Of a stretch of DNA of 36,936 bases, positions 1-36,936 are shown in pieces. This DNA comes from Candidatus Daviesbacteria bacterium (lineage in GTDB: Bacteria; Patescibacteriota; Microgenomatia; Daviesbacterales; UBA10151), in the NCBI GenBank assembly GCA_030699125.1, contig JAUYKM010000011.1, forward strand, positions 1 to 36,936. The letters are read 5' to 3'. The notes beneath the pieces were generated by a model. The model made no database searches. It had not been told where the DNA came from and saw only the letters and a program-made list of their open reading frames with translations. Position numbers and translations under genes: made by a program. How positions within the stretch are numbered: the first letter of the stretch is position 1; each line of letters opens with the position of its first letter.

Positions 1-100
1 CTCTATTAATTCCCAGCTTGGAGGCTATGTGAGCCTTTGGAATACCAGACTCAAACATTTCCCAGGCTATTGTTATTTTAGTCAGATTTAACACATCCAT
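1..100 (-). CDS. N-terminal fragment of a transposase/integrase-like HTH protein (runs off left edge)
   Basis: An open frame starts at the ATG at 100-98 and runs leftwards off the window (33 codons visible). An AGGT stretch lies about 6 nt upstream and could act as a weak SD. The peptide begins MDVLNLTKITIAWEMF, followed by a typical helix-turn-helix stretch (SGIPKAHIASKLGI). This is how the N-terminal DNA-binding part of IS481/IS3-type integrases usually looks. The catalytic DDE domain is outside the window, so the family is inferred from the HTH only. I could not identify terminal inverted repeats in 101-245. A stand-alone HTH regulator is the alternative. Confidence 0.55.
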   Translation of the reverse strand, partial: MDVLNLTKITIAWEMFESGIPKAHIASKLGINR

Positions 101-183
101 ATTTTACCTGATGTGTCGGATATTAAACTTTAATTAAGCGGGCGATTGCGACGAAAGTTAATCGGTGATAAAATATTACAAGT

Positions 184-230
184 AGTAACCATAACAGAAG
201 GTCCTAGAATAACGGTTATAAGTGGTTACT
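184..230 (+). promoter_or_regulatory. Inverted repeat / stem-loop in the leader of the DUF2283 gene
   Basis: AGTAACCA at 184-191 is the exact complement of TGGTTACT at 223-230, and the pairing extends inward as ATAAC (191-195) with GTTAT (215-219) across a 3-nt bulge. The loop is about 19 nt. The structure ends just before the SD (AAGGAG, about 235-240), so it could be an operator or an mRNA hairpin affecting ribosome access. Function is inference. Confidence 0.45.
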
Positions 231-245
231 ATCTAAGGAGATGAT

Positions 246-485
246 ATGAAAATACATTATGATCCAAAAGCAGACGCAGCTTATATAGAACTAGCTAAAG
301 GAAAATATGAAGTAAGCAGAGAAATTTCTGAATCCGTAGTAGTGGATGAGGATAAAAACGGCAAAATTTTGGGTGTTGAGGTTTTGGATGTTTCAAAAGT
401 TTTTGGACCTAAGTTTAGAGCGAATATGAAATATTCACCGCATATTAGTGCTACGAGTGCAGTTGCCCACAGAATTTCTAAGTAA
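246..485 (+). CDS. DUF2283 domain protein
   Basis: This 79-residue protein matches the DUF2283 (YuzE-like) pattern: an N-terminal MKIHYDPKADAAYIEL strand region, then an acidic VVVDEDKNGKILGVEVLDVS segment, which is the family's hallmark. Members are small soluble proteins of unknown biochemistry, often found near DUF4258 or mobile/toxin-antitoxin genes. No DUF4258 partner is seen here. The gene stands alone after a truncated transposase-like ORF. Unlike most first genes in this window it has a clear SD (AAGGAG, 5 nt before ATG) and a structured leader. The C-terminal 15 residues are not typical of the family. Confidence in the family is good; function is unknown. Confidence 0.8.
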   Translation: MKIHYDPKADAAYIELAKGKYEVSREISESVVVDEDKNGKILGVEVLDVSKVFGPKFRANMKYSPHISATSAVAHRISK

Positions 486-500
486 TATCTGGTATTTATT

Positions 501-590
501 CTAAAAAGCCCTAAAATTTGCTATTTAGTCTAGCCTCAAAAATATTTAAAAATCCGCAGGTGTCGAGCTATTCCACCCCAAGGGTGGAAG
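501..590 (+). repeat. Intergenic repeat family, copy A (TAAAATTTGCT core plus CCACCC hairpin)
   Basis: The copy contains TAAAATTTGCT (512-522), then a TAGCCTCAAAAAT-type block, GCAGGTGTC, and a perfect hairpin: TTCCACCC (571-578), CAA loop, GGGTGGAA (582-589). Related copies lie at about 2265-2344 and 15340-15412. It occupies the gap between the DUF2283 and DUF5676-like genes. The rest of the gap (591-729) shows only a promoter. The hairpin is not followed by a T tract, so a terminator role is unproven. Confidence 0.7.
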
Positions 591-698
591 TTTACTTCAA
601 ATTTTTAACAGGATTATCTCCAGAGGTAGAGGTGTAATAAATAATTTTCCATTTATTCTCCACAGATTTAGATTAACATATTTTAAAGTTTTTGTAGG

Positions 699-707
699 TG
701 ATATACT
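699..707 (+). promoter_or_regulatory. Extended -10 promoter for the 730 membrane operon
   Basis: TGA directly precedes TATACT (702-707), an extended -10. A 20-nt spacing to the ATG leaves room for a short leader with a GTGAGG SD-like stretch (about 721-726). Confidence 0.4.
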
Positions 708-729
708 AAAGTCAAAGGGGGTGAGGTAA

Positions 730-990
730 ATGAAATTAAACCCAAATAAAGTGGCGCTAACTTTAGGCTTAATGATTGGTGGAGGACATCTTGGATGGTC
801 TTTATTAGTAGCTTTAGGTTTAGCCCAGCCGCTTTTAGATTTTATTTTTTCCATACATATGGTAGCCAATCCATATCAGGTAACCGGCTTTGATATAACC
901 AAAGCTTTAATGTTAGTAGTGATAACTTTTGGGGTAGGTTATGGGGTAGGCTATATTTTTGCCAATGTCTGGAATAAAATAAATAAATAA
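730..990 (+). CDS. Small two-TM membrane protein, DUF5676-like
   Basis: The 86-residue protein has two hydrophobic helices, roughly residues 8-32 and 59-80. The opening MKLNPNKVALTLGLMIGGG and the closing GFD..KA....FGVGYGVGYIF..WNK resemble DUF5676 membrane proteins. These are short inner-membrane proteins of unknown function, common in uncultured bacteria. The stop codon overlaps the TspO start by one base (TAATG), which indicates translational coupling in a three-gene membrane operon with TspO and a TSUP transporter. The family assignment is by eye; the membrane topology is clear. Confidence 0.65.
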   Translation: MKLNPNKVALTLGLMIGGGHLGWSLLVALGLAQPLLDFIFSIHMVANPYQVTGFDITKALMLVVITFGVGYGVGYIFANVWNKINK

Positions 991-1460
991 TGCCTAAGAA
1001 TTTATCTAAACTGATCCTATCTATTGGTCTTTGTTTAGGAGCGGGGATAATAGGTTCATTTTTTACAGTATCTTCTATACCGGAGTGGTATTTTACTTTA
1101 AACAAACCATTCTTTTCTCCGCCAAATTGGATATTCGGACCTGTCTGGACAATTCTTTATGTAATGATGGGGATAGCATTGTATTTAGTGCTAAGTGCAA
1201 AGTGGGAAGTGCAAAGTCAGAAAGCAGTCAGGATTTTTGCAGTACAACTTATTTTAAATGCTCTGTGGTCCATAATATTTTTTGGAATGAGAAATCCTGT
1301 TTTGGCTTTAGTGGATATTGTGGCATTATGGATAACAATTGTTTTAACAATTAAATTTTTTAGTAAAATTAATAAGTTATCAGCTTATCTTTTATACCCT
1401 TATCTTGCCTGGGTTTCCTTTGCTTCCATTTTAAATTTAGCTGTAGTGATACTAAACTAA
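990..1460 (+). CDS. tspO: TspO/MBR family tryptophan-rich sensory protein
   Basis: The 156-residue protein has the length and five-helix layout of TspO/PBR proteins. Hallmarks are visible: W33, the PxWxFGPVW signature at about residues 45-53, LNALWS around residues 89-94 and PYLAW at about 137-141. The family binds porphyrins, sterols or tetrapyrroles in the membrane and has been linked to stress sensing; the ligand here is unknown. It starts on the stop of the DUF5676-like gene and ends immediately before the TSUP gene, so the three are one operon. Nucleotides 1187-1221 form a degenerate heptamer tandem repeat. They encode the loop between TM2 and TM3 (residues about 66-78), which looks like an in-frame insertion. 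Confidence 0.92.
   Translation: MPKNLSKLILSIGLCLGAGIIGSFFTVSSIPEWYFTLNKPFFSPPNWIFGPVWTILYVMMGIALYLVLSAKWEVQSQKAVRIFAVQLILNALWSIIFFGMRNPVLALVDIVALWITIVLTIKFFSKINKLSAYLLYPYLAWVSFASILNLAVVILN
1187..1221 (+). repeat. Degenerate heptamer tandem repeat (AGTGCAA type) inside tspO
   Basis: Five consecutive 7-bp units of the form AGTGCAA, with up to three changes each, lie in the loop-coding part of tspO. Similar heptamer arrays with different units occur at 11061, 26394, 27444 and 31856. Confidence 0.65.
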
Positions 1461-2186
1461 ATGGAAATTCTATTTTTTTTGTCTGCTTTTGTTTCAGAAA
1501 TAATCGGCACAATTGCAGGTTTTGGTTCTTCAACAGTATTTTTACCCCTGGCTCTTTTGTTTTTTGATTTTAAAACAGCCCTTGTTTTAGTGGCTTTGCT
1601 TCATATTTTTGGCAACATTGGCAGGATTAGCTTTTTTAAGTCCGGCCTGGATAAACATACACTGATCGTTTTTGGCATCCCGTCAGTGGTGATGAGCTTA
1701 ATTGGGGCATCACTGGTTACATATACCTCACAGGATTTGTTAAAAGGAGCCTTAGGAATTTTTCTGGTAATTTATGCAATATTGTCTTTATGGAAAGAAG
1801 ACTTAAAAGTAAAAGAGTCATTGTTTAGTTCAATTATTGGCGGAGGATTATCCGGTTTTCTGGCCGGTCTGATTGGAACTGGTGGTGCGCTGCGGGGAGC
1901 ATTTTTAACAGCTTTTTCCTTACCCAAGGAAAAATATATTGCCACTGCTGCAGCCATAGCATTGGCAGTAGATGTAACCAGAATTCCCATATATTTTGCA
2001 GGCGGATTTTTAGGCAGTCAATTTTACTTCTATATTCCAATTTTATTTGTCATGGCAATAGCAGGATCTTTTATAGGAAAACAGATTTTGAAAAGAGTGC
2101 CACAAAAAGCATTTAAAAAGATGGTTTTAATAGCCATTTTAATCATTGGAATTAAATTTATATACGATATGGTACAGTTAAGTTAA
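1461..2186 (+). CDS. TSUP (TauE/SafE) family membrane transporter
   Basis: The 241-residue protein has seven to eight hydrophobic segments in two repeated halves, each opening with a glycine-rich loop: GTIAGFGSSTVFLPLAL near residue 16 and GLIGTGGALRGAFLTAF near residue 136. This is the TSUP/DUF81 pattern of sulfite, sulfonate and related anion exporters. The substrate cannot be told from sequence. It begins immediately after the tspO stop codon with no gap, so it depends on the upstream operon for transcription and probably for translation. The length is at the short end for the family, and no defect is seen. Confidence 0.88.
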   Translation: MEILFFLSAFVSEIIGTIAGFGSSTVFLPLALLFFDFKTALVLVALLHIFGNIGRISFFKSGLDKHTLIVFGIPSVVMSLIGASLVTYTSQDLLKGALGIFLVIYAILSLWKEDLKVKESLFSSIIGGGLSGFLAGLIGTGGALRGAFLTAFSLPKEKYIATAAAIALAVDVTRIPIYFAGGFLGSQFYFYIPILFVMAIAGSFIGKQILKRVPQKAFKKMVLIAILIIGIKFIYDMVQLS

Positions 2187-2258
2187 TGATTCGATTGGAT
2201 TCGATTTTACTCACCACAAGCTTGTCCTGAGTTTGTCGAAGAATTGACTCACCACCAT
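2187..2258. repeat. Dispersed palindromic repeat (ATTCGATTGGATTCGA type), copy 1
   Basis: This stretch of about 70 bp is roughly 90 percent identical by eye to 9624-9695. It contains the AAGCTTGTCCTGAGTTTGTCGAAG core known from many genomes as a REP-like palindrome. It directly follows the TSUP stop codon and abuts copy B of the TAAAATTTGCT family. Confidence 0.7.
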
Positions 2259-2264
2259 GGAAGG

Positions 2265-2344
2265 TCCTAAAATTTGCTTATTTTTTAAGCCTAAACTGCC
2301 AAAAATATCCGCAGGTGTCAATACAAATCCACCCCAAGGGTGGA
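2265..2344 (+). repeat. Intergenic repeat family, copy B
   Basis: It contains TAAAATTTGCT (2268-2278), GCAGGTGTCAA and the hairpin TCCACCC (2328-2334), CAA, GGGTGGA (2338-2344). A promoter-like TTGACT (2244-2249) lies 18 nt before the TAAAAT. The unit could therefore be transcribed, though no ORF follows on this strand. Confidence 0.7.
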
Positions 2345-2382
2345 CACAGATGGACAAAGTTTTTGGAGTGGGGGATTTGGGG

Positions 2383-2955
2383 TTATTTATTATTTAAGAG
2401 TTTATAAGTTGCGGCCAGATAGATTTTGGCAATTTTATCCATATTACTATTTAGGGTAAAAGCCACCATAAAATCATTGGCTGCAATTCCTATTAAGGAA
2501 TCCTTACTAAAAATTTGAGGATATTTTTGCTTTATTTCTACAATAATTGGATCAGTCTGATCAAAGTTCCAGGGGAAAGTGGCACTATTTAAATAATTTA
2601 ACTCCTTTATAGCTTTAGCTTTATCAACAATCCCACAACATTCTGTGGCTTCAATTATAAGATTAACTTGATTCTCTGAATACCCCTCTAAAGCAGCATA
2701 ATTTTTACTTATAACAGAAGCTTTAATATTTTCTATTAAATCAGCTTTAGGAGTAGGGAAAGGAGAAGGACTTATCTGGGGTGTTGGTGTGGGGGTGGAG
2801 GTAGGTTGGGGAGTGGGGGTAGGGCTAGGAGAAGAAACAGGGGGACTTGCTTGATTCTTAGTACCTAAATAATATGCCCCGGCTATGGCTGAGGTAAGAA
2901 TAATGACAGATATTAGAATATAAATCGCACTAATCCCTTTTTGAAAAGTAGGCAT
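2383..2955 (-). CDS. Secreted single-pass protein with PT-rich stalk
   Basis: The 190-residue protein starts MPTFQKGISAIYILISV, a pilin-like N-terminus (QKG before a hydrophobic helix, about residues 8-30). A Pro/Thr/Ser stalk follows (about 37-70), then a globular domain with a CCG pair near residue 106. No enzyme family is recognised in the C-terminal domain. The stalk suggests that the domain is displayed outside the cell membrane. The gene is transcribed alone from a promoter whose -10 box lies 6 nt before the ATG, supporting this start. The adjacent DUF6498-like gene is on the same strand but has its own promoter. Function is unknown. Confidence 0.75.
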   Translation of the reverse strand: MPTFQKGISAIYILISVIILTSAIAGAYYLGTKNQASPPVSSPSPTPTPQPTSTPTPTPQISPSPFPTPKADLIENIKASVISKNYAALEGYSENQVNLIIEATECCGIVDKAKAIKELNYLNSATFPWNFDQTDPIIVEIKQKYPQIFSKDSLIGIAANDFMVAFTLNSNMDKIAKIYLAATYKLLNNK

Positions 2956-2961
2956 TAATTA

Positions 2962-2991
2962 ATTGTTTATCCTGATGTACTTAGTTGTCAA
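2962..2991 (-). promoter_or_regulatory. Promoter of the 2955 gene, leaderless geometry
   Basis: On the minus strand TTGACA (2991-2986), an 18-nt spacer and AACAAT (2967-2962) are followed by only 6 nt before the ATG at 2955. Confidence 0.55.
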
Positions 2992-3004
2992 TACTCAAGT
3001 GCTC

Positions 3005-3604
3005 TTAAATTAAATCTTCTTTTTTATGTTTAACTACGTGCATCAGGAGATCTGCTAAGGTTTTAAGTAGCAAAAAAACGAATAGTGCAGACTGGCCTAG
3101 AATTGCCCCGAAAATAATGATTAGGTGCATAGGGATTATTCTGACATAAGGGGAAAACATCAATTGTCCAATATTTTGGACTTTTTGCTGATCAATCATT
3201 CTATTGTGATAAAAAGAGAAAAGATGGTTGATGAAAAATATGGATCCTCCGGCAAACAGATATTTAAAATCTAAAGTAGATGTAGTAAAAAAATTAAAAA
3301 GAAATACGGTATATAAAAAGTGGAAAAAGCCATAGTGAAATATGAAGAAAAAAGCAGTAAAAGTTTTGGTCTGGGTAGTAGGAGAAACTGGGTTGTTGTT
3401 AACAGTAAAATTTTCTGTGGAAAAGTTTTTTAAAGACAAAATCCTTATAAATTGGAAAAAGCCAATAATAATACTTTGCATCCAATAAACCCAAAGTACA
3501 GTGGAGATTTCCCATTTTTGAACCACAGCCAGGATGACTACCAGAATATTGGAGAAGAGCAAGCTGATAACTGAAGAATCTGCAAAATATCTTAGATTAC
3601 CCAT
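3005..3604 (-). CDS. DUF6498-like multi-pass membrane protein
   Basis: I choose the start at 3604 (MGNLRYFADSS), giving 199 residues. The frame is open to 3742, but that extension would overlap the start of the divergent gene at 3665 and its promoter. A -10 box (TAAGAT, 3617-3612, with TGT before it) lies 7 nt upstream of 3604. The protein has about six hydrophobic helices. An opening WEISTVLWVYWMQSIIIG stretch and a later FHYGFFHFLYT motif resemble DUF6498 integral membrane proteins. Conserved His residues in the helices (FHYGFFH) could bind a metal or heme, but this is speculation. It is divergent from the FecR-like operon. Function is unknown. Confidence 0.7.
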   Translation of the reverse strand: MGNLRYFADSSVISLLFSNILVVILAVVQKWEISTVLWVYWMQSIIIGFFQFIRILSLKNFSTENFTVNNNPVSPTTQTKTFTAFFFIFHYGFFHFLYTVFLFNFFTTSTLDFKYLFAGGSIFFINHLFSFYHNRMIDQQKVQNIGQLMFSPYVRIIPMHLIIIFGAILGQSALFVFLLLKTLADLLMHVVKHKKEDLI

Positions 3605-3624
3605 TAAAATTATCTTAACATGAT

Positions 3625-3654
3625 TTGACTTGAAAGTTTTTTTAATGCTAATCT
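3625..3654 (+). promoter_or_regulatory. Promoter of the FecR-like operon, duplicated at 8827
   Basis: TTGACT (3625-3630), an 18-nt spacer ending TGC, then TAATCT (3649-3654). The GTG start follows 10 nt later. The same boxes, spacing and following bases occur at 8827-8856. Confidence 0.7.
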
Positions 3655-3664
3655 GGATAGTGGA

Positions 3665-4882
3665 GTGAAAAAATTGATTCTGCCCATACCCTTCTTTATT
3701 GTAGGCCTCTTTTTGTTTTTGGCTACCAGTGTTTTTGCCCAAACAATCAATCTGGGGGGCACCTGGACAAGCGAAGCGGGGTATTCTTTCAAAGCTGAAC
3801 AGTCCGGTGACTCTATTTCACTTATTATCGAGGCCGGGAAAAATCCTAAAGTAATTGGTACAGCCGGACTTACCGGTACTATCAAAGGAAACTCCTTTGT
3901 TGGTCGAGTTTACGAAACAGCTGATGATTGCCCTAATCTGGGTACGTATATTCCTGCCACCGGTATTGTCTCTGAAAATACAATTGAACTCACTTACGAT
4001 GCCCCCAAGTATTATCCGGACGGGTGTGTCTATTCCGGAAATTATGAAACAGTCCGTAATGTTTTGACCCGTGTATCTAAAGAAGAGATAAAGCCGGAGG
4101 TAAAACAGGAGGATAAAGACGTTGGTTTTGATAAAGAGAAACCTCCAAGTGAGACAGAAGCTAATGCTGTTAATGAGTGGATCAAAAATAACTTAGGCGA
4201 TCTGGATATAAAAAGAATTGAGGCAGGGTCTCAACTGGAGAGACAGCCAATTATTACCAGAAAAGATCAGGAAACGGTGGTAGAAACGCCGGCTCAAGAC
4301 CAGTTTTACTTAGGTATGGCTGACACAAATGGGCTGGTGAAACTGCCGGATTCCGGGGAATTTACTGATTTCCAAGATATTTGGCATATTCCAACAGGGT
4401 CGACTATTAGGGCAATTGATAAGCCAATTAGGATTAATATTGGAACAAAGAAGGTGATGATAATTGCTCCGGGTTCGGAAGTCATGTTAACTAGCGACAG
4501 GCAAATTGATATCCTCAAAGGAACAATAGAGGTAAATAGAGTAGGAATTTTTTCTCCAGACTCTGAACAACAAGATACCGGGGCAAGTACAGAATTTATC
4601 GACTTGTTTGTTATTGGTACTCACTACTGGGTAACTCATGAGCCTGGTAAGCAGACTTTGGTTGGGGTATATGAGGGGGAAGTGGAGGTTAAAACTAAAG
4701 ATGGGAAAACAATCAGGGTTTCACCAGAAGCAGGTAAGCCAGGGGTAGTAGTGATTACCCGAAAACTTTCGCCTGTTAAGCTTGCTGTTACTGGTTTGAT
4801 ACTAGCAGTAGTTGTTGGAGGTATTGTTTTAATTTTAAGAAAAAAACTTACCTCAAAAGTATTTAATAAAAGGAAAAAATGA
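3665..4882 (+). CDS. Secreted FecR-like protein with C-terminal membrane anchor
   Basis: The 405-residue protein starts with GTG, followed by a signal peptide (MKKLILPIPFFIVGLF... to about VFA at residue 25). A first domain (about 27-133) opens LGGTWTSEAGYSF and carries two Cys. A polar linker and helical segment precede a FecR-like beta domain (about 225-355, ending GVYEGEVEVKTKDGKTIRV). A C-terminal hydrophobic helix (about 375-393) is followed by basic residues. FecR-like domains are extracytoplasmic modules first known from iron-signalling anti-sigma factors. No partner sigma factor is seen here. It leads a four-gene operon joined by ATGA overlaps and is a paralog of the next gene over the C-terminal half. 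Probably a cell-surface protein. Confidence 0.75.
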   Translation: MKKLILPIPFFIVGLFLFLATSVFAQTINLGGTWTSEAGYSFKAEQSGDSISLIIEAGKNPKVIGTAGLTGTIKGNSFVGRVYETADDCPNLGTYIPATGIVSENTIELTYDAPKYYPDGCVYSGNYETVRNVLTRVSKEEIKPEVKQEDKDVGFDKEKPPSETEANAVNEWIKNNLGDLDIKRIEAGSQLERQPIITRKDQETVVETPAQDQFYLGMADTNGLVKLPDSGEFTDFQDIWHIPTGSTIRAIDKPIRINIGTKKVMIIAPGSEVMLTSDRQIDILKGTIEVNRVGIFSPDSEQQDTGASTEFIDLFVIGTHYWVTHEPGKQTLVGVYEGEVEVKTKDGKTIRVSPEAGKPGVVVITRKLSPVKLAVTGLILAVVVGGIVLILRKKLTSKVFNKRKK

Positions 4883-6078
4883 AAAAAATTATCCTGCCCA
4901 TATTGCTTATTTTAACTGCTGTGCTTTTTCTGTCTCCAAAAGTTGAGGCTCAAACAGACAATGAACCTAAAGAGGTTACCTCCTGTGAAGAATTGAAAGA
5001 ATTATATAGTGGTAAGAAGTGTGGCAAGTATATTATGGCTTCAGCTTGGCCCTCCGGTTCAGCCAGGCCTGATCCAATGGAATTTTGGTGTTTCGTTGAG
5101 GAACCTACTTACGACCCAGCCGAGGGAGATTCTCACCTTGCGACTGTAATTAAAAGAAAACGTCCTCCTGATTACTTTATGAAGTTATCCGAATATGACA
5201 GATGCAGTGAGGGGACAGAATCGCCTGCTGATAATGTCAAAGATAAAGAGCCATCAGGATGGGAGTTGCCGGGAAAGGCTTTTGGGGAACCAGACTTCCT
5301 AGAAGAATTTCGTAAACTTTTAGAGGTCTTATTAAATCCTCGTGAGGTTCTAGAAAAGGCGAGAAAACAAGGAGTTTCCCAGGCCAAAATTGAAGAGATG
5401 GTTACTCCAGAACTGTTGGCTCGTCTTCCTTACATTACACAAGCTGACGAACAAAAGGTGTGGGACTCGCTGGCAAATTTTACCTCATCTGCCCAAAATG
5501 AGACGATCGTTGTCAAAGGCAAAATCAAAGTAAAAAGTCCAAGTCTAGATGATTTTATCCAAGTAGCACCGGAAAGAAAACCTATCTCGGTTACTTATCT
5601 TGATGCGGTCATAACCGGAGCAGATCCTGAGCCAACTCAGCTAGGATATCCTTGGGGTCCTGACGCAGGAGCCGTCATCAGTCTTCCACAAGGTACAGAA
5701 GTCGAACTCGGCACAAATGCCAGAAGCGTGAAATTAAACCAAGGAGAAATCGAGGTAAAAATTCAAAACAACAATTCTCAAAACCCCTTTAAAATCCATT
5801 CTGGTTCGCTCACCGTCGTTGCTCCCAGAACCCATTTTTGGGTTAGCCAAAATTCAGACAAAAACCAAACGGTTATTGGTGTTTATCGGGGTGAGGTACA
5901 AGTTACCACCCAAGATGGTCAAACTGCTACAGTTGTCCCGGCTGGGGATAAACCGGGAGTAGTAGTTATTTCCCAAAAACTTTCTCCGGTAAAACTGTCT
6001 GTGGCTGGTTTTGTTCTAATAGCAATTGTTGGTGGCATTGTTTTATTTTTGAATAAAAGGAGTAAGAGAAGAAAATGA
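4879..6078 (+). CDS. Secreted FecR-like protein, paralog of the preceding gene
   Basis: The 399-residue protein has a signal peptide (MKKIILPILLILTAVLF, cleavage near VEAQ). A Cys-containing N-terminal domain follows (CEELKELYSGKKCGKY), then a helical segment around residues 130-185 and a FecR-like beta domain (about 260-360, with GTEVELG, THFWV and GVYRGEVQVTTQDG). A C-terminal anchor helix lies at about 374-391. The anchor region (KPGVVVISQKLSPVKLSV) is nearly the same as that of the upstream gene, while the N-terminal domains differ. This suggests a duplicated scaffold carrying different outer domains. Its start overlaps the previous stop as ATGA, so translation is coupled. Confidence 0.75.
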   Translation: MKKIILPILLILTAVLFLSPKVEAQTDNEPKEVTSCEELKELYSGKKCGKYIMASAWPSGSARPDPMEFWCFVEEPTYDPAEGDSHLATVIKRKRPPDYFMKLSEYDRCSEGTESPADNVKDKEPSGWELPGKAFGEPDFLEEFRKLLEVLLNPREVLEKARKQGVSQAKIEEMVTPELLARLPYITQADEQKVWDSLANFTSSAQNETIVVKGKIKVKSPSLDDFIQVAPERKPISVTYLDAVITGADPEPTQLGYPWGPDAGAVISLPQGTEVELGTNARSVKLNQGEIEVKIQNNNSQNPFKIHSGSLTVVAPRTHFWVSQNSDKNQTVIGVYRGEVQVTTQDGQTATVVPAGDKPGVVVISQKLSPVKLSVAGFVLIAIVGGIVLFLNKRSKRRK

Positions 6079-7631
6079 AAAAACAAAAAGGATTTGCGCT
6101 TCCAGGACTTGTTATTCCCATAATAATTGTAATTGTTGTGGCAGTTATCTTTTTGGGGCAACGACAACCTAAGACAGAGAAAATACCGATAACTTCATTC
6201 CAATTAATGCCCTCTGTATCTGCCAAAGAAGCCCGGACAACTATTTGTAACCTGAAGAAAGAGGGGTTATTTGCTGAAGCCTGCCAGAGTAAATTTGATG
6301 TTGTCGGCAAAGATGACAGCGAAAAACTAGCCGAGCTGTTTACACTGCTTAAGAAAGTTCAAGATGACAAAAGCCTATCGGATTATGACAGATTATTACT
6401 GGGACAGCTGGTGTTTGCCGTACTCCCAACCAAAGACAGCCCCGAGGCTAATCTTTATCAACCAGCATTGCTTGCTCGTCTGAAAGATTATCTAACCAGC
6501 CAAAATATCGTGTATGCCCAGGAAAAAGAAATGAGCGAGGAAGAATTTAAGAAGCTGATGGAGCGTGACCTTCAAAATGTGGTAGACGGTTTACCCAAAG
6601 GAAACAATGCCTGGGTAATAAATGTGATGGTCTCAAAATACTCCTGGATAGATGGTAAATCCCGACCTCTTTACTCGCATCAATTTCTGGAAGTATTTGA
6701 TCCTTTCCCAAACAATCCAAATGTAAATACCAGGGATATAAGCTATCATGTTCGATCGATAGTCGGCTCTAAATCATCAAGTCAAACATTAGATGTTGGT
6801 GGTCCAGAATACAAAGGGACATCTGATATGATAGCTTACTCTTTTTCCATTGTCTCCTGGAACAGCCAGGAATACACTGGCAAAGACGGGCCAATAGAAG
6901 AGGAGTTTCTTGTCAAAAAAGAGAATTTCTCTGACTCATTTTATCAGGGGGAGTATTACCTTACTAATTTGCTTGATGCGGTTAAAATGCCTTCCACGAA
7001 GAGACCAGTTGAAAGTCCTGATAAAAATGAATCTGCTCATAAATTCACAGTTGGGGAGTGCCAAGAAATTGGCAATATATTACCAACTTTTCAGACTGTT
7101 TGGTCACCGGAGGATTATCCAGATGAAATTTGCACATTGACAAGCGCTGATGCTAGTAACATATCTCCAGTTGTTGAATATTTTGAGGACGCAGATATTT
7201 CCTTTGCAAATTTTACCATATCGTATGATAATCCAGAGAAAATAAAAGAGCTTCAAGAGCAAGATGAACCTTTTGTTCAGCCTAATTTTGAAATTTTTCA
7301 GCAATCAAAGCTTGATGTATTGGGTGGGAAGGGTAAGGCAAGAGTTACAACTGTAGTAGATGAAGCCAGAACAAATGAGGGCAATGTAATCACAGGATAT
7401 ATAAACAGTAGTGCTAGTATTTACCTGGGGAAGTGCGACTTCGGATATGCAGGAAATTCATACGTAGCTTATGGTAGCGACAGGTATACAAGTTACCATT
7501 ATTCGGAAACCACTGCTGGAAAAGAGCTAAATTCTCATCCTAACTCGGATCATGGAGCCGCAAGACTCCATCAAATAATGGTTGACATGGTGCCAAAAGT
7601 TACTGAAGCAGTCAAAAATCTTTGCCAATGA
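6075..7631 (+). CDS. Large secreted protein with pilin-like N-terminus, unknown function
   Basis: The 518-residue protein begins MKKQKGFALPGLVIPIII, a short basic stretch, KGF and a hydrophobic helix (about 8-27). This resembles a type IV pilin-like or N-terminal anchor signal, but the usual Glu at +5 is absent. The remaining 490 residues form a large extracytoplasmic region with a handful of Cys and no domain I can name. A helical section (about 50-145) is followed by beta-rich sequence. It is third in the ATGA-coupled operon with two FecR-like proteins and a small membrane protein, so all four probably act together at the cell surface. Prepilin peptidase processing is inference. Confidence 0.7.
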   Translation: MKKQKGFALPGLVIPIIIVIVVAVIFLGQRQPKTEKIPITSFQLMPSVSAKEARTTICNLKKEGLFAEACQSKFDVVGKDDSEKLAELFTLLKKVQDDKSLSDYDRLLLGQLVFAVLPTKDSPEANLYQPALLARLKDYLTSQNIVYAQEKEMSEEEFKKLMERDLQNVVDGLPKGNNAWVINVMVSKYSWIDGKSRPLYSHQFLEVFDPFPNNPNVNTRDISYHVRSIVGSKSSSQTLDVGGPEYKGTSDMIAYSFSIVSWNSQEYTGKDGPIEEEFLVKKENFSDSFYQGEYYLTNLLDAVKMPSTKRPVESPDKNESAHKFTVGECQEIGNILPTFQTVWSPEDYPDEICTLTSADASNISPVVEYFEDADISFANFTISYDNPEKIKELQEQDEPFVQPNFEIFQQSKLDVLGGKGKARVTTVVDEARTNEGNVITGYINSSASIYLGKCDFGYAGNSYVAYGSDRYTSYHYSETTAGKELNSHPNSDHGAARLHQIMVDMVPKVTEAVKNLCQ

Positions 7632-8119
7632 ATTCAACTCAATTTTGGGTAGGGGCACTGGTTCCGCCATTTATTAAATGGGTCAACCCTTATCTGAAAA
7701 GATTTTTTAAACTTAGCGAATTTGACAGCGAAACAAAGAAAAGGGTTTCTTCTAAACAATATCCATCATATTTTGGTTTTTTATATAGCCTGTGGGTAAT
7801 ATCTTTGCTTAGCAGCGGATTTATTACGCTTTTATGGTTTATGATTTTTGGCCAGCCCCTTTTTCCTGATAAAAGCTATGCAGTGCCTGTATTTTTGGGG
7901 CTCATTAATATGATTGGCGTGTGGTTTATTGCCGGTGCAATATTAGATTTATTATTTTGGCAAATATCTTCTGAAAATTTCAGGGATTATGTGATATTGC
8001 GGCAAATCAAATCTGGTTGGGGATTTGATATTAATCAGCAAATTGCCACTTTAGTCAAAATAGGAATTGTTTACTATATTATTACTCTTCCACTGACTTT
8101 GTATTTGTTAGTAGGCTAA
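7628..8119 (+). CDS. Membrane protein, three to four TM, last gene of the FecR-like operon
   Basis: I place the start at the ATG at 7628, which overlaps the previous stop as ATGA; the frame could begin six bases earlier with TTG. The 163-residue product has hydrophobic helices near residues 52-75, 84-107 and 140-161, and a conserved-looking amphipathic N-terminus. No family is recognised. Its place at the end of a four-gene coupled operon suggests a membrane partner for the three exported proteins. The stop codon directly abuts the stop codon of the convergent gene at 8120, with no terminator between them. Confidence 0.7.
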   Translation: MNSTQFWVGALVPPFIKWVNPYLKRFFKLSEFDSETKKRVSSKQYPSYFGFLYSLWVISLLSSGFITLLWFMIFGQPLFPDKSYAVPVFLGLINMIGVWFIAGAILDLLFWQISSENFRDYVILRQIKSGWGFDINQQIATLVKIGIVYYIITLPLTLYLLVG

Positions 8120-8782
8120 CTAATCAATTCTCAAAGAAGTCACTACAGTATTGGCAGCATCAACAAAATTATCATAAGAGGTTTGCTCAGCTGTATAAGT
8201 TACTATGTAAGCCATCTCTCCTTTTTTTGTTATTACCACCATACCTTTCGTATCCATTCCCTTACTGTTATAAGAATAAACTAACTGTTCAGCAGCTTCA
8301 CCTGCCGTAGAGGTGGATTTTCTATCCAATAAATTAAAATCAGGAGCACTCTCAGTCTCTTTCAGCCAAGCATCGGTTAATTGTTCTAAAGTCAGGTCTC
8401 CTTTAGAAGAAAGGTCAGTAAATGAGACATTGACATTATCTACAAATTTATCATCACTACTTTCTTTGGGAGAGCCGAAAGCCACCACTATACCGGCAGC
8501 TGGATTTTCTCTCATGCTCCAGCCTTCAGGGTATTCTAAACTTAAACCATAAGTGGAATTGGTGTAAGTTTTTGTTTTGGGAACTGATGGTTCTTCCTTT
8601 TGTGAACTTGAAGTTTCCGTTGAAGATTGGGATGAAGTTGATGCTTGCTGGTTGTTAACAGATGCGGAAAACTTAAAGTTGCCGGTGGCAATAAAAAAGA
8701 CCACTATTGCCCCTATTACCACTGCACCAATAATTAATTTGGGATCAATAACTCCTTTATCAAAGCGGGCAGATTTATTCAC
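8120..8782 (-). CDS. Membrane-anchored PsbP-like domain protein
   Basis: The 220-residue protein starts with GTG at 8782. An N-terminal hydrophobic helix (about 15-34), a Ser/Thr/Gln-rich linker (about 38-68) and a C-terminal domain of about 150 residues follow. The domain opens YTNSTYGLSLEYPEGWSM and continues with VNVSFTDLSS and AEQLVYSYNSKG. This is the pattern of PsbP-like (PsbP/DUF1795-related) domains, which in heterotrophs are secreted proteins of unknown role. A second relative is encoded at 12623-13429. The promoter (TTGACA, 17 nt, CATTAT, then 7 nt to GTG) supports this unusual start codon. Confidence 0.75.
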   Translation of the reverse strand: MNKSARFDKGVIDPKLIIGAVVIGAIVVFFIATGNFKFSASVNNQQASTSSQSSTETSSSQKEEPSVPKTKTYTNSTYGLSLEYPEGWSMRENPAAGIVVAFGSPKESSDDKFVDNVNVSFTDLSSKGDLTLEQLTDAWLKETESAPDFNLLDRKSTSTAGEAAEQLVYSYNSKGMDTKGMVVITKKGEMAYIVTYTAEQTSYDNFVDAANTVVTSLRID

Positions 8783-8789
8783 TTATTTT

Positions 8790-8818
8790 ATAATGTAATG
8801 TGAAAAATCATTTGTCAA
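8790..8818 (-). promoter_or_regulatory. Promoter of the PsbP-like gene, leaderless geometry
   Basis: Minus strand: consensus TTGACA (8818-8813), a 17-nt spacer, CATTAT (8795-8790), then 7 nt to the GTG at 8782. It is divergent from the promoter at 8827-8856. Confidence 0.65.
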
Positions 8819-8826
8819 CTAGCAGT

Positions 8827-8856
8827 TTGACTTAATGGGTTTCAGGGTGCTAATCT
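8827..8856 (+). promoter_or_regulatory. Promoter of the 8866 gene, copy of the 3625 promoter
   Basis: TTGACT (8827-8832), an 18-nt spacer ending GGGTGC, TAATCT (8851-8856), then 9 nt to GTG. It shares boxes, spacing and downstream coding bases with 3625-3690. Confidence 0.7.
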
Positions 8857-8865
8857 GATAGTAGA

Positions 8866-9594
8866 GTGAAAAAATTTATTCTTGCCCATAGTTCTGTTGA
8901 TATCGGTTCCAAAAAAGAAAGCGGATTTTCGTCTCCGTTTATTTTATTAAGTATAGCCGCTGTGGCTGCCCTTCTTATATACGCTTCTGGTATTTTGAAT
9001 AAAAATCAAAAAACAAACCAGGAGGAAGTTCCAAAACAGACTGAAGAGGCAGCAGAGTCTATAAAAGATGTCCCAAACCCGGTTAATGAGTTTTTAAATA
9101 ATAATGACATTAAAGAGTACGAAGAAGTGGGGATGAAAATTTATACCGGTAATAATCCTCCTAATATAGAGGGTTTATATAAATCTGATAGCCTGGTGAT
9201 ATTTTATGATAAGCCTTTTGAGGATGCTGCGCCCCCCGGGGTCGAAGTGACTAATTATAATCATCAGTTTTATGATCAAGAATCTGATGGAACTATTAAA
9301 TTGTCTCGTAAATCAGTGGAAGGAGATGATGAAGGAGTTGGGATGGGAGGATTTATCTCTGGGGACAATAATTGTTTTTCCATTTTTGTTAATGTAGAAG
9401 ATCAGTTCGATCAGTGCAATATTAATGAGGCAACTATATATTCAGCTTGCAAAACAGAAGAAGGTTTAGAACAACTCCAGGTGGGCTTTATCACTAAAGA
9501 AAAGATTGGTCCTGGGTGTGGAGAAACAGTTCCGGTAGGTCATCTTAGAATAATAGTAGAAGACGATGGTTTGACAGAGTTAATAGAAGAATAG
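8866..9594 (+). CDS. Membrane-anchored secreted protein, unknown function
   Basis: The 242-residue protein starts with GTG. The first 8-9 codons (MKKFILAH) match the 3665 gene at the nucleotide level. The sequence then changes to a pilin-like segment, KKESGFSSPFILLSIAAVAALLIYA (about 17-41), with an acidic linker (about 48-72) and an extracytoplasmic domain with several Cys near the C-terminus (NNCFSIF, DQCNI, SACKT, GPGCGE). No family is recognised. The mismatch between the borrowed start and the following helix suggests that a promoter-plus-start module was fused to an existing gene. It is transcribed divergently from the PsbP-like gene. Confidence 0.7.
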   Translation: MKKFILAHSSVDIGSKKESGFSSPFILLSIAAVAALLIYASGILNKNQKTNQEEVPKQTEEAAESIKDVPNPVNEFLNNNDIKEYEEVGMKIYTGNNPPNIEGLYKSDSLVIFYDKPFEDAAPPGVEVTNYNHQFYDQESDGTIKLSRKSVEGDDEGVGMGGFISGDNNCFSIFVNVEDQFDQCNINEATIYSACKTEEGLEQLQVGFITKEKIGPGCGETVPVGHLRIIVEDDGLTELIEE

Positions 9595-9623
9595 AGAATT
9601 AATTTATACCGGACAATATTCCC

Positions 9624-9695
9624 CATGGTTCGATTGGATTCGACTTTACTCGACACAAGCTCGTCCTGAGTTTGTCGAAGGATTGACTCACCACT
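9624..9695. repeat. Dispersed palindromic repeat, copy 2
   Basis: Close match to 2187-2258, with the GTCCTGAGTTTGTCGAAGG core. It is followed by a second short palindrome remnant (TACCGAGCGTTAGTCGAAG, about 9714-9732) and the 11-mer TAAAATTTGCT (9734-9744). Confidence 0.7.
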
Positions 9696-9745
9696 AGTGA
9701 AAGTCCCTATTGTACCGAGCGTTAGTCGAAGTATAAAATTTGCTA

Positions 9746-9774
9746 TTGACATGTTTTGTCATGTTTAGTACAAT
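9746..9774 (+). promoter_or_regulatory. Promoter and palindromic operator of the HTH/PIN module
   Basis: TTGACA (9746-9751), a 17-nt spacer, TACAAT (9769-9774), then 6 nt to the ATG at 9781. TGACA (9747-9751) and TGTCA (9757-9761) form a perfect inverted repeat overlapping the -35 box, as expected for autoregulation by the HTH protein it drives. Confidence 0.65.
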
Positions 9775-9780
9775 TTAGTC

Positions 9781-10047
9781 ATGATTAACTACCAAGTGTT
9801 ACCCAAAGTTTATACTCCGGAGCAGGTAGCAGAAATCCTGCAACTTAGTAAGAATACTGTATATGGTTTAATTGCCCGGGGAGAAATTGTAGCCAAAAAA
9901 ATTGGCAAGGTATATAGAATTCCTGCAAATTCACTCTCTTTTCTTTTTACCGGTCTTGATGATGATCTCTATCAGGCACAAGAAGAAGACATAAAGAATC
10001 TTTCTAAAATACAAAAAGAGCTATCAAGGATTAGAAAAGATTTGTGA
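9781..10047 (+). CDS. Excisionase-type HTH protein, probable antitoxin
   Basis: The 88-residue protein opens with a MerR/excisionase-type winged HTH (HTH_17): VYTPEQVAEILQLSKNTVYGLIARGEI, then KKIGKVYRIPANSLSFLF. The C-terminal 30 residues are helical and charged (QAQEEDIKNLSKIQKELSRIRK) and could wrap the toxin. The stop overlaps the start of the PIN gene as GTGA, the normal order for an antitoxin-toxin pair. A palindromic operator sits over the promoter, which supports autorepression. The DNA-binding call is confident; the antitoxin role rests on gene context. Confidence 0.82.
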   Translation: MINYQVLPKVYTPEQVAEILQLSKNTVYGLIARGEIVAKKIGKVYRIPANSLSFLFTGLDDDLYQAQEEDIKNLSKIQKELSRIRKDL

Positions 10048-10472
10048 ACAGCACCAAGATTTTTGTTGATTCGGATGTTGTAATTTCTTCTCTTATCTCT
10101 GAAAAAGGGGCTGCATATTTTCTTCTTAATGAACAAAAATCTAATTTCGTAATTTCGGACTTTTCTAAAACAGAGCTTGTAAAAGTATCCAAAAGGTTGG
10201 GTATTAAACAAAGTGGTCTCCAAAATTTAATTAGAAAACATCTAAAAGTCATTAAGGTAAAAAAAGAAATATCAAAGGTCAAAGAGGAATTTGAAGCTTA
10301 TACTACCGATATAGATGATACTCATATTGTGGCGGGAGCAGTAAGAATCAAAGCTAAGTTTTTATTAACTTACAATATTAGACACTTTCAAAGACAAAAA
10401 ATCAGTGAAGATTTTGGTATTGTTGTACTGACTCCGGCTCAATACTTACAGTATTTAAGAAGCTTGGAATAA
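10044..10472 (+). CDS. PIN-domain ribonuclease, probable toxin
   Basis: The 142-residue protein starts with GTG inside the antitoxin stop. PIN motifs are visible: the first acidic site in KIFVDSDVVISSL (about residues 6-16), ISDFSKTELVKVSKRL (Glu in the middle), and the last cluster TDIDDTHIVAGAVRIKAKFLLTYNIRHF (about 92-119). The family cleaves RNA with bound Mg2+ or Mn2+ and, when free of antitoxin, blocks translation. The length is normal and no catalytic loss is evident. With the upstream HTH protein it makes a compact toxin-antitoxin operon flanked on both sides by palindromic repeats. Confidence 0.85.
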   Translation: MNSTKIFVDSDVVISSLISEKGAAYFLLNEQKSNFVISDFSKTELVKVSKRLGIKQSGLQNLIRKHLKVIKVKKEISKVKEEFEAYTTDIDDTHIVAGAVRIKAKFLLTYNIRHFQRQKISEDFGIVVLTPAQYLQYLRSLE

Positions 10473-10508
10473 ATCTGAACCCCGCTAGACAAGATAGGCA
10501 ATATTTCC

Positions 10509-10600
10509 CATGGTTCGATCCTGAGTCCTTCGACTTCGCTCGGGATAAACTCCATCGAAGGACTCACCACTGAAGACTTGTCCTGAGCTTGCCAAAGGAG
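10509..10600. repeat. Dispersed palindromic repeat, variant copy 3
   Basis: It contains CTGAGTCCTTCGACTTCGCTCGGGATAA-type sequence, then CATCGAAGGACTCACCAC and a TTGTCCTGAGCTTGCC half-palindrome. It fills the gap between the PIN gene and the GNAT gene and ends exactly where TAAAATTTGCT (10601-10611) begins. Confidence 0.65.
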
Positions 10601-10606
10601 TAAAAT
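10578..10606 (+). promoter_or_regulatory. Repeat-derived promoter of the GNAT gene
   Basis: TTGTCC (10578-10583, part of the palindromic repeat), a 17-nt spacer, TAAAAT (10601-10606, part of the 11-mer), then 8 nt to the ATG at 10615. Confidence 0.45.
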
Positions 10607-10614
10607 TTGCTCAA

Positions 10615-11034
10615 ATGATTAAAATAACTAAAGCTTCTTATAGACAAATAAAAGATTTTAATTTAAAAGAATGGCATGGAGTAGATATTGAACATTATGG
10701 TAAAGAGGTTGAATGGAATGATAAGAAATTTATTTTTAAGGCAGAAGAAGAGGGACAAACTGTTGGGACAATCTCTGGTAGGTATGCCTCAGGAGTAGTC
10801 TATATTAGTGAGATTATTGTTGCTAAAAGCAAGAGAGGTAAAGGAGTGGGGAGTGCTTTAATGAAAAAGATAGAAGAGTTTGGTAAGAAATTAGGAGCCC
10901 ACAAAATTTGGCTTATTACAGGAAAAGATTGGAGTGAGAATAAGTTTTATAGAAAATTAGGATTTAAAAAAGGGGCGATTCTACCCAGACATAACTTTGA
11001 GAAGGAATATATAATTTATTCAAAGTTTATTTAG
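10615..11034 (+). CDS. GNAT family N-acetyltransferase
   Basis: The 139-residue protein fits the GNAT fold. The acetyl-CoA binding motif A reads IIVAKSKRGKGVGSALMKKIEEFGKK (about residues 61-86, with the R-G-K-G-V-G phosphate loop), followed by motif B, NKFYRKLGFKKG (about 106-117). It would transfer an acetyl group from acetyl-CoA to an amine or peptide; the substrate is unknown. It stands alone, with repeats on both sides. The promoter appears to be built from those repeats. AGGAG lies 14 nt from the ATG, too far for normal SD use, and overlaps the promoter spacer. Confidence 0.88.
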   Translation: MIKITKASYRQIKDFNLKEWHGVDIEHYGKEVEWNDKKFIFKAEEEGQTVGTISGRYASGVVYISEIIVAKSKRGKGVGSALMKKIEEFGKKLGAHKIWLITGKDWSENKFYRKLGFKKGAILPRHNFEKEYIIYSKFI

Positions 11035-11060
11035 AGTTTTTGGAGGTGGGGAGGAATTAG

Positions 11061-11088
11061 TAGCAGGTAGTATGTAGTATGCAGTATG
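11061..11088 (+). repeat. Degenerate heptamer repeat (TAGTATG type)
   Basis: Four consecutive 7-bp units near TAGTATG lie in the short gap between the convergent GNAT gene and the 11105-11803 gene. Same class as the arrays at 1187, 26394, 27444 and 31856, but with a different unit. Confidence 0.65.
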
Positions 11089-11104
11089 GGTGAAAACAGG
11101 CTGG

Positions 11105-11803
11105 TTAGAATTTTGGGGCATTAGAATCATTGTAGTAATAATCACACAAATCATAACCGGAAACAGTTTCATTGGTTTTAACCTCGGCTTTTCTTAATAT
11201 TCTTGGGTTTTTATCCCCGCAACTTTCCTCTATTCCTGTTGGACAAACAGTGGTTGAGTAACCAATCAAATCCTCAGTTACTTTATACCTGATATAATAA
11301 TTTCCTTCTTCCAGTTCAAAGGCATAAGGTTCCGGTTTTGGGGTTAAACTGCCTTTATAATTTTGGACAAAAATCTTTCCATCAGATAGCCTTTTTGCTT
11401 CAATTTTTCCTTCAGGTAAAACTTCAGAAGGATAACAAAGTTTTCCTGTTACGGTTCCGGTCTGGTTCTGTGTAACTTCAAATTCAGCCCTGACCTCGCC
11501 GGATTTAATGCTGACTCTATACCAATTAAATGTGGCTGTGTGGCCATCCTTTATTTCATAAACATGAACATTGTATTCTCCCTCTAGCTCATTATCTACC
11601 TCAACTCTTCCATTGGGAACCCTTTTTAGGTAATCCTGAACCTCCGGCAGTTTTTTGACATTTTCTACAGCTTGGCTTTCTGTCATGCCGGTCAGGCTGG
11701 GAATGACTTGTTCAGGAACTAATTCTTCTAAAGGAGTATTCTTAAAATATATAAATCCACCAACAATGGCTAACACTAAAATTATTAATACAGGAATTTT
11801 CAT
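11105..11803 (-). CDS. Membrane-anchored secreted protein, unknown function
   Basis: The 232-residue protein begins MKIPVLIILVLAIVGGFIYF, an N-terminal anchor helix. A PEVQDYLKRVPNGRVEVD segment follows, then beta-rich sequence with Cys at about 128, 186, 195 and 218, and a tyrosine-rich C-terminus. The mid part (GTVTGKLCYPSEVLPEG... GNYYIRYKV) looks like a carboxypeptidase-regulatory or prealbumin-like beta domain, but I cannot assign it firmly. It is the last gene of a three-gene minus-strand operon (12546 to 11105), starting one base after the stop of the previous gene. Confidence 0.7.
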   Translation of the reverse strand: MKIPVLIILVLAIVGGFIYFKNTPLEELVPEQVIPSLTGMTESQAVENVKKLPEVQDYLKRVPNGRVEVDNELEGEYNVHVYEIKDGHTATFNWYRVSIKSGEVRAEFEVTQNQTGTVTGKLCYPSEVLPEGKIEAKRLSDGKIFVQNYKGSLTPKPEPYAFELEEGNYYIRYKVTEDLIGYSTTVCPTGIEESCGDKNPRILRKAEVKTNETVSGYDLCDYYYNDSNAPKF

Positions 11804-11804
11804 G

Positions 11805-12287
11805 TTATTTAAAATATGGATATTTAGCCAACAAATTTTTGTCTTTATTGATATAAGCTAAAGCAATAATATTTCCCAAAAGCACCAAAAACACTGCTGC
11901 TATGGATGATAAACTTACTGCCTGGAATCCTAAAATATTACTTAATCTGATCATCCCGAAAAAGATTAAAACAGAGTTTATAAAATTTAGAATTACCACT
12001 AAAGTATTGAAAGATTTAGAAAATAGTAACAGAAGAATCTGGAGTGTGGATATTATAAAAAACAACCCTAAAAAAGATGTGGGGTAGGCAAAAGAAAGCT
12101 CAAGACCACTCATTCCTGAACTAAATTTTTCCCAATTCAAAAAACCCAAAAGAATTTGGGCAGAAAGTATAAAAAGAAAAATAAATTTTAACTGTTGCTT
12201 GGTTTCTTTCTTTTGAGATGAGGCAATCCTTAAAACAAAAGGTGAAATAACCAAAACAGCAGCCAGAATAATTACATAAATAAACAT
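11805..12287 (-). CDS. Integral membrane protein, five TM helices
   Basis: The 160-residue protein is almost entirely hydrophobic, with about five helices and short charged loops (SSQKKETKQQ near residue 27; NKDKNLLAKYPYFK at the end). No family is recognised. It is the middle gene of the operon 12546-11105. The gap to the next start is a single base and the gap from the upstream stop is four bases, so all three are probably translated together. The next product carries an external domain, so this one may be its membrane partner (inference). Confidence 0.65.
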   Translation of the reverse strand: MFIYVIILAAVLVISPFVLRIASSQKKETKQQLKFIFLFILSAQILLGFLNWEKFSSGMSGLELSFAYPTSFLGLFFIISTLQILLLLFSKSFNTLVVILNFINSVLIFFGMIRLSNILGFQAVSLSSIAAVFLVLLGNIIALAYINKDKNLLAKYPYFK

Positions 12288-12291
12288 AACT

Positions 12292-12546
12292 TTATTTCTT
12301 TTTACCCATCACCATATCAACTAAAAGCCCACCAACTGTTTTACCCCACAGCTTTTTGGCTCCAAAAAAATATACCAGGACAATCACCACCCAAATAATG
12401 AAACCGGTCATATCCAGCCCGACGCCTACACTTACCCTTCCTGTTGCAGTTGAAATACCTCTTCCGCTAGTCAGTTGAGAAACCAAAAGCATGGTACCCA
12501 CAATACCGATTAAAAAATTAAGAACATAAGTTAAAACTGTACCCAA
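12292..12546 (-). CDS. Small two-TM membrane protein
   Basis: I choose the TTG at 12546 as start. A strong SD (AGGAGG) lies 7 nt upstream, and the proposed promoter would begin transcription just before it. The frame continues upstream to an ATG at 12579, but that segment contains the -10 box and the SD. The 84-residue product has two hydrophobic helices (about 4-26 and 44-66) and ends in basic residues (VMGKKK). The GTATGRVSVGVGLDMTGFIIWVVIVLVYFFGAKKLWGK part is typical of small holin-like or accessory membrane proteins, but no family is certain. First gene of a three-gene operon. Confidence 0.65.
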   Translation of the reverse strand: MGTVLTYVLNFLIGIVGTMLLVSQLTSGRGISTATGRVSVGVGLDMTGFIIWVVIVLVYFFGAKKLWGKTVGGLLVDMVMGKKK

Positions 12547-12568
12547 ATTTATCACCTCCTCTATATAA

Positions 12569-12615
12569 AGCATAAACATATAACACTTGACGTGTCAAAT
12601 TTTATTTATTACAGT
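12569..12615. promoter_or_regulatory. Back-to-back divergent promoter built on one palindrome
   Basis: TTGACGTGTCAA (12587-12598) holds two -35 boxes. TTGACG (12587-12592) reads right to TACAGT (12610-12615, 17-nt spacer) and the ATG at 12623. TTGACA (12598-12593) reads left to TATGCT (12574-12569, 18-nt spacer) and the SD/TTG start at 12546. Confidence 0.6.
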
Positions 12616-12622
12616 TAAAGTA

Positions 12623-13429
12623 ATGCCCAAACAAAATCAAAAAGGCTCGCCTCGCTTCAGCGAAGCGGGAATAGCCCCCCTTGTCATAATCCTCATCTTG
12701 GCTGTAACTATTGTTGGAGGTTTTGGTGTTTACAAATCAAGTAAAAAGATAAATATCAGGGAAGACAAAACAACTGAAACCACAGGGGGTAATCTCTATC
12801 CTAAAACTCCAAGTCCCAATACAGTAAATTTGGCAAATAGTGGAAATTTGGCAAATGAATCTGTTGAGATAAAAGCAGATGAGACTTCTTCCGAATCACC
12901 CAAATTTTCAATTACCCCTCCTGCAGGCTGGGAAAAGTTGCCTGCTAATTCCAATATAGTTTTAGAATTTCTTTCTCCCGCCAAAGATACAATTGAAGAA
13001 GGTTTGGTTTATTTTGATGTCCAACCCAATATTACTGTATTTGTGGCAAAGGGTGATTATGAAAGCTTGGATGAAGCATATGCTGCCTACAGTAGCAAAG
13101 CTAACACAGATGTAAGCAAACAAAAAACTACTATAAATGGGCAGGAAGCTATTATTACACGCTCTACAAAAGATTTAGCAGATTTATTAAGAGGGACTTT
13201 GGAATCCCAAATTAAACAGGAGATTGCTAAATCAGGCACCAAAATTTCTGAACAGGAACTAAAAAAAGATGTGGAAACCCTTTTAGAAAATGCTAAGGCA
13301 GGGATTTTGAGTTATTCATTCTATAAAGATGGTTATTATATAAATGTGGCAGGCAAGGCTTTGGAAAGTTTTTGGGATAAGCGCGAACCCCAACTTAAAA
13401 GATCAATGGATACTTTTAAGTTTGAATAA
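12623..13429 (+). CDS. Membrane-anchored PsbP-like protein with pilin-like N-terminus
   Basis: I place the start at the ATG at 12623 (MPKQNQKGSP), 7 nt after a -10 box; the upstream extension would cover the promoter. The 268-residue protein has QKG, a 7-residue insertion and a hydrophobic helix GIAPLVIILILAVTIVGGFG. A polar linker follows, then a PsbP-like domain opening KFSITPPAGWEKLPANSNIV and closing DGYYINVAGKALESFWDKREPQLKRSMDTFKF. The insertion SPRFSEA is encoded by a perfect palindrome (12653-12667), so a repeat has entered the signal region in frame. It is related to the 8120-8782 product. Function is unknown. Confidence 0.75.
   Translation: MPKQNQKGSPRFSEAGIAPLVIILILAVTIVGGFGVYKSSKKINIREDKTTETTGGNLYPKTPSPNTVNLANSGNLANESVEIKADETSSESPKFSITPPAGWEKLPANSNIVLEFLSPAKDTIEEGLVYFDVQPNITVFVAKGDYESLDEAYAAYSSKANTDVSKQKTTINGQEAIITRSTKDLADLLRGTLESQIKQEIAKSGTKISEQELKKDVETLLENAKAGILSYSFYKDGYYINVAGKALESFWDKREPQLKRSMDTFKFE
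12651..12669. repeat. Palindromic element inserted in frame in the 12623 gene
   Basis: CGCTTC (12653-12658), AGC loop, GAAGCG (12662-12667), with one more pair outside. It resembles the REP-like palindromes elsewhere in the window and encodes the extra SPRFSEA in a pilin-like N-terminus. Confidence 0.6.
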
Positions 13430-13446
13430 TATGCTTTGGATTTTTC

Positions 13447-13505
13447 TGCTATAATTTCCAGATATGAGTTTGAAAGTAGGGATGCCAATTACACTGTCCC
13501 ATATT
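13447..13505 (+). promoter_or_regulatory. Extended -10 promoter with a possible 14-codon leaderless ORF
   Basis: TGC precedes TATAAT (13450-13455). The next ATG is 8 nt on (13464) and opens a 14-codon frame, MSLKVGMPITLSHI, ending at TAG 13506-13508. This could be a decayed gene, a leader peptide or a small RNA start. The rest of 13430-13589 shows only the promoter at 13554-13583. Confidence 0.3.
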
Positions 13506-13553
13506 TAGAACGTAGTGAGAAATTCAAGCTTTGTTTATATTTACACTTTAGGC

Positions 13554-13583
13554 TTGACAAGAGCTGATTAGCATAGCAATAAT
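13554..13583 (+). promoter_or_regulatory. Promoter of the Cys-rich repeat operon
   Basis: Consensus TTGACA (13554-13559), an 18-nt spacer, AATAAT (13578-13583), then 6 nt to the ATG at 13590. Confidence 0.6.
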
Positions 13584-13589
13584 TAGATG

Positions 13590-13853
13590 ATGCCCCGAAG
13601 AAGTCTAACCTCTCAAAAAGGAAATATTGCCCTAATTCTTCTAATAATTCTGCTAGTGTTAGCAGGAGTGGTATTTTTCCTCATTTCTAAAGGTATAGTT
13701 AAAAACCCGCTGCAAAATAGTTCTCCTAATTCTTCTTTGGGTGCTCAAATTTTTGAAAAAACACAAAACCCAATCCAGGACAAAATTCCAGAAACCAACC
13801 CATTTGCTAAAGTAAACCCTTTTAAGGGAGTGTATAAAAATCCATTTGAATAA
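13590..13853 (+). CDS. Small pilin-like anchored protein
   Basis: An ATG also exists at 13587; I prefer 13590 from the promoter spacing. The 87-residue product has a basic N-terminus (MPRRSLTSQKG), a hydrophobic helix NIALILLIILLVLAGVVFFLI (about 12-32) and a short polar tail. The tail ends with NPF repeats (ETNPFAKVNPF and KNPFE), a pattern I associate with small CPR surface proteins. The QKG-helix arrangement resembles prepilin-like signals without Glu5. The next gene starts about one base after the stop codon, so this small protein is probably co-made with the Cys-rich repeat protein. Confidence 0.7.
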   Translation: MPRRSLTSQKGNIALILLIILLVLAGVVFFLISKGIVKNPLQNSSPNSSLGAQIFEKTQNPIQDKIPETNPFAKVNPFKGVYKNPFE

Positions 13854-13854
13854 T

Positions 13855-15309
13855 ATGAAACTTAATACTTTAATCCTTCTGATCGCCACACTCATACTGT
13901 TTCTGATAGGATCCCATACACCTGGGGCAGTTTTTGGTGCAACTGGGGGGTTATCCGAAGCACAAGTTACCAAGCAGTATGGTGTTACATTCCCTGTTAC
14001 AGAGCTGAATAACTGTGGAAGCATAGCAGAATGTGGAGCTTATTGTCGGAAAGACGGCAACCTGCCTTCTTGTATGAAGTTTGTTAATACACATCAGCTC
14101 ACCAAAGCGGATGTCTTATCATTTAATATTTCAGAGCTTGGTAACTGTCAGATAGGATCTGATTGCCGCAATTTTTGTAACCGGGATGAAAACATTGCCC
14201 AATGTATTGATTTTGCTGATAAATACGACCTGCTCTCACCCAGTAATATTGAAATATCGCGGGCATTCACTAAAGCAATCGGCTCCGGCGGGACTCCGGG
14301 AGGTTGCAGAACACTTGAAGAATGTAACAGTTACTGTGATAGTAGTAGCCATACCAATGAGTGTCTTGACTATGTTGGTAAGAAAAAGTTAGTGGTGGAA
14401 GAGCAGTTGAGTGCTGCACGCAAGGTGGCTGAGGGCTTTAGACAGGGAATAGAAACCCCTGGAAAGTGCCGGGGTATCACAGAATGCGATGATTATTGTA
14501 TTGATGAGGCTCATTTTAATGAATGTGCAGTTTATGCCCAGAAAGTTGGTTTTTACCCGAGTGAGATAGAGGCAGGCAAGGCTGGCAAGTTTATAGCCAT
14601 GGCTACGCAAGGGGTCACACCAGGGGGTTGTAAATCAAAGGAGGCTTGTGATGCGTACTGTGCAATTGCTACCCACGGCGTAGAATGCACTGATTTTGCT
14701 GTTTCTGCAGGACTTTTATCTAAGGATGAAGCCGAAGCTAGTAAAAAGTATGGTGGAGCAGGTCCGGGGGGTTGTAAGTCAAAAGATGAGTGCAGCACCT
14801 TTTGTGACCAGCCAGCAAACCAAGATACTTGTCTCCAATATGCCAAGGAACATAATATCCCAATAGATTTCAAAGGGCCGGGGGGGTGTAGCGACCAAGC
14901 TTCATGTACGGCTTATTGCCAACAGCACACGGATAATCCAGAATGTCAGAAAATGGGTGGGCAGTATGGTGGAACTAAAGGTCCAGGTGGTTGTAGTGAT
15001 GAAGCATCTTGTAAAGAATATTGCATGAAAAATTCTTCAGATGCAGAGTGTCAAAAAATGGCAGGACAATATGGTGGAATGAAAGGACCGGGCGGGTGTA
15101 ATTCCATGGAATCTTGTACTTCATATTGTAAATCTAATCCTAAAGATGCTGAGTGTGCACAGTATGCCGGGAGTGCTGGACAATATGGCGGATTTAGCGG
15201 TCCTGGAGGATGTAGCGATGAGGCTTCTTGTACCTCTTACTGTGAGTCAAACCCTAAAGATTCAGCTTGCGCCCCGTATGTTGGTCAATATGGCGGAGGA
15301 AAGCAGTAA
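13855..15309 (+). CDS. Secreted protein with ten tandem four-cysteine repeats
   Basis: I use the ATG at 13855; a TTG nine bases earlier is in frame. The 484-residue protein has a signal peptide (MKLNTLILLIATLILFLIG, cleavage near VFGA). Ten repeats of a four-Cys module follow, spaced C-x5-C-x3-C-x8-C. The first two lack the PGGC opening. From repeat 3 on each starts PG-GC or PGKC, and the last four are shorter, separated by QYGG-containing linkers. About 40 Cys would form roughly 20 disulfides, so the protein acts outside the cytoplasm. I do not recognise a named domain. It follows a small pilin-like protein in the same operon and may form an extended surface fibre or adhesin (inference). Confidence 0.85.
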   Translation: MKLNTLILLIATLILFLIGSHTPGAVFGATGGLSEAQVTKQYGVTFPVTELNNCGSIAECGAYCRKDGNLPSCMKFVNTHQLTKADVLSFNISELGNCQIGSDCRNFCNRDENIAQCIDFADKYDLLSPSNIEISRAFTKAIGSGGTPGGCRTLEECNSYCDSSSHTNECLDYVGKKKLVVEEQLSAARKVAEGFRQGIETPGKCRGITECDDYCIDEAHFNECAVYAQKVGFYPSEIEAGKAGKFIAMATQGVTPGGCKSKEACDAYCAIATHGVECTDFAVSAGLLSKDEAEASKKYGGAGPGGCKSKDECSTFCDQPANQDTCLQYAKEHNIPIDFKGPGGCSDQASCTAYCQQHTDNPECQKMGGQYGGTKGPGGCSDEASCKEYCMKNSSDAECQKMAGQYGGMKGPGGCNSMESCTSYCKSNPKDAECAQYAGSAGQYGGFSGPGGCSDEASCTSYCESNPKDSACAPYVGQYGGGKQ

Positions 15310-15339
15310 AATTTTATTCTGGTAATCTTCTTCCAAAAG

Positions 15340-15412
15340 TCCTAAAATTTGCTTGCAGTCTAGCCTCAAAAATGGCAGAAAACCCTAGGTGTCAACGTAA
15401 TCCACCCCCCAG
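15340..15412 (+). repeat. Intergenic repeat family, copy C (degenerate hairpin)
   Basis: It contains TAAAATTTGCT (15343-15353), TCTAGCCTCAAAAATGGCAG and AGGTGTCAACG, then a decayed CCACCCC hairpin whose right arm no longer pairs fully. Same order of blocks as copies A and B. It sits just downstream of the Cys-rich gene. Confidence 0.65.
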
Positions 15413-15450
15413 GTGAGAGGACGATCTTTCCTGGCCTGTTTTAAAAGAGG

Positions 15451-15475
15451 TGATACAATACGATTAGGTTAATCG
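15451..15475 (+). promoter_or_regulatory. Promoter and palindrome before the 15476 gene
   Basis: TGA precedes TACAAT (15454-15459), an extended -10. CGATTA (15461-15466), GGT, TAATCG (15470-15475) is a perfect palindrome lying between the likely transcription start and the ATG. It may be an operator or a small 5' hairpin. Confidence 0.5.
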
Positions 15476-16114
15476 ATGAAAAATCTAATATTATTTTTCG
15501 CTGCAGTTGTTGTAGGAATTTTTACCATGTTTGGTGCGCAATCTCTTAAAGTTAAAAGTAATTCAAATCTTGACGCTCAGTTTACTAAAACTAGTTTATT
15601 TTCTTCTGATAAAGCACCGCGTGACTCTTTAGTTGGCAATATTGTAACTTTATCTGGTGAGGTTGCTTGGCAATCTAGAGAAGCGACAGAACCAGCAAAA
15701 ATTAACTCTGTTAGACTTATCCAACAGGGAGAAGAACTAAAAACAGCAACAGGTAGTGCTACAATCAATTTTGAGAATGCTGCAAAACTAGTTATCTCCC
15801 AAAATTCTGAGATTAGCTTTGCACAAACCCTGCCTGCTAACTTTGTTTTTGTCCAAAATATGGGAACAGTTGAATATAACAGATTAGGAAAAATTCCTTT
15901 ATCTATAAGAGTAATGCACCTGTTAATAGATCAGGATTTAGGAGATATTATGGTTTCGATAGATGAAGATAAACAGAGGGTGATAGTTGATGTTAAAAAC
16001 GGAAAAATAACTGCTGTCTTTAATGACCTTGAATTTAACAGCAAGCTATTTAATGTTAGTGAAGGGAAGAGACTAATTTTTAACGATGATACCAGAGAAG
16101 CTGAAGTTAAATAA
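15476..16114 (+). CDS. Secreted FecR-like domain protein
   Basis: The 212-residue protein has an N-terminal hydrophobic signal or anchor (MKNLILFFAAVVVGIFTMFG). A FecR-like beta domain then opens VGNIVTLSGEVAWQSREA (about 53-70) and continues LIQQGEELKTATGSATINFENAAKLVISQNSEISFA (about 81-116). It has no C-terminal anchor, unlike the two FecR-like proteins at 3665 and 4879. No sigma factor or TonB receptor is nearby, so a classical FecR signalling role is unlikely. It ends one base from the stop of the convergent GH18 gene. Confidence 0.78.
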   Translation: MKNLILFFAAVVVGIFTMFGAQSLKVKSNSNLDAQFTKTSLFSSDKAPRDSLVGNIVTLSGEVAWQSREATEPAKINSVRLIQQGEELKTATGSATINFENAAKLVISQNSEISFAQTLPANFVFVQNMGTVEYNRLGKIPLSIRVMHLLIDQDLGDIMVSIDEDKQRVIVDVKNGKITAVFNDLEFNSKLFNVSEGKRLIFNDDTREAEVK

Positions 16115-16115
16115 A

Positions 16116-17279
16116 TTATCGATATTCTTTAAGTGGCTCCAGAATAGTTGTACCTTCATAACCTAAAGCCCAGAGAGACACCCCACCTATTTTTTGTTGG
16201 TTAGCAAAATCAATTTTAGCTTGAGTAGCCTTATCATCTGGATAAAAAATCTGATGAAATGTGCCAGTTGACCCATCTTTATAGATAAGGTAGCTTTCTT
16301 TAGCCTCAGCATCAATTTGAGCAGAACAAGTAGCACAAGATGTTAAAAGCTGGCTTATCCTTTGAGTACTAGCTGTTTGACCAGAGCTGGGGATGGTAGC
16401 AGAACGAGTGGCATCCCTGATTGTTTCCCATTCGTAACCATAAAGTGGAATCCCTAAAATAATCTTTTTTGCCGGGACTATTTTTAAGGCAATTTCTAGA
16501 GCAGCTTGCGTATCATACTCAGAAGAAATTCCTGCGCCAAAAAGAGGAGCAACTGGTCCCGCTATCTGTGAACCTAAATAATGGTAATCATAGGCCATTA
16601 AAACTACATAATCAGCATAGTTTGCCACTTCTTTTAAATCAATTAATTTTTTCTTAACTAAAGAGTCCGATGATATATCAATCGTGAGTGTACCTAAGTT
16701 ATTATCATCAATCCCTTTTTTAACTTCCTTAACAAATTGCGTGAAGTGTGTCCTTGCTTCATCTGAGGCAATTTTTGTACTTTCTATATCAAGATTTAAA
16801 TCAGTAAATTTATACTGACTCATTATTGGCTTAATATCAGAAATTAAATTTCTAGCATGGGGAATAGGGTTCTCCATTAAGGCACTAATGGATGCTTCGT
16901 TGGCATTAAATACCAGTAATGATAGTTTTTGACGCTTTTGTGCAGCAGTAGTTAGAAAAGGGTCAGCTTTGCCAGATTTTAGCGCATACCAGCCAGGTTC
17001 ATTTTCTTGTGGATTTTGCATCTTCAGAATTGTGCCATCGGTATCAAGAGTTAATCCAAAATATGTAAGTGTAGTTATGTAGGATGAATAATCATCTTTG
17101 GCTTTAGAAAGCAACCAGTAAGGTAAAAAGCCAATTACTTGCTTACCTACTATTTGATGTTCTATAAAGGAAACTAAGTTTTCATCTTTTGAGGCTTGAG
17201 CAGGATAAAAAATAAAGACATACTCAAGAATAATCCCTACAAGAAGTCCGCTTATGAGAATCAATATCTTTTTAATCAC
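16116..17279 (-). CDS. Membrane-anchored glycoside hydrolase family 18 protein
   Basis: I use the GTG at 17279, giving 387 residues (MIKKILILISG). The five extra upstream codons contain the TATAAT -10 box, 6 nt before this GTG. An N-terminal helix anchors the protein outside the membrane. The domain begins KQVIGFLPYWLLSKA and shows the GH18 catalytic signature as TDLNLDIES, with D160, D164 and the proton-donor E166. VVLMAYDYHY and a late GGVSLWALGYEG stretch complete the barrel. Members cut beta-1,4-GlcNAc polymers or act on cell-wall or spore glycans (YaaH/SleL type). A role in remodelling its own or a host's cell wall is inference. Confidence 0.88.
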   Translation of the reverse strand: MIKKILILISGLLVGIILEYVFIFYPAQASKDENLVSFIEHQIVGKQVIGFLPYWLLSKAKDDYSSYITTLTYFGLTLDTDGTILKMQNPQENEPGWYALKSGKADPFLTTAAQKRQKLSLLVFNANEASISALMENPIPHARNLISDIKPIMSQYKFTDLNLDIESTKIASDEARTHFTQFVKEVKKGIDDNNLGTLTIDISSDSLVKKKLIDLKEVANYADYVVLMAYDYHYLGSQIAGPVAPLFGAGISSEYDTQAALEIALKIVPAKKIILGIPLYGYEWETIRDATRSATIPSSGQTASTQRISQLLTSCATCSAQIDAEAKESYLIYKDGSTGTFHQIFYPDDKATQAKIDFANQQKIGGVSLWALGYEGTTILEPLKEYR

Positions 17280-17285
17280 ACCATG

Positions 17286-17291
17286 ATTATA
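17286..17291 (-). promoter_or_regulatory. -10 box of the GH18 gene, leaderless geometry
   Basis: Minus-strand TATAAT (17291-17286) lies 6 nt before the GTG at 17279, with TG just before it. No clear -35 was found. Confidence 0.5.
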
Positions 17292-17356
17292 CAACTTGAT
17301 AATTTAGGATAGCTAACAAATTTCAGGTGGTTCGAGATATAATAACTAAAGTCATC

Positions 17357-17479
17357 GTGAAAGGAGGACAGTTAGTGCAAGTAAGGGGTAGATTACCTCT
17401 TTTTGCCCTAAATATGGGATATGAACCTACGAGTAGGGATAGTTGGTTTACCCAACGTTGGGAAGAGTACACTTTTTAA
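17357..17479 (+). other. Possible upstream ORF with strong SD overlapping the start of ychF
   Basis: TATAAT at 17338-17343 is followed by AAAGGAGG (17360-17367) and, 7 nt later, GTG at 17375. That opens a 34-codon frame ending at TAA 17477-17479. It overlaps the first 59 nt of ychF in another frame. A GTG at 17357 is also in frame. The peptide is not recognised. It may be a leader peptide that couples translation into ychF. Confidence 0.35.
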
Positions 17480-18359
17480 TGCTCTTTTAAAAAAAAGAGT
17501 AGCTTTGAGCGCCAATTATCCTTTTGCCACAGTGGAGCCAAATATTGGGGTAGTTGCTGTACCTGATGCTCGTCTGGAAAAACTGGCGGAATTGGTGAAA
17601 TCCGAGGAAAAGATGGATTCACTCCCTCCGATTGTGCCTGCTGTTTGCGAATTTGTGGATATAGCGGGACTCGTTAAAGGAGCAAGCCAGGGTGAGGGAT
17701 TAGGCAACCAGTTTTTAGCTCACATCAGAGAAGCAGATGCCATAATTCATGTTCTGAGAGATTTTGAAGATTCGGATATTATCAGAGCTGGAGGTTCCAA
17801 AAATGCTGAGGAAGATAAAAAACTGGTAGAAACAGAGCTGGAATTGGCTGATTTGGACAAGGTAGATAAATTATCTAAAAAACCTGTCCTTTATGTTTAC
17901 AATGTTTCAGAAAGTGAATACGCAGACAAGCTGCGAGATCCTTCGCTAATCACTCAGGATGACAAATTAGTCATTTGCGCAAAACTGGAGGAGGAGTTGG
18001 CAGATCTAAATGAAACAGAAAGAATTCAGTATCTGAAAGAGCTGGGGATTGAGGAGACTGGGTTAGAAAGACTAATTAAAAAAGCCTATTCTTTATTGGG
18101 TTTAATTTCGTTTTTAACAGCCGGGAAAAAAGAAGTAAGAGCTTGGACCGTGAAATCCGGCACTAAAGCCCCACAAGCTGCCGCAGTAATCCATACTGAT
18201 TTTGAAAAAAAATTTATCAGGGCAGAAGTGGTGGAATATGAGAAACTAATAGAAGCCGGTTCTCATGTTTCAGCAAAATCTAAAGGTTGGGTCAGAACTG
18301 AAGGAAAAGATTATATAATGCAGGATGGAGATGTGGTGGAATTTTTGATAGGAAGTTAA
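17421..18359 (+). CDS. ychF: YchF/OLA1 family ribosome-associated GTPase-like ATPase
   Basis: The 312-residue protein carries G1 GLPNVGKST (about 9-17), a YPFATVEPN switch, G3 DIAGLVKGASQGEGLGNQFL (about 77-96), the YchF-type NxxE motif in YNVSE and a C-terminal TGS domain (about 226-311). YchF binds 70S ribosomes and hydrolyses ATP in preference to GTP. The usual length is about 364 residues, so roughly 50 are missing. The loss falls mainly in the helical coiled-coil region after G4. An in-frame TAA just upstream makes the ATG at 17421 the earliest possible start. No SD precedes it, and a small ORF with a strong SD overlaps it. Confidence 0.95.
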   Translation: MNLRVGIVGLPNVGKSTLFNALLKKRVALSANYPFATVEPNIGVVAVPDARLEKLAELVKSEEKMDSLPPIVPAVCEFVDIAGLVKGASQGEGLGNQFLAHIREADAIIHVLRDFEDSDIIRAGGSKNAEEDKKLVETELELADLDKVDKLSKKPVLYVYNVSESEYADKLRDPSLITQDDKLVICAKLEEELADLNETERIQYLKELGIEETGLERLIKKAYSLLGLISFLTAGKKEVRAWTVKSGTKAPQAAAVIHTDFEKKFIRAEVVEYEKLIEAGSHVSAKSKGWVRTEGKDYIMQDGDVVEFLIGS

Positions 18360-18379
18360 TTTTTCACTCTTGCAGACTT

Positions 18380-19630
18380 TCAAACAGATTCGTTTGTCTT
18401 CCTATTAGAGCTAGATATCCAATATAAGCAATCATTTTCAATTCCTTCCTTCATACACTGATCGATGATAGAGTTTACCAGGTCGTAAAGATTTTTATAA
18501 TTCATATCATCCCGGACAACTCCTCCTTTGGCTTTTTGTCTTTTTACATAAATATTATACAGTGCATCTAATCCAGACTGAAGCACGGCTTGTGTAATAC
18601 CAAAGTGAAATTGCATCAGTTTTTGTATACTTATGTGTTCTGTACTAGCAAATCTTGTCAATTCTTGAAGGATTGGGATAAGTTCTCGTAAATGTTGAAT
18701 GTTTATTTTTTTTAAATTTTCAGTTTTGTTTGCAGTTTCAGATTTTTCTCCAATAACAAATTTAAGCCATGGGTGACTCTCCCCAAATGTATTTAAGGCG
18801 AGAGCAGAGGTTTTATCTGGGGATTCGGATGCTCCATTGTTTTTTTTTGCGAATACCCATACTGCTAAAGCCAATGCGCCTTGTGCATTTAATACAACAG
18901 AAGATATTCCATCAACAGATATATTTATACCAAAAGGTGAATGATTGGCTATATCAAATATGTACCTTCTAAAGTTGGAGTCAGGTTGATTAACTAATAC
19001 ACGACGTATACTACTCGCTACTTCAGCTAAAGTTAAAGAATCACCGGGGGTGATTAATTCACGGACGTTTGATAGAGCGCCATGTAATAATGCATCTTTA
19101 GATCGTAATATCCGGATTTCTTCGTCTAAGTTATCCGAACTTTTTGGATCAAATAGATCAATATCTCCCTCAACTGTGGGAATAAGTCTATCCAAAAGCG
19201 GATGATTTATCTGCCCAAATCTTCCAACTGTTTTGGCGATAACGTCTACATATTGAACAGTTTGTATATCAGGGTAAGCTTGAAGAATGTTCTGTCTTGT
19301 AAGTGCCAGGGCATATACAAGCAAAGCTGCTTCTTGATCATAATGGAGAGTCTGTCTTCCGTTATCGCCCTTCGAAAACTCACTTACAAGATGGCTTGTT
19401 AATCCCCGAAATGCCTGGGGAGGTATTGCTACTATCCCTGTGATATTGTTTACGATTGCTCTCAATTCCTCTACGGAAACTGGATGCCTAACTTCTTTGA
19501 CAATAACAGGAACAGAATTTACTAAAGGTTGCCTAAGCCCTCCGTAAGAAACAGCTTTTGCCATTCCAGTAAGATCATTGATTATTGCTTCTGCTGATAA
19601 AGTCGCATATAAAGCCTCATGATTTGACAT
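18380..19630 (-). CDS. Orphan 416-residue soluble protein, unknown function
   Basis: No family is recognised. The sequence is mostly alpha-helical, without signal peptide or membrane helix, so it should be cytoplasmic. A helical C-terminal part (about 300-390) contains repeated leucine patterns. There are no obvious P-loop, zinc or catalytic motifs. A good promoter (TTGAAA, 17 nt, TATAAT) lies 10 nt upstream of the ATG, supporting real expression. The neighbouring gene at 19726, on the same strand with its own promoter, is also an orphan; the two may be functionally linked. It converges on ychF with 20 bases between the stops. Confidence 0.7.
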   Translation of the reverse strand: MSNHEALYATLSAEAIINDLTGMAKAVSYGGLRQPLVNSVPVIVKEVRHPVSVEELRAIVNNITGIVAIPPQAFRGLTSHLVSEFSKGDNGRQTLHYDQEAALLVYALALTRQNILQAYPDIQTVQYVDVIAKTVGRFGQINHPLLDRLIPTVEGDIDLFDPKSSDNLDEEIRILRSKDALLHGALSNVRELITPGDSLTLAEVASSIRRVLVNQPDSNFRRYIFDIANHSPFGINISVDGISSVVLNAQGALALAVWVFAKKNNGASESPDKTSALALNTFGESHPWLKFVIGEKSETANKTENLKKINIQHLRELIPILQELTRFASTEHISIQKLMQFHFGITQAVLQSGLDALYNIYVKRQKAKGGVVRDDMNYKNLYDLVNSIIDQCMKEGIENDCLYWISSSNRKTNESV

Positions 19631-19640
19631 ATAGGGTGCA

Positions 19641-19669
19641 ATTATAGATAACCTTCTTTAGGATTTCAA
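19641..19669 (-). promoter_or_regulatory. Promoter of the 19630 orphan gene
   Basis: Minus strand: TTGAAA (19669-19664), a 17-nt spacer, TATAAT (19646-19641), then 10 nt to the ATG. Confidence 0.65.
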
Positions 19670-19725
19670 TCTGGCGTGGTATAAGTTGAGTTTTTAGTGG
19701 GAACTTAGGTTCTCATGAACTTTTC

Positions 19726-20130
19726 TTAATAAGAGATTAAAAATTTTCTAAGGCGAGACTTTCCCTCATATACACTAGCCTGTTGGCTTAATGCCTTTTT
19801 TTCTCCAACAATAGAATTTCTGGTAGATTTTTGTGCGTTTAATAGAACATCTAATTCCTGTCTTGCCTCATCTAAACCAGAGATTTCTGTAAGAGTTGAA
19901 TAATATGCATGAGGATCTTCGGATGCCTCAAAAGCAGCAGCTAATTTTTGACAATCACCACAGGCTTCATGAAATAAGCATTGGACTAAGGCATCTTTGA
20001 GGGTGAATGGTTTAGCTAACTGATCTACTATCCCTATCTGTTCTCCCAGAGTCTCGAGCACGACTTTCATATTATCAGGTCCATAGGCTCTTATAAGCAT
20101 TTCACTTAAGGCTATCTTTTCGGCACTCAT
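19726..20130 (-). CDS. Orphan 134-residue helical protein with a CGDC motif
   Basis: Short soluble protein, predicted helical. It opens SAEKIALSEMLIRAYGPDNM and contains QCLFHEACGDCQKLAAAFEAS (about 49-69), with Cys at about 50, 58 and 61 and a His nearby. That Cys/His cluster could bind a metal ion (inference). A coiled or helical C-terminus ends RKFLISY. No family is recognised. Upstream on the minus strand are TTGATA, a 17-nt spacer and TATAAT, with 15 nt to the ATG and no SD, so the leader is very short. It lies next to the orphan 416-residue gene and is divergent from the rpsF operon. Confidence 0.65.
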   Translation of the reverse strand: MSAEKIALSEMLIRAYGPDNMKVVLETLGEQIGIVDQLAKPFTLKDALVQCLFHEACGDCQKLAAAFEASEDPHAYYSTLTEISGLDEARQELDVLLNAQKSTRNSIVGEKKALSQQASVYEGKSRLRKFLISY

Positions 20131-20209
20131 ATTATTTAGTATAACATTATATCACATACAACCTATAGTATCAATAGACTAGTTAAGTTACAAACTTTAG
20201 CATAAATTA

Positions 20210-20237
20210 TTGAATATTGCAAAAAAGATGGTACAAT
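20210..20237 (+). promoter_or_regulatory. Promoter of rpsF, leaderless geometry
   Basis: TTGAAT (20210-20215), a 16-nt spacer ending TGG, TACAAT (20232-20237), then 7 nt to the ATG at 20245. Confidence 0.6.
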
Positions 20238-20244
20238 ACCACAA

Positions 20245-20529
20245 ATGAATTCATATTATTTAACCTTGGTACTAAAACCAGGAATGGAAGAAAAGGAGAG
20301 AAAAACTCTTTTAGACTCCATGGTTAAAAAATTAGTGGGTGAAGAAGGAAAAGTAGCTAAGGAGGATTTATGGGGGGAAAGAGATTTAGCATATCCAATA
20401 AATAAACAAAATAAAGGTTTCTATGCCCATTTTGAATTGGCGGCTGATCCTAAAAATGCCAAAGGTCTTGACAAAATATTAAAGTTGGAAGAAGATGTAC
20501 TTCGGTATTTGTTAATAAGGGCGAAGTGA
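20245..20529 (+). CDS. rpsF: 30S ribosomal protein S6
   Basis: The 94-residue protein has the S6 pattern: an opening strand YYLTLVLKPGM, then EDLWGERDLAYPINKQNKGFYAHFELAADP (about 41-70) and the closing LDKILKLEEDVLRYLLIRAK. S6 binds the central domain of 16S rRNA together with S18. The usual bacterial order rpsF-ssb-rpsR is kept. The gene ends with UGA, which shows UGA is a stop in this genome. A -10 box lies 7 nt before the ATG and there is no SD. The length is normal, without the acidic tail seen in some bacteria. Confidence 0.96.
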   Translation: MNSYYLTLVLKPGMEEKERKTLLDSMVKKLVGEEGKVAKEDLWGERDLAYPINKQNKGFYAHFELAADPKNAKGLDKILKLEEDVLRYLLIRAK

Positions 20530-20560
20530 TAGGTGAAAAGCAGCACTAATCACTATATTT

Positions 20561-21145
20561 ATGGCTTCGAGATCTTGGAATAGAGTAGAATTAATAGGTA
20601 ATTTAACCAGAGACCCAGAACTTCGATATACCCCCAATGGCGCTGCTGTTTGTACTTTTGGTATAGCTACCAACCGCACTTATGTTTCTGAGGGTGAAAG
20701 AAAAGAAGAAGTTGATTTTCACCGCTTGGTGGCTTGGAATAAATTGGCTGAGCTTTGTAATCAGTTACTGAAAAAAGGTAACAGAGTATTTATTTCCGGT
20801 AGACTTCAAACCAGACAATGGGAAGGTCAAGATGGTCAGAGTAGGCAAGTAACAGAGATTGTGATTGAGGATATGATTTTACTTACTCCTAAAACAGTTA
20901 CTGAGGAGGCCGTTCCTCTCCCGGAAGAATTCCCAGTTAGCAAACCATCCGCAGTGAAAGAAGAGATAGCTGAACAAAAAATTGAGGAGCCAAAAGTAGA
21001 AGAAGAGAGCAGTAAAAAGGCTCAGGAAGAGGAAAAGAAAGAGCCAGAGAAGCCAAAATCAACTAAGGCCGAGTCAGACTTGGCTAAGGCCGAGTCAGCT
21101 GATAAAACGCTACCTCAAGAAGATGTTGATGATTTGCCGTTTTAG
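20561..21145 (+). CDS. ssb: Single-stranded DNA-binding protein
   Basis: The 194-residue protein has an N-terminal OB fold (about 1-112: WNRVELIGNLTRDPELRYTPNG, then VDFHRLVAWNKLAELC and GRLQTRQWEGQDG). A long Glu/Lys-rich disordered linker (about 113-185) precedes the acidic tip DVDDLPF, which recruits replication and repair partners. It coats single-stranded DNA as a tetramer. The linker contains a 15-bp direct repeat (21063-21077 and 21084-21098, 21-bp period) that adds a repeated KAES block. No SD is seen before the ATG, and the 31-nt gap from rpsF suggests transcription from the rpsF promoter. Confidence 0.96.
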   Translation: MASRSWNRVELIGNLTRDPELRYTPNGAAVCTFGIATNRTYVSEGERKEEVDFHRLVAWNKLAELCNQLLKKGNRVFISGRLQTRQWEGQDGQSRQVTEIVIEDMILLTPKTVTEEAVPLPEEFPVSKPSAVKEEIAEQKIEEPKVEEESSKKAQEEEKKEPEKPKSTKAESDLAKAESADKTLPQEDVDDLPF

Positions 21146-21162
21146 GTCCCATCCTGTATAAT
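21134..21162 (+). promoter_or_regulatory. Separate promoter of rpsR inside the end of ssb
   Basis: TTGCCG (21134-21139, inside ssb codons), a 17-nt spacer, TATAAT (21157-21162), then 8 nt to the ATG at 21171. rpsR can thus be made independently of rpsF-ssb. Confidence 0.6.
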
Positions 21163-21170
21163 TGCCCCCT

Positions 21171-21476
21171 ATGGCAACAAAAAAAACTATTACCAAAAAG
21201 GTTATTTCCCAGCCGAAAGAGTCTGATGAAGACCTAAAAGAAGAACCACAAAAAGAGGTAGTTCAAAAAAAATCCACTCAAAGGTGTATTTTCTGTAGGG
21301 ATAACAGTAAACCTAAGTTTACCGATGTAGCAACTTTAAAAAAATTTATCTCTGATCGCTCAAGGATTATACCAAGAGCAAAAAGCGGCATCTGCAGTAA
21401 GCACCAAAGGGTGTTAACCAAGCAAATCAAATATGCCCGTCACCTCTCTCTTCTTCCTTTTAGTCCCCAAGTATAG
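21171..21476 (+). CDS. rpsR: 30S ribosomal protein S18, with N-terminal extension
   Basis: I use the ATG at 21171 (MATKKTITKK) rather than the TTG at 21162, which lies in the -10 box. The 101-residue protein has a basic and acidic N-terminal extension of about 37 residues, then the S18 core. The core reads RCIFCRDNSKPKFTDVATL (about 38-56), IIPRAKSGICSKHQRVL and IKYARHLSLLPF. CxxC plus a later C-x2-H form a zinc-binding set (C+ form of S18). S18 pairs with S6 on the 30S platform. It retains the rpsF-ssb-rpsR order but has its own promoter. Confidence 0.95.
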   Translation: MATKKTITKKVISQPKESDEDLKEEPQKEVVQKKSTQRCIFCRDNSKPKFTDVATLKKFISDRSRIIPRAKSGICSKHQRVLTKQIKYARHLSLLPFSPQV

Positions 21477-21493
21477 CTAGATTATTCAACGGG

Positions 21494-21502
21494 TGGTAAA
21501 CT
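21494..21502 (+). promoter_or_regulatory. Extended -10 promoter of the MutL-C-like operon
   Basis: TGG precedes TAAACT (21497-21502), and the ATG at 21509 follows 6 nt later. Confidence 0.5.
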
Positions 21503-21508
21503 TAAGAT

Positions 21509-22174
21509 ATGAGTGTTGCCATTGGTCTTTTTGACTCATTTGATAATCTTGATCAAATAGAGAGTGCACAGATTGCCAGGTGGCTGGCCCTACCCCCCTC
21601 GGAATTTTATTTAAAAAATTATCTGGCCAATAAGATTTTATATCCTCAAACTGTACCGATTTCCGCCTCTGATATTAAAATTGATCTGGCTATTTTAAGA
21701 GAGGCTCTCAGAATAAACTCTCAAACAGCATCCCAGAAAGAGAGCCCCATGCTGGGGGAGAATCCCTTTATTAATTTGACTCTGAGAAAAATTCTTATTC
21801 CCAAAAGATTCCTTAAATTCATGCCGGATCTTATTACCCTAAGTTGGGCCTTTATAGATGGACTGCTTTTGGAAAGAAAAAGAGAAGATTTTTTTTCAGA
21901 TATCTGGACAGTTGTTCTAACCTCGGATATAGATGAAGTGGTTGGCTCAATTATTTTACCGCAATTTAGTGATAAAGGGGGCCTGGTCAAAATTACTCTT
22001 TTGGGAAATGAATATCAAGTAAAAGCAGGCAGTCTAACAGTGATTCCCTGCCCCAGTCAAAAATGTCAACTGGATTTTAGGTTCATCCAGGGAAAAATTT
22101 TGGATAAAGAAGATATTGCCATTGAAGTCTACGGAGGCAAATTAGGTTTAATGATAGACGGGAGGCGGACGTGA
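21509..22174 (+). CDS. Protein resembling the C-terminal part of MutL/GlmL-like proteins
   Basis: The 221-residue protein is soluble. Its last 70 residues (KITLLGNEYQVKAGSLTVIPCP ... IAIEVYGGKLGLMIDGRRT) match, by eye, the end of MutL/GlmL-family proteins. Those finish with a GG-x-LGLIIDARGRP-type motif. The ATPase core of that family is not present, so this is a stand-alone C-terminal-like module or a strongly reduced homolog. It overlaps the next gene as GTGA. The pair lies just before two proteases (S41 and HtrA), with overlaps throughout, forming one operon. Function is unknown. Confidence 0.55.
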   Translation: MSVAIGLFDSFDNLDQIESAQIARWLALPPSEFYLKNYLANKILYPQTVPISASDIKIDLAILREALRINSQTASQKESPMLGENPFINLTLRKILIPKRFLKFMPDLITLSWAFIDGLLLERKREDFFSDIWTVVLTSDIDEVVGSIILPQFSDKGGLVKITLLGNEYQVKAGSLTVIPCPSQKCQLDFRFIQGKILDKEDIAIEVYGGKLGLMIDGRRT

Positions 22175-23316
22175 AAATTTTGGTTAGATCAAGATTAAGG
22201 GTGGAAAAAGATGTCATAGTGAGGATCGCCCGATCTTTAAGAGGAAGAGGTAATTTCAGTGTAAAGGTAGGGCAAGAGGTTCATCCGGATGAAATAATTG
22301 GTTCCTCCGAGGTGTCCATTGGATTTAGAACTATGAATTTAGCTGCCCTTTTATCAATTTCTCCTCAAGATATAAAGAAATATTTAAAAAAAACTCTGGG
22401 TCAGAGAATTTATAAGGGGGAACTATTGGCTTTTAAACCTAATTTTCTATTTATGGATAAAAAGTATGTCACTGCCCCGACTGATGGAATCCTGGATTAT
22501 ATAAATGAAAAAAACGGTGAAATCCGCCTGACTTTACTTCCCAGGAGAGTTAATCTGCCGGCCGGAGTATATGGGGTAGTGGAAAAAATCGATGAGAATA
22601 ATAACCAGGCGATCATCAGAACTCAGGTAACCAAAATTTACGGTATTTTTGGAACAGGCAGAGTGAGAGAGGGATTTTTATATAAAATCACGAGTAGAGA
22701 CGGTATCTTAACGCATACTGCCGTATCCCCCAAGTTTGAGGATAATATCTTGATAGGAGGAAGTCTGGTCACCAAAGAAGCTGTTACTTCCAGTATCTCT
22801 GCGGGAGTAAATGGTATTGTAGTGGGAGGAATCAGTGCAGATGATTATAAAAGTATGGTAGGAAGGATTATCTTCCCTAAAAAGATGGAAAATGATATTG
22901 GCATTGCGGTAGTTATAACAGAGGGGTTTGGATCAATTCCTATGGGGGAAGGCATTTTTGATGCATTATCTCAACATGAAGGCAAATTTGCAGTTGTTGA
23001 TGGAAATCGAGCCACCATTAGTTTGCCTTCCTTTTCCTCTTCGTGTATGATAAAGATCCGAAGAACAAGTCTCGCTGAAGAGCCAATATCAACCTCATAT
23101 TTGGGGGTGGAAGAAAGCGAGCCTAAAGGAGTTGAGTTAAGGATTGGTAGTGGAGTAAGGGTGATAGGTAGTTCATTTACCGGGGAGATGGGAAAGGTAG
23201 TATTTATTGATCAGAATGAAGCTCTGATGCCATCCGGAATCAGAGCTTATATGGTAACTGTGGAGACTAAACGCCGAAAAATCCAGGTCCCCAGTACTAA
23301 TTTGGAAGCGATATGA
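22171..23316 (+). CDS. Conserved protein with C-terminal KOW-like segment, unknown function
   Basis: The 381-residue protein starts with GTG overlapping the upstream stop. It is rich in short beta strands and glycines, without signal peptide or membrane helix. An N-terminal barrel-like part (KVGQEVHPDEIIGSS) resembles a lipoyl/biotinyl-like turn. A central region has GTGRVREGFLYKITSRDGILTHTAV and VNGIVVGGISADDYKSMVG. The end (IGSGVRVIGSSFTGEMGKVVFI ... RRKIQVPSTNLE, about 322-379) looks like a KOW motif, an RNA- or protein-binding element. I do not recognise a named family. Its genetic partner is the MutL-C-like gene, and its stop overlaps the start of the S41 protease. Confidence 0.6.
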   Translation: MKILVRSRLRVEKDVIVRIARSLRGRGNFSVKVGQEVHPDEIIGSSEVSIGFRTMNLAALLSISPQDIKKYLKKTLGQRIYKGELLAFKPNFLFMDKKYVTAPTDGILDYINEKNGEIRLTLLPRRVNLPAGVYGVVEKIDENNNQAIIRTQVTKIYGIFGTGRVREGFLYKITSRDGILTHTAVSPKFEDNILIGGSLVTKEAVTSSISAGVNGIVVGGISADDYKSMVGRIIFPKKMENDIGIAVVITEGFGSIPMGEGIFDALSQHEGKFAVVDGNRATISLPSFSSSCMIKIRRTSLAEEPISTSYLGVEESEPKGVELRIGSGVRVIGSSFTGEMGKVVFIDQNEALMPSGIRAYMVTVETKRRKIQVPSTNLEAI

Positions 23317-24533
23317 AAGAGTTTTTAAGAAAAATTAATTTGCGTCAAATACTAATATTAATTTTGGTTTTTATTTTGGGTTGGCAATTGGGCCATAGAG
23401 AGCTAGACCTTAGATGGAAAAATTACCAACCAGCTTTAACCATCGAAAATAAAGAACCAGTAAGTAATGTCAATGTGGACTTCTCCCTTTTTTGGAAAAC
23501 CTGGGATTTAGTCTCCCGGACTCATTTGGAAAAAAGCTCAATTGATCCCCAAAAACTTTTTTACGGGGCTATCTCCGGTATGGTTTCAGCAATTGGTGAT
23601 CCTTATACTGTTTTTTTGCCTCCTGAGGAGCAAAAAAGTTCCAAAGAAGATTTAAACGGAGCTTTTGAGGGGGTGGGAATTCAGCTGGGATTCAACAAAG
23701 ATAAGAGACTCGTGGTAATTGCCCCTTTGGATGGCACACCTGCTAAGCAAGCCGGTGTTAAAGCAGAAGATATCATCATCAAAATAGATGATGAAGATAC
23801 TATTAATATGACTTTGCCGGAGGCAGTCAAGCTTATTCGGGGACCCAAGGGTTCGAAAGTGGTGCTAACTATCATAAGGGATGGTGATGAAGAGCCAAAG
23901 GATTTTGAGCTGACAAGAGACACAATTTTAGTAAAAAGTGTGGAGGTAGAGTATAAATTGACTGAAAATAATAAAAATATTGCCATTATCAAATTGTCCA
24001 GATTTGCCGAGAGAACCAAACAAGAGTGGGAAGAGGGAGTGGCAGATATTTTGGATAATAATCCTGACGGGTTAATCCTGGATTTGAGAAATAATCCGGG
24101 AGGATTTTTGGAAGGGGCTGTTTTTATTGGCTCCGAATTCTTGAAGGATGGAAATGTAGTTTTACAAGAAGATAGTGAAGGGAAAAGAATTAATTTTCCG
24201 GTGGAAAGAGGGGGAAAATTAACTGAAATTGAGATGGTGGCCTTGATTAATAAAGGTTCTGCTTCTGCATCGGAAATTGTGGCTGGAGCTTTACAAGATA
24301 GGAAAAGAGCTCAACTTGTGGGGGTAAAATCTTTTGGCAAAGGCACTATCCAGGAGGCGCAGGATTTAGAAGGTGGAACAGGTATCCATATCACCGTGGC
24401 CAAATGGCTCACCCCAAATGGCAGATGGGTTAATGATACTGAAGGCTTTGAGCCTGATGTTGTAATTGAGGAAGACAAAGATAATCCGGACAATGATTTG
24501 CAGCTTTTAAAAGCATTGGAACTTTTAGAATAA
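23313..24533 (+). CDS. ctpA: S41 family C-terminal processing peptidase (CtpA-like)
   Basis: The 406-residue protein has an N-terminal membrane anchor (about 11-24) and a lead helix ending SAIGDPYTVFLPPEE (about 92-106). A PDZ domain (about 115-205, GVGIQLGF ... GTPAKQAGVKAEDII) precedes the protease core. The core has NPGGFLEGAV, GSASASEIVAGAL (catalytic Ser about 318) and SFGKGTIQEA (catalytic Lys about 343, the usual 25 residues later). It cuts exported proteins near their C-termini. The ATGA overlap with the KOW-like gene and one-base gap to the HtrA gene place it in a four-gene operon for envelope protein quality control. Length is normal. Confidence 0.96.
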   Translation: MKEFLRKINLRQILILILVFILGWQLGHRELDLRWKNYQPALTIENKEPVSNVNVDFSLFWKTWDLVSRTHLEKSSIDPQKLFYGAISGMVSAIGDPYTVFLPPEEQKSSKEDLNGAFEGVGIQLGFNKDKRLVVIAPLDGTPAKQAGVKAEDIIIKIDDEDTINMTLPEAVKLIRGPKGSKVVLTIIRDGDEEPKDFELTRDTILVKSVEVEYKLTENNKNIAIIKLSRFAERTKQEWEEGVADILDNNPDGLILDLRNNPGGFLEGAVFIGSEFLKDGNVVLQEDSEGKRINFPVERGGKLTEIEMVALINKGSASASEIVAGALQDRKRAQLVGVKSFGKGTIQEAQDLEGGTGIHITVAKWLTPNGRWVNDTEGFEPDVVIEEDKDNPDNDLQLLKALELLE

Positions 24534-24534
24534 T

Positions 24535-25665
24535 ATGAATGAAGAGATGAGAAGATTTCCCAAACTTGATTTAGGAATGATCCTTCTGGTGGTGGCCGCG
24601 GGAATCTTGGTGGCGGTAGCTGTCTATCAGGCTCAAATCAGGGGACTAATTCCTTCAACCGGCCTTAGTTTGCCTCAGCCCCAGCTGACTCAACAAACTA
24701 AGACCATTGTTCAAGAAGAAAATGCAGTAATTGCTGTTTCTGAGGAAGCATCGCCATCGGTTGTGGCAATTGGTGTATCTAGGCGTGTGTTTAACCCTTT
24801 TGATCCATTCGCTATTCCTCAGAGAGAGGATTCCACTATTGGAACCGGGTTTGTAGTATCTGATAATGGCATTATTGTTACCAACAAACATGTAGTTTCA
24901 GATGAAGGAGAATATTCTGTGGTTACTCGTGACGAACAAAAATATGATGTGGTTAAGATCTACCGTGATCCGATTTTGGATTTGGCTATTGTGCAAATTG
25001 ATGCCAAAGATTTGCCTACTCTGGAGATGGGTGATTCTTCAAAATTAAAGGTGGGCCAAACCGTCATAGCCATTGGCAATGCCTTGGGCCAATTTACCAA
25101 TACTGTCACTACAGGTGTGGTTTCTGGTCTAGGTAGACGAGTGGTGGCAGGAGATCCTTTCTCAGGTGCGGCGGAAAGCTTAGATAATCTGATTCAAACT
25201 GATGCGGCCATTAACCCGGGAAATTCCGGCGGCCCCCTTCTTAATTCAGCCGGCCAGGTCATTGGAGTTAATGTGGCAACTACCGAGGGTGCCCAAAATA
25301 TTGGTTTTGCCATCCCCATAAATGCGGTTAGAGAAATTATTGATGAATTTGTGGCCAAAGGAGTTGTATCCAGACCTTTCCTGGGTATCAGGTACAGATT
25401 TATTTCCAGGGATTTGGCTATTTTAAATGAAATTCCTCAAGGTATTTTTATCCAAGAGGTGGTTTTGGATGGTCCGGCAGATCAGGCTGGAGTTATAGAT
25501 GGGGATATTATTACTAAGATAAACGGGAAGTCTATTGATAATCAAAATAAAGTTTCTGAGATAGTGTCAAAAAGCAGTATCGGGCAGAGGTTAGAATTGG
25601 AAGTCTGGCGCGATGGGGAAATATTAAGTATTATAGCTATAATGGGTGATTTGCCTTCAGAATAA
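24535..25665 (+). CDS. HtrA/DegP-like trypsin-type serine protease with one PDZ domain
   Basis: The 376-residue protein has an N-terminal anchor helix (about 13-30) and a Gln/Pro-rich linker. The trypsin-like domain has the full triad: His119 (VTNKHVV), Asp149 (DPILDLAIV) and Ser231 (INPGNSGGPLL). One PDZ domain covers about 275-370 (RPFLGIRYR ... GPADQAGVIDGDIITKING). It is an extracytoplasmic protease/chaperone for damaged proteins, of DegS/HtrA type by its single PDZ and anchor. It follows the S41 protease by one base, so both are made together. A DegP-type second PDZ is absent. It ends 15 bases from the convergent small gene. Confidence 0.95.
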   Translation: MNEEMRRFPKLDLGMILLVVAAGILVAVAVYQAQIRGLIPSTGLSLPQPQLTQQTKTIVQEENAVIAVSEEASPSVVAIGVSRRVFNPFDPFAIPQREDSTIGTGFVVSDNGIIVTNKHVVSDEGEYSVVTRDEQKYDVVKIYRDPILDLAIVQIDAKDLPTLEMGDSSKLKVGQTVIAIGNALGQFTNTVTTGVVSGLGRRVVAGDPFSGAAESLDNLIQTDAAINPGNSGGPLLNSAGQVIGVNVATTEGAQNIGFAIPINAVREIIDEFVAKGVVSRPFLGIRYRFISRDLAILNEIPQGIFIQEVVLDGPADQAGVIDGDIITKINGKSIDNQNKVSEIVSKSSIGQRLELEVWRDGEILSIIAIMGDLPSE

Positions 25666-25680
25666 GGATAAAGTCTAGAT

Positions 25681-25869
25681 TTAACGATCTCTTAGCCAAC
25701 TATTCAATGCTTCATGATATTCTTGAGGATACTTAGCTAACTCGTTCAACTCCTGCAACTTTTCTTCATGAGACATATTATGATTAATCGGAGGTTCAAC
25801 CAATTCTGGTTTTTTTACCTCATTTAACTTTGGTTTAAATTTTCCAGCTAATCTTTCCAGTAAGCTCAT
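25681..25869 (-). CDS. Small 62-residue acidic/basic soluble protein
   Basis: The product has no membrane helix. It starts MSLLERLAGKFKPKLNE, followed by a Pro/Val linker and a predicted C-terminal helical pair (SHEEKLQELNELAKYPQEYHEALNSWLRDR). No family is recognised. A TGG-TATAAT extended -10 box lies 6 nt before the ATG, inside the last codons of prmC, which argues that the gene is real and expressed as a leaderless message. It lies immediately downstream of prmC on the same strand. Confidence 0.6.
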   Translation of the reverse strand: MSLLERLAGKFKPKLNEVKKPELVEPPINHNMSHEEKLQELNELAKYPQEYHEALNSWLRDR

Positions 25870-25875
25870 AGTTTT

Positions 25876-25884
25876 ATTATACCA
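25876..25884 (-). promoter_or_regulatory. Extended -10 promoter of the 25869 small gene, overlapping the prmC stop
   Basis: Minus-strand TGG-TATAAT (25884-25876), then 6 nt to the ATG. The TAA stop of prmC is part of this box. Confidence 0.5.
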
Positions 25885-26578
25885 TATTTTGTCTAATTAT
25901 CAGAATTCTCTGTTTTTGAGCCAAGTCTGTTTTAATTTCTACTTTTGATTTTGGAAAATATTTTTGAGCTTCACTGACAGCTAATTCTCCATGAGTATAA
26001 TCAATTTCACCAACTATTAGTTTAGGCTTTAACTTTAACTTTGAGATTTGCTGGAATAGCTTCCTGTAAAGATCAAAGCCATCTTCCCCGCCATCTAAAG
26101 CAATATGCGGCTCAAAATCTTTTACAGAAGAATCTAGATAAAAGATTCTCTGGGTTGGAATGTAGGGAAGATTGGTTACAATAACCATATCCTTGTCATT
26201 GCGAGCCCGAAGGGCGCGGCAATCTAATAAATTGCTTTGCATAAACTCAATTTTATCTTCTACTCCATGTAGTTTGGCATTTTGCCCGGCCACTTTAAGG
26301 GCTTTTTCTGAAATATCCGTGCCAATAATTTTTACGTTTGGGGCGTTTTTAGCAATGGAGATGGTAATATTGCCGGTGCCTGTGCCAATATCAATTAGGG
26401 TATAGGGTTTAGGGTATAAGGTATAGAAATCAAGAACCTCATCAACAAGCAGTTCTGTTTCCGGGCGGGGAATCAGGACATCTGGTGTAACTTTAAATTT
26501 TAATTTATAAAATTCTACCCAGCCTTTTATATATTGTTTAGGTTTGTTGAAGAGTTTGGATGATTGGTCCGATTTCAC
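25877..26578 (-). CDS. prmC: PrmC/HemK-like methyltransferase for release factor glutamine, shortened
   Basis: The 233-residue SAM-dependent methyltransferase shows [14 protein letters not shown] (about 32-45), motif I DIGTGTGN and a substrate motif NLPYIPT. PrmC methylates the Gln of the GGQ motif in RF1 and RF2, and prfA lies just upstream, overlapping by 41 bases. The usual length is about 280; most of the N-terminal helical release-factor-binding domain is missing. The usual NPPY is NLPY here, a change in the active-site loop that could alter specificity. A dispersed repeat (about 26195-26226) and a heptamer array (26394-26428) both encode in-frame stretches, CRALRARND and [10 protein letters not shown]. 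Confidence 0.85.
26195..26226. repeat. Dispersed GTCATTGCGAG-type palindromic repeat inside prmC
   Basis: GTCATTGCGAGCCCGAAGGG and the following CGCGGCAATCT match a palindrome common in many genomes. Read on the minus strand it supplies an in-frame insert, [10 protein letters not shown], just before the NLPY motif. Confidence 0.65.
26394..26428. repeat. Degenerate heptamer repeat (TATAGGG type) inside prmC
   Basis: Five 7-bp units near TATAGGG. On the minus strand they encode [11 protein letters not shown] just before motif I of PrmC. Confidence 0.6.
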
Positions 26579-27446
26579 CTTCCATAATCCTTTCCAAATT
26601 ATGCCAAGATTTGCCTATTCTATGATCAGTTACTCTATTTTGGGGGAAATTGTATGTTCTTATTTTTTCTGATCTTTCACCTGTGCCAACCTGAGTTGTT
26701 CTTTGAGCGCCAATATCACCCACCCTTTGCTTAAGTTCCATTTCCCAAAGTTTGGCTCTCAAAAGAGACATGGCATTTTCCCTGTTTTGAAGCTGGGATC
26801 TTTCAGTTTGGGCTGTAACTGTAATACCTGTGGGTTTATGTTTTAATCTGACTGCTGTGGATACTTTATTCACATTTTGTCCTCCGGCTCCACCTGATCT
26901 GAAAGCCTCAAATTCTATCTCTGAGGGGTTGATATTAATTTTGGTGCTACTTACTTGAGGCAGAACTGCCACAGTGGCAGTGGATGTATGAATCCTGCCG
27001 GAAGATTCGGTTTGCGGAACCCTTTGGACCCTGTGGACTCCAGATTCATATTTGAGCAGGTTATATACTTTAGATCCGGTAATTTTTGTAACTGCTTCTT
27101 TAATCTGGCCAATTTTACCCTCAGATCTGTCCAGCTCTTCAACCCTCCATTTGTTATTTTGGGAAAAACGTGTGTACATACGCAATAGATCTCCCGCAAA
27201 GATGCCGGCCTCATCTCCTCCGGCTGCTGATCTTATCTCCAAAATAGCCACATTGGGGTTAATCCCATCAGCAGTTGGTTTGTCGGTAGAAGAACTCAAT
27301 TCCTCTTTTTGTTTTTCCAGCTCAACGATCTCGATCCTTGCTAATTCAGCAAGTTCCGGATCATCTAAAAGATTTTTTAGCTCTTCTATTTTTTGATCTA
27401 TTTGCAATAATTGTTGTTTAAGGTAATCCATGGTTTTAATAGCCAT
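26538..27446 (-). CDS. prfA: Peptide chain release factor 1, shortened N-terminus
   Basis: The 302-residue protein has the RF1 anticodon-like tripeptide as PQT (about 144-146, in [11 protein letters not shown]), the PxT form specific for UAA/UAG. The catalytic GGQ lies in [13 protein letters not shown] (about 188-190), followed by [14 protein letters not shown] and [17 protein letters not shown]1 is normally about 355-360 residues; some 45 are missing from the N-terminal helical domain 1. The chosen ATG (27446) lies at the edge of a heptamer array; an ATG at 27431 (MDYLKQQ) is an alternative. It is transcribed with rpmE upstream and prmC overlapping downstream. Confidence 0.93.
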
Positions 27447-27520
27447 CAGCTGTCAGTCATCAGTCGTCAGACATATTAATTATATAGTCTGAGAGCTGAA
27501 AGCTGAAGACTGAAAGCTAT
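27444..27520. repeat. Inverted pair of degenerate heptamer arrays between prfA and rpmE
   Basis: Left arm (27444-27471): four units near CATCAGT. Right arm (27486-27520): five units near AAGCTGA. The arms are reverse complements of each other in consensus, with an AT-rich centre (about 27472-27485), so the whole can fold as a long hairpin. It fills the gap between the two genes. Confidence 0.7.
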
Positions 27521-27847
27521 CTAAGAAGCTGCTTGTTTTCTAGCCTGCATCAGGAGATCTTTAAGAGAAGGTCTTTCCTTTTTTCGCTCCACAATTTTAG
27601 ATTTTCTTATTTCCAGAATCTTGGCTCTTTCCTGCTGTTTTTGTTTGGACACTTCAACCTTTTTGACAAATCTATCTACCTGACCCAAAGTATCAACAAA
27701 CCTTTGCTGACCAGTATAAAGAGGGTGGCAATTGTAACAAATCTCCACATGAATTTCCGGCATGGTTGAGCCGGTGATAAATGTATTGCCGCAAGCACAC
27801 ACAACTTTGGCTTCCGGATACCAATTAGGATGAATATCTGCTTTCAT
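27521..27847 (-). CDS. rpmE: 50S ribosomal protein L31, with C-terminal extension
   Basis: The 108-residue protein begins [21 protein letters not shown]. Cys in CACG and later [19 protein letters not shown] make up the four-Cys zinc site of the C+ form of L31. The core is about 70 residues. A basic helical tail of about 38 residues ([18 protein letters not shown] ...) is extra. L31 bridges the two ribosomal subunits. A TATAAT box lies 8 nt before the ATG, so the message is probably leaderless. It leads the rpmE-prfA-prmC operon, an arrangement common in bacteria. Confidence 0.95.
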
Positions 27848-27855
27848 ATGGACAT

Positions 27856-27861
27856 ATTATA
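27856..27861 (-). promoter_or_regulatory. -10 box of rpmE, leaderless geometry
   Basis: Minus-strand TATAAT (27861-27856), then 8 nt to the ATG at 27847. No clear -35. Confidence 0.5.
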
Positions 27862-27880
27862 ATTGTAACCTGAAGATAAA

Positions 27881-28816
27881 TCAAACCCGGTGAATTTTGT
27901 GGCGGTGGTGAGCCTCTTTAGCTAATGTTCCCAGGTATACCCCTAAAACTATAATGGCTGATCCAAATAAGAATGGAGGAGTAATTTTTTCTCCTAAAAT
28001 TAAAACTGCTAAAAAAGAGGCAATAAATGGCTCAATGTATTGGAAAAGATCAGCCTTGTTAACAGATGTTTTGGCAAGCCCCCATTCAAACAAAAAGTAA
28101 GCGGAAATTGATGATAGAAGCGTCATAAAGGCCAGTCCCAGAAGACCGATTAAGCTGATGTTGCCGGGCCAGGCAGGATTCTGGAAATATTCCCTTGCTG
28201 CCGGAATAAAAAAAGTCACCACACCTACCATAAAAGCCACTGCAGTGACGCTGAGAGAAGGGTATTTTTTTAAAAGCCCTCTGGAGATGATTGCTCCAAT
28301 AATCCAGAATGTGGAAGCCAAGATTATTAAAATATTGCCGACAAGAATTGTGGGCGAATAAATCCCCAGAATAAGTTGTGGTACCTCAATAATGATTAAT
28401 GCTCCCAAAAGCCCCACTAAAATACCAACTAAATTTATTAAATATATTTTTTCTTTTAAGAAAAACCAACCCAAAAGAACGCTTAAAGCCGGGATAATCA
28501 ACGTTAAAACAGAAGCATTAATGGCGGAAGTTCTTATCATTCCTTCAAAAAAGAAAGTGATATTTAAGGTGACAATCAAAATCCCCACAGCTATAAAACG
28601 GGGAATATCTTTTTTGGCAATGGGGATTTTTTTTGTTTGAGAGAGAAAAAAGGGAGCTAAAAATAAAGAGGCCAAAGCAAAACGTAAAAAAGCCAGACTC
28701 ATAGGTGGAAATTCCTCCAAGGTGATTTTAACTACCACAAAATTAACTCCCCAAATCAGATGTGCAATAATTAAAGCCAGGTACGGCAGGGGTTTGGATA
28801 AAATTGCTGATGTCAT
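27881..28816 (-). CDS. EamA family transporter (DMT superfamily)
   Basis: The 311-residue protein has ten hydrophobic helices in two EamA repeats. The first opens LALIIAHLIWGVNFVVVKITLEEFPP (about 13-38). The second begins near LILASTFWIIGAIISRGLL (about 163-181) and ends YIEPFIASFLAVLILGEKITPPFLFGSAIIVLGVYL. DMT transporters of this type move metabolites such as amino acids or nucleotides; the substrate is unknown. A His-rich tail (EAHHRHKIH) follows. The ATG lies at the edge of a palindromic repeat that separates it from hisS, so the repeat also forms the 5' leader. Confidence 0.9.
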   Translation of the reverse strand: MTSAILSKPLPYLALIIAHLIWGVNFVVVKITLEEFPPMSLAFLRFALASLFLAPFFLSQTKKIPIAKKDIPRFIAVGILIVTLNITFFFEGMIRTSAINASVLTLIIPALSVLLGWFFLKEKIYLINLVGILVGLLGALIIIEVPQLILGIYSPTILVGNILIILASTFWIIGAIISRGLLKKYPSLSVTAVAFMVGVVTFFIPAAREYFQNPAWPGNISLIGLLGLAFMTLLSSISAYFLFEWGLAKTSVNKADLFQYIEPFIASFLAVLILGEKITPPFLFGSAIIVLGVYLGTLAKEAHHRHKIHRV

Positions 28817-28889
28817 TCCGAGCGTAGCGAGGAATCTCTAGATTCATTCTAGAACAAGTCTAGAGATCCTTCACTATGTTCAGGATGAC
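28812..28889. repeat. Long imperfect palindrome between hisS and the EamA gene
   Basis: Arms of about 31 bp: GTCATTCCGAGCGTAGCGAG ... TCTAGA (28812-28842) and TCTAGAGATCCTTCACTATG ... GATGAC (28859-28889), with a 16-nt loop. The GTCATTCCGAGCG type is widespread in bacterial genomes. It touches the EamA start codon and ends 14 bp from the hisS stop. Confidence 0.75.
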
Positions 28890-28903
28890 ACTTTTAGCGC
28901 CCA

Positions 28904-29818
28904 TTAGTCAAGTGAAGATAAAATTTCCAAAAGGCGGTCTAATCCAAATGAAAATCCCACTGCCGGAAAATCTTTTTTTGCGAACATGCCAATCAATTTG
29001 TCGTATCTACCTCCACCACCGACTGACAAAGAAGTGGGACTGTTATCCAGTTTAAGCTCAAAAATGCTACCTGTGTAATAATCCAAACCGCGGGCTAATG
29101 TGGAATCAAATTTAAAATCTACATCCATTTTTAAACTATATTTTTCTTGTAAGAAATTAAAAATTTGCTCCAGATTTTGGGTGGGCTTTTGTGATCTGAT
29201 TTTAGTAATTGTTTCCTGGGCCGATGCTTCTATCATGCCAGAAGCCACCAGCTCTTGAGCAACTCCTTCTTCACCAATTTTACTGATCTTATCAATTGCC
29301 CGGACAACTTCTATTGGAAGATCACTAAAGTTTACTCTGTCATTTAAAAGCATGGTTGTCTCCTTAAAACCTAAAGCTTTCATGCAATTAATGGTTACTG
29401 CCACAATCAAAGCATCTTCTTCCGCACCTGATGATCCCACAGAGTCAAAATCAAGTTGAGTAAACTCCCGAAATCTGCCTTTTTGTGGATTTTCACCTCT
29501 AAAAACCTGACCAATCTGATATCTTCTAAACGGCAGTGGGGGATTGTAAGTGGCCACATATCTGGCCAATGGCACTGTCAGATCATAGCGCAAGGCCAGT
29601 TTTCTGCCGCCCCTGTCTGTGAATTTATAAATTAAGCGTTCTTCCTCCCCGTATTTTCCCTCCAGAGTTTCGGCAAATTCAATGGTGGGGGTTTCAATTG
29701 GTTCAAAGCCACTATCTTCCAGGACGCCCACAATTTTATTTATGGTCTCGCGTCTCCTTTTAGCCAATTCAGGTTTAATATCCCTAAATCCTTTTGGTGT
29801 TGGCGGTGCCTTAATCAT
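28904..29818 (-). CDS. hisS: Histidyl-tRNA synthetase lacking the C-terminal anticodon-binding domain
   Basis: The 304-residue protein keeps the catalytic core. ALRYDLTVPLARYVA (about 75-89) is followed by motif 2 as QVFRGENPQKGRFREFTQLD (about 104-123), the histidine motif LARGLDYYTGSIFE (about 241-254) and motif 3 as VGFSFGLDRLL (about 287-297). Complete HisRS proteins have about 420 residues. The missing part is the entire anticodon-binding domain (about 95-110 residues). The stop lies 14 bp from a large palindromic repeat, and only 87 bp separate it from the next gene, so the domain is not nearby. A HisZ-like role is unlikely because the key catalytic Arg residues are intact and no hisG is seen. 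Confidence 0.88.
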   Translation of the reverse strand: MIKAPPTPKGFRDIKPELAKRRRETINKIVGVLEDSGFEPIETPTIEFAETLEGKYGEEERLIYKFTDRGGRKLALRYDLTVPLARYVATYNPPLPFRRYQIGQVFRGENPQKGRFREFTQLDFDSVGSSGAEEDALIVAVTINCMKALGFKETTMLLNDRVNFSDLPIEVVRAIDKISKIGEEGVAQELVASGMIEASAQETITKIRSQKPTQNLEQIFNFLQEKYSLKMDVDFKFDSTLARGLDYYTGSIFELKLDNSPTSLSVGGGGRYDKLIGMFAKKDFPAVGFSFGLDRLLEILSSLD

Positions 29819-29991
29819 ATGTTTCTTTTCTTTTGATTCTTTTGGTTTAATTCTTCAATAATCATCTTATCGGTAACATTTACACCCTTATTTTTCGCCA
29901 CACGAAAAGCCGCCTGCATATATTCATCTTCAGGTATTGGTGTAAAACCGGTTTCTGAATTCGGATCCTGAACATAATAATAACTACTCAT
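29815..29991 (-). CDS. Small 58-residue protein upstream of and overlapping hisS
   Basis: The frame starts at the ATG at 29991-29989 and ends with a TGA at 29817-29815, which overlaps the hisS ATG. The peptide begins MSSYYYVQDPNSETGF, contains PEDEYMQAAFRVAKNK and ends with a charged tail. A TATAAT box lies 9 nt before the ATG. The protein looks soluble and mostly helical; no family is recognised. The overlap means hisS is translationally coupled to it. Confidence 0.6.
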   Translation of the reverse strand: MSSYYYVQDPNSETGFTPIPEDEYMQAAFRVAKNKGVNVTDKMIIEELNQKNQKKRNI

Positions 29992-30000
29992 AATATCTTG

Positions 30001-30006
30001 ATTATA
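30001..30006 (-). promoter_or_regulatory. -10 box of the small gene/hisS operon
   Basis: Minus-strand TATAAT (30006-30001), then 9 nt to the ATG at 29991. The upstream region is the palindrome at 30018-30037. Confidence 0.5.
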
Positions 30007-30017
30007 CCTTTCTTGTC

Positions 30018-30037
30018 ATTCCTGCGAAAGCAGGAAT
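30018..30037. repeat. Short perfect palindrome with GAAA loop
   Basis: ATTCCTGC (30018-30025), GAAA, GCAGGAAT (30030-30037). Member of the common GTCATTCCTGCGAAAGCAGG family, here between the divergent hisS and small-membrane-protein clusters. Confidence 0.75.
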
Positions 30038-30071
30038 TTATAAATGTGGATAATATGATAGTCTTATCTTA

Positions 30072-30263
30072 GTGATAAGTTTTACTGATAAACAAATAGA
30101 GAAATTATCAGATCTTTTTATGGATTTAGCTAAAGGATTATTTTTGGCGGGATTTACTTTACAAATTGTGAGGGAAGTAGATATTTTGGCATTGTTGAAA
30201 TATATAGCCGGTGGTATAATATTTGCATATTCCTCATTACGCTTATTAAAGAAAAGGAGTTAA
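30072..30263 (+). CDS. Tiny membrane protein 1 (63 residues), DUF6722-like
   Basis: It starts with GTG. The product opens ISFTDKQIEKLSDLFMDLAKGLFLAGFTLQ, an amphipathic helix leading into a membrane helix, then LLKYIAGGIIFAYSSLRLLKKRS, a second helix and a basic end. The pattern resembles small two-helix proteins of the DUF6722 type, but this is by eye. CTTATC (30063-30068) and GATAAG (30074-30079) form a palindrome spanning the start codon. First of three tiny membrane ORFs in a row. Confidence 0.6.
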   Translation: MISFTDKQIEKLSDLFMDLAKGLFLAGFTLQIVREVDILALLKYIAGGIIFAYSSLRLLKKRS

Positions 30264-30267
30264 GATT

Positions 30268-30399
30268 ATGAATTCTACAGAGGCGATAAATATGATTCCA
30301 AATATAGCATTGTTAGTGTTGCTGTTTGTGGAGATTTTAGTTTTTGGAATACCTAATTTACAAATTAAGAAACTTTCAAAATTAAGGAAGAGTAATTAA
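30268..30399 (+). CDS. Tiny membrane protein 2 (43 residues)
   Basis: ATG at 30268, TAA at 30397-30399. The sequence begins MNSTEAINMIPNIALLVLLF, one hydrophobic helix (about 10-31), with a basic tail KKLSKLRKSN. A good SD (AAAAGGAG, 8 nt before the ATG) supports translation. It starts 4 bases after the stop of tiny protein 1. No family is recognised. Confidence 0.6.
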   Translation: MNSTEAINMIPNIALLVLLFVEILVFGIPNLQIKKLSKLRKSN

Positions 30400-30400
30400 A

Positions 30401-30526
30401 ATGAACCAGGAAACTATTGTGAAATTTCTCAGTAGCAATGAGTTATTTGTAGTATTGGCTATCCTTACGTTAGCTATTTTAATTTTTGCCAAGTCACAAA
30501 AATCTTCAAGAACTTCTAAAAGATAA
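30401..30526 (+). CDS. Tiny membrane protein 3 (41 residues)
   Basis: ATG at 30401, TAA at 30524-30526. The product begins MNQETIVKFLSSNELFVVLA, with one hydrophobic helix (about 14-30) and a basic Ser/Lys tail (KSQKSSRTSKR). AAGGAAGAG about 8-14 nt upstream may serve as SD. It starts one base after the stop of tiny protein 2 and ends 5 bases before the nucleotidyltransferase start, so all four are probably one operon. No family is recognised. Confidence 0.55.
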   Translation: MNQETIVKFLSSNELFVVLAILTLAILIFAKSQKSSRTSKR

Positions 30527-30531
30527 CTCTT

Positions 30532-31230
30532 ATGGTAAAAAGTGCAATTATTTTGGCTGGAGGAAAAGGGGAAAGGTTAAGACCATATACCAATGACAGG
30601 CCAAAACCCATGGTGGAAGTAGCTGGGAAACCAATCCTGGCATATCAGCTAATGCAGCTTAAAGAAGCTGGCATAAAAAGAGTAGTTTTTGCCTGCAGCT
30701 ATCACAGAGAAGTGCTGCAGGAACATTTTAAAAATAATAATGATTATGGAATCCAGGCAACCTTTTCTATAGAAGAAATTCCTCTGGGACGGGGCGGGGG
30801 TATTAAAAAAGCCATGAAAATGCTGGAGGAAGGTTGGGAAGATGTACTGGTTTTAAATGGAGATAATCTTTGGAAATTGGATCTTCAAGGGATGATAGAT
30901 AAGCACAATGAAAGAAAAGCTATAGCCACCATTGCCGTGGTACCACTAAGAAGTCCTTACGGGGTAGTGGAATTTAACAACAAAGATGAAATTTTAGGTT
31001 TTCAGGAAAAACCACTTCTACCTCACTGGATTAATCCGGGCATCTATATTTTTTCCAAAGAAATAGAACCTCTTTTGCCTGATGAAGGAGATCATGAGAT
31101 AGAAACTTTCCCTAAACTGCCAGCTAATAGATTCATTGTTTTTAAAAGTACCGATTATTGGAGAGGAGTAGATACGGTCAAAGATTTAACTGAGGCGGAA
31201 AAAGAAGTCACAGAAATTTTTGCGCCTTAA
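30532..31230 (+). CDS. Sugar-phosphate nucleotidyltransferase
   Basis: The 232-residue protein has the NTP_transferase signature near its start: ILAGGKGERLRPYTNDRPKPM (about 7-27, with the GGxGxRLxPxT loop binding the nucleotide). LNGDNLWKLDL (about 124-134, Asp for the metal) and GFQEKPLLPHWINPGIYIFSKEI follow. It joins a sugar-1-phosphate to a nucleoside triphosphate to make an NDP-sugar. Whether glucose/dTTP or mannose/GTP is used cannot be told. It has no C-terminal left-handed beta helix, so it is a single-domain enzyme. No other sugar-pathway gene is near. Confidence 0.9.
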   Translation: MVKSAIILAGGKGERLRPYTNDRPKPMVEVAGKPILAYQLMQLKEAGIKRVVFACSYHREVLQEHFKNNNDYGIQATFSIEEIPLGRGGGIKKAMKMLEEGWEDVLVLNGDNLWKLDLQGMIDKHNERKAIATIAVVPLRSPYGVVEFNNKDEILGFQEKPLLPHWINPGIYIFSKEIEPLLPDEGDHEIETFPKLPANRFIVFKSTDYWRGVDTVKDLTEAEKEVTEIFAP

Positions 31231-31231
31231 T

Positions 31232-31939
31232 CTATTCTGATTCATCCTCCACGATTTGGCTGGTTGGTGAAGCCTCTTTGTTGGGTTTTAAGATACCGCC
31301 TGTTTTAATAACATATAGAAACTCTGCCTCAAAAACGTCATTTTCATTATAATTTCCAGTTAAAATAACAAAATTATTTACCTTAAAATCCTCATCCCCA
31401 CTATATGAGACAGCAATATTTTTAGACTGATTATTTTTTAAAGTGATTAGTTTATCGGAGATGGAAATTATCTGTCCCCAGACAAATTCCTTTTTTGGCG
31501 CTGGCTCAGGATATAGCACTATTTTTTTGGCAGTCAATACTTGGGTATCATCAATATCTCCGAGTGCAGCAATATAATCTTCTGTCTCAAGTGTTTTTAG
31601 GGAAACATTTCTCACCCCTTTGACCTCACTTTCAAAAACAGTGTCCTCATTAATATTGATCACTTTAGGGTCAGTATCTGTGGCTAGAGTTATGGTAGTT
31701 TCAGATTTAGCCTTGATGGTGCCAATATAGGCTTTATCCGTCAGCTTTTTATCCACTGCACCCTTTAGCTTAGCTGCTTTAGAGGCAATCTCCTTTTTAA
31801 GCTCATCCAGTTTGGACTGGATAGAAGCTGAAGGAGTGGAGTCCGCTGCATAAATAGGTGACAGGGTACAGGTTACAGTGGACAGTAAAAAAAATAATAA
31901 ACTGTAACCTAAAACCTGAAACCTGTAACCTCTCTTCAT
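31232..31939 (-). CDS. Secreted protein, signal peptide encoded by a heptamer inverted repeat
   Basis: The 235-residue protein has a signal peptide MKRGYRFQVLGYSLLFFLLS ... SPIYA, a helical region SIQSKLDELKKEIASKAAKLK (about 39-59), and two beta-rich segments. These are GTIKAKSETTITLATDTDPKV (about 73-93) and GQIISISDKLITLKNNQSKNI, which look like DUF5666-type small barrels. Its start overlaps the stop of the preceding gene as ATGA. Both arms of a heptamer inverted repeat (31856-31929) lie in the signal-peptide codons. It is probably exported; function is unknown. It ends one base from the convergent nucleotidyltransferase. Confidence 0.7.
   Translation of the reverse strand: MKRGYRFQVLGYSLLFFLLSTVTCTLSPIYAADSTPSASIQSKLDELKKEIASKAAKLKGAVDKKLTDKAYIGTIKAKSETTITLATDTDPKVININEDTVFESEVKGVRNVSLKTLETEDYIAALGDIDDTQVLTAKKIVLYPEPAPKKEFVWGQIISISDKLITLKNNQSKNIAVSYSGDEDFKVNNFVILTGNYNENDVFEAEFLYVIKTGGILKPNKEASPTSQIVEDESE
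31856..31929. repeat. Inverted pair of degenerate heptamer arrays inside a signal peptide
   Basis: Left arm: four units near AGGTTAC (31856-31883). Right arm: four units near CCTGTAA (31901-31928), which is the reverse complement consensus. The centre is AT-rich. On the minus strand the arms encode residues about 4-13 and 19-28 of the signal peptide. Confidence 0.7.
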
Positions 31940-32376
31940 ATCTTCTCCTTTGAATAATATACCGTTCTCTCGATACTTCTCATTTCTCCCACTTCATCAA
32001 ACACAGCTACGCTTATCCTGTTAATTCCTTCATCAAGATCTAAAGTGAAAGAAAAACTGCCATCGGATCTTGACTCAATGACTTGATCATCGCTGTCTGT
32101 GGAAATTAAAACTTCAGTATTTGGTTTAGTTTTTCCAGATATTAGAATGGAAGATTCAAAGGTTAAGGTATTATCATCCGGCTCATCCAAGTCAATCCGC
32201 AAAGTTTTGGGAACCGTGGTGACCGGACCTACATTTAAGGAATATTTATTTTGGGGTTGATATTCTATATATAATACATAATAGAGCCAAAAAGCAAAGA
32301 TCAGCCCAGCAATGATGATAATAATTTGCGATAAAACAAAATATTTAGGGGGAAGTTTTTGAGTTAATTTAAACAT
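31936..32376 (-). CDS. Membrane-anchored protein with an Ig-like/glucodextranase-B-like domain
   Basis: The 146-residue protein has a short cytoplasmic start (MFKLTQKLPPKYF), one membrane helix (about 14-34) and an extracytoplasmic beta domain. The domain has the pattern typical of bacterial Ig-like folds: LTFESSILISGKTKPNTEVLISTDSDDQVIESRSDGSFSFTLDLDEGINRISVAVFDEVG. This kind of domain usually binds carbohydrate or protein partners. Its stop overlaps the start of the secreted protein gene as ATGA, so the two are co-translated. TAAAAT lies 7 nt before the ATG at 32376. Confidence 0.75.
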   Translation of the reverse strand: MFKLTQKLPPKYFVLSQIIIIIAGLIFAFWLYYVLYIEYQPQNKYSLNVGPVTTVPKTLRIDLDEPDDNTLTFESSILISGKTKPNTEVLISTDSDDQVIESRSDGSFSFTLDLDEGINRISVAVFDEVGEMRSIERTVYYSKEKI

Positions 32377-32383
32377 CTAAAGT

Positions 32384-32389
32384 ATTTTA
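32384..32389 (-). promoter_or_regulatory. -10 box of the 32376 gene, leaderless geometry
   Basis: Minus-strand TAAAAT (32389-32384), then 7 nt to the ATG at 32376. No clear -35. Confidence 0.4.
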
Positions 32390-32450
32390 ACATATTGTCT
32401 AGATATTACTTTTTTGTTAGGATAACAGACGAAAGAAAGTCCAAAATAAT

Positions 32451-33137
32451 ATGGATATATACTGGTTAGGACAAGCCTGCTTTAAACTTAAAGGCAAAAA
32501 CACCACTATTCTAATAGATCCTTATGATTCAGATTTTACCGGATTAAAACTGCCTAAAGATTTAACCTCAGATGCGGTTTTATCCACTCATAATCATCAA
32601 GATCATAACAACACAGAGAGCATAAAAAATGCCCAAGGGGAAGAGGTGATGGTTTTTACTAACCCTGGCGAATATGAGGTGGGGGGAGTGATTATTACCG
32701 GGATACCCTCATACCATGATAATAGTCAGGGGTCTGAAAGAGGTTTAAATACTATTTTTCGGATTAATCTAGAAAGGTTAGATATCGTTCATCTGGGGGA
32801 TTTAGGTCAGTCCAGACTGACTGAGGAACAAGTTGCCCGGATTGGACAGACAGATATTTTACTTATTCCGGTGGGTTCAATATTTACCATCGACGGCAAA
32901 CAGGCTGCCGAGATTGTCTCGCAACTGGAGCCAAAAATTATTATCCCCATGCATTATAAGCCAAGCTTGCCGTCTGGCGACGGTAAAATAGATGGATTAA
33001 AGTTTGAGTTAGAGGGTGTGGAAAAATTCTTAAAAGAGATGGGGGCAGAAGGGGCAGTAGCGCAACCTAAGCTGTCAATTACTAAAGAAAAACTGCCGGA
33101 AGAACCACAAGTGATTTTGCTTGCAAAATCATCCTGA
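32451..33137 (+). CDS. MBL-fold metal-dependent hydrolase (UlaG-like)
   Basis: The 228-residue protein opens MDIYWLGQACFKLKGKNTTI. It shows the metal-binding THNHQDHNN motif (about 46-54, HxHxDH type in a variant form), a HLGDLGQ motif (about 114-120) and PMHYK (about 166-170). These fit the UlaG-like branch (beta-lactamase fold). UlaG opens ascorbate-6-phosphate lactone, but most relatives in reduced genomes have unknown substrates. No sugar-transport genes are near. A possible promoter (TTGTCT, 17 nt, TAGGAT; about 32395-32423) leaves a short leader. The last codons run into the palindromic repeat that forms the dnaB leader. Confidence 0.88.
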   Translation: MDIYWLGQACFKLKGKNTTILIDPYDSDFTGLKLPKDLTSDAVLSTHNHQDHNNTESIKNAQGEEVMVFTNPGEYEVGGVIITGIPSYHDNSQGSERGLNTIFRINLERLDIVHLGDLGQSRLTEEQVARIGQTDILLIPVGSIFTIDGKQAAEIVSQLEPKIIIPMHYKPSLPSGDGKIDGLKFELEGVEKFLKEMGAEGAVAQPKLSITKEKLPEEPQVILLAKSS

Positions 33138-33198
33138 GCGAAGTCGTACATTCGGTAAACTCAGTACGACACTGAGTGAAATCGAAGTGTCGAAGGAT
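33131..33198. repeat. Palindromic repeat forming the dnaB leader
   Basis: Nested arms: ATCCT (33131-33135) with AGGAT (33194-33198), GTCGTAC (33143-33149) with GTACGAC (33164-33170), and GACACT (33168-33173) with AGTGTC (33186-33191). It fills the gap between the MBL gene and dnaB. The AAGGA in its right end (33193-33197) is 6 nt from the dnaB ATG and serves as an SD. Confidence 0.7.
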
Positions 33199-33203
33199 CT
33201 ATT

Positions 33204-34565
33204 ATGGCACAAGTAACCAAAATTCCTCCACAAAATTTAGATGCCGAACAATCCCTACTGGGGGCGCTTTTAATTGACAAAGATGCCATAGTTAGAATCT
33301 CCGAGATTTTAAGATCACATGATTTTTATCGAAGTGAGCAACATGGCGCCATCTTTAGCGCCATCCAAAATTTGTTTGAACAAAGGGAGCCCATTGATTT
33401 GGTTACCGTTACAGAAGAGCTTAAAAGACAGGGATTTTATGATAAAGTGGGAGGATCTGCCTATTTGACTACTCTGGTTAATATTGTGCCAACCTCAGCC
33501 CATATTGAGCATTATGCCAGAATTATTAAAGAGCATGCCATCAGAAGATCTTTAATTACCCAGGCAACTCATTTAATTGAAAAAGCTTATGATGAATCTC
33601 AAACTGTGGAGGATATCTTGGATAATGCCGAAGTAGGCATATTTTCGCTTTCTCAGCAAAATGTCAATCGCGATTTTATCCCCATCAAAGATGCTCTGAC
33701 TGAATCTTTTGACCGGCTTGATGAACTGCAGAAAACCTCCGGAAAACTAAGGGGAGTACCCACCGGTTTTAAAGATCTGGATAGTAAGCTGGCCGGGATG
33801 CAGAATTCAAATTTACTAATTTTGGCCTCACGTCCTGGTCAAGGTAAAACTTCCATGGCTTTAAATATCGCTCAATATGTGGCAGTTTCGGCAGGATTGC
33901 CGGTGGGTATCTTTTCTCTGGAGATGAGTCAGGAAGAACTGGTGGATCGGTTGCTGGTGGCTCAAGCAGACATTGATGCGTGGAGATTAAAAACCGGCAG
34001 GCTGGATGAGAAAGATTTTGATAAACTGGCACTTAGTATGGGGGAGCTGGCGGAAGCTCCCATTTTTATTGATGATACCCCGGGAATTTCCATTTCTGAG
34101 ATGAGAACCAAGGCCAGAAGATTACAAGTAGAGCATGGTTTAAAATTCTTAATTGTAGATTATCTTCAGCTGGTTAGAGGTAGAAACCTGGAAAACCGGG
34201 TGCAGGAAGTATCTGAGATCTCCCAGCAGCTGAAAAATTTAGCCAGGGAATTAAAGATTCCGGTTTTGGCCATTTCCCAACTTTCCCGGGCTGTTGAACA
34301 AAGGGGAAGTAGAAGGCCGCAACTGGCTGATTTAAGGGAATCCGGGGCCATTGAACAGGATGCGGATGTAGTGATGTTTCTTTGGAGGGAAGATCTGGAA
34401 AGACCGGAGATGGTCACTCTTGATATCCAAAAACACAGGAATGGTCCCACAGGAGAAATTCAGTTGATATTCAGAGCAGATCGGACCAAATTTTACGGAA
34501 TGGAGAAGCATAGGGGTAGGCCTGCCAAAGAAGAATCTCAAGAAGAGACAGCAGCCGCTGCCTGA
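33204..34565 (+). CDS. dnaB: Replicative DNA helicase DnaB
   Basis: The 453-residue protein has the N-terminal DnaB domain (KIPPQNLDAEQSLLGALLID, about 6-25) and a RecA-like C-terminal domain. Walker A reads SRPGQGKTS (Lys about 215), Walker B is in FLIVDYLQLV, and LRESGAIEQDADVVMFL (about 375-391) and the Arg finger region follow. It is the hexameric helicase that unwinds DNA at the replication fork. Length is normal; no intein is present. A Gln in the P-loop (PGQGKT) is a mild variant. The SD lies in a palindromic repeat upstream. The 3' end overlaps the convergent kinase gene by 28 bases. Confidence 0.97.
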   Translation: MAQVTKIPPQNLDAEQSLLGALLIDKDAIVRISEILRSHDFYRSEQHGAIFSAIQNLFEQREPIDLVTVTEELKRQGFYDKVGGSAYLTTLVNIVPTSAHIEHYARIIKEHAIRRSLITQATHLIEKAYDESQTVEDILDNAEVGIFSLSQQNVNRDFIPIKDALTESFDRLDELQKTSGKLRGVPTGFKDLDSKLAGMQNSNLLILASRPGQGKTSMALNIAQYVAVSAGLPVGIFSLEMSQEELVDRLLVAQADIDAWRLKTGRLDEKDFDKLALSMGELAEAPIFIDDTPGISISEMRTKARRLQVEHGLKFLIVDYLQLVRGRNLENRVQEVSEISQQLKNLARELKIPVLAISQLSRAVEQRGSRRPQLADLRESGAIEQDADVVMFLWREDLERPEMVTLDIQKHRNGPTGEIQLIFRADRTKFYGMEKHRGRPAKEESQEETAAAA

Positions 34566-35122
34566 AGCAGTTTATTCTTACAAAAATCCTTGATTTTCAT
34601 TTTATATTCTGCCAGAGAATTATTATTTTCCAGTTCTATATCAGCCTCTTTTCCCAAATGTGGGATATCTTTTTCTCTGATATTTCCTTCTTCCAAAAGA
34701 AATTGTTCAAAAGTTAGACCAGCTTCGCCTACTTTTTCTGATCTTTTTCTTAGCCTTTTGAATCTTAATTTTTGCTCTGCTGTAATGTAAAGGATTAGAC
34801 TATTTGGCATTTTTTTGACTAAATTCATTTCAGATTTTTTTCTGATGCCGTCAAAAATAACAATATCAGAATGATTATCTTCTGCCGAAAATTTGGCAGC
34901 ATGAGCCAAACTTGTTTGTCCAAAAGTATTATTCATAATGAAAGCCAATTTTTGCTCATTAGCCCGGCTAATAGGAATATCCCAAAGGATTAAAGTTTGG
35001 GCCAAAATGTCCGAGATTCTGATTTGGCGGATATTCAGGTTGGGAAGTATAGCCTTTAAAAAATTAACAAAGGTTTGTTTCCCGGATCCTTTTTCACCAA
35101 CTAAACCAATAACTAGTTTCAT
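34538..35122 (-). CDS. P-loop nucleotide kinase-like protein (dephospho-CoA-kinase-like)
   Basis: The 194-residue protein starts MKLVIGLVGEKGSGKQTFVNF with Walker A GxxGSGKxT (about 9-17). A Walker B-like DIVIFDGIRKKSEM (about 86-99) and a lid region LRFKRLRKRSEK rich in Arg/Lys (about 119-130) follow. This layout suits small nucleoside/dephospho-CoA/AMP-type kinases; the substrate is uncertain. It could also be a general AAA-type ATPase, but the short length favours a kinase. The ATG lies only 7 nt after the 3' end of tRNA-Leu, on the same strand. Confidence 0.75.
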   Translation of the reverse strand: MKLVIGLVGEKGSGKQTFVNFLKAILPNLNIRQIRISDILAQTLILWDIPISRANEQKLAFIMNNTFGQTSLAHAAKFSAEDNHSDIVIFDGIRKKSEMNLVKKMPNSLILYITAEQKLRFKRLRKRSEKVGEAGLTFEQFLLEEGNIREKDIPHLGKEADIELENNNSLAEYKMKIKDFCKNKLLQAAAAVSS

Positions 35123-35129
35123 GATAGGG

Positions 35130-35212
35130 TGGCCAGGGAGAGAGTCGAACTCTCACGAGGTTGCCCTCAATAGTTTTTGAGACTATCCTGTCTACCATTC
35201 CAGCACCTGGCC
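35130..35212 (-). tRNA. tRNA-Leu (anticodon CAA)
   Basis: Reading the minus strand from 35212 to 35130: acceptor stem GGCCAGG pairs with CCTGGCC, and the discriminator is A. The anticodon arm has an ATAGT stem, 7-nt loop CTCAAAA and ACTAT, giving anticodon CAA (reads UUG). A long variable arm (about TTGAGGGCAACCTCGT) marks class II, and a T arm with TTCGA follows. 83 nt; no CCA encoded. A TATAAT (35238-35233) about 20 nt upstream may be its promoter. Confidence 0.95.
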
Positions 35213-35228
35213 ATTATGTCAGCTTAGC

Positions 35229-35258
35229 TTGAATTATATCAGAGATTTAGGGTAAACT
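35229..35258 (+). promoter_or_regulatory. Promoter of the M1 aminopeptidase gene
   Basis: TTGAAT (35229-35234), an 18-nt spacer, TAAACT (35253-35258), then 7 nt to the ATG at 35266. Its -35 overlaps the divergent -10 of the tRNA-Leu gene (35233-35238). Confidence 0.55.
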
Positions 35259-35265
35259 CGACCAT

Positions 35266-36936
35266 ATGCAAAACACACACAGACTTCCAACTCATGTTAG
35301 GCCTGAGAGATATAAAATTATGCTCAGGCCTGATTTAGAACAATTTAGCTTTGAGGGGGAAGAGATAATTTATCTTGTTTTGGAAAAGGCAACAAATGAG
35401 ATAACTTTGCACTCCATGGAGTTGGAAATTGAAAGCGCAGAGTGGATCCATAAAACAGATGAAACATGGGCCGGAAAAATTGCATATGATACAAAATCTG
35501 AAACTGCCACATTTACTTTTCCTAAAGTTATGGAAAAAGGCAAAGGGGAGTTGAGACTTAAATTTAAGGGAATTTTAAATGATAAGATGCGCGGGTTTTA
35601 CCGCAGTAAATATGTCCTGGATAGTATCGATAAACATCTGGCCACTACTCAATTTGAATCAACAGATGCCAGACGCGCTTTTCCTTGTTTTGATGAGCCT
35701 GCCCAAAAGGCTATTTTTGACGTGACTTTAATGGTTCCTTCCCAAACTGTGGCTATCTCCAACACAGTAGAGTCTGTGGTTAAGGAGCATGAGTCCGGTC
35801 TAAAAATTGTGGAATTTGAACCAACGCCAAAAATGTCCACTTATCTTTTGGCTTTTATTGTGGGGGATTTTGAATATTTGGAGGGTAAAATGAAAAACGG
35901 CAAATTAGTGAGGGTTTTTACCACCCTAGGAAAGAAAGAGCAGGGCAGGTTTGCTCTGGATGTGGCTATCAAGTGCATGGATTTTTATGAGGATTATTTT
36001 GGGATTGACTATCCTTTGCCGCTTTTGGATCTGATAGCCATTCCGGATTTTGCAGCAGGAGCCATGGAAAATTGGGGAGCAGTAACTTACCGTGAGTCAA
36101 CTATTTTAGTGGAGGAAGAAAAATCATCTATTGGTAATAAACAGTGGGTGGCCATGGTGGTTGCCCATGAGCTGGCCCACCAGTGGTTTGGTAATTTAGT
36201 GACCATGGAATGGTGGACACACCTTTGGTTAAATGAGGGTTTTGCTTCCTTTATAGAGTATCTTGCCATTGATCATATATACCCTGAGTGGGATATCTGG
36301 ACCCAATTTGTCTCATCTGAGATGGGTACAGCATATAGTTTGGATGCGCTTGCTAATACTCATCCTATTGAGGTAGAGGTGGGACATCCGGCTCAGATTA
36401 GTGAAATTTTTGATAAGGTCTCTTATTCTAAAGGAGCTTCAATTCTGAGAATGTTGCATGAATATTTGGGGCCGGAAATTTTCCAAAAAGGATTACAGCA
36501 TTATTTGAAAAAGCACTCTTATGGTAATGCTCAAACAGGGGATTTGTGGAAAGCTTTAGAAGAAGTTAGTGGTAAACCTGTAGGCAAGGTGATGAAAGAG
36601 TGGACCTCAAAACCGGGACATCCGGTTATTACAATTGTAGATCAGGGGCGGAAGTTGCAGCTGAGTCAATCTAGATTTTTCTCCAGTCCTATATCTAGAA
36701 AAAGGATACAAGACAAAACTGTGTGGAGCATTCCTTTAAACAGTAAATTAATGGATAAAAAAACTATGACTATTCCAGATAAAGAAGAGAAACTTAATTT
36801 AGGGGAAGCTTCTTTTGTCAGAGTGGATTACCCCAAAAGATATTTGGATCTTTTTGATCAAGCTACCAAAGAAAAAAAGCTGTCTGCTCCGGATAGGTTA
36901 GGTTTAGTAAGAGATACTTTTGGGCTGGCTCAATCA
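35266..36936 (+). CDS. M1 family zinc aminopeptidase (truncated by window end)
   Basis: The frame is open from the ATG at 35266 to the window end (557 codons, no stop). It shows the M1 hallmarks: GAMEN (265-269) in AAGAMENWGAVTYRE, the zinc motif HELAH (301-305) with WLNEGFASF supplying the third ligand Glu324, and YSKGASILRML downstream. These enzymes remove N-terminal residues from peptides, mostly in the cytoplasm. Full-length members have about 850 residues, so about 300 (the C-terminal helical domain) lie beyond the window. No signal peptide is seen. A promoter with its -10 7 nt from the ATG suggests a leaderless message. Confidence 0.95.
   Translation, partial: MQNTHRLPTHVRPERYKIMLRPDLEQFSFEGEEIIYLVLEKATNEITLHSMELEIESAEWIHKTDETWAGKIAYDTKSETATFTFPKVMEKGKGELRLKFKGILNDKMRGFYRSKYVLDSIDKHLATTQFESTDARRAFPCFDEPAQKAIFDVTLMVPSQTVAISNTVESVVKEHESGLKIVEFEPTPKMSTYLLAFIVGDFEYLEGKMKNGKLVRVFTTLGKKEQGRFALDVAIKCMDFYEDYFGIDYPLPLLDLIAIPDFAAGAMENWGAVTYRESTILVEEEKSSIGNKQWVAMVVAHELAHQWFGNLVTMEWWTHLWLNEGFASFIEYLAIDHIYPEWDIWTQFVSSEMGTAYSLDALANTHPIEVEVGHPAQISEIFDKVSYSKGASILRMLHEYLGPEIFQKGLQHYLKKHSYGNAQTGDLWKALEEVSGKPVGKVMKEWTSKPGHPVITIVDQGRKLQLSQSRFFSSPISRKRIQDKTVWSIPLNSKLMDKKTMTIPDKEEKLNLGEASFVRVDYPKRYLDLFDQATKEKKLSAPDRLGLVRDTFGLAQS

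Follow-up and report, generated by a model that had tools for sequence, protein, structure and literature searches.

The NPF gene and the module gene

The window, a stretch of 36,936 nucleotides from a Candidatus Daviesbacteria genome, carries two adjacent genes: an NPF gene for a small membrane protein and a module gene for an exported cysteine-rich protein (Table 1). Translation of positions 13855-15306 yielded 484 amino acids with all 40 Cys in ten modules and a spacing of exactly 5/3/8 residues, in agreement with the sequence-only reading of this DNA. Modules 3 and 5-10 start with PGGC, module 4 with PGKC and modules 1-2 with NNC or GNC; a conserved FPVxEL(G/N)NC start of module 1 follows the hydrophobic N-terminus. 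The linkers after the fourth Cys measure 24, 33, 34, 34, 28 and 18 residues, then 15, 15 and 18, and QYGG follows each of modules 7-10. As had been proposed, these last four modules are shorter and more alike, with 42-65% identity among them compared to 19-48% among pairs of modules 1-6.

Table 1. Features of the NPF/module locus (positions in the window)
Feature	Position	Strand	Description or basis
Sigma-70-type promoter (predicted), TTGACA-N18-AATAAT	13554..13583	+	immediately 5' of NPF gene
NPF gene, first of pair	13587..13853	+	88-aa single-pass membrane protein (87 from ATG at 13590)
Predicted TM helix of NPF protein	13626..13688	+	sequence, alignment, model of relative L056 (helix 2-32)
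Conserved C-terminal tail of NPF protein, ETNPFAKVNPFKGVYKNPFE	13791..13850	+	alignment of 31 rows
Module gene	13855..15309	+	484-aa exported protein, 40 Cys, ten C-x5-C-x3-C-x8-C modules
Hydrophobic N-terminus, probably Sec signal peptide (~residues 1-31)	13855..13947	+	sequence; pLDDT low over 1-31
Modules 1-6, long spacing, fixed block	14014..14832	+	counterparts in close relatives
Modules 7-10, short, QYGG linkers, variable copy number	14887..15270	+	translation and comparison with relatives

The preceding gene had been described as encoding an 87-residue anchored NPF protein about one base upstream, and its end is indeed separated from the ATG of the module gene by 1 nt. The protein contains three NPF motifs together with one NPL and one NPI. 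Across the aligned family, the N and P of the tail are invariant or nearly so, and the tail is free of catalytic and Cys residues. Basic residues (RR, K) precede the TM helix, which by the positive-inside rule points to an N-in, C-out orientation with an extracytoplasmic NPF tail.

The promoter-like site matches the consensus at 11 of 12 positions. Note that the promoter scan overall returned about as many sites as were found in shuffles, so that this call depends on the position and strength of the site. TTGAC and -10-like boxes occur at the equivalent position in most near relatives, and the pair thus looks like a transcription unit of its own. The -10 box lies very close to the NPF start codon (13554-13590) with no room for a leader, as in many relatives, and the NPF mRNA is possibly leaderless.

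Conserved linkage of the two genes

Of 41 genes encoding at least three modules, 40 were directly preceded by the NPF gene. Among 41 distinct pairs the median gap was 3 nt, with 36 gaps falling between -4 and +17 and seven pairs overlapping by 4 nt. Conversely, all 13 matches to the NPF profile at E<=2.4e-7 in 380 genomes were located directly upstream of a module gene; weaker matches were TM-helix matches, with no NPF tail among those read. The sole partnerless gene with three or more modules (L066) may be decaying, as the matched stretch of its genome has two in-frame stops. Two genomes, G033 (L060, partly masked) and G012, contained scattered single-module matches only, and no partner was found. 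Sequence comparison thus shows the two genes to be strictly linked, with the NPF gene first behind a promoter-like site. The sequence-only reading depended in part on this linkage, which proved to be conserved across Patescibacteria.

One of the 41 pairs (L086/L061, genome G225) is divergent and lacks a canonical array: its NPF protein precedes a protein of 599 amino acids or more that retains hardly any canonical module, possibly an early or derived form.

Paralogous pairs within one genome retain type-matched partners. The distance matrices of the two partners correlate (r=0.65, 39 pairs, permutation p 0.0002), with part of this correlation due to shared phylogeny; the signal may reflect shared ancestry only. 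Judged from substitution rates, both genes are under purifying selection, with dN/dS relative to the window of ~0.15-0.19 (module gene) and 0.21-0.23 (NPF gene), some comparisons being close to saturation at synonymous sites. Because the Cys spacing is kept in orthologues, dN/dS is low and the pair recurs, we do not attribute the Cys pattern to chance.

Distribution

A scan of ~85,000 species identified 19 loci. All 17 loci with a title naming the group belong to candidate-phyla bacteria, the other two titles stating only 'bacterium'. The groups comprise Daviesbacteria, Levyibacteriota, other Microgenomates, Azam-, Kaiser-, Nealson-, Nomura-, Yanofsky-, Jorgensen-, Uhr- and Wolfebacteria. Note that the scan requires near-exact short peptides and therefore does not prove absence outside the candidate phyla. 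Searched phages and plasmids gave no match. By profile search, the module protein was detected in 15 of the 380 genomes sampled from the phylum, patchily and in many families, indicating that the pair is not a general structural component.

The genome of the window encodes a second, different NPF/module pair (L003, 8676-8927 and 8933-10735, forward strand). A glycosyltransferase gene and a PBP1A-like gene flank this pair, and its module protein has added W-rich four-Cys repeats, for a total of 50 Cys.

Module layout among relatives

The window protein and its five close relatives contain 8-12 modules. Modules 1-4 and 6 have 1:1 counterparts in all five relatives and module 5 in two, while the middle short modules vary. 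The idea of a recent expansion of the short modules holds only in part: their number is variable, but the last one is old, since module 10 of the window shares 90-94% identity with the last module of three relatives and at most 65% with its own neighbours.

Modules are ~53 residues long (48-54 in the core), and the short ones 35-38. In the core shared by relatives, module starts are ~51, 53, 53, 53 and 48 residues apart; in the window subfamily the distances are 44, 53, 54 and so on. C-terminal to the core the relatives diverge into short QYGG modules, W-rich four-Cys units, YTTP repeats and P/Q-rich stretches. Many end in a short hydrophobic tail, which is missing from the window subfamily. 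In three loci (L013, L015, L058) the module proteins run on into long YTTP/YYTP repeats after the Cys core.

Cysteine pairing and structure models

After removal of the signal peptide, the Cys count was even in 36 of 36 complete module proteins, favouring full disulfide pairing. Cys residues outside the strict modules were present in 28 proteins, and their number was even in all 28; these proteins are related and thus do not represent 28 independent trials, while the extra Cys differ in number and place. Together these observations strongly indicate that every Cys is paired, with two disulfides in each module, and that the three-helix modules thereby form a rigid array. The extracytoplasmic disulfide system postulated earlier is partly represented: two DsbA-like proteins of the Thioredoxin_4 type, with a hydrophobic anchor at the N-terminus and a CPxC-type site, are encoded in the genome, whereas the VKOR and DsbB profiles had no match in it.

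AlphaFold predicted helices in all modules of the window protein with a mean pLDDT of 73. For the relative L056, most of the core had a pLDDT of 88-96, and each module comprised three helices. This relative was modelled as one chain, with the NPF and module frames in phase and the intervening stop read through. The NPF tail had a pLDDT below 50 and no confident placement in this model (the underlying alignment had little depth and hardly any pairing), so that the modelling lends no support to NPF docking. Foldseek searches with both models against PDB and viral models returned no match at E<=0.001; among the best PDB matches were PPR/TPR-type helical repeats at E>0.3. The modelled module is probably a new repeat fold.

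Comparison with known families

Sequence searches of Pfam, NCBIfam and PDB gave no match for the window module protein, and 28 relatives, searched as single proteins and profiles, gave no consistent match in these libraries. Two members weakly resembled a defensin-like model (E 0.0037). In these searches no known family fitted the module, as the sequence-only reading required. A description of the NPF/module family was also not found in the open-licence papers searched. The family is real, conserved and undescribed in the searched libraries.

In its working the module protein would be closest to the Sel1-like Hcp proteins (HcpB, HcpC), which are secreted helical tandem repeats with one disulfide staple per repeat. 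The Sel1/Hcp repeat consists of two helices, about 36-44 residues and two Cys. For the module protein, Cys parity and the AlphaFold model agree with a disulfide-stapled helical solenoid, and the helical-repeat proteins among the top Foldseek matches were not significant. In contrast, the window modules have three helices and four Cys in ~53 residues (35-38 in the short form), and the Sel1 (Pfam) profile gave no match at E<=0.05 in any of the 28 members; the protein is not a member of this family. Alpha-hairpinins are likewise four-Cys helices stapled by disulfides, with C-x3-C...C-x3-C in two helices, but all ten window modules follow C-x5-C-x3-C-x8-C and have a third helix.

Like type IV pilins, the NPF protein is short with one N-terminal hydrophobic helix, and some members have KG before the helix. 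However, the earlier designation 'pilin-like' was not borne out. No pilin profile reached the cut-off with NPF proteins (isolated weak matches to Pilin_N, E 0.012, and TadE, E 0.038, in one member each), the prepilin-like KG motif is missing in many NPF rows, and no pilus genes adjoined those pairs whose neighbourhoods were read.

Cys-rich extracellular proteins with a proposed role in attachment have been reported from Peribacteria, averaging ~1,655 residues and with weak similarity to Myxococcus Cys-rich repeat proteins and pappalysin (PMC4736985). They share with the module protein the origin in candidate-phyla bacteria, export and Cys richness. As far as the available description goes, they have neither an NPF partner nor a C-x5-C-x3-C-x8-C module and, judged by that description, form a different, much larger group (PMC4736985).

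Proposed function and alternatives

From the sequence evidence we propose, with a probability of roughly 0.5, that the pair is a two-gene envelope cassette of Patescibacteria in which the NPF protein anchors or guides the disulfide-stapled repeat protein at the cell surface. The module protein would be exported by Sec and form a stapled helical rod. The NPF protein would reside in the membrane with its tail outside and hold the repeat protein or guide its assembly. On inspection, neither window protein has an LPxTG-like motif, C-terminal TM or basic tail, while three sortase genes are located elsewhere in the genome; as both proteins lack a sortase signal, attachment would be non-covalent. The conserved N-terminal modules would form the anchored part, leaving the C-terminal part, which changes fast and consists of extra modules or of QYGG, W-rich, YTTP or P/Q-rich repeats, exposed to the surroundings and perhaps to a host cell. 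We regard this anchoring mechanism as no more than a good working hypothesis. Host contact or adhesion is plausible, as a guess from lineage, variability and surface location. A more specific version, in which a Patescibacteria-specific membrane-bound triple-NPF peptide captures a new three-helix repeat protein to build sortase-free, host-contacting rods, is tentative.

The position of the NPF gene in front and the 1:1 pairing would also suit a membrane-bound pilot or chaperone for secretion and oxidation, with the mature module protein released as a soluble factor. The window module protein has no obvious anchor, being without sortase signal and C-terminal TM, as such release would predict. 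The short hydrophobic tail in many relatives would instead suit retention, and an NPF tail devoid of catalytic and Cys residues is unexpected in an oxidation helper; we consider this role unlikely, yet worth keeping in mind. The sequence-only reading had suggested a possible surface appendage or adhesin for host attachment; in such a structure the modules would be the binding units and the NPF protein would form polymers as pilins do. Export, the variable repeat number and C-terminal regions, the restriction of the pair to Patescibacteria so far and the type IV pilus-type ATPases of the genome are compatible with this view. However, nothing pointed to polymerisation, and together with the negative pilin comparison this makes such an appendage quite improbable.

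Small repeats rich in disulfides are often found in inhibitors, and the weak defensin-like resemblance would fit a secreted inhibitor or antimicrobial directed at competitors or host enzymes. The window protein matches no inhibitor or toxin family, though, and a membrane partner that is nearly always present, as well as the length of the array and the strict order of its N-terminal block, argue against such a factor, to which we give little credence. A metal-binding or redox-active thiol protein, suggested by the 40 Cys, is the least credible: the even Cys numbers, both mature and extra, the export of the protein and the encoded DsbA-like oxidoreductases all point away from free thiols.

Little is known of how episymbiotic Patescibacteria assemble and display their surface proteins, and the pair provides a defined two-gene target. 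It is compact, can be recognised with simple profiles, occurs in several candidate phyla and is missing from the family libraries searched, and it offers partner variants that are matched by nature, together with a probable new repeat fold. If true, NPF capture would constitute a non-covalent, sortase-free display of fast-evolving repeat rods.

Neighbouring genes

Three exported proteins that are FecR-like by eye are encoded on the forward strand at 3665-4882, 4879-6078 and 15476-16114. The last of these lies directly downstream of the module gene and has no Pfam match above cut-off. A YchF/OLA1-type GTPase of 312 residues (17421-18359, forward strand) is ~60 residues shorter in the middle than a full-length copy in L032 (6428-7552); the missing part is probably the coiled-coil hairpin region. 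The full-length copy in L032 adjoins a module gene.
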